Part shown: positions 1 to 64,000 of the stretch, piece after piece
How positions within the stretch are numbered: position 1 is the stretch's first letter
Layout of the letters: every line of letters begins with the position of its first letter
Source: Apoderus coryli
Lineage: Eukaryota > Arthropoda > Insecta > Coleoptera > Attelabidae
Direction: 5' to 3'
DNA: 64,000 bases
Assembly (NCBI GenBank): GCA_911728435.2
Contig: OU452204.1
Location: forward strand, 15,934,001 to 15,998,000
Notes under the pieces: generated by a model
The model's database searches: none
Told to the model about the DNA's origin: nothing
Seen by the model: the letters and a program-made list of their open reading frames with translations, nothing else
Position numbers and translations under genes: made by a program

Positions 1-110
1 TCCTTATCACTAATTTTTGTGATACTTGCACGTTTTGCGGTTAATGCTGGCTTGGGATCATCGAAAAAACTATCATCACTTTCCATACCATCGTCAATAC
101 CAAAATCCAT
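1..110 (-). CDS. First coding exon of an unrecognised gene (partial)
   Basis: Read on the minus strand from an ATG at 108-110, the frame stays open for 36 codons to the window edge. The peptide begins MDFGIDDGMESDDSFFDDPK and continues PALTAKRASITKISDK; it is strongly acidic at its start. The sequence before the ATG (AATATTAAAC) suits an insect start context. No splice donor is seen before the edge, so the exon continues outside. It lies head-to-tail downstream of the 495-aa gene that ends at 2034 and cannot be part of it, because that gene has its own stop and poly(A) signal. I do not recognise the family. The acidic start, good context and unbroken frame support coding, but 36 codons is short evidence. 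Confidence 0.5.
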   Translation of the reverse strand, partial: MDFGIDDGMESDDSFFDDPKPALTAKRASITKISDK

Positions 111-259
111 GTTTAATATTTTGCTTTATATGTTAATTAAAAGTAAATTTCCTATAAAACTGCAAAATGCATGTTATGTGGCTTTGTTTGTATTTAAATC
201 TGCTGGTAAGTATCTTGCCGTTGCCATGTAAATTCAAGTTGTAAACAATATTTTTGATG

Positions 260-720
260 TACGAGGCTGAGTTGATAAGTATATAGCTATCAGTCACAAA
301 CTACGAGGGTGGTATGTTACTTGATGAGCATACCAATGTTTTTTTCATGTTTGGGAACAAAAACTGTCGAATGGGATTGTTTTTTCTTCTATTCTTCGTC
401 AAACCTAGACAATAAAAGTGCTACAATACTGCTCCTTGATCATTCGTTCGCCAATCGCAAAAATGGTTGCCATGAGCTTCCCCTGCTATCTACATCAAGT
501 TCAATCTGCGGTCTTTCAGTAACATGTCCATGGTTTCTCTTGTAATTGGACGTGGGTTTCATCAAACACTGAAATCGTTTTTGCTTACCTCATGCTTTTT
601 CCGTTTTACAAATAGAATGCGAACCACCGACTGACACTGTTTTTTCCATTTCTCGAAAGGCCTCGTACACAATCCGCGTAATCTGCATGCCAACGGAACG
701 ACTTCCAAAGAGAATCCTTT
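260..720 (-). mobile_element. Degenerate mariner-like remnant with two TACGAGG ends
   Basis: Two sequences of mariner-terminus type (TACGAGGCTGAGTTGATAAG at 260 and TACGAGGGTGGTATGTTACT at 302) lie 42 bp apart. To their right the minus strand holds shattered frames with transposase-like scraps such as MLLKDRRL and ETHVQLQEKPW. There is no intact frame and no opposite terminus. The identification rests on the termini and is tentative. Confidence 0.3.
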
Positions 721-819
721 ATTCACAGCTTAAGATCGCCTGACCAAATCAGGGAGGGCAGCAAGGAGGAAGACGAAACCATGTTCTTAAGACCAACATG
801 AAGAAGGGTGGCTTAGATA

Positions 820-1917
820 TTATTATTATTAGTTCAGACAGTAAGCGGTGAAATCGATGAGACTGTCGCCTGATTTGTAAAAGATAAATCTCGGCTCAGT
901 GTAAAAAAACACGACGATTTACTATAACGGGTAGTGGATCATGCAGCTGCCCCGATCTTTAAGCGTAATGTCCAGTGCGCTGATACAACCTCCTCCGACA
1001 TATCATTCCACGCATATACCACTCTATTTGATAGAAAGTTTCTTCGAGCGAGCTTGGCGCATCTTTCTTTGCACAATTCCTTGCTATTATCACGTAGGCT
1101 CGGATTTCTTTAAGATGAAAGAGATCCAAGTTTATTGTGTAATGTCCGCTAAGAACCTTATACGACGACGCCTTTCTTGAAGCGTTGTTAAGTTCAAAGC
1201 TCTTAGCCGATCTTCATATGGCAGGTGGCACAGCGCTTGTGGAAGCTTGGTAAATCTTCTCTGAACTCTCTCCAAAGCCTCAATATCCTTAACAAAATAA
1301 GGAGACCATACACTATTGGCATATTCCAGGCTCGGCCTGACAAAGGACTTGTACAGCTTCAGAACCATGTCATTGGACCTTGATCTAAATGCTTTCCGGA
1401 TCAAATACCACAATTTGTTGGCCTTCTTCACTACCGCCGAGACATGGATTTCCCATTTTAAATCATTGGTAATAATCCCGCCGAGATCCTTTTGCTGGAG
1501 AGTTGGTCTTAATTCGTGTCCACCAAGGGTGTAGGATATTTCGGGGTTATTTGGTCCCAAATGGAGGACTGTACATTTATCCAAATTCAAACTCATCAGC
1601 CAAGTTGACCAGTCCAAGTCATCACTCTGTCAAGATCGGTCTGGAACACCTCAGCACTCTGCAGCGGATCACAAAACAGCTTAAAGTCATCAGCAAAGAA
1701 ACTTGTATTTACATACATATTTCCCGTCAGATCCGATATGTAAACTAGGAACAGCGGGCCCAACACCGAACCCTGAGGCATCCCGCTGTGGACCGGCAGT
1801 CTACGGGAAATCGAACCATTCGCCCTATATGAAGAGCAACTGGGAGCAGATCGCGAACGACCGAGATATAGTCCATTCTTAACATAGAAAGCATACAAAT
1901 GTACTGTTATGAGTCTC
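820..1917 (-). mobile_element. 5'-truncated non-LTR retrotransposon (LINE), reverse transcriptase remnant
   Basis: Minus-strand frames give the C-terminal half of a LINE reverse transcriptase. The first (1919-1596) carries SGMPQGSVLGPLFLVYISDL and the catalytic box FADDFKLF. A frameshift near 1600 leads to the thumb and C-terminal part (1617-1132) with LDKCTVLHLG, LGGIITNDLKW and the SLEYANSVWSPY segment. Further frameshifts follow to about 834, where an (AAT)n tract on the minus strand (820-834) marks the likely 3' end. The endonuclease and the N-terminal RT are missing, so this is a dead-on-arrival copy. It abuts the poly(A) signal of the neighbouring gene at 1919, so it inserted just past that gene's 3' end. 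It belongs to the jockey/CR1-like group; the clade is not certain. Confidence 0.8.
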
Positions 1918-1918
1918 A

Positions 1919-1924
1919 TTTATT
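1919..1924 (-). promoter_or_regulatory. Poly(A) signal AATAAA of the 495-aa minus-strand gene
   Basis: AATAAA on the minus strand lies about 110 nt after the TAG stop at 2034-2036, in an AT-rich 3' UTR. The spacing is normal for a short insect 3' UTR, and a LINE begins immediately beyond it. Confidence 0.55.
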
Positions 1925-2033
1925 AAATATCAAAATACAACCCTAACAATAATTAATACCATAGACATTTTATATTTTACACTTAATTTTATAATAAGTA
2001 GGTATATTACAATTTAATAACTAAATTATGAAA

Positions 2034-5000
2034 CTAACCAATTACATCCCTATGTTTAGGGGTTAAAAATGCGTCTGTATTACTTTTCTCAGCATTTATA
2101 AATTCTTCTATTGAATTCGAATTCAGATTCCTTTCAAACTCAACTAGAGATGGCGTTAGTGATGAATCATCACTTTGTTGCTTCAAATCTTCCGTATTAG
2201 TTTTTAACAGTTTGTCGTTATCTTTAACTGTATTGATACTAAATTCTTGTAGAATTCTCATTAAACTCGAATGTTCCACAACACCACTATCGTCATTTTG
2301 TACTTGTTCAATTGTTTTTCGAGGAATTGGCGAGGGAGGTGGTGTGATACTGTTACTTGTCTGTGATATGCCACTTGTAACTGCATAATTTTGTTGTGAT
2401 ATTCGTTCCTGAGCTGTTTGCGAAGCTTCTTTATTGATTTTCTTAAGTAGTGACTCAGAATGGCGGATTGGTGGGACTGGCTTGGTTTGTTCTATATCTG
2501 CGTCATTTACTACTAGATTTTCTATACCTACAAAGAAAAAACGTAATATATCAACGTCTTTTATGATTTAAATATAAACTACCTTCTAGAACTTCTTTGT
2601 CACTTTTGCGTAACTTCCGAATCCTTGGCAAACTAGCATCCTTGGGATTGTAGTGTTCAATCAGTCCTAAATCCCATTCTTCAAGACCTCCAAAACTGTC
2701 GTCGCTTTCTATGTCTGCTGGAACTTTTCTCGATTTGATTTTTTTGAAGTTCTGTGGAAATAGTGATCCAAAACTTCTGCATCTTCGAGCAATGTATCCA
2801 TCAAGTTTTCCTAGATTGAACAAGTTAATTTAAAAACAATAAATACCACTTAACCTGTCATTCAAAAGGGCCATAGGATGATTACTAGAATATTTTCCAT
2901 ATGATTTTTATTTAGTAATAACCTTCAAAGGAACAGACATGCCTGAAGAAGACTATCTTTGATTGTCGAAATAGTAGTAGTATTTAAAAATAAAATTATT
3001 CATAGAAAGTTCAATATTTTGGACTTACCAGTAGATCCATTGCATTTCTTGTTAGAATTCTTCTGAAGATCGTTAATGATATTCTTACTCTTTTTGTCAA
3101 TATCTTCAAAGTTCACGACAGTCAATTTCAATTCATTGTAGTTAGGCAATGATATAACTGAGAGATTTTTCTTTCGTTTGAAGTCTTTCTTTGATTTATC
3201 TTTATTTTTCTCATAAACGTGTTGACCATTATTTGATTGTTGTTTTTGTTGATTAAGTCTATTTTTATCCGGATTTAAATTATTATTATTAGGAACTACA
3301 TGTGTGTGATTGTGATGGTGATCTCTGTTATGATTCTTTTCATCACTTTCGCATAATGGACAGGAATAGTTAATTTTCTTTTTGGTGAAAACGGGTTCTT
3401 CCACAGGCTGTTGATTCTGTTGCTGTTGTTGGTTTGAGTGAGGTTTCATTGACTGCAATGCCTAAAGTCAAACAAAGAATTAGAGTTCTTTCTCTCTCTG
3501 CGTTTTTAGTTTTTACCTGAAGTCCATTCTTGGCAACAGCTTCAATTTTCTCTCGAAAGTTCTTTTTGTGTTTCCGCGGAGGTGGGGTAGGTGTTCCATC
3601 TTCATGATTGAAAATAAATTCCAATTTCGGATTTCTCAAATGGATATGATCCTCTTTATCTGGAACTTCTAAACTCACATCTGTCCAATCTGATGATTTT
3701 GATAGAGCTTGATTTTGTTTCAGTTCGGTGTGAGCTGCGTCTGGATTTTTCGGAGAGACTTCGTTTCTGTAAAGACGAATTGAACTTATAATTAAAGAAT
3801 AATACAGGGTGTCACATTAAAAATGCTTGTAAAGGAAAATTTGCGAGTTGATCGCTCTCCGGAACTCCAAGGAGTCGAAGTTGAACCTATGCAGCAACTG
3901 TGGATGGTTAAATCCTCTAGCAGGAAAACGTCCGTCTATTGGTTTTAAGGAATTTGGAATGTGTTGGTGGAATGAATGGCAGAATCACCCGAGGTCCATT
4001 GTCTCCGAGCATCTTTCGAAGGGTGTATTGTTAATTTCATAAATATATTCATAGGGTCAGTCCTTTATAACATGTCATGCATTTGCATTTTTTGATAAGC
4101 AAGGGAAGCAGTTGACAGTACACTTATGAAAGACGTTTAAGTCCTGGTGGAGAACAATGACTGTCCTCAGGGCCGCATATAATAAGAAATACCTTCAAAT
4201 CTCCGAAAACAAGAGAATTACTCGAAATGTTCCATAAAATGACGTTCACGAGTAAGTATAGCAAAAATAAGCGGAGATTGCTTCCCTGAGGAGCACCACT
4301 TGTAGCAGATAACTAGCGAGATCTAAAACAGTTATATTGGACAAACTGGCTCATGTGATAGGGGTGGACACAACCTTCAAAATTTTAATAACAGTAGGGG
4401 TTGAGTAATACATCATCTGAAAGCATTTTTTATTTCCTTTACAGCGCTAGGTTACTTTTGATATTTGCCCCCATAATCCTCGAGAAAATTGCGTTTAAAA
4501 TTTCACGTTAGGTAGTTGGAACTTGGAACCTATAACTCTTAATAATATATACATATATACTGAAGTAGGTAATTTAATAAGGATTTTTGGGATTAATGAT
4601 AGAGCGTGCGCTTTGCATGCATAAGGTCTTGGGTTCGAATTCCAACTCTACCACCTTTTTTTTTTTTAATTTCTAATTTTTGAATACAGTAGTGAGTTTG
4701 TTAGGTTAGTTTATTGGAAATAATAAAAATAAAAGAATTATAATAATAGCAATTATTAAAATTCGGTTTCGTTACGCAGGTCATATATTTCAGATTATAT
4801 CATATCTTGTCGGGAAAGTTTTGGGGCGACGCAACCGATTTTTTTCTCTTATGACACATTAATACCTGATATTATTATGACAAAGTGCAAATAGAATGCA
4901 GAAATGAAGATTTTTCTGACCTATCATCAGGAGTTAGCCCTTAATACGTTACAAACACCTATTGTGCTTTTACTCTTTATCGGTTTGTTTCAATGAAATT

Positions 5001-8000
5001 TGAAGAAATGTTTTTCCTTACATATACTGCAGTAAAAAAATCGCACGGAAAAGCTACTTTACCGCACGATTTTTCAAGTGTACTAAACTACAAACTTAAG
5101 CTAGTTTTTTACCACAATGGGTCTTTTTCTCTGGTAATAACAACGTACTTATTTTGAATTATTGCGACTTATTTCTACAGTTTTGCATGTAGGTACTCTT
5201 TGGTTTTGCGAAATTTGAAGTGCTCGTAGGAAAAAATTTGTACCTAACACATGCGGAAAGTGTCTTTTTCGCACTTGATTAGGTAAATACTGGCCTTATA
5301 TGGTGAAAGTTAAAAATAGGCATCGTGGTTCTTAAAATGTTCTTTAAACATTATTCACATGTAGTCAAATTAATGTTTTTAACGTGGAATCATTTCAATA
5401 TCAATAAAAACCTTAAATATATTATTTTTTATGTGCAGTAAAAATAAGTTTAGTTATATCTCCGCAGTCTGTGGTTGCCAACGTTATTCTGGGTATAGCA
5501 TCGTAAATATAAGGGATTTATACAGGGTGTCCCAAAAAACATTCCCCACGCTTTGAGGGTAGAATCTATGACCAAAAATAAGACAAAAATCATTTATGTC
5601 AAAATTTCGAAAAATGTCTCCTTATGAAATTGTGACCATTATGAATATTAAAATGAAGTAATTTTCGAAAATAAAATCAAATGTTCATATTCAAATTATG
5701 TATTAACTAAACACATAATAAAACAAAAACATTTCAATTTACAAAGGCAAGTGTTCGAAATCCTCACTATTTTATTCAATAATTGTTTTCTACACGGCCT
5801 ATGGCTTCGTTTGTAATTTGTGCTAAAGCTCCATAAATGCGAACAATAACATCATCTTCACTGTTGGGTTGGACATGGTAAACCGTATTTTTCAGATAAC
5901 CTCATACATAGACTTTTGGCTGTCTATTGGGTTGAGATCCGGCCACCTAGGAGGCCAAGAAATAGGTCCTCCTCAATCGATCCATTGGTTGAGAAAACGT
6001 CGATTTAATATCTCTCAAACATTTCGAGAATAACGGGCAGGTGCACCATCATGTTGAAATACACTATTTGGCCGCTGTACTAAAGGAACTTCTTCCAGAA
6101 GAGTTGGTAATCTGTTATCGCAAAAATTGGCATAGTTTTCGGCGTTTAGTATCCTAGGTAGAAACTGTGGTTCTATTATCCTATTTCCCAACAGACAAAG
6201 CCACACATTTAAGCTCTAGCGTTCTTGCTTATGTGATTCTCTAATTTGGTGCTGATTTTCGTAATTCCAACAATTCAAGTTGTGCTGATTGAACACTCCT
6301 TGCTGGTTAAAATGGGCTTGATCACTCTACAGTACTTGTTTAAAAATGTCTTCATTTGCGTCCAGGCAATTTAAAAAAAATCTACAAAATCATAAGCGCA
6401 ACTCAGTATCCCCAGGATGCAATTCTGGAATCGGCTTTTTATGATAAGGATGCAGATTTTCTCTTTGCATGAATCTGTTTTTATCAAGGATGACCAGATT
6501 TAAATTATTAATTCTAAGTGTAAGATTTGTCTAATTTCAATATTCAAAATGGTCATAATTCATAAGGAGACATTTTTCGAAATTTTGACATAAGTGATTT
6601 TTGTCTTATTTTGGGTCGTAGATTTTACCTCCAAAGGGTGGGGAATGTTTATGGGACACCCTGTATATACTGTGGTATATAGGCATAACTGAATCAAATG
6701 ATTATCATAAATATACCTATAGGTATTTAACTATGGATAAATATGTTTTTCAGTGCAGATCTGTGAAAGTCTTATATTGTCAACCTAAACAAAGTAAATA
6801 ATAAGACAATGATTTTTTTTTCCAAGGTTTATAATTGACTTAAATAATCATCTTGAAAAGATTATAAGCTTTATTTTCTTTTCCATAGAACTATGAGAAA
6901 ACAAAATAATTAAAACACACAATATAAGTACAATTCTAATAAAGTGGTTTTTATTTTAGACTAATTTGTTTTTAAATGATAATAAATTACTTTTTGTCTT
7001 TCCAAAAATTGCTATTTTACGAACTCATGTAGGTATATCCGTAAAATGCTTATTTTTCGGCGTAATTACCTAAACTTTTAAATATGTCATGTGTTTTTGC
7101 TTTAAAAATGATGCCAAATAAAATTCATATGAGCAGTGACGTGAGTTTCCTGGCCTGTCAAAATTGTCATTTTTTTCGGGAAATTACAAATATAAACCGA
7201 AAAAGTTTGTATTTTACTTTTTTACTCTTGTACTGATTTTCAGTAGTCATTTTTTTTACATAATAACCTTATTTGTATTTTTAAAATAAAATAAAATGCT
7301 ATACAGTTGTATATTTTTAGCTTTAAATACGGACTTTATGTTTGGTTGTTCGTTAGGTTGTTATATTGTTTTGTACCGAGAAATGTTAAGTATAACTAAG
7401 TTTATTTTTCTATGTATTTTGTCCTGTAAATGATTATCTAACTATTGGACAATAAATGCCTTTATTATTATTATAACTGATCCGCACTGATGATGCGTCC
7501 TGGTGCGTCGAAACATGTATGGTTATTTGATTGATTGATGACTCCTAGAGGGATTTATTTCGTGGAGATTAGACTTTTATTTAATATCTCACTCCACTTA
7601 AATATGGACTACTTCTTTAAATTATATAATTTTAAATTATCGAAACATTTTTTAATAATTTTTGAAAGATTTGAAAAATCCGAATACTTTTGAAAAAATA
7701 CAAACAAGTGTTTCCATTGAGATCTCTAGAAATTTTCCGAAAACAAATTTCAGTTTGAGACCAGGAAAGTCGGATAGAGTTTGGAAGAGGAAAAGAAACA
7801 AAAAAATTAAAATCACTAAAAATGTCATTTTTGATATACCCTGTATAGTAATCGTAAATTTGGTATCCGAAATTGTAGTTTCGACACAAGCAGACGTTTT
7901 TATAAAGAATGACTTTTTGTTCTAAATCTACAAATAAAAAAGTTTTTCCTCTTCCAAAAACTCTATTCCGTGTACACCATGTATAATGAAATTAAACATT

Positions 8001-11000
8001 ATTTTGATTAACTAAACAATAGTACCTAAATGCTTTCAAATTATTTTAAATGTCTGTTGTTCATTCTAGGTTAATTAAGAATTAAAAAAAAAAAAAAGTA
8101 ACAGAACTTTTCACATAAGTATCTAGATACGATTTTCTATCATGACTTTGATAAATAAAAATATACGTAGGTATATGATATACCTATATAATAATATAAA
8201 TCTGTTCTATTATAAAATTTACCTGTTAACCTGCTTTTGGTTCAAGTACGAATCAGACTTCCATGAAGTTGGACGTAACTGTAAAAAAAATAAAAAACCA
8301 ATTTAAATATTATGAACGCCTATTGCCATGGACGGTGTTGATCTTTGGATATTTAGCCATAAAATAATATTATACGACGGAGTGTTCTTAAAAGCAGCCC
8401 TACTAATGGCAAGAAAATTATCTCTAGCCAACTTTTTCTAAATTAATTTACAAAGCTTTTTCATAATCTGCAAGGCATTATCTATTATAATGAAAACTAC
8501 ACAGAGTATAGATAAATTAAAATACATTGCGGTATAAATTAATTAAGCTAATTAAACTAATATGTTTCAAAACCAGAAAAACATTTCAACTGATAGCGAT
8601 ACCACTAGCATTGACTTTGACTTTGATTTATACAAAAAGATGAGTTAATTTCCTATAAACCAAAATTTTAATTAGGCAATAATTGAAAGTTGTAATATTT
8701 AAATCTGTTTGCTGGTAGCGGCTGTAAATTTCCCAGTAATAAAACTAAAATATTACCAGAAAACTAATTTTATAGGTACCTCATTCGGAAAAGTTTAAAT
8801 TGCTGTACTTAAACTTTTAGCTATGAGGTCTAAACTTGGATTCCGAAGTATATACTTAGCTGATGAAATACAACTATGAGAAAACATTAAAATTCTTAAT
8901 GATGCTATTACCATAGATAAGCTATTACCAAACAAAAAGCTTGGAGACAAACACTTAACGATTCATTTTGACAAAAGCCTTAAATAAATCGATATATTTA
9001 TATCGATTTATTTATATAATATGCTTATAGATACCTAACTGTATTTCTTGGGTTGATCAGCAAATCTTTTTGAATAAAACTATTTCACGTTATGCCAAGC
9101 TTTCGATATATTTTTATATCTTCTTCGGGGCTACAAATATAAGAGTAAGCTAAGTATAAATATACAGGGTGGTCCAACGAAAAGTTTGCACCTAGCTTTT
9201 CTCTTTTTTTTGTAGTCGAATGCGAAAATGCTCGGACACGTCGATTTTGCTTTTGAGGGGGACACATTTTAAACATATTTTTCGATCTGCGCCTTTAACC
9301 CCCTAGCGGGGGTGAGTAACAACCCTAAAATTTTAAATGGAAAGAGGGGTCTAATGACATATCATTTGAAAGGACACAAAATTGTCTTTCTAATGATACC
9401 CTATTTGTCGAATTTTACTAAAACAGTTAATACGAAAACGACTTTAAAGACATTAAGCCGATAATTTTGGTATTAATGAGAAATACAAATAAGTTTTAAT
9501 TATTGCGAGTGAAAACACCTGCAATCGTTAGTACATTCCAATGTTTGTTAGTTTTAACATTGCTTTGGAAAAAAAGTAAACAAGCTGTTAAATTGATTTA
9601 TTAAAACGTTACATTAACAAATGTTGAAAATGTGACCCATTTGATTCCATACAATAATACAGATTTTGTTCAAATCTATTTCTAACATTTTGTAGCATAT
9701 CAGGTGTTATGTTTCTGCACTCTTCTGTAATGCGTTGGCGAAGATCTTCTATGGACTCGGGCTTCGTGGCAAAACATTTATTTTTTAAGTGCCCCCAAAG
9801 AAAAAAGTCTAAAGGCGATAAATCCGGTGACCTGGCAGGCCATTCAATTGGGCCCCTCCTTCCAATCCACCGTCCAGGGAACCGGTCATCTAAGAACTGT
9901 CTTACAGGAGCCACATAGTGCGGAGGTGCTCCATCTTGCTGGAAATAAAGCCGATCAGCAGTATGATTTTGGTCATCTTCTATTATTTGTGTTATTAAAG
10001 GATCAATTGTGTCTTCAAGCATGTTTAGGTACACTTCACCAGTTAAATTTCCAGGAATAAAAAGTGGTCCTATAATATGATTTCCTAATATGCCACACCA
10101 GACGTTTATTTTTTGAGGATACTGGGTATGAACCTCACGGAATAAATGTGGGTTACTGTCATCCCAGTAACGGCAATTGTGCCTATTTACAGCTCCATTC
10201 AAATAAAATGTGCATTCGTCGGAAAAACAAATGTTAAATAATAATTGCGGATCTTCAATTAAACGCTGGCTCATTGCTTCACAAAATTGCAGCCTTCTAT
10301 CAGGATCATCCTCATTTAGTTCCTGTACTAATTTGATTTTGTACGGATGAAATTTGTACGCTTTTAAAATTCGTATTATGGACGAACGGGAGACACCTGA
10401 GGCTTCAGCTAGTTGACGGGTACTTTGACTATGATCCATTTCAACATGCCCTAAAACAGCGACTTCCACAGCTTCATTTCTGATCGGTTTCTGCGGCTGG
10501 TGTTTTACATTACAGACAGATCCGGTATCTACAAACTTTTTAACTAACTTGCCAACGTACACATCATTCACATTTTTATCGGGATGTCTCTCATTAAATA
10601 AGCGAGCCGTAAGTCTAGCACTACTATTATTTTGAAAATAAAGTTTAACAATTTCAACTCGTTCTAGAATGGAATAAATCATTTTGTACGGTAAAAGTAA
10701 AATAACTTGAGAAGCAACCAAACTGAATCAATGAAAAGACTAAAATAAACGGTGTAAATTCTTTTCCTACACGTATCTGCAGTTTTTATTTCAACAAAAA
10801 ACGCAAACGATTAGTGAGGAATTTAGTTCTGATAAATAAGATAGTGTTTTTGAAATCCCGTTTTTCTTCAAAGTAAATAATTTAGAAATGATTGTAGTTG
10901 TTTTCAGTCGTAATAATTAAAACTTATTTGTATTTCTCATTAATACCAAAATTATCGGCTTAATGTCTTTAAAGTCGTTTTCGTATTAACTGTTTTAGTA

Positions 11001-13307
11001 AAATTCGACAAATAGGGTATCATTAGAAAGACAATTTTGTGTCCTTTCAAATGATATGTCATTAGACCCCTCTTTCCATTTAAAATTTTAGGGTTGTTAC
11101 TCACCCCCGCTAGGGGGTTAAAGGCGCAGATCGAAAAATATGTTTAAAATGTGTCCCCCTCAAAAGCAAAATCGACGTGTCCGAGCATTTTCGCATTCGA
11201 CTACAAAAAAAAGAGAAAAGCTAGGTGCAAACTTTTCGTTGGACCACCCTGTATATAAAATTTAAAAATATGTTTACCTTAGTAGACGAGGCAAGTTTTA
11301 CATTGTTAAAAATAATAAAAATTATATATTAAAGAACATAAATAAAAACTTTTTTGTTAACTTGGTAAAATAAAGATTAAAATTTAACATTTTAAAGTAT
11401 CCGAATTTTTTTATAATTGACACTGACATGTTTATTCAAAAATATTTTGTTTAGTTTATTTGTGGTACCTATATTGTTTTTTAAGTGAAATGTCAAGTTT
11501 TTTATTTAGGTTAGTATGTATGTATGTATGTATTTGCTCTTCTTTATTGGCCGCAGCTACCGGGGCTATTTGGCCAGGGGTGATTGAACACCTTTATACT
11601 CGTTCGGATAACACAAGGGGTGAGTTTTATTTAGGTTAGAAAGTAGATTCAAAAGAGATATTACTGTTATTATGGGTCTTATTCTTAATAGTAAATAAAT
11701 ATGAATATATATTATATTACTGATTTCATTAGATTCTTTCTTTTTGTTTAACGTATTTTCGGTATTATACGTTTCAAACATTTCAATGAAAATTCTTTTA
11801 TTTTGATTTTGTTCACAGGCAAGAATTTTTACATTATTTAAGTCAGGAAAATAATTTGTATTAATACAATGTTCAGCCAATGCACAAGTTTTTTTGTTAA
11901 GTCGAATATCACTTTTATGTTGGGTAATTCTATCTTTAAAAACTCGGTAAGTTTGTCCGATATATACTTGGTTACAGTCAGAACCTGGTATATTATAAAC
12001 TACATTAGATTTTTTTAAATTGGAGTCTTGATCTTTAGTTTTTGTATATAAATTGTTAATCGTTTTTGATGACTTGCTGACAATTTTTAAATTTGGAAGA
12101 TCTTTTTTTATAATTTTAGTTATTTTTGGGGTTATAAATTTTATATTTGGAAAAGAAATATAAAAAATTTCGTTATTAATGTTAGAATCATGGTTGTTTC
12201 TAACGTGAACATTTGTATTCTGCTTTTCTGGTGTATTATATAATAATTTTTGTAATAGTTTCCCTAGATAGGATCAACCCAAGAAATACAGTTATCTATT
12301 AACTAGTCAGCAAAGACTATCACTCAACTTAATATGCTTGTATATATTTATAATATACTATTTAGTAGGGAACTGAAAATGTCGAATGCTGTAGACGATT
12401 TAATTCCAAAGTTCTACAAGATAACAACTATTTTGATTTAAATAAGTTCCAAAACTTTTTTAATTAAATTTTCGAATAAATTCTCTGAAACTATTGGGAC
12501 AAAATCCTGGTTTCAGTGAAATTTAGGAGTCGTGGGTGGCCTTAGGTCTTTAAGTCTATATTGAAGAAGCCAGATTATTTTTCTGCAGTGCTTTTTCGTG
12601 TACAATTAACTTTTTCAAATCAATTTTCTGGAAAAAAGAATCAAAGCAATGTGTGACGCTTTACCTGGATATTGTTTAACAGAATTTTCATTTGAGACTA
12701 AAAACGCAAAATGGCTGATAATGTGTTGGAGACATGTGTTCCAACATAATAAAAAAAAGATAAATCGAAATAACTCCCAATCTTTTGATATATATTGACC
12801 ATTTTCTAACATATTTAATATAAAAGGAAGACATATGTTGATATTACCTACCGTTACACCTATCTTTCATTCCTTGGGGGTTTTATATAGTTTCATTGTA
12901 ATTTTATGCATATCAATTGGATAATGATTAAGTGTTTATTAGACCAATCTTTGCAAGCACATGTTTGCTCTGACAGACGTTTATTGCAATTACTAATAAC
13001 TATAATTTAGATAATTTTCTCTCTAAAACTGTAAAAACAATACTGTTATTTATAAGGAAAATAATTTATATAAAGATAATATTAATCTCTATTATTTTAT
13101 TGAAATAAGAAAGAAGCTGTTAGCGAAGCAGATTTATATAATCATTGATTCTATTATATACGAGTATTATAGGATTTGGGTGTGCTCTTATTGCTCGTGG
13201 TAATCATATAATTATATAAATATTGAAATGAAAGGAATTTATACTTTATATTCATGAAGAAAACTTTTTACTATACTTACAGATTGTAAATATCCTAAGA
13301 CTTTCAT
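2034..13307 (-). CDS. Six-exon gene for an unrecognised 495-aa Q/N/H-rich protein
   Basis: Exons on the minus strand are 13281-13307, 8223-8278, 3517-3766, 3029-3461, 2583-2810 and 2034-2527. Every boundary is GT-AG and all phases agree, giving 1,488 nt (495 codons plus TAG). The start peptide is MKVLGYLQS; the next exon reads LRPTSWKSDSYLNQKQVN. Visible features are a proline-rich basic motif GTPTPPPRKHKK (about residues 85-96), a Q-run (about 122-129), a single CPLC (145-148), a His-rich stretch (about 159-165), a basic/serine segment RRCRSFGSLFPQ with a following acidic ESDDSFGGLEEWDLGLIEHY, and a second proline motif TPPPSPIPRK (about 393-402). There is no signal peptide, membrane segment or known domain that I can name; it looks like a largely disordered cytoplasmic or nuclear scaffold with possible SH3 ligands. 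The 5.0-kb first intron carries a PLE with a mariner inside it; the 4.5-kb second intron carries another mariner-like element. The first exon is the weakest call; an upstream or alternative first exon is possible. Confidence 0.72.
4579..4655 (+). pseudogene. tRNA-Ala(TGC)-like pseudogene or tRNA-derived SINE head
   Basis: The stretch holds an alanine-tRNA-like core: the D-arm end GATAGAGC, anticodon loop TTTGCAT (anticodon TGC), and a T-arm with loop TTCGAAT between TTGGG and TCCAA. It ends CTCTACCACC followed by a run of 12 T, a Pol III terminator. The anticodon stem has a mismatch and the 5' acceptor strand does not pair with CTCTACC, so it is unlikely to be a working tRNA. It could be a decayed tRNA gene or the head of a SINE. 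Confidence 0.6.
5036..5074. repeat. Short imperfect inverted repeat
   Basis: AAAAATCGCACGG and its imperfect complement (CCGCACGATTTTT) enclose a short centre, giving about 15 paired positions of 18. It lies in an AT-rich intron and may be the end of a small foldback element. Confidence 0.4.
5521..6665 (-). mobile_element. Degenerate Tc1/mariner element with long inverted repeats
   Basis: The termini TACAGGGTGTCCC (5521) and its complement (6653-6665) are followed by matching sequence for over 100 bp on each side, with a TA at each tip. Inside, the minus strand encodes transposase pieces: an ORF at 6206-6015 with NRIIEPQFLPRILNAENY and FQHDGAPARYS (second catalytic Asp), and, frameshifted, a WPPRWPDLNPID-type third catalytic segment near 5940. 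Stops and frameshifts make it inactive. It sits in intron 2 of the 495-aa gene. A related terminal fragment occurs at 32020-32165. Confidence 0.8.
7440..7473 (+). repeat. LINE 3' end with AATAAA and (TTA)n tail
   Basis: ACAATAAATGCC followed by TTTATTATTATTATA resembles the tails of other LINEs here (15420-15464, 42586-42606). The upstream 300 bp is probably LINE 3' UTR, but no coding remains, so the element's extent is unknown. Confidence 0.4.
7481..7530 (+). ncRNA. Hammerhead-ribozyme-like core (degenerate)
   Basis: CTGATGA (7487-7493), a weak G.U-rich stem II, GAAAC (7510-7514) and ATGTA follow the order of a type I hammerhead with a minimal stem III (AC AU GU, then A). Stem II is poor and stem I pairs only two bases, so it is probably a decayed PLE-derived motif. 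Confidence 0.35.
7772..7969. repeat. Inverted-repeat fragment with mariner-type ends
   Basis: A tract starting GGATAGAGTTTGGAAGAGG at 7772 is mirrored at 7940-7969. Terminus-like ACCCTGTATA (7840-7849) and ACACCATGTATA (7974-7985) lie nearby. No coding is visible; a truncated MITE is likely. Confidence 0.35.
9094..9131 (-). ncRNA. Hammerhead-like motif in the PLE tail
   Basis: Read on minus: GCC (stem I), CCGAAGA (core, with C for the usual U at position 4), A, GATATA-AAAA-TATATC (a perfect 6-bp stem II), GAAA, a minimal stem III AG/CU, U, then GGC closing stem I. All elements are in hammerhead order. The changed core base may reduce or abolish cleavage. It is physically linked to the GIY-YIG reading frame of the same PLE. 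Confidence 0.55.
9165..11251 (-). mobile_element. Apparently intact Tc1/mariner element with about 340-bp inverted repeats
   Basis: The element starts CAGGGTGGTCCAACG and ends with its complement, flanked by TA on both sides. The two terminal repeats match over about 340 bp (9165-9506 and 10910-11251) with no difference that I see by eye until they diverge, which implies a young insertion. Between them is an unbroken transposase frame on minus. It interrupts the tail of an older PLE. This is the best candidate for an active DNA transposon in the window. Confidence 0.92.
9609..10682 (-). CDS. Tc1/mariner-superfamily transposase, 357 aa
   Basis: The frame runs from ATG (10680-10682) to a stop at 9609 with no break. 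It would cut and paste the surrounding element by recognising its inverted repeats and acting in the nucleus. The N-terminus (about 1-60) is a helix-turn-helix of the insect transposase type (ERVEIVKLYFQNNSS ... RLFNERHPDK). A second HTH follows at about 84-107 (STRQLAEASGVSRSSIIRIL). The DDE/D domain shows Asp155 in CFSDECTFYLNG, Asp250 in YFQQDGAPPHY and Asp287 in ARSPDLSPLDFFLWG. I count 36 residues between the second and third Asp, unlike the 34 of classic mariner and Tc1. An in-frame extension of 13 codons upstream has no ATG, so I chose this start. No introns are needed. Confidence 0.9.
   Translation of the reverse strand: MIYSILERVEIVKLYFQNNSSARLTARLFNERHPDKNVNDVYVGKLVKKFVDTGSVCNVKHQPQKPIRNEAVEVAVLGHVEMDHSQSTRQLAEASGVSRSSIIRILKAYKFHPYKIKLVQELNEDDPDRRLQFCEAMSQRLIEDPQLLFNICFSDECTFYLNGAVNRHNCRYWDDSNPHLFREVHTQYPQKINVWCGILGNHIIGPLFIPGNLTGEVYLNMLEDTIDPLITQIIEDDQNHTADRLYFQQDGAPPHYVAPVRQFLDDRFPGRWIGRRGPIEWPARSPDLSPLDFFLWGHLKNKCFATKPESIEDLRQRITEECRNITPDMLQNVRNRFEQNLYYCMESNGSHFQHLLM
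11566..12273 (-). pseudogene. PLE C-terminal fragment with GIY-YIG endonuclease domain
   Basis: The open minus-strand frame begins within the element at 12273. It contains the linker (NTPEKQNTNVHVRNNHD, then FPNIKFITPKITKIIKKDLP), followed by the GIY-YIG core VVYNIPGSDCNQVYIGQTYR with KDRITQHKSDIR and CALAEHC. In PLEs this domain nicks target DNA after the reverse transcriptase. The frame lacks any RT, so it is a 5'-truncated relic even though it has no internal stop down to 11566; the last 50 codons are low-complexity and may lie outside the original protein. Confidence 0.8.
12300..13280. other. Intron sequence without recognisable features
   Basis: AT-rich sequence between the PLE end and the first coding exon of the 495-aa gene. 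I see no coding, repeat or RNA signal. Confidence 0.5.
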
Positions 13308-13694
13308 TATAGAAAAGAGGAATTACATATGAAATGTGCGCATAGTTTCACAGGTAATTGCAAACCAACTTAACAGTGACAATTATTAATTATTTTCTTG
13401 TTGTTGTTGAATTTCCTAAATTATTAATAGTTTGGAAATCATCAGTCGCAATTTTATAATCAAAAAACGAAAACCAACCTTTGAATTTGATTATTCACCA
13501 CACCATCTAAGGTTGGATTGCTTTTAATAATTCTATTTTTTGTGATGATGGGTGTATAGAACCTTGAAATGTGTCTCGCAGTGAAATAATTTTAGCAAAC
13601 CTTTTGTGCAGTTGTCGATATTTTGTATTTGATATTATTGCCACTGATGATGGAACTTTAGTTATTTGATATACGAATAATTAAATATATTTTG

Positions 13695-15464
13695 TAGATG
13701 TAGATATATTGCCAGTGATTCTTCACTTGGTTAATTATTGCATAGAGACGAATAAATATCCAACGCCCTGGAAAACCAGTAAAGTAATTCCCCTACCAAA
13801 AGTTAGATCTCCGTCTCACTATAAAGAACTCCGTCCGATAAGTATATTACCTGCTATTAGCAAAATTATAGAGCGTATTTTAAATGATCAAATAAAGGGA
13901 TATATAGATAATCACAGTTTACTTCCAGAAACCCAATCTGGCTTTCGATCGAATCACAGTTGTAATACAGCTTTACTTAAAGTTACAGATGATATTTTTA
14001 AAGGTATAGATAAAGGACAGCTTACTGCTTTGGTCCTCCTCGACTATACTAAGGCATTCGATCGCATAAATCATAACCTTCTTCTCTCAATTCTCGGTTA
14101 CCTGGGATTTAGTGGGTCTGCTAAAACTCTGATTCGCAGTTATTTGCTTGAAAGAAGTCAAAGTGTTTCACTATCTGGAAAAATTTCGGGTTTGAAGCAA
14201 TTGGAAAATGGGGTACCGCAAGGGTCAATTTTAGGGCCAGTTTTGTTCTGCTTATACACGTCACAATTATTAAAACACATTAAACACTGTGATGCGCATG
14301 TTTATGCCGATGATACACAAGTATATGTGTCCTTCCCACCAAGTAAAACCTTAGAAACAATAACAAAACTAAACCAGGATTTATCATCATTTGTTGAAAC
14401 ATCTCGTAAGCATGGTCTTGAGATCAATCCTCAGAAATCAGTGCTTTTATGGTTTGGAAACTCCCATAAAAATGATTACTTGGATATTATGGAAGTTCGC
14501 GTTGACAATATACCGCTAGTCAATAAAAATTGTGCTAAAAATTTAGGTTCATTGCTAGATACGACTTTGCGTTTTTCAGATCATATTAGTCAATGTGTTA
14601 AGCGAGCATTTATGAATCTGAAACTCATTTATAGTAATCGCAAATTATTGAACATTTCTACTAAGAAAATGTTGTGTGATGCTGATGCACTTGTTCTCTC
14701 TCACTTTAACTTTGGAGACGTTGTATATGGTGCTTGTCTTACAAGGGTGGACGAGAACAGAGTATAGCGAATGCAGAACTCTTGTGTTCGTCTTGTGTGT
14801 GGGATTAGGGGGAGGGAACATGGAGTGAGTGAACGGCTTCAACAGCGTGGATGGATGAGAATGAATGAAAGGAGGACTCTACAATGCTTGGTGCTATATA
14901 ACAAAGTCATACATGCTAAGAAGCCTGGGTATTTGTATGAAAAGTTAAAATTCCGGGGATGTTTACATGATGGGAATATACGACATACAATGAATGTTCC
15001 AATGCCGCCTCATTCTTCAGCAATGTTCGAAAGATCTTTTTCTTACAATGTTTGTAAAGCTTACAATAAGTTGCCGTTGCATTCTAAAAGCATGTCTGGT
15101 GAACGGTTTAAGACCTTTGTAAAAAATAATATAACCGACTTGCTTACTTAAAGAGGTTTATGATTTGGATTATAAGTTGTTAATGTCATACTGACATATA
15201 TTTCTTTTTTTTTTTTTCTATTTATTTTTCTTTAATTATTGTATTACTGAGCATTTCAGTGGTATTGTATTGAATGATATTTATTTGCATATCAAATTTG
15301 TTTTCATTTGGGTGTTAATGCAGGATTTGTGTTATATGATTGATTTGTAAATGTTTCTTTATAGTTTTAGTTAGGTTAAGTGAGGAAGCTGCCGCTTCAA
15401 CTTCGCCTTTTGTAAAATATTTTATTTTTACAATAAAGTCTTTTATTATTATTATTATTATATG
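13695..15464 (+). mobile_element. 5'-truncated LINE with long RT frame and (TTA)n tail
   Basis: One plus-strand frame from about 13700 to 15151 encodes a LINE reverse transcriptase from the fingers (VIPLPKV, ELRPISILPAISKIIERIL) through LVLLDYTKAFDRINH, ENGVPQGSILGPVLFCLYTS and the catalytic box VYADDTQVY to the C-terminal region (LGSLLDTTLRFSDHI). A single in-frame TAG at 14765 interrupts it; the same frame resumes with RMQNSCVRLVCGIR and ends at 15151. The 3' UTR holds AATAAA and finishes in (TTA)n near 15464. The endonuclease and 5' half are missing. It is a jockey/CR1-like family; the copy at 26912-28385 is closely related. Confidence 0.88.
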
Positions 15465-15889
15465 TGGTGGATTACTTGGAATGAACTATTTAAAATTCGG
15501 TTATAATAAATTAAATTATCTATTTGAATGTAACATTATGATTTTTTAAAACAAATTTATACAGGTAATGTGTATTATTGCCCAAAACCTCTACTTTCAC
15601 TTCCCATTTCGTTGCATTCAAGCGCATAATCCATTAATATTTAACAAAGTTTCCGTTAATTTCTTTACGAAATTTATAAAAATAAAATACTATTAATAAT
15701 AATGACAAAATAAGTACAGTTATTATAGGTATATGCAGTTTTTATAAATTAGGCAATCAAGGTAAACCATATGAGCGTCTTAAGTCTTACCTCATTGTTT
15801 AAAAAAGTACATTATTATAATAACCTTGTTGGTTTCTTGTAATTATTATTTCACTTATAAGTACAAGCATGTCCATTTATAGTGTTAAA

Positions 15890-15926
15890 AATTACGTCCC
15901 ACTTTTTGAACACCTTGTATATTGAC
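15890..15926. repeat. Isolated mariner-type terminus
   Basis: CCCACTTTTTGAACACCTTGTATA resembles the right end of a Tc1/mariner MITE. No matching left end was found. Confidence 0.3.
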
Positions 15927-16023
15927 TTTATTGATAGTTATTCTTATCCCAAACTGTTAATTCATTATGTCGAATTATCGGGTTTCGGGATAAATGAAAT
16001 TCCAATTAACTTGGTGTAGTCTC

Positions 16024-16068
16024 TATTGCAACGTTTCGTGCCAATATATGCACTTCTTCAGGCTAAAA
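16024..16068 (-). ncRNA. Hammerhead-ribozyme-like motif with intact core
   Basis: Read on minus: GC (stem I), CTGAAGA core (16061-16055), A, stem II GTGC/GCAC around an 8-nt loop, GAAAC (16037-16033), GU, then U and GC. The core matches the hammerhead consensus CUGANGA plus GAAA, with a two-base stem III. No PLE protein is left nearby, so this is probably an orphan PLE tail. Confidence 0.5.
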
Positions 16069-16439
16069 TCTAGAAGATTTTTTTTTATTATTTTTAAATA
16101 TAATAACATTTCGCGTTGTCCAAAAATCAGAATAAAAAGAATGTACATAAAACTATCAATAAAAAATAAAATAAAAACATGAAACATATGTTATACAACA
16201 TGAAACCAGTCAAACTGTTAATCTGACACACAATCACATAAGAAACAACTAAAATTAAAGTGCTGTCAACATCCTCACTCACCTTAGAAACAAAAGTTAT
16301 ATTGTTGTATATTGACCTAGTCTCCTACAGATTGATAAAGATCGTATTCAAAGAGTTCAGAACTCATGCTTAAGAAAATTTTAATGTATTAGCTACAAAC
16401 TAAAGGAGACAGGACCAGGACCAATCAATTCTAAAGTTA

Positions 16440-17700
16440 ATGCATGCTGCATACTTTTACAATATACGCCTCATGAGTATGGTGGCCAAAAGTTAATATT
16501 ACACAATGCCGTCTTCAAAAGTTGCAACGGCTTGCATGTTTAGGAATAACAGGGGCAATGCGAATTTGCCCCACAGCAGCGATGGAAACGCCTGCCTGTC
16601 CTAGTCAAAAAAGAGGCAGCAATTAGCGCTCTGATACTGGCACAGGTAATGGAATACCAATCTGGCGATCTAGAGGGACACATGGGAATCCAGAATCTAA
16701 TACCTTTGGATTCATGAAGAAAACCGTCGGACGCTTTGCCACGCAAACATGAACATTTTGAAATCCCATTTGAAGTGGTCATTGCAGACCGTCAAAATTG
16801 GCTAAATGGGGAACCACGATTCCCAGAAAACACATCCGTTTGGTATACGGACGGTTCAAAAGGAATAGAAGGGAACACAGGCATGGGAGTATACGGGCCA
16901 AATTGCAGGCTCTCTGAATCTCTCGGGACAGTCCCACTATATTCCAAGCAAAGATCAACGCTATTAATCGTTGTGCTCACGAATGCCTGCAGAGAGGCAT
17001 CCCGGAACGGCAGATCAATACAGTCAAGCTGTGTTAAAAACACTGAGGTCTTACACCTTCACGTCAAAGCTAGCATGGGAATGCAAACAGACCCTAAAGC
17101 AACTGGCAGCTCAAGGGAAAAAGGGTGCCAAGACATGAAGGCATAGAGGGGAACGAAGCGGCGGACCAACTTGCAAAAGAGGGTGCAAACGCTCCCTTCT
17201 GCGGCCCGGAACCCATCTATGGCCTTCCAAAAAGCCATATGAAGGAAGAACTTCGGAGATGGGAAAAGGAACAACTTAAGTCCTACTGGAGAAAACTCCA
17301 GGTCTAAGACAATCAAAAAGGTTTATCAAACCTTCAGAGGCCAACGCAGGGAAGCTTATCCAACTGGAGAGAAGCGACCTAAGGCGAATTACAGGCCTTT
17401 TTACGGGACACCACCCAGTGAAGTACCATCTCAAAAAGATGGGCCTAACCGAGGACGACACTTGTCGGTTTTGCGAAGACGCAACAGAGACAACAGAACA
17501 CGTGCGCTGTGAATGCATGGCACTTTTCTGCAAAAGGATAAACACCTTGGAGGGGTGACCCTAAGACCCGACCAGACAAGGAATTTAGCCTCCAGAGAAA
17601 TCATCAACTTTATGAAAAGTGTTGGACAGCTGGGCAATTCATAGATTAGAGTCATTCACAAAAGATCTTCTGCAGGTCGAAGTGAGGGGAGGCCAAACCG
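16440..17700 (+). mobile_element. LINE fragment with RNase H domain (I/R1-like), decayed
   Basis: Plus-strand frames, shifted several times, encode the post-RT region (KLQRLACLGITGAMRICPTA), an RNase H domain with VWYTDGSKGIEGNTGMGVYG and the later PRHEGIEGNEAADQLAKEG motif, and C-terminal residues resembling FLTGHH..LKKMGL..D.CRFC with a CxxC/HxxxC zinc motif near 17470. Such RNase H-bearing LINEs are of the I/R1/Loa type. Stops near 17305 and frameshifts near 16590, 17145 and 17400 show that it is dead. Confidence 0.75.
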
Positions 17701-17719
17701 CCTAAACGACTCCGAAAAA

Positions 17720-19820
17720 CAATCTACAATACCTTTACAATCAAATACCTAAGTGATATCCACAATTTGAACTTGAGGTACAGAGATTAACTCTCACCTC
17801 ACTATCACAAAACATCTATTTTTGAGCGGTCTTTTACCATTTCAATATCTATAACATATACCTCTACGTATAATAACATTCCTTTGATTTGTCGATTGTC
17901 AATATATCAGTTCAGAAAACGGATGAGATCATATTTATTGGCTGGTAGCGGAATGGGTTTTATAAGTCACTTTCTAGTATTCTTTCTTTATTTGCTGTCT
18001 GTTCTTCGTTTACTTTCTGCATTGTTAGTAGAATGGGTTTCAATTTGAGTTTTCTGATTATACATTTTATAATCAATTATTATTATTTATAGCAACTGTC
18101 ATAGGTACATTCTCTTCTAATTATTTAAATTAATATAAATCTTGATTTGATATAAAAGAAAGACAATGTGGGTGTTTCCTTTTTTTTTCTAATAAAATGA
18201 TCTTATACACACGTAACTGATTCAAGGAGTAACTCATGAGAATCACGTGTATTTTGTTCATGTTGTTGATATTTACTAAACACACCTTTTTATTTTTTAA
18301 CATACACAGGTCGTGTGCTTTGCCATTTATAGCTTCTTAGTTTAGTTAATACTGAAAGAATTAAGAAGTTTCTGAAACAGCTACCGATAAAGGTTAGGGT
18401 ACTTATTCTCAATAGCTTGGAGAACTTTATGGTATCAATTTTGTACATCATCTGTAAAATTGAATCCCGATTCTTATTAAAATATTACTGACGTTGACAT
18501 CGTCATTACTATTCGATTATACATATTTTGATTATGTTGATAGCTTTGACGACTAAACCTTTTTTACAAATTTTAAGATAGCTTTGATCTGCTCTTCTGA
18601 AGAAATGGAATCTTGCTTCTTGTGAACGTTTTGCAAAGCTTATGTGCACCGTCTACAGGTAATATTAAGTTAATTTGTATAACATCTGATGTGTTGTTGT
18701 GGACATATGCATTGTAATGTGTATGTGAATAATTTGAATTTCTCGAAACATTTTTAAACTGAATCAACTGGATAACCACACATCTGTCTCTGTGTTATTA
18801 GTTTGTATTCTTGTTTTTTGTTACTTGTATGTTTGTCTTGCTTTATATTATGTAATTACCCATTAGGCTGTTTGTAAGCTGTCTCAAAAATAAATAAATA
18901 TACAACTTCATATCAGAATGTACGAAAATGTAGAAAAGCTTTTTTTGTATAATTATGATGAATAAAATACTACTACGTACTTAGAACTAATTACATTAAT
19001 AAGAAATCAAAACTATATAAACGATATACAGCTGTTCTTTACTTATTATAATCTATCATAGAGGCCTTAAATGGTCGTAATATGCAATCTACGGAAGAAG
19101 TCTTCGTAATATACCTACTATATTTACTGACTTTCTCTGATTAATTAAAGACATAAATAATCTCCCGACTAAAGACTGTTCTTTTACAGTTCCTCGATAA
19201 TTATTTCTATAATAATTATTATTGACTATTTTAAAATATTGTGCGAGGATACCCTGAAAGTAAGAATGTTCAAAACAAAGAATTTAACCATTGCAAGATA
19301 TTCATTTCGATCGTAATGAAATCTTTGAAAATTTTTTCAGATTGCTGTAAGTATAAATAGTTGCCCTTCTATTTCCAGATTTCATCTCATCATAGTTGTA
19401 AAGGAAACTGACTATATCTTTAAATTTAATAATTATAAATCGACCATCTCAAAATAATCGTGAATCAAAATGCATAAATATTATGTGACGTATAAAGAGA
19501 TGCAAACAAATTCTTGGCATGATTATTTTCGAGAGAAGTTTAATCATATAACATCCTTCAATATTGAAAGATATATTTCTCACTTGAACTAATAAACACC
19601 TTTCCTTTGTATATTTCGTAATATGTGTTTCAAACATAACGTATAACGTATCTTATTGAATACTTTTTAACCTTTTTTACAATAATAATAATTATTCTCA
19701 GTGATCTTTGTAACAATACGCCCACGACCGACAACTGTAGCATGATTTCTAAACTAAATGGGGAGTAGGTACTTACAGTTAATTAATTAGTAGGTATATA
19801 CTTAATTCTTCTTTTTCTAT
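17720..19820. other. AT-rich region without recognisable genes
   Basis: Only short, unsupported open frames occur. A stretch ending CTGTCTCAAAAATAAATAAATA near 18875-18900 could be a retroelement tail. Nothing else stands out. Confidence 0.5.
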
Positions 19821-19821
19821 A

Positions 19822-20594
19822 TACAGGGTGTTTCAAAAAACGCGGCAATATTAAAAGGCGTGATTTGAAGATTTATATTTTTTAATTTTTTTGCATCAGG
19901 ATGTCTATTTTAAAAATTTATTGATTTTAAAATATTGGCAATTTTAGATTTTCTATTGCAATTTAATTGATTTTAGTTGGCCATTATGGCTTTGACTCTT
20001 GTCAAAAATAATCATCAATTATGAGAATAATTGTAGATACTAATTAGTGGTAATAATCATGGCGAGGCCTACAAATTATACTCACGAAGACTATCTAAAT
20101 TATATATGCAGAATGTGATGAGAGTGATAACAAGAAGGTATGTGATACATTTGCTGCCAGATACAGACAGATAAAGTTTTTAAACTAATAATACATAATT
20201 TCGAAAGTTTTGAGTCTGCGAAGAATTTGATGAAGTAATAAGAAGAACGTATTGTACAAACTTATCTAAGGTTAACTTATAAAAAAATTACCACCATGAT
20301 TATTACTAGATATTATCTACAATTATTGTCGTACCTATTTATTTGCTATCTAAATCCATCATGGCCCACTAAAATCAATTAAATTTCAAATTCATATCAC
20401 TATTGTAATAGAAAAATGTAAAATTGTCAATATTTTGAAAACTATAAATTTTTGGAATAGACATCCTTTCATCAATTTGCCCTTATTTTTGATGCAGAAG
20501 AATTAAAAAATATAAGAATCCGGGAGTTTAAAAATTTAGATTTTTCACACTTTTTTCAATTTGATTTTATACCCTTTTCTTCAAATACCCTGTA
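19822..20594 (+). mobile_element. Tc1/mariner-derived MITE with about 160-bp inverted arms
   Basis: TACAGGGTGTTTCAAAAAAC at 19822 and ATACCCTGTA at 20585-20594 bound two inverted arms sharing, among others, GGATGTCTATT, AATTTAATTGATTTTAG and the GGCCAT tract. Between the arms a transposase start remains (MARPTNYTHEDYLNYI then ECDESDNKKVCDTFAARY), matching an insect transposase HTH; the catalytic part is gone. Confidence 0.7.
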
Positions 20595-21042
20595 TTAATA
20601 TTTATTAAAAAAATGTATGGACATATTACGGAGTAATGAAAGCTCGAAAAAGATCTATGATTTAACTATGTCAAAATTGATAAACCTACCAACATAAAAT
20701 ACTTATGTTTTATATGTTTCGTTTGTTGATATGTCTACATATTATTTTTAATTTTTTGACAAATATATATTTATTTACTCTATCTGACCGATTGACAAAT
20801 TCCTGAAATGTTGATCCTCCTAAATCATCATCAACTTTACGAAATAAATAATGGTCATCAAAAATGATTTCAAAATACACAAAGCTCTATATTTATAATG
20901 GGTAAGTACAATAATCTCTAATTGACTATAACTCATCAACCCTGTTAAAGTTTATTTTGATTTGTGCATAAAAATAACTTTAAACTTGTTCAACTATAAA
21001 AAAATTGCGAGGGGTAAACCGCGACCCAAAACTTTGTACACC

Positions 21043-21253
21043 CCATTGGACATTTCCCATTAATTATATACATTAGCGCATACATTGTCCCATTGGACCT
21101 TGCATTGTTTCATTGGACTTTGTATTTGCTCGCATTAGTCTTTTAAAATATTGAATTGTGTCAATTGGGCCACATTGGCTCTACAATTGGCATTGCATTG
21201 GCTCAATTTCCCAATAATTTTCACTATTTGCCCTTTAGAATTGGCCCATTGGT
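21043..21253 (+). repeat. Left ATTGG-motif array (9 copies in about 210 bp)
   Basis: ATTGG occurs nine times, all on the plus strand, usually as CATTGG or AATTGG at irregular 10-50 bp spacing. On the minus strand these are CCAAT boxes. The array lies just inside the CGAGGGGTAAAC terminus and before the gypsy remnant. Confidence 0.7.
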
Positions 21254-21559
21254 CTCTATATATGACTGGCCACTAGAACTTATCGCTACAATATCTAATT
21301 AATCTGCTATGTGACCTTATTATTATTATTTGTTGTTATAAATATTATCGATTGTTGGCAGATTTTGTCACTAGAGATTAGTCTGACACTGTCAAGTAAA
21401 TATAATTGTTATGTAGTTTATTGTGATCGTGCTTAATATTCATACAATTTGGTGACCTCGAAAGAAATTTCATGCAGAATATGTCACGAAAGACAAAGGA
21501 AAAGTAATTCTAATGAGATCAATGAAACATCAAGCTCCATTGAATGATGTTAGTATATC

Positions 21560-22121
21560 TGTCAAGTCACCTGAATTTTGACTACACAATGTAGAGCTAT
21601 GGTTTGTACAAATAGAACCAATTTTTAGAAACAAAATCATCAGACAAGTACGACCTTTTGTTAACAACATTAAATCCTCATACATTAAATATATAGTCCG
21701 GGATATCCTGCTTAAATAACAATCTGAACAGTCTTATACAATTTTAAAAGAACAGCTAATCAAACGATTCACATATTCTGACTCGAAACGAGTAGTACTT
21801 TTAATGTCACAAGAATCTGTTATTGGTCAACGACCTTCAAATCTTTTCCCAACATTTACCTCAAAAGTTACGTTTTGCATTAGTAACACATAAAGAAGAA
21901 CAAATACGAAAATTAGCTGAGTTAGCAGATAAATTACAATCCCACAGAAGTCAGTAAATTGAGGATCGAAATAGCTGAATTGAGAAAATGTTTGAAAGTA
22001 TTCAAATATTATCAAACGATCGAAGTCAATCTACACCCGTCACTTTGCTGGTATCATGATCGTTTTGCTGCTGGTGCAAGAAAATGTACGCCACCGTGTT
22101 CTTGGCCGGAAAACCAAACAA
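21560..22121 (+). pseudogene. Ty3/gypsy gag remnant
   Basis: Frames in sequence read PEFCLHNVELWFVQIEPIFR, then YTILKEQLIKRFTYSDSKRV, MSQESVIGQRPSNLF and, after frameshifts, CWYHDRFAAGARKCTPPCSW. This order (capsid-like helices, then a Cys/His cluster CWYH...C..PC) is typical of Mag-like gypsy gag, which packages element RNA. Several stops and shifts make it non-functional. Confidence 0.7.
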
Positions 22122-22130
22122 TAATATATA
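22122..22130 (+). repeat. Target-site duplication of the retrozyme (left)
   Basis: TAATATATA here is repeated at 23665-23673 immediately after the inserted array. The low complexity allows one base of ambiguity. Confidence 0.7.
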
Positions 22131-22327
22131 TTGAGAAAGAGATGTTTGTGGCGACACCTAGCGTGAACAGGCAATATGCCGGGTGAAACACAGTTCACTA
22201 CGATGGCCGGACAAGAAGTAACAACTCCATTATATCCTATTGCCAACACTAGATGCGCCCGAATCCCCTAGCAGGGAGGCTTTATTTGAGAATTGCTTGT
22301 TACATAAAGCAACAAGACTTTACGTTA

Positions 22328-22433
22328 TGTTGGAAATTTATTTCACACTACCATGCTTCCACCAGACGGCCGTTTCGTCGATCCACGACTCATCAGTGGT
22401 GATCGGCAGGCAGTGTGACCTAAATTTCCAACA
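22328..22433 (-). ncRNA. Type I hammerhead ribozyme, unit 1
   Basis: Reading on minus from 22433: outer stem I of 13 bp (TGTTGGAAATTTA with its complement), a 6-bp TCACAC/GTGTGA, an internal loop, CACCA/TGGTG, core CTGATGA, stem II GTCG-TGGAT-CGAC, GAAA, a minimal stem III (AC-GGCC-GT) and C at 22365. Self-cleavage is expected between 22365 and 22364. All invariant core bases are present. Confidence 0.88.
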
Positions 22434-22444
22434 TTTACAAAGAG

Positions 22445-22454
22445 CTTATTTATA
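22445..22454 (-). promoter_or_regulatory. TATA-like motif in the retrozyme unit
   Basis: TATAAATAAG on minus precedes the hammerhead of unit 1 by about 12 nt; it recurs at 22785-22794 (minus), 23156-23165 and 23496-23505 (plus). It could be an internal promoter driving transcription of the array. This is inference from the motif alone. Confidence 0.3.
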
Positions 22455-22667
22455 CTAGCACGAGGATTGATTGAGAAAGAGATGTTTGTGGCGACACCTA
22501 GCGTGAACAGGCAATATGCCGGGTGAAACACAGTTCACTACGATGGCCGGACAAGAAGTAACAACTCCATTATATCCTATTGCCAACACTAGATGCGCCC
22601 GAATCCCCTAGCAGGGAGGCTTTATTTGAGAATTGCTTGTTACATAAAGCAACAAGACTTTACGTTA

Positions 22668-22773
22668 TGTTGGAAATTTATTTCACACTACCATGCTTCC
22701 ACCAGACGGCCGTTTCGTCGATCCACGACTCATCAGTGGTGATCGGCAGGCAGTGTGACCTAAATTTCCAACA
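22668..22773 (-). ncRNA. Type I hammerhead ribozyme, unit 2
   Basis: Same structure as unit 1, exactly 340 bp further on; the predicted cleavage lies between 22705 and 22704. Cleavage at units 1 and 2 would release a 340-nt RNA. Confidence 0.88.
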
Positions 22774-23007
22774 TTTACAAAGAGCTTATTTATACTAGCA
22801 CGAGGATTGATTGAGAAAGAGATGTTTGTGGCGACACCTAGCGTGAACAGGCAATATGCCGGGTGAAACACAGTTCACTACGATGGCCGGACAAGAAGTA
22901 ACAACTCCATTATATCCTATTGCCAACACTAGATGCGCCCGAATCCCCTAGCAGGGAGGCTTTATTTGAGAATTGCTTGTTACATAAAGCAACAAGACTT
23001 TACGTTA

Positions 23008-23113
23008 TGTTGGAAATTTATTTCACACTACCATGCTTCCACCAGACGGCCGTTTCGTCGATCCACGACTCATCAGTGGTGATCGGCAGGCAGTGTGACC
23101 TAAATTTCCAACA
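23008..23113 (-). ncRNA. Type I hammerhead ribozyme, unit 3
   Basis: Same structure; predicted cleavage between 23045 and 23044. This unit lacks the upstream TATA-like motif because the inversion point lies at about 23130. Confidence 0.87.
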
Positions 23114-23176
23114 TTTACAAAGAGCTTATCTCTTCTCAATCAATCCTCGTGCTAGTATAAATAAGCTCTTTGTAAA

Positions 23177-23282
23177 TGTTGGAAATTTAGGTCACACTGC
23201 CTGCCGATCACCACTGATGAGTCGTGGATCGACGAAACGGCCGTCTGGTGGAAGCATGGTAGTGTGAAATAAATTTCCAACA
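23177..23282 (+). ncRNA. Type I hammerhead ribozyme, unit 4
   Basis: Plus strand: stem I outer strands 23177-23189 and 23270-23282 (13 bp), 23192-23197 with 23262-23267, and CACCA (23209-23213) with TGGTG (23246-23250). The core CTGATGA is 23214-23220, stem II is 23221-23224 with 23230-23233, GAAA is 23234-23237, stem III is AC/GT around GGCC, and C17 is at 23245 with cleavage after it. Confidence 0.9.
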
Positions 23283-23516
23283 TAACGTAAAGTCTTGTTG
23301 CTTTATGTAACAAGCAATTCTCAAATAAAGCCTCCCTGCTAGGGGATTCGGGCGCATCTAGTGTTGGCAATAGGATATAATGGAGTTGTTACTTCTTGTC
23401 CGGCCATCGTAGTGAACTGTGTTTCACCCGGCATATTGCCTGTTCACGCTAGGTGTCGCCACAAACATCTCTTTCTCAATCAATCCTCGTGCTAGTATAA
23501 ATAAGCTCTTTGTAAA

Positions 23517-23622
23517 TGTTGGAAATTTAGGTCACACTGCCTGCCGATCACCACTGATGAGTCGTGGATCGACGAAACGGCCGTCTGGTGGAAGCATGGT
23601 AGTGTGAAATAAATTTCCAACA
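23517..23622 (+). ncRNA. Type I hammerhead ribozyme, unit 5
   Basis: Identical to unit 4 at a 340-bp distance, with predicted cleavage after 23585. Units 4 and 5 together can release one 340-nt RNA from a plus-strand transcript. Confidence 0.88.
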
Positions 23623-23734
23623 TAACGTAAAGTCTTGTTGCTTTATGTAACAAGCAATTCTCAATAATATATATAATGGCGGATAATTCCTCTGGTTATT
23701 TTCAAAGCCACTTATTTTATGTTCTAGATATATA

Positions 23735-23810
23735 AAATAATTTAGAATTTTTAATAGATACAGGTAGCGAAGTAAGTGTTTTGCCACAGAATTTATTTTA
23801 AACCATAAAT
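23735..23810 (+). pseudogene. Ty3/gypsy protease (retropepsin) fragment
   Basis: The frame reads NLEFLIDTGSEVSVLPQNLF, with the retropepsin Asp-Thr-Gly (Asp codon 23757-23759). It continues the gypsy element interrupted by the retrozyme. A stop follows within a few codons. Confidence 0.65.
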
Positions 23811-24038
23811 GATGCACCCTACTTATTTTTAAAAGCTGAAAATAATTAAAAAATATCAGTATTTGGATATAAAATTTATAATTAGATTTTGGTTTGCAAA
23901 AGATTTTTCCCACTTTTTAACTCAATAAAGAGAAAGAAATAAAACAATGCCGTTAATATACATAAGCCGCCAAAGCATTACGTCACGTAGTTTGAATTGG
24001 AATCATTAGAGTTACGTCGATTTTATATACAATTGTGC

Positions 24039-24206
24039 ATTGGGCTTTAATTGGACCGGTAATTGGTTCATAATTGGTTCCATTGGTCCTTAATTGGTTG
24101 TTAATTAGTCTATTGGTCATACAAATGATTTCTCACATTGGCCAACAATTGGCACCATTGGTTACACAATTTGTTCCCATTGGTTCGAGCTTGTACACCA
24201 CATTGG
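24039..24206 (+). repeat. Right ATTGG-motif array (12 copies in about 170 bp)
   Basis: ATTGG occurs 12 times, all in plus orientation, often as AATTGGTT or CATTGGTC/CC. It mirrors the position, but not the orientation, of the left array, and lies just inside the inverted CGAGGGGTAAAC terminus. Confidence 0.7.
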
Positions 24207-24702
24207 CCCCGCTGTTTACCCCTCGGAAAATTGTGACGACTTGTTTTACTTTTTGACAATTCTATTTATTGACAACAATGAAATCGAATAACTTGATTTT
24301 AAATACAATAAAATTAAATTTTAAACATTTTTCCGGCCAAAAAAAAATAATAATAATAAGCCACCAAGAATCCATTCCCATTTCTTCTCAGTCTGCATTA
24401 ATAGGCAAAGGGCAAATCTTCAATAAGCATCGCTTTACCTACTATACTAGTGCATAAAAATAACTTTAAACTTCTTCAAGTATAAGAAAATTGTGACGAC
24501 TTATTTTACTTTTTGACAATTCTATTTATTTATGAGAACCAACAATAAAATTAAATTTTAAACAAACTCCACAAATGCATCTCGTATAATCTTAATTTAA
24601 AATACTATAAATGTTTCGGAATTCTGGCTAGATACAGAAAGTCTGACTACCTACATTGATTCACCTGATGAAAAATAAGAAAAGAACAATTATATATTTT
24701 AA

Positions 24703-25152
24703 TTTTTCTACGACTGTCTTTAAATGCCTTTATTCTATGTTCAATCATGATTGGAAAATGTAGTACATTGTAATTCTGTTTTTCATTTACCCGTGCACAA
24801 TAAATATTTCCCACTAGTTGCCTAGCAAATATTTATTACGCACGGGTAAATTTCCTGGTAATGACAAAAATAGCATCGGGCATGAAAAATCACCATAAGA
24901 ACGCCGACAATACAAACACACCAAATTGACAGTTTATGTATTTACAATTAATAATTATAATTAAGTATTTCGCTAATTTCAAAACACAAAAACAGTGATA
25001 GGGAATATAGTTTAACACCACCTAGTCAATTTAATACTTCTAATTAATCGTATTTAGGCTTATACGCTAACAAGGGTAAGTTTCGAAAAATAAATATTTT
25101 CCTAAAAATTATGTTAAATTTATTCAAAAGCATTAAAACAGTCGTAGAAAAA
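24703..25152 (+). mobile_element. 450-bp inverted-repeat element, copy A
   Basis: It begins TTTTTCTACGACTGTCTTTA and ends with the near complement (AACAGTCGTAGAAAAA). An internal palindrome with TTTACCCGTGC ends lies at about 24788-24852. No coding. A second copy of the same length is at 52120-52569. Likely a non-autonomous DNA transposon. Confidence 0.7.
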
Positions 25153-25243
25153 GTATAGTGTGAAACTCACATGAAATGAGCATTTCCTACTCGTATGATT
25201 TGCAGCACTCGCCTGCGGCTCATGCTGCAAACGATCATACTAT
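25153..25243 (+). repeat. Partial copy of the GCAGCA...TGCTGC palindrome
   Basis: The sequence next to copy A matches the flank of copy B: ATTTCCTACTCGTATGATTTG, then GCAGCA-CTCGCCTGCGGCTCA-TGCTGC. Its second arm stops after ATCATACT, whereas the copy at 52587-52683 is complete. Confidence 0.6.
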
Positions 25244-25445
25244 TATGTCACTTGCGCATTATCACTATTAAGCAATCGAAATTGTTGAATTAATGAGTTA
25301 ACAAACTTACAATTCAGATGATTAATTCAAAAATTTCGATTGCTAAAAGCGACATTCATTAAAGTATTTGGTTTTCATGATAAATCCAACTTCGTCTTCT
25401 CCACAAATAAATCACTATATTTTATTCGAAAAATTATGTCAAACT

Positions 25446-25490
25446 ACCATACATGTTTCGAGACGTAACATTCTCATCATCAGTGTAAAT
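25446..25490 (-). ncRNA. Hammerhead-ribozyme-like motif
   Basis: Minus strand: core CTGATGA (25483-25477), U, stem II GAGA/UCUC with an 8-nt loop, GAAAC (25459-25455), AUGU, A. Stem I pairs as two short helices around a 2-nt internal loop. The core is intact. Probably an orphan PLE tail. Confidence 0.5.
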
Positions 25491-26048
25491 ATGGGTGGGA
25501 ATTGAATACAGAAATTAAATTACTCATTTTAACTGAGAAAAACACACACACCTACAATAACAAACAATTAATGCCAAAGCCTGTTTCACTTTTTGAATGT
25601 CTCTATTTATTTACTTAAGAACAAATGTTGTAGACAATTTTCTACTCTTAAAAATGAAAAATAAACCCACGGATAAAGCTTTAAATGGAAATACAACTTA
25701 TTTGCCATTTTACTGATTTTCAAGCTTGGTTTTGAATGTAAAATAAACGTAAAAAAATCTCACCGATTCCTTTCTGTTGTGGATTATTGCAACAATATCT
25801 ATTGTTAGTGTTGCTTATTAAAAAAACAAAACAAAACAACATGGTAACCTTAAAATTTTATCGATTCACTCCACACGGATTTTTCTCTACTATTTTAGGA
25901 GATTTAGCCTTGGTAATGGCATGATTTCAATAATATTTAGGCGTTTATTTATGGCTTTGTAATTTCACCAGTTTACGTAAATAAATAAATAAAATAATAA
26001 AATAAGTACTACAATAATCGTCAAATTGGGCCATATAATTAATTACCT

Positions 26049-26705
26049 ATACAGGGTGATTTATAAATAAATGTTAGTAACATATACAGCTCAAATTAAA
26101 ATTTAGGTGGTTAGTTTTATCAAAAATGCTGACACACGTCAAGTCATTTACCAAATGCCGCATTTTTTGACACGCCAGTTATGCAGGATGTTCTATTTGA
26201 GATATGAGGACATACAGACATTTATTTTAATGGAAATCCCTGTACATTAATACATTTTTGGATGCAGAGGAACATTTTAGACATATTTTATGTAGCATAT
26301 CCACTGTCTAACATGAAAGGTTAACGAGAATAATTCAGTATGTCCATTACAAGAATTTTTATTAAAAAAGGATATTAACAATGAAGATATTAAAGATTAC
26401 TCTGCTCTAGAGTCTAGGAAATGCTCGAACTGTTGCTCCATTGAATTCCTGACAGCAAGCAAGCAAGCCGCAAATCTTCTAGAATGTTAAGTTTCGTATC
26501 TGGGGCTATTCATTCAATCTCGTATCTGATTTTATTCTTTAATTCTTCGATATTGTTAGACTTGTTCCTATACACTTTATTTTTAAGGTAACCCCACAAG
26601 GAAATGTCCATTGGAGTTAGGTCAGGTGACCTAGCAAGCGCGCCATCCTGTCGCACCCAAAGAAACTCCCCAAGAATATTAGGGTTGTTTACATTTGAAA
26701 ACAAA
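26049..26705 (-). mobile_element. Decayed Tc1/mariner element with internal deletion
   Basis: TACAGGGTGATTTATAAATA at 26051 is a mariner-type end. The minus strand encodes transposase C-terminal pieces (26704-26510): VRQDGALARSPDLTPMDISL then WGYLKNKVYRNKS. The second and third catalytic segments are fused directly, so the roughly 35 residues between them are deleted. Downstream frames continue to about 26400 with stops. It abuts a tyrosine-recombinase fragment. Confidence 0.65.
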
Positions 26706-26734
26706 CGGCATAATGTATATAATTGTCGCAGCGA

Positions 26735-26835
26735 ATTGGCGTAAACAATGCCGTGTAAATTCTCCAGGATTTGGTTAATTTAAATATTTGGCAACAATTT
26801 GGCATTTTACCAAACTGATGAATTCCTCTGATTAG
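26735..26835 (-). pseudogene. Tyrosine recombinase (Crypton-type) fragment
   Basis: The minus strand encodes GIHQFGKMPNCCQIFKLTK, nucleotide-similar to the longer copy at 62692-62990 (there FGKMPQIVAKYLNLPN). A 2-nt deletion shifts the frame. It is a short relic lacking the catalytic residues. Confidence 0.5.
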
Positions 26836-26911
26836 GAAGCTTATTAAACATCTACAAACTAGTGAAGTTAATTTTAAGAAACAATATTGAATCAACAACT
26901 GAATTTTAATA

Positions 26912-28385
26912 TACTATTAATAATAATAATAATAAGTTAACATATTCAATATATTATAAATATTTAGACAAAAAAAAAGAACCACAAAATGGGATGAATG
27001 GCAGTGAAAACTGATATAGAAATTCAGCCCAAACTAAAATATCATATTCAAAGTATAGTAACAGTGAAAAATAGATAAACAAAAACAAAAACAAACAAAA
27101 AATCATATTGTGAAGCTCCCAAAATTGAAAATTACTCTAATTAACGCAATAACAACATAAAATATGTCCAAATTAAAAAAAAAAATATTAGAATCGTCAT
27201 TTTAAATATTGGGAAATTGGGGATCAGTTCAAAGTGGATTCAATAAATAGTGTTCACGAATTTTTTTCATAAAGGAGTATACATTTAACTTTTTTAAGTA
27301 ATCAGGTATGCGATTATAGATTTTGTAAATCTGAAGAGAGAATGATCGCTCAAAAATGGCAGTTCTGTGGCTTGGGGGAGAAAGAAGATTTCTGGGCCTT
27401 ATGTTTATGTTATGTACATCCGATCGGAACTTAATTTTATTATACAGATATGAGGGTTGTCTAGTCATAAGAATTGTATGAAATAAAACCGCCTCCGGTC
27501 GTTCATGGAGAGCCATTTGGTACTTAATAGTTTATGTCTTACAGGTTCGTACTTCCTAATCCCAAAAATGTACCTCAAACATGATTTTTGAACACGTTGG
27601 ATACCATTTTTATCAATATTTAGCAAACAGGGCCATAAACAACGTCACAAAAATTAAAATTACTCAAAACCAGAGTGTCAGTGAGTCTAGCTTTAAGTTC
27701 AACAGAGATGTGGATAAAGTATCTTCAATGAGGCATATGACTTTGAAATGCATTTAGAGATGTGATCATTGAAGCGTAATTCGGAATCCAACACTAGTCC
27801 CAAACTTCTGACCTTGTCTGTAATTTGCAGTGACACATCATTGAGCTTAATTTGCATACAATTTTTACCAAAAAACAAGACTTGTGTTTTTGCAGCATTT
27901 ATTGTTAATTGATACTTATCAGAGCACAGGGCTAGGGAATCCAAATCGTAATTTATTTTCTGGTTGGCATTGACAGCATCCTCAACTTGAAATGAAAATC
28001 TCAGTTGACTATCATCAGCGTACATGTAACTTTCACAATATGCAAGATTTGATGGAAGAGTTATGGTATACAAGGAGAATAATAAAATAGAGCCTTGAGG
28101 AACTCCAGAATAAATTTTACCTGCTCTAGAAATACCTCTGTTAGTCTGCACATATTGACAACGGCAATTTAAATAGCTGTCAAGCATTTGTACTGCTTTT
28201 GACGAAAATCCACTATATTTAAAAATCGCTAGTAGAATTTTATGATTGATTTTGTCAAAGGCCTTGGTGTAGTCAATTAAAATTAAGGAAGTTATTTTAC
28301 CGTTATCAAGATCATGCAAAATGTCATCAGTTAGATCCAACAATGCAGTTGTACAGCTATATCCCTTGCGGAACCCAAATTAAAA
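26912..28385 (-). mobile_element. 5'-truncated LINE, relative of the copy at 13695
   Basis: Minus-strand frames encode RT from FGFRKGYSCTTALLDLTDD through LILIDYTKAFDKINH, YSGVPQGSIL (with a small deletion), MYADDSQLRF and LGLVLDSELRFNDHISKCI, then after frameshifts SPPSHRTAIFERSFS to a stop near 27229. The 3' end is an (TTA)n tract on minus at 26912-26936. It lacks the N-terminal RT and endonuclease and is dead. Confidence 0.85.
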
Positions 28386-28889
28386 ACTCCAAGTCTATCT
28401 TCACTAACAGTTTCGGAAATATAAATTCAGTCCTTCAAGAACAGTCTGTAAATGTAAAACAATAAAGGTTTCTATTCCTATTTTTAATAAAGTACTTATT
28501 AGCTAACGCTATGATGAATATATGATTATTGTAATTATCTACTATAGTATACCTTCTACAATAGACTTCCGGAAAATAAAGTTACACAAGACATCTCGTA
28601 TTATTTAAAGGAAGAGTCTAAGGTTACTTTTAACTTGAATAATATGTGAAACATTATTCGTGCTTATCGAATTGTAATAATTGCTGTGGTTGGCAGTTAT
28701 ATGATTTCTCGAGTGCGTAATGTTCCTTTAAAAGATCTTCTTCAATCCGAGATATATTATTAATTAAAATTGCAATGAAAGGCGTCTACTATACAATATA
28801 ATCTTCTAAACAGGGGGATTCATTATGGTTGCAACAAACGAAAACTGGAGATTGCAGAAAGTGATTTAAGCATTTTTTGCCATTGAACC

Positions 28890-30960
28890 CATGTTAATTA
28901 GTGTAATCAAATTTTCTGTAGAGATTGATTTTGAGTGTTGTGCTATTATTTATGACAAAGTAGTATGCGTTATAACAATATATAGATCACCCTCAGGGGA
29001 TGTGAATGTCTTTTGTTCTCGGTTGGCGGCACTTTTGTCTGATGTTTTTAATACATATGAAATTCTCTTCATATGTGCTGATTTCAACATTGATGAAATG
29101 GGTGGGCGATGCCTTTACAGCCGAAAACTTTTATGGGATGTTATTGAGTCTTTCGGTCTATCATCGCTTGTTGATTCCCCGACGCGGGTCGCACAGATAT
29201 CTTCAAAAACGGTTCAGTCTAAGATCGATTATATTATTACAAATATTCCAGGATCAACTGAGGTATCAAATTTTAACATCGGGTTTTCAGATCACTATGC
29301 TCAAAAATCTGGATTTACATATAAAAACTCACAACCTGCTGCCTCTAGCACATGCAAGCCAAAAAGTAGGCATTTTAGTGCCTCTGCAATTTCGGTTTCT
29401 GCTCAGTGGGGTCGATGTTAATGGTCTGTCCGGCATGACTTTTGATGGCGCATTCGAGAGATTTTGGCAAAGACTTGAATGGAGCTTTGATGTGGCGTTT
29501 CCTTTAAGGTCTTCGAAACCCGGTCGTAAGTCCAATAATTTCAGAATTTACTTCTCGGGCGAGCTTCAGCATGACTACGATTATCTCCAAAATCTAAATT
29601 GGCTCAGGCAACATGTCTCAAATGATCCCATTACATAAAAAGGGTGACCAGAAAGCCATCGCAAATTATAGGCCAATAGCTTTAATAAACACTGTGTCGA
29701 AGGTGATTGAGAAGCTTGTGGCCGAGAGAATTTTTGAATTTTTAAGCCAGTGTGATGTGTTAAGCGGTTGTCAGCACGGATTTAGACAAGGTTTTTCCAC
29801 TGAAACCTGCACCGTCGAATTTGTTCAACAGGTTCATGATCTGATTGATAACGGCTCCCATGTAGTGGCTCTTTTATTCGATTTGTCCAGCGCATTTGAC
29901 GTTGTTGATAGAGACTTTCTATGCCAAAAATTAGAACAAGTTGGCATACGTGGACCGATCAATCAGTGGATACATTCTTATTTGAAAGACCGAAAAATCG
30001 TGGTTAAAATTGAATCTGTTGTATCAGACTTCTTAAATGTTGATCTAGGCACTCCTCAGGGAAGTATACTGGGCCCATTGCTATTTTTACTTTATATTAA
30101 CGATCTTCCTGCAAATATCACACACGGTTTTCAGTACATGTATGCTGATGACACCACTCTTTTATTACCTGACAGGGATCCTGAAATTCTAAAACATAAG
30201 ATAAATATCACGCTCGATGAGTTTCGAATGTGGTGTCGGAGTAACAGGCTGGTGATCAACTTTGACAAAACAGTTGCTATACACTTTAATAAGTTCAGAA
30301 TATTGGATCTCAACATAAACTTTGATCATATCCATCTTCCTCTATTAGATTCTGCTAAACTGCTAGGAGTTTTTGTTGATCCGGATTTCAGCTGGGTAAC
30401 GCATATAGACCACCTTTGTAAAAAACTTAATACGTCTTTATATATTATTCATTCGCTGAAGACTTGTATGAATGTGCATATCTTACTTTCAATATATTAT
30501 GCATTGATCTATTCAGCAATTGCGTATGGTATAGTGGTCTGGGGCAGGTCTAGTACGATTGACAGAGTGGTTAACCACGAGTATTCCACGAGGGGAAGGG
30601 ACCGATTGTGCTTGCCTCGTCCCAAACACGAATTTTACAAAAAGTCACCAAAATACGCGGGCTACCAATGTTATAATCTCCTGGCCGAGGACGTCAAGGG
30701 TTGCCTAACTGAGACACAATTTAAAAGAAAATTAAAGCTGTATTTGATTGATAACGTGTTCTACAGCTTTCAGGAGTTTGTTGATACTAATAGATCGTAG
30801 TTTTTTAGCGATTGTAATTGTTCATTTGTTGTTTATTTATTTTATTTTTTTTCTCTGAATGTTGTTATGAGTGTTTTTATTTTAAACATTATTGTTTATT
30901 GAGATGCCTATGTACAGAAATGTACAATTTATGACTGAAATAAAGAAATTTGAATTTATA
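28890..30960 (+). mobile_element. LINE with endonuclease and RT, internally deleted
   Basis: The first part (28891-29421) encodes an APE-type endonuclease: VVCVITIYRSPSGDVNVF, ADFNIDEMGG, KIDYIITNI, SDHYAQ. A frame change and deletion lead to the RT (29613-30800) with NYRPIALINTVSKVIEKL, FDLSSAFDVVDRDFL, LGTPQGSILGPLLFLLYIND and catalytic YMYADDTTLL. The segment after VVWGRSSTIDRV jumps to the C-terminus (STRGRDRLCLPRPKHEF), another deletion. The 3' end has AATAAAG near 30940. It is a jockey/CR1-like LINE with a different sequence from the (TTA)n-tailed family. Confidence 0.85.
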
Positions 30961-30961
30961 C

Positions 30962-31058
30962 CTTCATGGGTAATATTTTGAAAAACAATAAAGTGATTTT
31001 CGATGATTAATATTTGTGTTTGTTCTCTAATCCTGAAATATAAAAGGCAACCCGCGTA
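30962..31058 (+). repeat. Mariner terminal fragment
   Basis: This is the reverse complement of the left end of the mariner at 32821 (shared AAACAATAAAGTGATTTTCGAT and AAATATAAAAGGCAACCC). It is an isolated end directly after the LINE. Confidence 0.65.
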
Positions 31059-31108
31059 AAACATAATATAACTAAACCAATTAATCCTAATAAGTACCTA
31101 TAGCTTAC

Positions 31109-31210
31109 ATGTAATCTATTAATAATCCTATCAAACGGTGTCTGACGATGACTCTTCACGCTAGTACCATCGATGACGTCAGTCTTCTTTTTGCATAACC
31201 TGTTGCCCAT
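31109..31210 (-). CDS. Possible first coding exon, MGN-type N-myristoylated protein
   Basis: On minus, ATG at 31208-31210 opens 34 codons beginning MGNRLCKKKTDVIDGTSV and ending DRIINRLH at a donor GTAAGC (31108-31103). Gly2 with Cys6 and a following Lys cluster is a classic myristoylation/palmitoylation start. Upstream (31216-31400) is relatively CpG-containing and looks like a promoter or 5' UTR. The frame beyond the donor runs into a mariner fragment, so splicing is required. I found no matching second exon on the minus strand; a direct join to the 13281-13307 exon does not keep a good acceptor and phase. It could be a chance frame. Confidence 0.4.
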
Positions 31211-31216
31211 AGCAAC
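31202..31216. promoter_or_regulatory. X-box-like (RFX) palindrome overlapping a start codon
   Basis: GTTGCCCATAGCAAC pairs GTTGCC with AGCAAC around CAT, close to the RFX X-box consensus (GTTGCC, 0-3 nt, GGCAAC). It overlaps the ATG of the candidate exon on minus. RFX sites mark promoters of cilium genes in animals; here the function is unproven. Confidence 0.35.
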
Positions 31217-31739
31217 GTTTAGGTATTAATCCAAAATGAACACAAAACAAAACGCGCAATGCACAACAAAAACAAATAATTCACAAACACGCACAAATTT
31301 CGAAATAAATAATTTTCGCTTTCGTTCGACGTTGGACTCGTTTGTGTCGGTGGCGTTCAAAACAAAACACTAGTTGTATGATTCAAAACATATTATTCAG
31401 AGTCCTCTCTCCGCAACCATAGTGTTTTTTATTTTCTATGTGTGTACAAAATGTGAGATGTATGTGGGGGACTTTGCAAGGATTATGGAAGCATAGAGAA
31501 TGCTGTGTACAGTAAACTAATTACTATATGAGATTTGTAAACAGTCTAATAATTGTTTTTTATATTGTTAGATACCTACGTGGTGGCTTGGGTAAAAGTT
31601 AGGTATCAGGAAACTGCGATTCTATCTTATTTTAAAGATACGAGTATATACACAGTGTCCTTCCGTGAACAGCGAGCGAGAAAAAGTGTAATTCGGAATG
31701 CTATGAAAATTTAGTAGGTAGATGACAGCTGTCAGCTTG

Positions 31740-31940
31740 CAGCAATCAAATTATGACTGGGTTGAGCTAATTATGCTTGCAACAGAGCCAAAATACGTAT
31801 CGAAGTCAGAACAGTTCATGTTAAGAGTTGAACAAATGAAATAAATAGGACTCTGACGCAGGCGATTGGTTGGTTGGTCGTGCAATAGGTTATACAAAAA
31901 TTTGACACCTAGAATTTTTCTTCGTGTCTCCAAGAAGAAA
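31740..31940 (-). pseudogene. LINE ORF2 C-terminal fragment
   Basis: The minus-strand frame reads METRRKILGVKFLYNLLHDQ, typical of the C-terminus of jockey/CR1-like ORF2. No RT remains. Confidence 0.5.
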
Positions 31941-32019
31941 AGAAGTGAACCATGATCAGTACCACGGACCGGACAAGCACCATTTAGTTAATAAATAATT
32001 TGAATTCGAATATATGATT

Positions 32020-32165
32020 TGATTTTCGAAAATTGCTTCATTTTAATATTCCAAATCGTCATGACATTTTTCGAAATTTCGACATAAGTAATTTATTTCG
32101 TCTTATTTTTGGTTGTAGATTCTACCCCTAAAGAGTGGGCAATTTTTTTTGGGACACCTTGTATA
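32020..32165. repeat. Terminal fragment of the mariner family at 5521
   Basis: The tract matches the right arm at 6540-6665 (shared ACATTTTTCGAAATTT, then GTAGATT and GGGACACC), with a few substitutions. Only one end is present. Confidence 0.65.
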
Positions 32166-32820
32166 TTTTTACATTTTTAGGTTTCTTGGAATAATTAAAG
32201 GTCAGTTTCGTAACAACTCCTTAGGGCCAGTACTATAAAACTATGTTTATAGATCTCCTCGTAAAGAGAGGTCCAACATTGGCAGATCTTTGGGGACCTC
32301 TTAATACAGGGTGGACAAAAATGATATTGAAAATGAATTTAAAAAAATAATTATCGTATTTAATATTAACCAAATTTCTACAGTGACCTTGGTTTTTTAA
32401 CTCAATCATAAATTTACAAGTACAAATTATTTAAATTTTCAAGATCGTGTGATACATTTGCGATTCGATATGTATACCTACCTAATATTGCTTAAAAAAT
32501 CATAGAAAAGTCAAAAACGTTGAAGGCACATTTGCATGCTTTTTAAGTTTCAACTATTTTGCACATCTATAATACCATAGAATAATAACTATAGATTAAA
32601 CTGTGATAATACCACAAAATTAAACTCTTACCACTTACTAAATCAACAAAAAATAACTAAATTTCTTGATAGAGTTTACATATAGTTTTTACTAACATAT
32701 ACACCGTTTGACCTTTCTGCAGTCTTAACCTTTGATTTTATTTTCTGCAAGTGAGGTTACAATGTTCACATAGTTATAAGCTATTGATACACGGCATACA
32801 ATGACTGTATCAACTGTTTA

Positions 32821-33191
32821 TACGAGGGTTGCCTTTTATATTTCGGGATTAAAGAACAAAAACAAATATTAATCATCGAAAATCACTTTATTGTTTTTCA
32901 AGCTTGGAAGTGCTTCGCGAACAACTTTCGTTGGATTTGGCTCATCTTGAAACACCCATACAGTCGACTGCTGTTTACTTTCGGGCTCATACGCGTAAAT
33001 CCACGATTTATCACCTTTTGGGCCGACATGAATTTTTTAAGTTACTGTAAACAACACAAATAGCGCTCGTATGTCAAAAGGTTCTGAGTACGTATAACCT
33101 CAAAAATGTCCAACTTTACGAAAGAGCTGTCCGATACTAGATTGCAACACCAGGGTTGCCAAATCTCGAAATATTAAAGGCAACCCTTGTA
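32821..33191 (-). mobile_element. Internally deleted mariner element
   Basis: TACGAGGGTTGCCTTTTATA and its complement CCTTTAATATTT-reversed end (33165-33191) bound 371 bp. The minus strand retains a mariner transposase segment: GPKGDKSWIYAYEPESKQQS then VWVFQDEPNPTKVV, where the usual GDE(T/S)WIY first catalytic motif has Lys for Glu. The flanks read straight into the termini. A classic mariner deletion derivative, not functional. Confidence 0.8.
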
Positions 33192-33194
33192 TTC

Positions 33195-34680
33195 ACCTAT
33201 TTACATTTGAAGTTATAAGAAAAATTATCTAAAAGAAAAATTAGTATCTAATATTAAAGCAAGAAGTAAGTGATAAAATAGAAAATAAATTGAACATTGA
33301 ATTGGAAGTCTTCCTTTGAGCTAAATTAGAAATGCTTAACCACCCAAAACCCCTGTATTTTGGTAACATCAAAACTTATATCGCACAATGGTGATAAAGC
33401 TTATAATTTTTTGCATTTTGCGATGTAACTATATACTCTATAAAAAATGTTTAGGATTTTATGTAGAATCCAAAAATCGAATAAAAATTTGAAATAAGAA
33501 AGTTCATTTCCAGATTTTCTGAGACATATGTAAAATAGAGTTTTTTTAAAAAATTATTTTGAACCATTCAACTTTTATTAGGGACACTAATTTCTAAAAC
33601 GTCAAATGAAAAAGTTAAAGGTACATTTATAACTGGACACCCGGTACATGTCACAGAAAAAGAAAAATTGGAAAATACTTATAAAAAAGAAAAACAAATT
33701 TTTTATATAACGCAAACTTCATTCAGTTACGGGCTCCCTCATTGACATTAAACTAATCTGCTGCAGTGTTCAAATTTAAAATATTAGATCAAAATTTATG
33801 TACCGAGGAAAAAAAATAATAAAAACTCTCTTAAAAAGGATAATACCTAAAATAAAAGTGTTTTCTTTCAACATTTAGCCCATATCCAATTAAATAAAAA
33901 TCTTCACGTAGAATTCCTTACGTCTATATCCGGCTTATTAGCAAGCAATAATAAACCACAAAACAAAGGAGTATGTTTTGTGTAATAAACTGATATTTAA
34001 TTGCCTAGTGGCATTTCTGAATTATGTAAAATACAGATATATTTAGGAAAAAAAAATATATACGTTGTATTATAGTTGTTTTAAGATATATTTAAAATGT
34101 TCTATCATTAAACATTACGTAATTCAATGTAAACCTACAACGCAATGAATATTATTCATATATTCAACATTACCTTACGATATTAAGATTATTGTCAAAA
34201 TGAAATTTAAAAGTCCAGTAGCATTTCGCATTATTATTTATTTAGTTATCTATTAATTAGAATAAAATCAGGTAGCCTTAAATAAAATTCCTGATAAGAA
34301 CGTTAAATATTGTTTTAGAATGTTTCCATTTGATATTGTCAGGAATATGTAAATTATTTGGATAAACAATAATAACAGGTCTAATTAAATTATTTGTTGT
34401 TTGTATCTATATAGGTACATGTGTATTATACCTACTTTGTAACAATGCCATACAAATTTTTAAGATTCCTTTGGCATTGAAAAATTTATCGATTAAACAT
34501 TTCTGCAAGGTTACGACATGTGTGAGGCGCTTGTCTAGCTTAAGTTTTTTGCAGTTTTGCATATTATTTAATGTAGGTAAGTTGTTTTGGCAACACTGTT
34601 TTCTGTAACAGCCCATTTGACAGTTCACGGTTGTTTTGAGGTTAGTTTGGATTGGCAGTTCTGCGTGAATATTCTCACAC
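33195..34680. other. AT-rich region without recognisable genes
   Basis: Only an isolated mariner-like end (CTGGACACCCGGTACA near 33635-33650) is suggestive. I see no coding or structured RNA. Confidence 0.45.
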
Positions 34681-34689
34681 CGGAGCAAC

Positions 34690-36295
34690 AACAACAACAG
34701 CACTCTCATGAATGAGCGACAGCAAATTCTTAGTAGCACAGAAGAACAACTACAGGAATGGAAAAAATATATTGAAAATCTCTTTGTGGATGGTAGGAGT
34801 TTTTCGCATAATATTACCCTGGATGACCGAATGGATATCACCAAGGCGGAACTCATACACGCTATATCGGGTGCAAAAAATGTGAAAGCATCAGGACCAG
34901 ATGGAATACAAATGGAGGTTTTAAAAACGTTGAAGGAAGATAGGACTCTTACACTTCTATTAAGCTTGCTTAACTGCATATACAAGACCGGAGTAATCCC
35001 TAAAGACTGGCTCAAGTCAACCCTCGTTGCTATACCAAAGAAGGCTAATTGTAAATACTGTAATGATTACAGAACAATCAGTTTAATGAGCCATGTATTA
35101 AAGTTGTTTCTGAAAAGCGTTCATTCCAGAATATACAGCAAGTGTTAGGAAAACATTGGCAGGTCTCAGTTTGGTTTTAAAAGCGGTTTCGGTACAAGGG
35201 AGGCGCTGTTTAGCGTCCAGGTTATCTTACAACGATGCCGGGACGTAAACGTAGATGTATATGCCTGTTTCGTAGACTACGAGAAGGCATTCGACACTGT
35301 TCAACACGATAAATTAATAGCTATACTGAACGATATAGGTCTGGACGGACGGGACGTTCGGATAATAGCCAACTTGTACTGGAATCAGACAGCTGACATT
35401 AGAATTAACGGCCAGAGATCTGAAGAAGTGCCCATTATGAGAGGAGTTAGACAAGGCTGTGTGCTCTCCCCCCTTCTGTTTAACTTATATGCAGAAGAAA
35501 TTTTCAGAGAAGCCGTCGAAGACAGAACAGAGGGTATAATTGCTAATGGAGTGGTCATCAACAATCTAAGATATGCGGATATCAGCGGTAACAGACCGCA
35601 GCCAACAAATGGGTCTACGATTAAATATAAAGAAAACCAAATGGATGGTTATCAGCAAAAACAAAAATATAGCTGATATTAGCATAAATGGAGAAATAGT
35701 GGAAAGAGTACAAAAATACAAATACCTGGGCTGCTGGGTGAATGAAGAATGGGATCTAACTCAAGAAATCAAAAGCAGAATAGAGCAAGCGAGAACATCA
35801 TTTAAGAACATGCAGAAAGTGTTAACCAACAGAGCTCTAAGAATTCCCCTAAGAATACGCATATTGCGTTGCTATGTCTTCAGCATATTGTTCTATGGGA
35901 TGGAAGCATGGACCCTCACTGAGGCAATGTGTAGGAGGATTGAGGCTTTCGAAATGTGGGCTTACCGAAGAATGCTGAAGATATCATGGATGGACAGAGT
36001 GACGAATGAAGCCGTTCTACAGCGTATGAATAAAGAAAGAGAGGTGCTTAATACCATAAAAAGAAAAAAGCTGGAGTACTTTGCCCACGTAATCAGAAAT
36101 CCGAAATATGAATTGCTGCATATAGTCATTCAAGGAAAAATAGAGGGAAAGCGTGGTCCTGGTCGCCGAAGAACATCGTGGCTCAGGAATCTTCGCCAGT
36201 GGTATGGAGTAAGCACTACGACACTGTTTAGGTCTGCTGTGGACAAAGTGAAGATCATGCGACTGATCGCCGTATACTGCACTTGAAGAAGAAGA
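34690..36295 (+). mobile_element. RTE-like LINE reverse transcriptase, decayed
   Basis: Plus-strand frames encode an RTE/BovB-type RT: SGAKNVKASGPDGIQMEVL, TLVAIPKKANCKYCNDYRTI, VDYEKAFDTVQHDKLI, RGVRQGCVLSPLLFNLYAEE. The catalytic YADD region at about 35570 is deleted (NNLRYAD then a frameshift), after which NIKKTKWMVISK, KYKYLGCWVNE, LFYGMEAWTL and RMLKISWMDRV continue to a stop at 36284. An in-frame TAG near 35146 and the deletion make it dead. The tail is GAA-rich (GAAGAAGAAGG). Confidence 0.85.
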
Positions 36296-36667
36296 AGGAG
36301 CAATGTATGTAAATTGTTCAAATTTATTTTGAAAAACATGGTTCAATTCGAGAAATTCATCGAGGATTACTTGTGTTTTATCGTGCTCATAATCGTCCAT
36401 CAGAGCAATACGTTTACCTACTCGAAATGGGAATACGCATCCCGTAAAGGTGCATCCAAACAGGCTTCGTCGCGCAGCGCATGCGCGAACGTTGCAGCGC
36501 GGTAAAGTTAAAATTATTAAACTGTTTTTGCTGAAAATGTTTATCCAAATATGCTGACAGGTCGAAAAGATATTGTTATATCCGAAAACATTGAAAAAGT
36601 TATGAATTTCACCCTTATCATGCTCAAAATTTAAATAATTCGCCGGTGCCAATTGCAATTGGTAGTA

Positions 36668-36719
36668 GAACGGTCAAGAGAAGAAAAGCAACATGGTGCT
36701 TCGCTTTTCTCAACCGTTC
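36668..36719. repeat. Imperfect hairpin
   Basis: GAACGGTCAAGAGAAGAAAAGC is mirrored by GCTTTTCTCAACCGTTC with a 13-nt loop. Origin unknown. Confidence 0.45.
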
Positions 36720-37507
36720 TCCTCTCTTTGTTTTGGAGAATGCGATTTTTTCTATGACTATTAGATAACTTAAATCATTTTTCCACAACTTACATTTTTT
36801 AGTTTTTGCAACATATCCATATTTACACTTTAATTATTTCCTATTAATACGAAATTTTTAGACAATAACACTTCATGACGGATGTATGAAATACCTACAA
36901 CTAAAATTTTATATTTCATAAAATCTTGTTTCTTTAGTCTTATTGATATTACGTTGCTCTAGGTGTTTATAACGTCATGTTTTATTAATGGAACTAAAAT
37001 AAACCTGACTACATATATTCGTTTGAAATTGTATAAAATACATGCCAAGACTCTGCTATATTCTATAGATCAGGAGATAGTGACAGATTTTGGAACGTGA
37101 TTTCACCCAAGGCAGGGTGTTTTAAAGAGACGCGGCAATATTTATGGGATCATTTTATGAAACAAATTTCCCATAAACATACGTCCGGAAAAGCATTGTT
37201 TCCAAGGTAAAAGGTGATAAATTTTTTTGTAAATATCTCCGTTTTATATATTTTAGAAATAAAACACGTGAAACTCAAAGTCAAAACCACATATGAGACA
37301 CAACAAAAGCAGGAATTATTTTCTGCTATGCAGCCATCATCGGCCTAAAATAAAATAAAATACCTAAACGTTAGCCCAAAGGCAGAAGAGAAAAAGTAAA
37401 CTAAAAGAAAATATACAGTAAAACTAACAAACAAATTGTAACAATAAAATTAAACTGGTAACAGGAATTGTCGGTATTGGACATATAAATAAAACCTTCT
37501 AAATTTC

Positions 37508-37549
37508 AGCCAACGTTTCGTTCACTGTACGTGAACTTCTTGAGGGCCT
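37508..37549 (-). ncRNA. Hammerhead-like motif with one core substitution
   Basis: Minus strand: stem I GGCC with GGCU, core CTCAAGA (C for G at position 5), A, stem II GTTCAC-GTACA-GTGAAC (6 bp), GAAAC, GU, U. The order and stems fit a hammerhead, but the G5 change should inactivate it. Confidence 0.45.
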
Positions 37550-40500
37550 ATATAATGAAGATTTCGAAGATCCACTAGAATCGGGAAGGTTTGTCGAATC
37601 TAACGATGAAGAAATGCCATCAAAGAGACAAAAACTAATGGAGAAGTAATTAGAAAAAAAAAATTTCGGATTCGAGTTTTTTTTATTATTTGCATTTTTT
37701 GAGAACATTTACCATAGTAGTGTATATTTTTTTATACCATCAGAAAGTAGAGATTTCAACGAACAAAAAACACACCAACTTTTTTTAAAAAGCAGATCTT
37801 TTGACGTGAGAATTTTCGATTGAAAATTAGGGTGCTTTTTCGATATTAAATCAAAATAATGTGAAAAAATGAATATTTTAAATCAAAAAAATTACTGTAG
37901 ATTTGGGACACACAAAGGTAAGTTTTCACGAAATTTCGTGAAAAAATAAAAATTTTTGCAAAAGTTAAAAATAAAAAACCAAAAACTCGGTTATTCGAAT
38001 TTTTCACATAAATTTTGAGGTTATGTGAAAAAAGTGTTGATACAAAAGTTGTAGATCTTTTTATTACCTACAACTTTGCCATTTAACTTTTTTTCATAGG
38101 ACTTAACCGTTTTTTACCCTTAAAAACTCACCCCCTCTCCTTTCCCGACCACAGATCGCCCGTAATTTATTTTTCCTTTCATTTTTGTTATATTCTCTAC
38201 CTTTTCCAATGAATATCATCCTACTATAATTTTTTTTGAGTTTTTACCATTTATAAAATTATCGACTCTGGTCTAGTGTTTTGAATGTTTAAAAATAAAA
38301 ATATCTCCTTCCCGATTTCTTTGAAATTTGGTAGCGTTGTTGCTAAAAACAGGGAGCTTATATAGCCCTAACGAGATCAAAAATATAAAATGAAAATTCC
38401 CTATTGCATTTCTTGAAAAACTCAGTTCATCAGTAAACAAAATCAACATCAGTAGTAGAGTAATTTCAACAATTTTGTGCAAAAGCCATTGATAAAATGG
38501 TGTTTGATTGCATCTTATATGTTATATAGCACGTGCACAGTTTGGGAAACAACCACTTGTAAAATCATAAACAAATCTTAATAAGCAAATTGTTATGTTC
38601 AATTCATTTGCCAGTGAAATGTTAAAAATGTATGCAAAAATAAAATGAGCAACTTTCAATTTGAAATTATTCTCTCAAAGATAGACAGAGACATAAAACG
38701 GTACTTTGGTCCAGCCTACTTGATGTTCATTGTATTGTTACCTTAATTATCACAGTTTGCAGATATTTAAATTATTATTAATATTTATTTTATTTAATCA
38801 TTAAAAAAAAGCAGCATAATATATTATACAGCCGCTTAAAAATTTGGTGCGTAAATATTATTACAATACCTTACTTGGCGGCAACCACTTATACCTACTT
38901 GATATGATGCTTCCCAAATTTATTGAAAAGTGTATTAAATTATCTTTATTAAAATTAAAATAAGAAAATACTAGTTGCATGAACTAAACTAATTATTAGA
39001 TTAACCGGATATATGACAATCACTAAATTTCATCTAAATAGTTCCTTCACCATTTAGCAGGAATAGTAATATATAATTTTACGGTTGGTCATAGATATAA
39101 TATCAATGGAATTAGTTTATCAGTTTATTTAAATAATTAATTAATAAGGAGACACCAGACTCTGATACGTTTAGTGGCAATTTATGGCTACCTAATTAAA
39201 ATATGACATAATCCAATTTATCTAGAAACTTGCTTTAATTTCGGAAAACATTTCCATAAAATGGGTTCCAATATCCACAAAACCCTGTAACTTCCTTAAT
39301 AAGTAAGTTTTCAGAGTGAATAAAAAACCAAATTGCTCAGGAAAGATCAATCTTTAATTTCCCATTTCTACTTTCATTCGTTCACTTCACAGATTGCTCA
39401 AAAAATTAACAAACAAACATTATACTTACTTTTTACCTCTGCATATGCTATAAGAACCACTTGCTTAAAATCAACTAAGTATAGGTCAAACCTGTTCTCA
39501 AGAGTCAAGCTACATTTAAAGAAAAAATCATCTCAATATGTTACAGGGTGCAAGAGAAAATGGATGTTAAACTTAGTTTTCAAAAGACCCTGTAGGTATT
39601 TAAATAAACATTTATTGCAAACTGCATTTAAATTGTACAAAGGAACCTGGAATAACTTCCTGCGTACTTAGGTATAGATATATCAAAGATTAATGTACGA
39701 AATAATACATATAACGCCATCTACAATATCCAAGGTATTTCAAATCGATGTAGCAGGTTCTAGCCTGTATTAAAATCAGTTTTATTTGCCATATACCTAC
39801 AAGCCATCGTAACATTTATCCCATGAATGATTTTTATTAGTTTCCTGGTGGTAGATTTGAACTTACTGTATGGACAGAATATTCTCTTCTGAATTTTTGT
39901 TTTGGCTACATTAGGTACCTACGTGCTTTTCGATGAAATTTGTACAAAGTTTGTCATAAATTTACTATAGTTTTGTCTAGAAATATTGTCAAATATCACT
40001 CTGGTCAGTTTTAATTTGTGTTAGTTAAACATGAACAGATGCCATTCACTACTTATTTGTTTTCATTCCTTGTTTATACTACGAAAAGATGTTTGTAAAC
40101 GTTGCACCACCATTTATTTTATTATTGTTGATATATATCGTCACAAAATGCCTATATTAACATTATAATTTCATTATTTAACTCATGATTCATTTCATTT
40201 TGTGACGCATAAAATAACATCCAGTATTGTACTTAGCACCCGTACGCTATTTACGTATACCTAATAGATTTATAAATTGACGTATAAACTAGTCATAGGC
40301 GTATGAGTGCAATTTTCAGCCCTGGCAGCACTTGTTCATTTATTAATATCAACTAATTTTCACATTAGACGATGAAGCTGAAGTTCGTAAAGTCGAAAAG
40401 ACGAATTGATGGGTTATCCTGATGTGGCACCCAATGCGAGGCCGTATATTAAGCCCAGCTCAAAGCCTATCCACTCATTCATTCATTCACTGATCTCGAG

Positions 40501-40739
40501 CGCTTGGACAAGTTTTTAGTCCTTATACAAATGATAAATACAAGTTGAACTTAGTTTACTACATAACCAGTTTGGCGGCAAAGCCAGTCTGCGTATACAC
40601 TTCTTTCTTTCTTCTCTTATTCGACCCTATTTCAGTCCGCGTCCTTTTAGAATAGGAGTTAAACTTTTCTCGCTCTGAGGCCAGATCATTCACACATTGA
40701 GACGCCTTGGGAAGCAATGAAATTTTATATTTTAGATGA

Positions 40740-41160
40740 TCTATACTGGGTTGAGCCATGATGGATTCTATGTTAATGGCTATGCGGATATTGTTTGTGT
40801 GAATAATTGATACAATTCTCTGCACTTTCTGCATGGTATAATTTAAGCATCCAAATAAAATGTCGTTCAGGTCTCCTAAAAGTCCACATGAACTTTAGGT
40901 ATTTTAAAGTATTCCTATTTTGTGAAGGCGTTCTAGAGTTAGATAGCATTCGCGTTATTGCTCTATTTTTAACATTTTCAACATTTCGTGCTCTTGTTTT
41001 TCGGCCAATTTCTGTAAGTTCTTTTCCATGTTTCATCTAATTCATTTTTAATGCTTGCTTTGTAGTGTAATAGATTCTTGCCAACTCGTCAGCTTTTTCA
41101 TAGCCCAATATGACAGAATGTCCTCATTCAATCGGAATTTAGACTTTTCCATAGCACAAC
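40740..41160 (-). pseudogene. LINE RNase H/C-terminal remnant
   Basis: Minus-strand frames give EEGHSVILGYEKADELAR (RNase H GxxGNEKADELA-like motif) followed by FRRPERHFIWMLKLYHAESA, resembling the C-terminal LTGH..L.RHL.K.GL..DAEC region of I/R1-type LINEs. Several stops and shifts. Identification is moderate. Confidence 0.4.
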
Positions 41161-41269
41161 AGCATTACTACAAGTAGTTGCTGATATAATTACGGCTTGC
41201 CATGATTATTCTGGATTCTTTAACACTATCTACTACTCTATTAACTAAACAAATAGTAGGTAGTTATTA

Positions 41270-42606
41270 ATTAAAATTTTCCTTATTTTTAAAGAATTTC
41301 TAGTGGTGTACCACAGGGTAGTGTATTAGGACCAATATAATTTTCAATATATCGGTACAGCAGATTTTAGTAACCATCATGATCAAATTTGTTATCTTTT
41401 GGATTGCAGTCTCAACGTCGACTGCAATTTGTATTGATAAATGAGGATCTGGCTTCTGTACAGAAGTTCTTTGATTCATGGATTATAGTACTGAATCCTA
41501 AAAACACTTAAAGCATTTTAATGGTTAGTTAGGTTCAACGGATACTTGTAAAAACTTGGGAGTGCTTCTTGATTCAACACTTTGCATTTTGTGTTGGCCT
41601 TGGTTGTCTGCAAATAATAAGTCCATCCTACAGATTCTCCATAATTCTTGTTTGCCTTTTAGCTACATTGTAATGAAGTTTGACCATGTTTCAAAATTTT
41701 AATTGGATAATATTATAGACAAACGATATTTGAGTCATAGTGTATAAATAAAATTTATACAATCATAATCAACCAGAATATCTATTTAATAAGCTGCCTA
41801 GGGATTCCGATATCCAGAATTCTAAAAGAACCTAATTTTATTTATAGTTATATTGTGGATGAATGAATTTGTTGTAACACCTATAGGTATTGTATTTTTA
41901 ATTGCATTGGTGGTAAGAATAGCAAGGAAGTTGGATCGCCACCGTTATCTAACATCTTTGAAACTTTCATTTGCATTACAAAATAAAGATGCTCCTATAT
42001 ATGTTTGTTGTGCTACAAATAGATGGAAGACTTTTAGGCACATATTATGCAATCTGAACCCCTAAAACCTCAAATTAGGTGGAGATACGTATTCGCAACT
42101 TGGACACAAAATCATAATGAATTCGATAATGTTTAACTTCTATAAATTCTAAAGAATCAACAATATTAATATTGCTTTTTATCCTCTGACGACGGGAACA
42201 GATTGGTTCCTGAAACGTTAGGCCTACATAAAGATAAGCTTTTTTCAATCACGCATTGCCTTTTACTATGAATCCGAAAGGATTATTTTGATGCATACCC
42301 ATTATAACCATTCTTTGGTTTAAATTATTGTTTTAAATGACTATTTTGACTTTTAAAATTAATATTATTATTTATTTTGTTAGTTTTTTCTCTTATTTCT
42401 ATTGTATCTAAATATTATGTATATTTACTCTTTGTTTATAATTACTTTGTAGAATATAGAATCTCGTTGAGTTTAGGTTAGGTGTACAGAATGAATCTTC
42501 ACTCGAGAGTGAATAGAAACCTCGCGTTTTTTGACTCTCTCCAGATATTTTTGTAGGTAACCAATGTATGTTAATTTATGGTTGTCAATAAAGACTATTA
42601 TTATTA
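41270..42606 (+). mobile_element. Strongly decayed LINE with (TTA)n tail
   Basis: ISSGVPQGSVLGPI at about 41300 is the RT palm motif, then scraps to EYLFNKLPRDSDIQNSKRT near 41790. An AATAAAG followed by (TTA)n at 42586-42606 forms the 3' end. A hammerhead-like motif at 42181 lies within, perhaps from a separate insertion. Confidence 0.5.
42181..42226 (+). ncRNA. Hammerhead-ribozyme-like motif with intact core
   Basis: Plus strand: stem I UCCU with AGG, core CTGACGA (42186-42192), C, stem II GGGAAC/GUUCCU with a 6-nt loop, GAAAC (42212-42216), GU, U. All core bases fit CUGANGA plus GAAA. Confidence 0.5.
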
Positions 42607-43452
42607 TTAAATAACCAGATAATGAGCTTTAACGCTTTATTATTATTATATTCAGATTCAGTTTCTATTCTAAGTTTTCAAATGCTATTGAAACAGTTAA
42701 CTAATCAATACCGCAGCTATCCTTATCAGAAGCTACGCCATTGACCCCTGTCCTCCTAAAATATTTTTTGAATAACACGAACTGCGCTGGTCTCGTTTCT
42801 CGACAATACATGGTATAATATAAACAGTCTGCTTTCTCTTTCGAAACCCAAATGAAACTTTTAATGTAAATATAGAAAAATATTTATATTATATACAGTT
42901 ATTCTTCATAAATAAAATCAATTAACGTCCGATTCTGTTTCCAAAAAGGAAGCCAATATAATCACTGTCTTATCAGTGTTGATAAAGCCGGTTTAAATAT
43001 AACACTTAACACATACTTAAGGACTTTCAGAAATAAACACAAAAGTGCTATGCATAAGTGTTTTGTGAGTTGTTTAAAAAACGAACAATAAAATAATTAT
43101 TCGTGACATTATTGATTTTAAGGAGAACTGTTTTTTGTTATTATTCTTTTACAAGTTTTGTACACTACTAGGTACTGTGTGTTGTTGTGATTTTTGTCCT
43201 GAATCAGTTCGAGCATTTCGTTAATCTCGTAGATACTATTATATTTATTTAGGTAAGTAACAGGATAGATTTGTTAAAAAATAATATCGTTCAGCTTACA
43301 GTTTAAAATTCCCGTTGTGTCCACTAATATAATATTGCTTAATATAAAATTATATACACTGTGTCCAACATAAGAATGGGATAGGAGTTACAACGTCTGC
43401 TAAATTAGAAAAAAGTTGTATCATAAGTGTTTTCGAAGTAAACTAAAGGCGG

Positions 43453-43923
43453 GTTTAGCCACCTAATAATGCATAATTTTAGTGCATAATGGATAATTTT
43501 TAAAACATGACACTTACATGTACCTGTTTATATGACGAATAGTGTATAATTCATAATTTTCGTTGATAATGCATAAGGTTGGGAACTTTCAACTTTATGC
43601 AAAAAATATCAATACGCATGCGCCGCATGCCTTACATAACCTCAATTTACGAAATAAACTAAATAAAAATTGAAAATGTGATAATTAACAGAATTTTTAA
43701 TTTGAAAGCTATCAAAACAAAAATAAGTCCAACACAAAGTAATAGCATTGTCTTTAAAGACAATGGTAATAGGTTAACCTGCTGTCTAGTCAATTGTCAC
43801 TTTATGCATAAAAGTTATGAGTTGTATAAACACCTATATTCTGTTGTGCATTATCGATTATGCACTATGTATTAAGCATTTTTCTTTATCCATTATGTCC
43901 TATCTATTATTAGTTGGCCAAAC
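43453..43923. mobile_element. MITE nested in the mariner-like element
   Basis: GTTTAGCCACCTAATAAT at 43453 is mirrored by ATTATTAGTTGGCCAAAC ending at 43923, with further GCATAATGGAT-type matches inside. It interrupts the left arm of the larger element. No coding. Confidence 0.6.
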
Positions 43924-44089
43924 TATAGATGTTTTTAAGAATTTTTTAAAAAACAATTTTTTGCGATTTTAGTTTTTCTTTATTTTTGACATTATTTTTA
44001 CAGTAATAAAAAAATTAAAAGCACTTTCTTATTGTTACTTTCAGAGGAGAATAAGATAGCGTTTACATATTTTCACTATGACGTGTAGG

Positions 44090-45628
44090 AAAATTTAAAG
44101 TATAATAAATTGTCAGGATGCGTTAATTGTTTTCGTATATTATTTTGTATTCTTTTTAAGTAAAATAGTAAATTCAGAGAGAAAAAAAAATATATATATA
44201 CATATAACGAAGAAATAAAGAAAAATAAAATAAAAAAAACTTAAAATAAAGAAATATATATATAAATTAAAATTACTTTGCCAATATCTGGGCCGAAGCT
44301 TTAATCGGTTGATGAGGTGACGTATATCTGTAAATAAACAGAAGGAAAGTCTGAGCAATTTTGTTCTACTCATGTGTGTATGTAAAATCTTGTATTGTAA
44401 TGTGCATTATTATTAATTAATTCCTTATTGTTATTGGGACATCTTATCCACATTGTCTTTTACGACTTTAATTCAGAATTAAGATAACATTAATCAAAAA
44501 TTGCCAGTAATACATCATTCATTGATATACTGAGCGTCAATGATACCAGGGGTAGGTCACGCAAGGTATCGCTGCAGTTATCACAAAATTCAAATAACAC
44601 TAGTTCGGAGTGGCCATGGTACCAGGGGCAGATCACGCAAGGTACCCTCCAAAAACTAGGCAAACGGTAGTACTGAGTGTGCAATGATACCAGGGGAAGG
44701 TCGCGCAAGGTATCGCTCCAGATACTAACCAATAAAAATCAACGGTCGAGAGCTTATAATGTATCAGGGGTAGGTCGCGCAAGATACTGCTCTATAACTG
44801 ACCACACGTTAGCACTGAGTGTGCAATGATATCAGGGGAAGGTCGCGCAAGATATCGTTCCAGATACTAACAAAAAAATAAATAATAATTCAACGGTCCG
44901 GAGCTTATAATGTATCAGGGGCAGGTCACGCAAGATACTGCTCCATAATTGACCAAAATATACTGATGTTTCATACGGCATTAATGAGTCAATGATAATA
45001 AAATAATAAAACATGAAAAATCTGATAATTACTTGATATCAATATAAATATGATCAAGAATAGATAATGCACTTGTTTTGAATTTAACTTCCTTCAGATA
45101 AATTTGTATTATCAAATTAAAATATCAATAATAGCCAAAATGTTAAATAAATCATAAAAAACTGAATAATATATATATCGAAAAGAAAATCATGCAAAAC
45201 AAATTTACTCAGTGAGAAACTCACCCTTATGGATGTAGAATAGAACCTCGTCGACAATAGGTAGGTTGAGCACACAAGATTCACAAACACACAATTTAAT
45301 AATTAATAATTTAAAATATTCGAATAGTTGTAAACTCTTTGGAAATAAAATTGAAAATGAATCCCATAGACAAAGACGTGATTCTCAGACGTTAGAACCA
45401 TTTATTTGTTTACTTTACAAACCTCTTGAGGCTGCATTATTTTTATTTAATATAAACATAACGCGCTATCGAATCTTTGTATGTTCCCACGAAGTTGATG
45501 AGGAAAAAAAATATTTCGGTTATAATATTAGAAAAAAATATATAGGGTCTTACAGACGTTTTGTTTTTGAAAAACCATCAACAACTTGTTTTTTTTAATA
45601 CGTGGTAATGGTTTAAACAAGTTTTCAG
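44090..45628. other. Insertion of unknown class carrying the hairpin array
   Basis: This block separates homologous parts of the mariner arm, so it is a later insertion. It is AT-rich, with (TA)n tracts, and contains the hairpin array. The boundaries are approximate. An open frame at 45266-45598 has no recognisable domain. A Helitron-like or other non-autonomous element is possible, but I see no diagnostic ends. Confidence 0.4.
44520..44960 (+). repeat. Array of six hairpins with constant loop and covarying stems
   Basis: Six stem-loops lie at 44542-44570, 44618-44646, 44686-44714, 44761-44787, 44828-44856 and 44912-44938. Each loop has 17 nt of the form AGGGGNAGRTCRCGCAA. The stems are GATACC/GGTATC, GGTACC/GGTACC, GATACC/GGTATC, GTATC/GATAC, GATATC/GATATC and GTATC/GATAC, so every change on one side is matched on the other. 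They form three tandem dimers of about 143 bp (spacing 75-84 within dimers). The compensatory changes imply selection or copying constraint on the hairpin as RNA or single-stranded DNA. No known RNA family fits; no coding function. Confidence 0.8.
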
Positions 45629-45879
45629 TGTTTTTAGCTGTTATTTAAAATTATTCAAGCCATAGTTTGGCACATATTTTGCGTAAAACAATAATAAACT
45701 AACAAATAGACTAACTTCACATTACAAACGAATTAAGAATGTCAATAATAGTATTAATTTAAAGATTTATTTGATCCAAAATCTACAGCTCATATATCAT
45801 CCGTATAAATTTCGAATCTGTCAATGATTAAGACCGGGAGACAACATAAGACGAACGGAATTTTGTGAATGGTATCTTA

Positions 45880-46430
45880 GGCAATGTCAAAACGATGAAA
45901 ATTTTTTCAATAAAATTTTATTTTCTGATGAAAGTATGATCACCACCACCAATCCTCGATTGCATGAAACGTCAAAATTGTTTTGGTTACAACATGTGGG
46001 TTAGAATTGTGGGACCAAGGAAGATAATTGATATTTATTTGATGATGATATTTATCACGGATATCTGCGGAGCAGTATCGAAATGTACTTCAACATAATT
46101 TGGAAGAATGGTTTAATGATAACTTACCACTACCAGAAATTAAAAATTTTTGGTTTCAACAATATGGGGCTCCCGCTCATAAAGCGAGGCGAGAATTGTT
46201 CAAGCATATTATTTATCAGATAGATTTCCCGACAGATGGATAGGTACGCATTCAGCTGACTATTGCCTGCCCGATCGCCAGATATCATTGCCCTGGATTT
46301 TTATCTTTGGGGATATATCAAACATTATCTGTACCAACGCAGGAGGAACTACATCAGCTGATTTTGATACGTTTGCAACCATTACACCAGTCAAGCGATG
46401 TTAATGCTTAAAAAATGATGGTCATTTGTT
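45880..46430 (+). pseudogene. Mariner-like transposase remnant
   Basis: Frames read KILFSDESMITTTNPRLHET (first catalytic Asp), WFQQYGAPAHKARRELF (the second catalytic Asp replaced by Tyr) and, shifted, a PDI.ALDFYLWGYIKHYLYQ-like third segment. Stops and shifts make it inactive. Confidence 0.7.
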
Positions 46431-47119
46431 TGTAGACCTTTTGTAAATAAATCTTTAAAAACTATTATTAACAATCTTAATTCGTTTGTAATTTGAACCT
46501 AGTTTGTTCTAAATGTGATTTTTTTTTTAATTCTTGCTAGGAAGTAAAGATATTTAGTTGAAATTTGTGTGCTATTTGAAGCTATTAAAAACGATGAATG
46601 TTTTACGAAAATTTGTAAACGCTTTCATTGTTTTATATAAAAATAATGTCAATAATGTCAAAAAGAACTAAAAACTGAAATCGCAAAAAAATCGTTTTTT
46701 CAAAAATTCTTGCAAACGGCTAAAGTTATTTTTTTTTGAAAACACCATTTAAACGATGTGGAAATTATACAACTACATTGTAACTCCTACCGTTTCCAAG
46801 ATTCCAATGCTATCCCATTCTTATCTTGGACGCAGTGTATATTTATCGGCCTTTTTATCAATACATTGAAGTGTACGTAGGGAAGTCAAATGAACAATTA
46901 AATAAATAAATAATTAAAAATACATAAAATAATCAGTCAACATTAACGTAACATATGATGTAAAATAGTTATATATGAATAATAAGCAATATATGTATAC
47001 AAGAATTAAAGACAGTTACACAATTAAAAAAATCCGTCACACACTAAATTTTCAAACAGTTAAAAAGCTTATTGTCCAAAGCAAAGATTAATACATTAAT
47101 CTTTGTCCAAAGTAATTGA

Positions 47120-47850
47120 GATATTCAGTTCAGATAACTAGTGAATAAACCTTAAAATCATGGGCATTAATACAACATATAAATAAGAGGGAACCCAACA
47201 CAGAACCTTACGGCACTCCAGACGTTGCACGGATAGTACCGGACTTGAAACCATGGTACTCCACATAGTTATGTCGACCTGACCTCCCCTATCCAAACTT
47301 TCCGCCAAAAACTGGATCAACATTACGAGATTAGTAGCCGTGAATCGTCGAAGAAAAAATTCGCATTGGGCCGCTTGGCATGATTAATCAAAATTTCATG
47401 CCATACGAACTCAAAACACTTGGCAAAACTCGATTGTATAGCAATAGGCCGGTAGTTTCTAATATACCCCTACTGTATATCACCTTTTTTCAAGATGGGC
47501 CTCATCCTTAGCAGTTTCCAGAAATTCGGAAACTCATTACATTTCAATAACAAATTAAATATAGTTGAAATAGGTGTAAATAAGACTGACGCACAGTACT
47601 TGACGACAAAGACAGGCACACCATCCAGACCCGAAGTATATCTAGCTTTAAACGATTTAAGTGCTCTGAAAACATCATCTTCATCAATCTAATTTGAAGC
47701 TGCATTAAATCGCAGTTTTCTGCGGAATCACAACAAAATGGAGCCGACCGCATAATAATATAATCCTTGAAAATAATCGGCAAACGAATAAACCATTTCT
47801 AGAGCATCAGCGAGTTCAATGTTATTGTGTCATTTTATTAGGTAAGCTAT
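47120..47850 (-). mobile_element. Decayed LINE reverse transcriptase
   Basis: Minus-strand frames give DDVFRALKSFKARYTSGLDG, NYRPIAIQSSFAKCFEF and, shifted, GVPQGSVLG.LLFICCINA, in the order of an RT domain. At least three frameshifts or stops; no ends found. Confidence 0.6.
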
Positions 47851-47961
47851 GTCTATGGTTGCTTATAAAATACCAAAATTTATTTGGGTTTAACTGAATC
47901 TGCCATTCTGTCTCTTTCAAATAGTCCACATACGATCTATCAATTTCAGAATTCTATAATA

Positions 47962-48206
47962 TAATATCAATCTCAACGCATATGGGAGATGTTTCGGAGT
48001 CCGTTCATGATAGAGTGAACGCAGTGGCGTATTAAACCCAGCCCCGCGCCTGTGTTCAAAAGTCTCAGTCAAACCTCCGTTTTTTAAATACTTATTATAA
48101 CATTACAAGCGCCGAGCCCCTTCCCGGAACACACGGGACTGCTAGATACGCCACTGAGGGAGCGGACTCCGAAACATGTCCCCCATGCCAACGCAGGTTG
48201 ATATTA
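47962..48206. repeat. Foldback element of about 245 bp
   Basis: The ends TAATATCAA/TTGATATTA are followed inward by matching arms including GTTTCGGAGTCCG with CGGACTCCGAAAC and CAGTGGCGTAT with ATACGCCACTG. The arms contain GGACTCC-GAAAC, reminiscent of half a hammerhead (stem II 3' strand and GAAAC), but CUGANGA is missing. Coding absent. Confidence 0.6.
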
Positions 48207-48904
48207 TAGGTATGTATAATTTATTTATTTCGTATCTATATTTACTAATATTGTTGATGGAGGATTTAAATGATAAGATTAGATAATAATCAGTCTTATC
48301 GGTAAACTATGGCTTTTCCACATAATTACTTCTATTCTAGTACCTGGAATATTGTCAAACTTAGTGTACTTTGATTACATTTATTAAAGTGAATTTTTAC
48401 TAAAATGTAAGTAAAATTGAGGCTAGCAAATTTTAAATGCATTTTTTGGTGAATTTTTCAACTCAATTCTAGTTTCGTTCTGAGGATGGTAATAAATTTT
48501 GAGTTTGATCCACTACCACTATTTTAATCAAATTGAAAATTGGTTTTTATCGCTAAAAACGTCAATGTAAAACTATTCGCATATGCTTTAAATCCAAATC
48601 AGATGGTGCATATTTTTTTCGCTACTATAAGTGTCTTAATATATGTGTGCGTATATTTCCACAATTTCAATGCTTTCAGTTTATTTTAGGTCAGCGTTTG
48701 AATTTGATATACTTTGTAATGTAATACTCATATTATACATTCGAATAAATTAAAAAGCAGTGGTGTCCACAAACCTTAATAAACCAACTATACCAATTTT
48801 CCCAGAAGTCTCACCATTATTGTAAATTGTAATTTTATGATTGTTATTATTAAAATATAGTACCTAATTATGTCAAAATACGAGTAGGTATTTTATAACA
48901 CAAA

Positions 48905-48990
48905 ATTAAAACTGTTGATGGTGTACCGCAAGGTAGCGTCCTGGGTCCACTATGGAATGCAATTTACCAAAATGTATACATTTATTAAAA
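48905..48990 (+). pseudogene. Short RT palm fragment
   Basis: The frame TVDGVPQGSVLGPL is the LINE RT palm motif. No further RT is readable on either side. Confidence 0.45.
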
Positions 48991-49139
48991 ACGTCCTTAT
49001 GCAATTTGTATGCTGTGGAGAAAGTAATCTCAGAGTCAGGTAGGAATTATTTTAAAGGATTTCAGCTCAAACTAAACACATAAAAAAGGTGCATGGTCCA
49101 AATGTTCAATTAACGTAAATTTGTTTTGAAAATTAATGA

Positions 49140-49650
49140 CTAACCAGCAGCAGAGAGCACGGCGCAACTCAATAAAGACCAGTGTTCTTCAATATCATCC
49201 GGATATTCTTCCGGCAGCTTGGCCTGCAGGTGTTGTTGGAAACATAGTGTCGCTCGGTTGTCCTTTAGGCTTTCGCCTTAGTTTTCTTCTCTGTTGTGAT
49301 CGTTTTGCAGATAGACGTAGGGTCATACTAGATTGCACAAGTCGAGCCATCATCAGCACTCGTTAAAGCTTTGGTGCTTTTTACTTCATGTCGGTCACGA
49401 CCGCGAACAATTTCGTAGTCGATCAAATGCCAGTGCTTGTTTTTTTGGTTTAAAAAGTGTATTTGTAATAACAAGATCATTTTCTGCGCTTTTAGTTAGC
49501 ACCAATAGACCGTTGAAGTTACATTTTACTAGACCTTCTTTGTCGATGGTATTAGGCCAGAGAGCAGAGTCTCGACCAACTCGAGGGTTGAATTCTCCTA
49601 GCAGGATGATCTTGTCGGTGTCAGGAATTTTGTTCAGCAAGTGCCTTGTA
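49140..49650 (-). pseudogene. RTE-like LINE endonuclease fragment
   Basis: Minus-strand frame 49640-49395 reads KIILLGEFNPRVGRDSALW, KEGLVKCNFNGLLVLTKSAE and LVITNTLFK, an APE-type endonuclease with the usual GDFN changed to GEFN. Frames continue, broken, to 49140 (ADDGST-like HRLV region). It is a fragment without RT. Confidence 0.7.
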
Positions 49651-50127
49651 CAGTAGGTTTAAAGGCAAGCAGATATATACCGTTTCTGGTGAGGAAATGA
49701 GTAGTTTCGGGGAGGAAAGTCAGGTAGATCAACGAATGTAAAAAAGGCGAAAGATGCGGCATTGAAAAGTTAAAACAAAATTGAGAAATAGAAATTGGAA
49801 AAGCAACTGAGTAAAATAGTCGATAACATGAGAATAAAAACTAAACAGAAAACCGATACCTAAGCATGAAACTGGAAATTAGAAAATTATATTAAATAAG
49901 TGGGAAGTGGCTTTCACCTGGTACCTAATGTTTCTTCTTTTTTGTTGTACTATTTTTCTCCTCTAATTTTATTTAAAAACATACTTCACAATTTAGATGC
50001 TGCTTCATACCCACGAAGTCTACTACTGTCAGTTTTATTAGAGCAAATGCTAAACTAATAGTAAACACAGTACTTTTATTCATATTTGCTGTAGCTTTTG
50101 CTTCTAACAAAGCAAATGCTTTTACTT

Positions 50128-51457
50128 CAATTCAATTCAATTCAATTTATTTGCTTATAAAATTTTTTACAAATTTACAGCAAAATGTTTGTGTACTATG
50201 TAAAATTTAGAAGAACAAAAACAAAAATATCTATTATAAATACAATCAACAACAACCATAACCACCAAACACTAACCAATGCATATAAAATAGGTGTTAT
50301 GCGATTCATATATTATACTATTACATACCGTGCTATTACCCTAAAAATTAATAGTGAATTGTTTTATATAAAATACGAGAAAGAAAATAACAATTAAAAA
50401 AAAACAAAAAAATGCATACTACTAGGCCCTATCCAAGATACTCAATATCATAATAATTAACCACTATTCATTAATAAAGAAGGAGCGTAACTTCAATACA
50501 TATTGTCTTAATTGACTTAGTATTACTTTTAGACAGTTCAGTCTTGAAGTCGAGATACGATCTAAGGAAATACTCGGAACTCTCATTGATACATGACAAG
50601 GGGACACATTCGAACAAAACATGCTGGATAGATTGGTTGACTTTTAGATTACACACACTACAAATCTCCTCACACTGGATCTGATAAGTTATACCACGGA
50701 CAGACAAACTGAGGAATACTTTGCTCGCCAAACGGAGTTGTGCTATGATCCTAATAAAATTTATATGCATGTCGAGCTGAAGGTATCTCTGACAGGCGCA
50801 GCTGGGAATATTAGGCGCAGTATATAGTGGGTAACTCGAAAGCGTGGCCAAATGGAAATCCTCACCAGAACACCTGTCCCTAAATTCATCCGAATAGAGC
50901 TGATTTTCACTTTTCAGTTGTGCGACTGTCATACGTTCAAACTGGTCACCACGGTCAATATAGTTAAACATGCATTTCACCTGTGCTGCCCAGTTATATC
51001 TGGCATCAGCATCGGTGCCAAGTAAGCTTATTTGGCGCAAAAAACATTTTTTAGGAAATCTGGAGGAGTCCATCAGCATTAGCTTCTGCAACCAATTCAG
51101 TGTTAGCTGGAATAGCATAACTGAAAGCTTTACAGTGCCTGTCTCAATTCGAATTAAGTAGTTTGGGGTTGTTTTAGGCAGTAGGAGCAATCGCTTAAAA
51201 AACTGAACTTGCACCCGCTCGATTACATCAGGGTATCTAAGACCCCATACTACCGCGCAATTCATTAATATGCTCAAAATCAGCGAGTTATATAATTTCA
51301 TTCTGGCTTTCCACGATGTTAGTCGAGAATTCGCCATTAGTCCCAAAACCCTGCCCGTAGCTTGAGTTGCCTTTGTGGACATAACCGCAGCTGCCTTCGG
51401 AAAAAGGGATGAAGCAGAGAAAGTTATCCCCAAGTAAACAAATTCTCTCACCATTTC
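50128..51457 (-). mobile_element. 5'-truncated LINE flanked by a 15-bp target duplication
   Basis: CAAATGCTTTTACTT at 50113-50127 is repeated at 51458-51472. The element between them lies on minus, with a 3' end of (TTGAA)n (50128-50150). It retains only the C-terminal protein region. The clean duplication marks target-primed insertion with 5' truncation. Confidence 0.85.
50471..51454 (-). pseudogene. LINE ORF2 C-terminal region with CCHC-like motif
   Basis: An unbroken frame of 327 codons starts at the truncation point: REFVYLGITFSASSLFPKAA (post-YADD YLG segment), LYNSLILSILMNCAVVWGLR, and a C-terminal CSVCNLKVNQSIQHVLFEC zinc motif. The RT catalytic core and endonuclease are missing, so it cannot act alone. 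The open frame means a young copy. The ATG at 51454 is fortuitous. Confidence 0.75.
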
Positions 51458-52119
51458 AAATGCTTTTACTTTAAGAATGTAGTAAATGCTCCGAAAATTG
51501 AAGGTTTTGCTTCAAAAATATGTAGTAAAATCATTTGCTACCTTTGATTCATCAGACCAAATATTCCTGTAACAGAAATAAAGAAAAAATCTCTATTTTT
51601 CTCGTCAAACGCCGTGGCGTCCGTCGCAACCGACTCGATCGACTTGGCGATTTTAAAAATAGCATTTGCAAACTTAGTTGGAATCAGTTTATGTATAGAT
51701 AGCTAATTGACAAGAAGTATTATGTAAAATATTTACTCCTTTTCAATTAAGTATTTAATTTTTATAGAAATATAGCACAATGCACCGTGTAGGTACGTAT
51801 AATAGGTACCTATATTCTGGAGGCATCGGGCACGGCAAGGTCGGGTAATTTTAGAATAATTAATTACAAAAAAAAAATATATTCATAGTAATACAGGTAG
51901 TGTCGATGTGACCTCTAAACTAATGTGGTGTATTTATTAACAATATTGTTATAAAATTGATGATAAGGTTTATTTATGTTTCGTTGGTTAGTTACGTGCT
52001 ATGTTCATTTTTAACTTAAAACCTAAAACTTACGTGTAGAATTTTGTTTAGTGGGCGTCCTGGAATATTTTTTGTAGGTACCTTATTAGTTGTACTTACT
52101 TAATTAGTTTTTAATTGTA

Positions 52120-52569
52120 TTTTTCTACGACTGTCTTTAAATGCCTTTATTATATGTTCAATTATGATTTGACAATGTAGTACATTCTAATGCTGTTTAT
52201 CATTTACCCGTGCATAATAATATTTCCCACTAGTTGCTAGGCAATATTATTACGCACGGATAAAATTTCCTGGTAATCACAAAAGTAGTGGCGGGCATGA
52301 AAAATCACCATAGCAACGCCCAAAATAAAAACACCAAATTGACTGTTTTGGTATTTATATTTAATAATAATTATAATTAAGTGTTTCGCTAATTTCAAAA
52401 CACATAAACAGTGATAGTGAATATAGTTTAACACCACCTAGTCAATTTAATACTTCTAATTTATCGTATTTAGGCTTATACGTTAAAACAGGGGTAAGTT
52501 TCGAAAAACAAATATTTTCTTAAGACTATGTTAAATTTATTCAAAAGCATTAAAACAGTCGTAGAAAAA
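52120..52569 (+). mobile_element. 450-bp inverted-repeat element, copy B
   Basis: Same length and orientation as copy A at 24703, with scattered substitutions and small indels that cancel. The ends are TTTTTCTACGACTGTC and its complement. The similarity continues into the palindrome that follows. Confidence 0.7.
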
Positions 52570-52586
52570 GTATAGTGTGAAACTCA

Positions 52587-52683
52587 CATGAAATGACTAT
52601 TTCCTACTCGTATGATTTGCAGCACTCGCCTGCGGCTCATGCTGCAAACGATCATACTCGTAGGAAATATATGTAATTTCATG
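52587..52683. repeat. 97-bp palindrome with CTCGCCTGCGGCTCA loop
   Basis: CATGAAAT...ATTTCATG enclose arms TTTCCTACTCGTATGATTTG and their near complement, ending in GCAGCA/TGCTGC around a GC-rich 15-nt loop. A partial copy is at 25153-25243 after element A. Confidence 0.7.
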
Positions 52684-53026
52684 TTCGTTGCACAATATAC
52701 TATTTTATAGTTATTAATGATACTAGTTCGATATACTACTACTACTATAAAGGGTTATGGAAAGAAGTAAAATCATTAACTATCATAAATAATGAATAAT
52801 AAATTCCTTATAACCTAAATAATTATAAAATGAATTTGTGTCCTTAAATATAAATGAAAAATAATTTTGTGGCGTAGCGGACAAAATGACTGATTTTACC
52901 TACACAGGGGATTTTGTTTAATTTAGCAGTGCCTCAGTCTAATTCAGTAGAACCAGTCCGAGCCATTGGTCGACAGATACTGACGAATTCGTTTTCCTCT
53001 TATTACGAGCTCGTAGTCGTTGCCCA

Positions 53027-53160
53027 TCTTTTTTTTTTTGATTACGCCAAGGCAGAGAAATCATCATGACACCTAGGGAGTTCCTTACCACTTCCCTAGG
53101 TAGTGTGGGACTCTAACCCAAACTAAAATTCTGCCTTATCTTTGTAGTATGGCTCGGGAA
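53027..53160 (-). repeat. Possible SINE or LINE tail with poly(A)
   Basis: On minus, a GGTTAGAGTCC segment (weak Pol III box B) is followed by about 75 bp and an A12 run at 53028-53039. No convincing box A. Tentative. Confidence 0.25.
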
Positions 53161-53189
53161 CTGTCCCTTTTCCATGTCCTGGCTTGATT

Positions 53190-53260
53190 ATCCTCTGTTG
53201 CTGTTGTCTTCTGATGTTGATTGTCGTCTGTTGCTGTTGTCCTCTGTTGGTGGTGCCTAG
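53190..53260 (+). repeat. CTGTTGCTGTTGTC-type short tandem repeat
   Basis: Degenerate copies of TCTGTTGCTGTTGTCTTCTG occur about three times. Nothing suggests coding. Confidence 0.5.
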
Positions 53261-53635
53261 AAAACACTCTGAAACATACATTTAGATGAGTATACCTGAC
53301 CTGAAAGAAACAATATTAATTGCTGTCCTAGTCCTGTGGATTCCTTCGTCAGAGTTGACTCCTCGGTCTCCGGTCAAGGCAGGTCGCACGCCTGCCTTAA
53401 CCATTTGTCGTTACCCATCTACAATATCGTCCTGCATTTAAGCACAGTGAGATATACAACAGTAGATATATGTAAACACGTACCATCTACATACACATAG
53501 TAATGCATATCCCACCATACAGAGGCCGAACAAATCAATGTATAGGTAACACTAGCCGTAAAAATAGAAATGAAAATAGTGTTTACGCACAAAACGCTTG
53601 CAGGAGATCATTGATCCTTCCATAGGATAGGTTAC

Positions 53636-53643
53636 TATATAAA
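53636..53643 (+). promoter_or_regulatory. TATA-like box upstream of the LITAF gene
   Basis: TATATAAA lies about 210 bp before the start codon exon. A start site near 53665 would give a short 5' UTR, split by an intron that ends at the TTTTTTTTTTGCAG acceptor (53853). The match alone is weak evidence. Confidence 0.3.
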
Positions 53644-53854
53644 CAGCATAATTAAAAGTGTGTAAAGTTAAACCACGAGGCGATAGACGAGTGGTTTATT
53701 TACACAAGTCTTTCAAAAAATTCAATCAAACTAAATTTGGAGAGGGAGGAGATGAATCCAGGGGCTTGAATCTGTTTCAGTTTCATTTCAGTTATTCTAA
53801 GTTCACGAAAAGTGAAAACTTTGCAATATATATATTTATATTTTTTTTTGCAGA

Positions 53855-56800
53855 ATGTCTAAACAAGAACCACCACCATACAGCCCACCAGGTCCTGGAT
53901 TTGTTGATCCAAATCACATGTATCCACCACCACACCATGGAATGCCTCCTGCTCAGCAAACAGGTTTGTACTACAGGTTTTTGTAGCAGGACTTTAACAA
54001 TTTATAGAATTACCAATCAATTTCATTTCTCTCGAAATCTGTACAGTTCTCGAAAATCATACAAGAGACCAAAATGTTTCTGAATTAAACAGAGATTCTA
54101 AATTATTATTTAATAGAAAGCCGTGGTGCCTCACAAAAAATTTCGAAAGGCTCAAATTCAGTACGAATCCCAAAAATTTACTATTCTGTAGGAAGCTTCC
54201 ACAAATGCTATAAGCTTTTCATCTTAAAAATTGTTAAAGTTTTTGTAGCAAAAAACCTGATTACAAAATTTAAATTATCATAACATATTATTTTTTTTTC
54301 AAACCAATACTAGTCTAGTTCTAGTTTGTAGCTAACTCCTGCGTCAAATTTACAGAATTTATCCAGAAGTATTGTTTCTTAACTCAGATGACCCACTTTA
54401 CAACCACAAAACGGTCGGTGGCTAGACTGTCACAGCATTCGACCTACCACATATTATGTGCGTCGTCTAATATGGACTCGTACAGCGTACACTCCATGTA
54501 CTCGGACGACAAATAGGCAGAAACACTTTGTTTTAGGGGACGATGCATTTCGAAGAGGAGTGGCTTTTGTGGGTCGGATTTTCGTTGTTTATTCCCCAAA
54601 TCCAGCACTTTAAGGGTCCCATTTTAATACTGCACTGTTAATAATAGTACAGTAATAATCGTACTGCAAACATATCACACACACCTAGTTTTTTGAAGAT
54701 TTCTATGATAAAACACAAGAAAAATATATATGGATCAGCTGATGCAACTATCAACAACTCTCCAAACCCAAGCATCTGATGCTGTGCAGTATTCCAGATG
54801 GGGCGATTTTTCTCGAAAGCCAATCTTGTGGATTTTGTCTTTTCTTTGTACACGTTTCCATATCTTTTCATTATGTACTCGATGTGTATTGAAAATATTC
54901 ATGACCTGCTTGTTAGGTAAAAAATACTGAATCAAATGGGAGAATGCTTTGCGTATTAAAAGACCTTCCCCATTTCCATTTAAAAAAACATTATCAAGAG
55001 CGTCCCCAGCTGTTATTATGAAATTTAAAACTGTCATTGATATGTCAAAAATGTACAACGTGTTCTTATAGTATGTTACGAAATTACATCACAATACACA
55101 AACGATTCAGAAGTTAGAAGGAGGGGGGTGGATTTTTGGTCCTTAAGCCTCAAAAAAGGTTGTAAAATAGTTCGTCTAAGTTAAGCCGCAACCTTCTCTA
55201 GATAATGGCAACAGCGCAATACGGTTAATACACCAGCTTACTCTACATACTCGGCCGTCGGCCGGTGAGCGGTCGCAAACGAAATTATTTGGAAACTATT
55301 TTATAATCGTATTTTGTAACTTACAATTCTAAATTTTTACAAATATTTAAGCAAATTTGGAAATATAGATAGATAGAGTTTAGGTTTATAAGGGCATGTT
55401 TCAGCCTTAAGGCCATCTTCAGATAGTTTTGTCCCTTAACTAAACATATATTCGATCTAAAAATCATTACTATTAAAGTTACTTAGTATGACTAAAATTA
55501 GTCTTTTAATATATTGTTATAATATTTAGTGTAGAAAGGGCATTGTCTATTCGAACACCTGCAACTGTTTATTATAACACTCTTGCTATAATATTTAGTG
55601 TGTTATTGTTTATATTTCAATTATTATATCATATGACACAAGCTTCCTAAACAGAGAGTGCACTGCACTTTCTGTAGTTGTTTATGTTAACAGTCTCTAA
55701 ACAAATCAACGACTGAAATTTAAAAAGGCTGAATTTTCAAGTTTCAATTAGGATGCCGAAAGTAGAGAATACTTGGTCAGGATTAAATTCAATTATTTGC
55801 ATTATTATCGGGTTTTATTTTAATTTACTGTTATTATCCTTACAATATTTTAAATTTAATTTATTTCAGTATTATTTGTGAATTTCCATAACTATACTTT
55901 TGTGTTATACCTACATGAGTTTTTGTGCTTCTGTAAAAGATAAGAGCTCCTAAAAAAAATGTTTAATTAAGTATAGGCTTGTTTTCATATCTTTAAATAC
56001 ATCAACTGGTTATGAATCATTTTCGAGGAAATGATATATGGAGTATTAATGATTAAATTCGTATATATATTATCAGTTACTGATAATCTTGAATAACACT
56101 AATACCTAATTTCTGTTTGTAGTAGGTATCTACCTTGGGTTTAGTTTTATTTATTTAGAATGTTTTAATATTATTAAAGTAAAACCTATTGTTTTAATGA
56201 CCTTCCTTTCTCATTAGTTAGTAAACCAATAAAGCGTTTAAATTTATTTATAAATTCTAAGCAATGCATCACTTGACTGTAGTCGAAAAGGCCATGAGCA
56301 AATAATGCAATAAGGTTCTATCCGGAAGAAGCAAAAACTTAGATTGATAGATAGGTTTACTGACCATGTAAACCGCTCTGTTCGTAGGGCTTTATGAACT
56401 TAAAGCTGATATTCCAACACAGGCATGTGGTGCTTTAGCATATTAACTACTGCGACGTCATCTATTCTCTTCGAATACAAAGAAAGAATCAGAACTCTAT
56501 TATTATAAAACCCTATACATGTTTTACTCTCGCTAAAGTTTCATTAATTCAGGACTTAGAATAACATCCTCGATTAAAATTTTCAAGTTCATCGGATTGA
56601 CGAAATGCCACCTTCATAACAAAGATGTGTCCAGAGAGACTTTGCAGTATTGGTTCATTCAATATTGAGGAATCCGTCGCGTCGGAAAGGATTTTTTCTT
56701 CTTCTTTACTCTTTTCTGCCTTGATCTTCAAATTACATCAATAGCATCATCTGCTACATATTGGAAAGATGCTGGAAACTTTAAAAATTGTCAGTAGAAA

Positions 56801-59800
56801 AGTATAGAACAATCTAAAACTAGAACATGTGCATTGGGACTAAGATAAAACAGTTGATTATGTTGAGATAATAAATTCTCATTTGAAGAACCTTCTGATA
56901 TGCATACTGCTTATGGTGCAACCCATTGCAATGCAAGAGAAGCAGCACGCTTGTACGAAGAACGCCGCCAACCTGATCATACAACCTTCGTTGCCTTAGT
57001 GGTAGTGTTGCCTGCTTGTTTGCACTCAGACTTTTATCTAAATTTTCTGCAAAATGTTTTGTATCGTATCGTTAGAAATAACAACGTGTACTTTCAAGAT
57101 GATAATGCACCTCCAGACTTCTGATCTTAACCCTCTGGAAACCACCAGATGGTTTTGGATATAGATCCTGTGGTTTTTAGGGCAGAAATGCATTAGCTGG
57201 CTTTTGGAAGAATTGATTATTTACAATTGATGGCTTCTAGCTTACAAGCTAATTGAATCAAAATTCTCCTTCAATTTTTGGTTGACGATATAGACTTCCC
57301 GAGAGGGAAACGAACAGAAAACAGGATTATCATCCTCAAAACAATTAAGTTTGCAATGTTTAACAGATTTAGAAAAATCTGCGGTGTAGAGCAGGAATGA
57401 AATGGGGCCAAGTACGCTGCCCTGTGGAACCCCAGATGTTATGTATTCGGACTAAGGATCAAATTGAGAATTATTTCTTATATTTAAACGCTTTTAACAA
57501 AAAATGTGGAAAAAAATATACACAAACCTCGTAAGAAAAGTTTTAGTTCTACTCAACTTGTCGCAAATAGTTTTCCGAGATATTTTTACAGAATTTCCCT
57601 TTATTATTCCAAGAGAAACTACTAAATTTTGACATCTGAGCACTACTGTCAATACACCATTTAACATAAACTGTTTTTCTTTTAATTAACCACATATTAT
57701 ATATTTAAATGGCTGCAGGTCCTGTCAGAGGTACTTAAAATAAATTTATGTATCCGCTTCATATAAGAAAAATAATTAAAATTTCTTTTGATAAATGATT
57801 TATTTAAATTTTTGAAATTTCAGTTGTCGTAACAACACAGATGATACCAGTTCCGCTGGGTGATCAACCAACAGCTACAATGTGTCCATATTGTCACGCA
57901 CAAATTGTGACATCAGTGGAGACAGAACCAAATACTAAAACACATTTGTTTGCACTTCTATTGTGTCTTTTTGTGTAAGTAATATTAGACTAGTGAATGA
58001 ACAGATTAACAGATTCAAATTACGTAGCTCTAGTTCGTCGGCCTCGGGCTTTTTTCTTTACATACCAAAAGTTGTATATTACGAAAAAATATTATTGTAA
58101 ATCGTATTTTATCATAATCAAAGTCCCATGACATGGGATAATGTTTTAGAGCATCCAACGGCAACATTTTAGCTTTTACAATTGCACGAAAAGCTGGGGC
58201 AGTAAAAGTCCAGCTGCAAATAGGCAGCGATGAATTGTTGTCGAATTACGGATGACGAATAATTGGGTTTTATTCGTTCTGCTTTTTTTATCAGGGTTAT
58301 GGTGTCGCCAGAAGTCAAACCTTCGGAGCCAAATGATTTATGTTTAATCAATCTTCGGTTAATTGTGTATATAATTATATAATTAATTATAATATAATTA
58401 ATTATAATATAATTGCTAAAACAAAATATCATGACAACAAAAGCGTACAAATTACAAAGTAATACCTTGTCTAGTCGTTCATATTATATAAAACAATAAA
58501 GTCATTTTCAACCTAATTGAATACACATAACAAATAACTTGATCTACACAATACGAATAAATAAATAACTTTATCACATTTCAGTGGTAGAAAATTCTTA
58601 ATGATATACATCGTCGTTGTTCTTAATTTAAGTAGCCTTATAAAAAAATTACAACTAAAAAACATAAATATATCCTATCTCGGATTATACTTGTATACAG
58701 TCAGGCCAAATTTCAGTGTACATTATTTTATATTACCATTCATTCAGAAGCTCAAATGAACAGCAAGCAAGCATCACAGTGCTTCTTCCCAACACAACTT
58801 CCCTGATCTGTTAATAGTATTCAATTTTAACATTTTAATTTGTGAGTAGAGCAGAGTAAATGATGCTTAGGTTCATTGTGTCAGTTCTAAAATTGACCGA
58901 TTTTTCTTTAAATTTGTTGATGTGGAGCATCTCTGATAATGCTCTCTTTTTATAATTAGTCTCGCGGTCCAAAATGCTTGTGTTATCAAAGTCGAAACAG
59001 TGATTTGTTTCGAAGTGGTGGTTTGACAGGGCTGTTTTTGTACTTGAGTCTAGCTTTTCTGGGCGGCAATCATTAGCGTGTTGTTTAAGTCTTTGATGTA
59101 ATCTATTCTTTGTCATACGAATGTAAATCTTTTCACAATCCTTACACGGTATGGAGTATACTACTTCAGAAATACTCTGTCTAGGGTCCCTATCCTTCAA
59201 GCTTGTGAACAAATTCTGTACTTTTTTCTTTGAATACGTTACGATATTAGAATTAGGGGTCTGTCAGCATTTGACCAATTTATTGCTAAGTGCATTTACT
59301 TGGGGGATTTTCAGGTATTTCTTGTGTTTGGCATCCGACAAGTTTTCCGGATGTCGGTCATGATTATTATGTAAAATAAAATTAACAATGTTTTTTGGGT
59401 AGCCATTTTCAGACGCGATCTTTATAATTTCATTAAAATTCTTTTCATGAAATTTAGGGTGGGATAACCTGAGAATTCTATTTTTGAAAGATTTAATAAC
59501 AGCTATCTTCTGATGCAAAAGGTGGGTAGATTTGAAGTTAAGAATCTTGGTCGATGAAGTCGACTTTCGGTACCAATCAGTTATGAGTAGGTTAGTAGTG
59601 TCTTTAATTACTAAAGTATCTAAGAAGGGGATCGAATTGTTTTTTCCATTTCGAAAGTGAATTGTAGATTATTATTGTAACTATTGAAATGTTGTAAGGT
59701 TATTGTTTCTTGATGTTTAGGAATACAAGTGATGATATCATCAACATAAATAAATATAAAAGGTAAGCTGAACGGTAGGCTCGGAATCACACTACTTAGA

Positions 59801-61562
59801 AGTTCATGCATACATAAATTTGCCAATATGGGAGACAAAGGGTTACCCATTGCACTACCAAACGTTTGTGAATAGAATTTGTTATCAAATGAAAAGTAAC
59901 TGTGCAATGATGTTTTCAAATTTAGTTTTATCTATATCAGTGAACCCATTAATGTCCGTCCCATATCTATCAATGGTCCGCAATACAATATCTTTAGAAA
60001 TATTAGTGAAAAGCGAATCTACATCCAGGGATATCAACACATAATCCTCCGGAATTTGACAGGATCTGATCTTGCTAACAAATTCAAAGGAATTTTTTAC
60101 TGAATAAGTAAATTTATCACTAATGTTAGTCAGAATGTTGTTCATAAATTGCGAAATCTTGTACAATGGAGACTGTATACACGAAACTATTGGTCTAAGT
60201 GGGAAATTGGTTTTATGTGTTTTTGGTAACAGTAGCGTTGGCTAAAGTTTAGACTTTTGTTTATTTTTGTCCTATACCGACAATTCATGTTTCGAGAAAT
60301 TTATGTTTAATATTTCGTCGCTCAGTTTTTAAGATTCTGATCTTCATAGTAAAGCAATGTTCGACATGATATTTTCGGAAGTAATTAATTGCACTAGTTT
60401 CGATAATTTTGCATGAAAGCGTATTGAGACAGTTCATTTTCAAATATTGGTGAAATAACCAGAGTCCCAAGCAGAAGTACATAAAAAATTATAGTTATTA
60501 TTAATAACGTAATTGTAATAACAATTAATATTTGGTTTAGGCGCTACTTTCGAGCAGTTAGGTTGGGCATCCATTTGATTTGATCTAATTTCTTGAATTA
60601 TATGATCATGATGTGATCCAGTTATTTTTGATGAGCTGTTGCTCTCCCAGTCCTTGCTTCGCCAGTCCTTAAACTGCTGAATGGTTAGTAATTTTCAGTT
60701 TTTTTCATTGTATCCACACCCGTTTTTCTCGCCTGTTTGGCAGTCCATTGATGAATGGTGTTTATTCCAACTGGAATGTGTTTATACCAGTTTTCGGTTA
60801 AAAATAATCTTTCATGTTTGACCTCACTTCTTTTTAGTAAATATTTGGCAATTTTTCATTAAATCCTTAGATAACATTTTTCGTCTTTCCCATAACATTC
60901 ACGAAGTAAATTTTTTGCTGTAAAGTAAGCATTTTAATAAATAAATACAGCGAATTGTCAAATAAGCTTGTCACTATCAGCGCTTACTAAAACAAAAATG
61001 AGTTGTTAATGGGAATTAATTGATGTAAAATAAATTTAATGATTACAAATAAATAAAAGTAGGCCGATTTTTTCGAAAATTGGTATTAGCGGCTGCGTTT
61101 TAGTTTTGAATAACTTTTCCTAGTAACTTATTTCCATATCTTCTCAAATAAGTGCACTTTACTCTTGTACCATTTAAATTTTTTTCAATTTTCTGAACAC
61201 CCCGTATAAGAAATGTTAAATTTTCTATTCCAGTCTTTCTTTAAGAACCAGCAAAACATTTTATCAAGAGTAACTTTTTTCGATAAAATGAAGAATAAGA
61301 AAGTTTTTCCTCTTTTCCTGTGGACATACTGATAGTAAATTTTGATATGAGAATGTAGCCTAACGCTGACGAGCTAAAAGCGGAGACTTTTAATATGTTG
61401 CAGCTATAAAAAAAAAGTATCAAAAACATTTGACTCAACTTTGTCTTTTTTTTGTTTAGATGTTGGCCATGTTGTTGTCTACCATACTGCATGGACTCCT
61501 GCCAAAGCAAGAAGCACTTCTGTCCTAATTGCAAGGCATATTTAGGAACATTCTCGGACTAA
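53855..61562 (+). CDS. LITAF-domain protein (LPS-induced TNF-alpha factor family), 120 or 124 aa
   Basis: Exons: 53855-53963, an optional 12-nt microexon 57719-57730, 57824-57974 and 61460-61562; all GT-AG with consistent phase. The N-terminus MSKQEPPPYSPPGPGFVDP is proline-rich and carries PPPY (residues 6-9), a ligand for Nedd4-type WW domains. The LITAF domain has MCPYC (Cys57, Cys60), the hydrophobic HLFALLLCLF-VCWPCCCLPYC segment (about 77-97) that inserts in the cytoplasmic leaflet, and CPNC (Cys108, Cys111). The four cysteines bind zinc. Family members are monotopic proteins of late endosome/lysosome membranes that recruit ubiquitin ligases and ESCRT partners. Length fits the family. 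Introns of 3.9 and 3.5 kb hold a PLE, LINE and mariner remnants. The microexon, GTCCTGTCAGAG, adds Gly-Pro-Val-Arg and keeps the frame, but its upstream tract is poor in pyrimidines. Confidence 0.9.
55392..55428 (-). ncRNA. Hammerhead-like motif
   Basis: Minus strand: core CTGAAGA (55422-55416), U, stem II GGCC-UUAA-GGCU, GAAAC (55402-55398), AUG, but then C where U is needed to close stem III. Probably an inactive relic in LITAF intron sequence. Confidence 0.4.
55430..56880. other. LITAF intron sequence, no recognisable feature
   Basis: AT-rich, with short unsupported open frames only. Confidence 0.5.
56890..57125 (+). pseudogene. Insect DDE transposase remnant (DUF4817-type HTH)
   Basis: The frame reads HTAYGATHCNAREAARLYEE and RRQPDHTTF, the N-terminal helix-turn-helix of an insect Tc1/mariner-like transposase, then jumps to FLQNVLYRIVRNN and VYFQDDNAPPDF, the second catalytic Asp segment. 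The middle of the protein is deleted. It lies in the LITAF intron. Confidence 0.6.
57250..57460 (-). pseudogene. LINE RT palm fragment
   Basis: Minus frame: EYITSGVPQGSVLGPISFLL, then YTADFSKSVKHCKLNCFEDD. The catalytic YADD appears as FEDD. A short dead fragment in the LITAF intron. Confidence 0.55.
57980..58830. other. LITAF intron sequence with short AT-rich tandem repeats
   Basis: AATTAATTATAATAT-type repeats lie at 58366-58412. A less AT-rich stretch at 58190-58330 has an open minus frame (SGDTITLIKKAERIKPNYSS) that I cannot assign. Confidence 0.45.
58835..60240 (-). mobile_element. Penelope-like element with RT and GIY-YIG domains
   Basis: Minus strand, in order: LPKTHKTNFPLRPIVSCIQS (RT start, about 60230), VLISLDVDSLFTNIS (first catalytic Asp motif), YSQTFGSAMGNPLSPILANL, catalytic FIFIYVDDIITCI, IPFLDTLVIKD and WYRKSTSS, then the linker and the GIY-YIG domain VVYSIPCKDCEKIYIRMTKN with LHQRLKQHANDC, ending at a stop at 58835. 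The GIY-YIG Gly is Arg here (IYIRMT). Two frameshifts (about 59640 and 59910) and one in-frame TGA (59264-59266) show decay. The 5' end is truncated. It lies in the LITAF intron and belongs to a different family from the PLE at 9036. Confidence 0.88.
60570..61210 (-). mobile_element. Tc1/mariner remnant with one terminus
   Basis: TGAACACCCCGTATA at 61195-61209 is a mariner-type right end. About 270 bp to its left the minus strand holds MLTLQQKIYFVNVMGKT, resembling the start of a transposase HTH; the rest is unreadable and the second end was not found. Confidence 0.4.
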
Positions 61563-62690
61563 ACAGACAGAGCGTGATGTTATTCTACAAATATATATTT
61601 TATACTTTTTTGTACAGTGTTTTCCACTGAAACACTTTTTTATACGTTCTATTCTAGTATTATAATTATGGTTATTAAGGTTTACAAAAATTGGGATATA
61701 CATTTTACATTGTAAAGTACGTTATAGGTATTCAGGGTTATAACCAGAGTTCTCTGCGGCAGGATGTTAAAATATTTTACTTGATACTTTATGAAATGGC
61801 ACGTACTTTTATATTTAATCATGTATTAGTATTAAGATATCTATAAACTATCCTTACTTTAATACATTACTGCCAATGACTAATCTATTCGATAAAATCT
61901 CAGGTAACTTTTTAGTCATCTTGTTGTCAAAAACGACGCCATTCAACAATAACTTTATCTTGATGAAACACATGGTCAGGGAAGTCAGTATAACTTTATT
62001 TCATTGTGGTAAAATAATTACTCCCTCACTAGCTACGACCCTGGATATAGAGATCTTGATATATATGAGTTATCGATATTTCCTCCTCTCCTTTATAAAA
62101 CACATAATTATCACTTAATTACAAGAATGCTAGTCTTGCTTTGCTGAAATGTTGATAAATAATAGATTTCAATCAAGTAATTTTTAAATATGTAAAGTAA
62201 CAATAAAAATGATAATAAAATAAGGCCTTATCAAATTAATATGAGAGAAAAATGTTTTTTTTTTAATCAATTTAAAATTTATATATTACGAATCGCAAAG
62301 AAGGACTAGCATTAAAAAAACTTCCAGCTTAATTTAATTAATAAATTAAATGTAATTAAGATATGAGAAAAATGTTTTGAAAATTTTTAAGCTTAAATTT
62401 ATACAAAATATCTAAATGCAATATTTGTTATAATGTTAATTATTGTTTTTAATATTTATAGAGTATTTTCCAATATACCTACATAAATATATGTTTATCT
62501 TAGTTATATTCCGTAAAATTATTATTTGTGATATGAAACAACAAATTTAAATTTATTATATTTATACATATTCAAGTGCTTTGAATAAAGAACACTTTAA
62601 GAAGAATTTGTTTTTCTGAAATTATTACAAAATATTACATTCTAGAAGCGTTTTCATGCGACAAAACCTGTTATTCCAATAGTTTAAGTA
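61563..62690 (+). other. 3' UTR and downstream region of the LITAF gene
   Basis: AT-rich sequence after the stop. Candidate poly(A) signals AATAAA lie at 62202-62207 and 62584-62589; either could end the transcript. No other feature is visible. Confidence 0.5.
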
Positions 62691-62691
62691 G

Positions 62692-62990
62692 TTACCGGGC
62701 AACAACAAAAATAACGATACGGGAAATACTTTTCGTTTTAAAAATCATATTAGCTACTTCAATTTCATTATGAACAATTTCTTCAATGTATTCTTCAGCA
62801 ACAGTTGCCCAGTTCCATCCCCCATGCCTCTTTAAATTAGTCAAATCTGCGCCAAAGTCAGCCAAAATTCCAGAGGATCGGCGAAACAATGCCCTATACC
62901 TTTATTCTCCACAATTTGGTAAATTTAAATATTTGGCAACAATTTGCGGCATTTTACCAAACTGAGGAATTCCTATTATTTGTTTGCACC
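62692..62990 (-). pseudogene. Tyrosine recombinase (Crypton-type) C-terminal fragment
   Basis: Minus strand: FGKMPQIVAKYLNLPN (about 62950-62900), then, after a shift, HCFRRSSGILADFGADLTNL and KRHGGWNWATVAEEYIEEIV. This is the C-terminal catalytic region of a tyrosine recombinase: HxxRR (Arg), HGGW (His) and the nucleophile Tyr in EEYIEE. Such domains occur in Cryptons and related insect elements, which integrate by site-specific recombination. The N-terminal part is lost. A second, shorter copy lies at 26735-26835. Confidence 0.7.
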
Positions 62991-63019
62991 TTTTTCCGAT
63001 TTGGTATTTAAAGCCCTTT

Positions 63020-63620
63020 CTAATAACAACTGGATGAACTGCTGGGGAAATAGAGATCGTCTACAGATTTGTTGGCGGCGTACTCTTCAACCTTCGTAGA
63101 CTTCAAGCTGGGACGAAGATCGTATCCAGATCAGTCATTGCGACCATAATAGTCTGTTATAGTATGAATTAAAACTAAAACTGCGTCAAAAACAATTGGA
63201 CAAAGATCATATTCATATTTGGCCCACGCCTTTATGACAGTGTTCCTGAGTATATTAGAAAATCAAACAGTAGGGGAATGTTCAAAACACAAGTTAGGAG
63301 GTGGATGTTATCTGGTCCAAGAAGATTATTTTACAGACTAGTGGATTGATTAGCACGGTGCTAAGTTTACATTATGAATTTTGTTTTGCCTTCCAAAAAT
63401 GGTCATGTGATGGTAATATTTTGTTTGATTTACTTTGATTTAATTTAATTAGCGCTTGTATACAAGGCGAAAAATCAGACCACGCACAAATCATTAAGTT
63501 GATTTCTGTGGTAAGATTGATTGTTTGTCTACCAGTGTTGTGAGTGACAAAGTTTTATGTTCATTAGTATAACTGTAACTGAATTGTATGTTACTATATT
63601 GGTTGAATAAACATTATTAT
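63020..63620 (+). mobile_element. LINE 3' fragment
   Basis: Shifted frames give DHIHI.GPRLYDSVPEYIRK and SNSRGMFKTQVRRWML, typical of ORF2 C-termini. The 3' end has AATAAAC and a short (TTA)n near 63605-63620. Confidence 0.45.
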
Positions 63621-63719
63621 TCAAAATTCAAACATTTAAATTTTACGCGCGTCATCTCTGTGCGCATGACTTCCCGCTTTATCCTTGCCGACCAATTAAG
63701 TGCCAGCATGTGCAGAGCG

Positions 63720-63745
63720 TACAGGGTGTATTTTTGCGTCTGAAA
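63720..63745 (+). repeat. Mariner-type terminus
   Basis: TACAGGGTGTATTTTTGCGT resembles the left end of Tc1/mariner elements in this window. Its partner may lie outside. Confidence 0.3.
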
Positions 63746-63894
63746 GTCCGAAAGCGGCCTTCTGTTATGGCCATGGCGGCGAATAGACGCAGTGAAATGT
63801 TCATCAGTGTTTTATATATATTTTTTTTCCTAATGACTTACAGACAATAGATAGCGGTTAGCGTTCATAATTATAGTACTAGGTTAATAATCCA

Positions 63895-64000
63895 TACTAA
63901 TAATAACGAAGATCTTCAATATATTATACTAAACGCATTTACCAACGCGTACAAGAGTATCGGGCTAGAACTGAATATTAAGTCTCTACCAGACTGTGGC
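63895..64000 (+). pseudogene. RTE-like RT fragment at the window edge
   Basis: The frame NEDLQYIILNAFTNAYKSIG followed by LELNIKS resembles the region after the catalytic YADD in RTE-type RTs (EDLQ...F...YK..GL.LNI.KT). The remainder is outside. Confidence 0.4.

Follow-up and report, generated by a model that had tools for sequence, protein, structure and literature searches.

A head-to-head array of a 340-bp unit

The window, by which we mean the whole 64-kb stretch of DNA that was analyzed, contains at positions 22130-23664 an array of approximately 4.5 copies of a 340-bp unit, of which the first 2.94 run in one direction and the following 1.57 are inverted (Table 1). If the sense strand is defined as the strand that carries the hammerhead ribozymes, the two parts stand head to head, with the 5′ sides of the sense strand pointing inward and both outer ends corresponding to 3′ ends of the sense RNA. 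Tandem Repeats Finder described the left part (22130-23129) as 2.9 copies with a period of 340 and a match of 100%, and a repeat search found the inverted arms 22286-22817 and 23133-23664 to be 100% complementary over 532 nt. The two parts (1000 nt and 532 nt) match one circular 340-nt unit exactly, the sole exception being a short indel where they meet. Elsewhere in the 64-kb window, no further exact piece of the unit of at least 14 nt was found, and the array is the single locus of the unit there. A preliminary description of this DNA had counted five copies. There are indeed five complete hammerheads, but they belong to some 4.5 units in two orientations and not to one row; likewise, the two cleavage sites that it had named (22365|22364 and 23245|23246) are present but lie on opposite strands, an inversion that it left undescribed.

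The unit has a GC content of 44% and appears to be noncoding, in agreement with the earlier statement that it follows no coding logic. The longest stop-to-stop frame inside the repeated unit comprises 78 aa, had no relative in a protein database search, and was discarded as a chance frame. Two longer frames were discarded as well, one of 121 aa (22902-23267) that spans the junction and one of 122 aa (23548-23916, minus strand) that leaves the array. The repeat search revealed no LTR-like ends in the array, comparison of the unit with phages and plasmids gave no match, and the tRNA scan returned 0 hits. The TATAAATA motif of the unit is a putative promoter.

Table 1. Positions of the array, its parts, its flanks, and the Penelope-like fragments in the window
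Feature	Position	Strand	Evidence
Gag-like pieces QKLRFALVTHKEEQIRKLAELADKL, LCWYHDRFAAGARKCTPPCSWPEN, left flank	21800..22129	+	Frames
Left target-site duplication copy CAATAATATATAT	22119..22131		Sequence
Retrozyme array, 2.94 units (1000 nt exact)	22130..23129	-	Hammerheads on minus strand
Type I hammerhead, cleavage 22365|22364	22359..22402	-	Rfam RF00163, 32.3 bits
Type I hammerhead, cleavage 22705|22704	22699..22742	-	Rfam RF00163, 32.3 bits
Type I hammerhead, cleavage 23045|23044	23039..23082	-	Rfam RF00163, 32.3 bits
TATAAATA motif in unit	22454-22447 and 22794-22787	-	Sequence
Inner head-to-head junction	23128..23139		Circular-unit comparison, sequence
Retrozyme array, inverted part, 1.57 units (532 nt exact)	23133..23664	+	Hammerheads on plus strand
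TATAAATA motif in unit	23156..23163 and 23496-23503	+	Sequence
Type I hammerhead, cleavage 23245|23246	23208..23251	+	Rfam RF00163, 32.3 bits
Complete 340-nt monomer between two plus-strand cleavage sites (the one such)	23246..23585	+	Folding
Type I hammerhead, cleavage 23585|23586	23548..23591	+	Rfam RF00163, 32.3 bits
Right target-site duplication copy CAATAATATATAT	23662..23674		Sequence
Protease-like piece LIDTGSEVSVLP, right flank	23680..23830	+	Pfam gag-asp_proteas, E 0.022, below cut-off
Second Penelope-like endonuclease fragment	11566..12273	-	Similarity to 58835-59263
Degenerate Penelope-like fragment	58835..59668	-	Endonuclease piece 58835-59263 and RT-side piece 59264-59668

Other repetitive DNA lies apart from the array. 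At 9160-11256 there is a near-intact transposon with 378-bp terminal inverted repeats (98%) and ends CAGGGTGGTCC flanked by TA, which we take to be of the IS630/Tc1-mariner type. Its transposase frame (9609-10727, minus strand; 372 aa from stop to stop) matches DUF4817, and the element was probably recently active, since database relatives are up to 97% identical. The transposase has at least 120 relatives, the three named among the matches listed being from the scorpion Centruroides and the beetles Euwallacea and Anthonomus; a LINE reverse transcriptase of the window also has at least 120, with the termite Cryptotermes (twice) and the moth Mythimna as the three named among the matches listed. 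These six names all belong to arthropods, and the host of the array is probably an arthropod as well; transposons can, however, move between species. At 44529-44955, Tandem Repeats Finder detected 2.9 tandem copies (78%) of a 142-bp sequence; they have a sub-period of 68 bp, and the motif CAATGATACCAGGGGAAG recurs in them.

Hammerhead ribozymes and predicted fold of the RNA

With the Rfam model Hammerhead_1 (RF00163), the array gave five matches at 32.3 bits, with an E value of 4e-4 for the whole window and 1.1e-5 for 1.8 kb. The gathering score of this model is 34 bits; all five sites are just below it, and a default Rfam scan therefore lists 0 hammerheads. The preliminary description had claimed a complete type I hammerhead in every unit and had pointed to the covariance model as a check. 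The first claim holds for each of the five sites as judged from the RF00163 alignment, in which the core residues are all present; the check itself produced the five matches, but at a score short of the gathering score. The core consists of stem I (CACCA/UGGUG), CUGAUGA, stem II (GUCG/CGAC with the loop UGGAU), GAA, and stem III (AC/GU with the palindromic tetraloop GGCC), and the cut falls after GUC. Stem I is the stem that is open to the rest of the unit, which makes the ribozyme type I. It continues outward as a long helix, for which the repeat search gave 26-nt arms with 88% identity and the fold gave 14 + 10 + 3 bp with small interruptions; the long outer helix reported earlier is thus present, but not in the reported form of 13 bp.

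Our own hammerhead descriptor recovered the five sites of the array and one weak match, at 62798 on the minus strand, in the 64-kb window. With stem III limited to 12 nt, it gave 0 matches in 30 windows whose letters had been shuffled within blocks of 300 bases. A type I pattern built on the stem II base and the stem III of the array was encountered in 5 stretches of viral contigs and 1 of genome contigs, once each and never in tandem, compared to five times within 1.5 kb of the array; under our descriptor, stem I was absent in 6 of these 6 matches, and the exact hammerhead strings were found 0 times in viral contigs. The string at 62798 has a stem II of 2 bp and is most likely a chance match; it lies 3.1 kb from, and on the same strand as, the Penelope-like fragment at 58835-59668.

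The 340-nt monomer is predicted to fold at −112.9 kcal/mol (z = −5.2), and none of 100 dinucleotide shuffles was as stable. The fold program favors an alternative helix over the hammerhead fold by 9.2 kcal/mol. In this 9-bp helix (23208-23251), GAUG and GUCGU are paired with ACGGCCGUC, which buries the C of the cut site, and since it is the more stable structure according to the program, activity of the hammerhead is not assured. Random hammerheads in general look unstable to the program (mean gaps of 5.6 and 5.2 with stem I retained and with stem I likewise randomized, respectively), and a gap of 9.2 kcal/mol was reached by 105/2000 and 104/2000 of them; as so many random hammerheads show a gap as large, the predicted off-fold is at most a hint. 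It is imaginable that, after cutting, a local refold hides the ribozyme and in this way protects the circle, a notion to which the modeled structures give this hint only.

In sum, we regard the locus as almost certainly an animal (non-LTR) retrozyme, as had been claimed, and the claim is borne out on the features that can be tested in sequence: a type I hammerhead with a 2-bp stem III and a tetraloop, a noncoding unit of 340 nt in tandem copies, a GC content below 50%, a target duplication of more than 4 bp, and a very stable predicted fold. In the parts of PMC7229834 covered here, animal non-LTR retrozymes are described with units of 170 to 400 nt, a GC content below 50%, and target duplications above 4 bp, and a 2-bp stem III with a tetraloop is likened to the hammerheads of invertebrates. 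The first hammerhead repeats to be described were those of newt satellite DNA (PMC7229834), and a hammerhead is known in a cave-cricket satellite (PMC2837043, as far as covered), so that the array could also be an inert satellite with a relic hammerhead that was expanded by unequal exchange or arose by two insertions. It comprises only 4.5 units, however, in both orientations and within one target duplication, with no other exact piece in the window, and such an origin is hardly credible.

Target site, ends of the array, and proposed route of insertion

The whole array is enclosed by one target-site duplication, which measures 8 bp if only bases strictly beyond the exact array are counted and up to 13 bp (CAATAATATATAT) if those that also belong to the array ends are included. 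Its length is ambiguous (8 to 13 bp) because the target reads TATATA, and the 9 bp noted earlier fall inside this range. With a slide of up to 3 bases per side, the 13-bp duplication was matched by 0/20,000 random and 1/20,000 AT-rich flank pairs. Around the minus part alone there is a duplication of 3 bp and around the plus part alone one of 2 bp, and we therefore rejected two separate insertions; one duplication around the whole argues for entry as one event.

The array adjoins gag-like pieces on the left and a protease-like piece on the right, both in broken frames and on the same strand, and therefore its target was probably an old, decayed gypsy-like element. That the left pieces derive from the gag of such an element is our assumption; in Pfam, the left flank matched no gag family and gave only a weak SCAN match (E 0.022). 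The decayed gypsy element of the preliminary description is thus plausible from the broken gag- and protease-like frames, but the best E value that Pfam adds is a weak 0.022. A 45-bp direct repeat (24226-24530; 260 bp apart, 98%) follows on the right side of the array, within or next to the decayed element, and at 24785-24851 a 25-bp hairpin with a 17-base loop (92%) gives a weak mir-95 match far below the cut-off.

Exact palindromic repeats are a classic source of assembly trouble, and such repeats are present here, so a fold-back chimera or a mis-joined tandem array has to be considered. The palindrome ends with the array, however, the flanks differ, the duplication is direct and not inverted, and the gag-like and protease-like pieces on the two sides share one strand. 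Since the flanks are not inverted copies of each other, a fold-back error is disfavored, and we consider an assembly artifact very improbable, although the true copy number in the array could still differ from that in the assembly.

The copies show 0 substitutions over 1,532 nt, which supports the earlier view that the insertion is recent. The Poisson bound of 0.2% per site translates into under ~7e5 generations at an assumed rate of 2.8e-9 per site and generation; identical copies are also to be expected if there was one template, and gene conversion or assembly consensus could maintain the identity and mimic a young age.

The two outer ends fall at one and the same heptamer, TTCTCAA (22137-22131 on the left and 23658-23664 on the right). 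The heptamer occurs twice in the unit, at phases 0-6 and 185-191, that is, 185 nt apart, and at this one locus the ends use both sites. Of 57,630 phase pairs, 2 share 7 nt if no slide is permitted and 18 do so if a slide of as much as 2 is allowed. In the predicted circle, both heptamers are very open (0.96 and 0.93 unpaired), one of them in a hairpin loop, and positions equally open account for 1.5% and 3.2%. The inner stops are both located no more than 21 nt from the first start site (chance 0.016), whereas their distance from each other, within 34 nt, is not unusual alone (0.20). As these comparisons were formed after looking, the statistics on heptamer, openness, and stop sites are suggestive, not decisive. 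The locus is most informative in its head-to-head order within a single duplication and in the heptamer that its two outer ends have in common, and on these the preliminary description was silent.

At the inner junction, GAGCTTAT|CTCTTCTCAATC, the letters AT are common to both sides (a 2-nt microhomology) and one T is lost, CTCTTTCTC being read as CTCTTCTC; in an alternative reading, a 3-nt filler, CTC, precedes TTCTCAA. The junction contains a short AAGAG/CTCTT inverted repeat and not a long palindrome. Matches to the microRNAs mir-3923, MIR1878, and mir-3140 at this position are far below the cut-offs, reflect the fold-back of the inverted array, and were rejected.

From the unit, its orientation, and its exact identity, and from the ends, the junction, and the duplication, all of which can be read directly, we infer an insertion with a circle as template, priming from both target strands, and a Penelope-like machine. 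To priming from both strands we assign a probability of roughly 60%. Given the orientation of the array, the outer ends would be the starts of the cDNAs and the inner junction their two ends. The type I hammerhead would cut tandem transcripts to 340-nt monomers, which a host ligase would be expected to circularize according to the pathway in the literature. A staggered break at AATAATATATAT inside the old gypsy-like element would yield two 3′ ends, each of which would prime reverse transcription on the sense retrozyme RNA, internally at TTCTCAA. The enzyme would complete 2.9 laps of the template when starting from one side and 1.6 when starting from the other, and joining of the two cDNA 3′ ends at the 2-nt microhomology would leave a head-to-head array in one target duplication. 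Because the cut site of the hammerhead is crossed five times, the template would have been circular or an uncut multimer, and zero base differences among the copies fit one small circular template.

In LINE twin priming, one strand primes the usual cDNA and the other primes an inverted cDNA on the same RNA; small junction microhomology and a one-base loss are usual in this process, and both are found here. Furthermore, the window has reverse transcriptases of the LINE type, with RVT_1 matches in 4 of the 10 ORFs scanned, and LINEs are named as possible mobilizers in the covered part of PMC7229834. We nevertheless regard twin priming by a LINE as unlikely. Neither end of the array carries a poly(A) or simple 3′ tail, and the same internal heptamer at both ends fits an RNA-specified start, as reported on both strands for the Penelope-type protein PAc (PMC11167929), better than a random second primer; the missing tail and the common heptamer are therefore evidence against it. 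Alternatively, only one strand may have been primed and its cDNA may have snapped back or jumped, with the far side closed by repair. Self-priming of this kind has been proposed for head-to-head Penelope copies (PMC3846280, in the part covered), and the 532-nt arm is the exact inverse of 22286-22817, as a snap-back would give. However, this would not explain why the two outer ends have the identical heptamer, and the junction, with its short inverted repeat, 2-nt microhomology, and one lost base, contains no long palindrome; we judge self-priming or template switching to be distinctly improbable.

For priming from both strands, a Penelope-like element is the most likely insertion machine, with chances that we see as about even. 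The endonuclease piece of the degenerate fragment at 58835-59668 matches Pfam GIY-YIG with an E value of 2.1e-4 and 22.0 bits (cut-off, 22.6), and the adjoining piece, which we take to be the RT side of a Penelope-like element, has no Pfam match. The second fragment is 41% identical to the endonuclease piece over 111 aligned columns (E 6e-21) and has no relevant Pfam match of its own. Both fragments are broken, and their naming, which goes back to the one GIY-YIG match just below the cut-off, is tentative. When two Penelope-like pieces were compared with solved structures, one gave three matches, all weak and unrelated (best E 0.21), and the other gave none; NCBIfam gave one unrelated match (E 0.22). 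Two descriptors found no convincing hammerhead near the fragments. The 340-bp unit has no RT or GIY-YIG frame and hence is not itself a Penelope-like element; the retrozyme may use only the enzymes of one.

Penelope elements have been proposed, not demonstrated, to mobilize retrozymes; in the covered part of PMC7229834, Penelope-like elements are named strong candidates for the mobilizer of animal retrozymes, on the basis of shared hammerheads, tandem copies, and coexistence. PAc, a purified Poseidon/Penelope protein, cleaves and extends both target strands and prefers AT-rich DNA. Its reverse transcription begins at an internal, AC-rich stem-loop of the RNA and apparently does not differ between the strands; it works chiefly on unprocessed, not ribozyme-cut, RNA, and a short tail is delimited by its two start sites (PMC11167929). 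In Adineta, inverted-repeat copies of Penelope are most frequently head to head, with duplications of 8, 9, and 10 bp named, some inverted copies are without a duplication, and the repeats of Pen1 are mostly direct (PMC3846280, in the part covered). Our array shares with them the head-to-head copies in a single duplication, here of 8 to 13 bp. Tentatively, and with somewhat less than even confidence, we suggest that a Penelope-type RT/endonuclease cuts an AT-rich target on both strands and, working from either end, copies a small ribozyme-made circle at a fixed single-stranded motif, which would generate multi-lap head-to-head arrays and make the locus a footprint of retrozyme movement in animals. 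If this is true, a circular RNA is copied from both target strands at once. A head-to-head multi-lap copy with one duplication and one end motif is evidence on insertion that can be tested in genomes with many copies.

Comparison with known systems

In 5′-inverted LINE-1 copies, which arise by twin priming, an inverted segment lies in a single target duplication and the junction shows microhomology. The array resembles them in the inverted segment within one target duplication and in the microhomology at the inner junction, but differs in that it has no 3′ tail, consists of multi-lap copies of a unit, and has both ends at one internal motif.

The locus represents a new retrozyme that belongs to a known kind but was inserted in a form for which the parts of the retrozyme literature covered here give no precedent, as none of them reports head-to-head retrozymes. 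Like the animal non-LTR retrozymes of Cervera and de la Pena 2020 (PMC7229834, in the part covered), it has a type I hammerhead with a 2-bp stem III and a tetraloop, a 340-nt tandem unit with a GC content of 44%, a duplication of more than 4 bp, a strongly self-paired RNA, and Penelope-like sequences in the same genome. Unlike these, which are described there as tandem, it is arranged head to head in one duplication, and whereas the hammerhead is free to fold in most animal retrozyme circles (PMC7229834), a local alternative helix is predicted here to pair the C of the cut site.

With plant LTR retrozymes, the locus shares a noncoding self-cleaving unit moved by the enzymes of another element (PMC4918200 and PMC11722881, in the parts covered). 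The hammerheads of the plant elements are type III, their duplications measure 4 bp, and they have LTRs (PMC7229834) and units of ~700 bp (PMC7761336, in the part covered), compared to a type I hammerhead, at least 8 bp, and 340 bp here.

Parallels in architecture are also seen with Penelope-like elements with inverted pLTRs, which are head to head and carry type I hammerheads (PMC3846280 and PMC8969392, in the parts covered), with duplications of 8 to 10 bp (PMC3846280; 8 to 13 bp here) and AT-rich targets (PMC11167929). The hammerhead of the array is fuller than the minimal ones of Penelope, which lack helix III or loop-loop contacts (PMC7761336, in the part covered), and unlike these elements, the array is without a reverse transcriptase or endonuclease gene. 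An internal start of reverse transcription and priming from both strands, as we propose them for the array, would be shared with PAc, but the two starts are 185 nt apart in the array, whereas those of PAc bound a short tail (PMC11167929).
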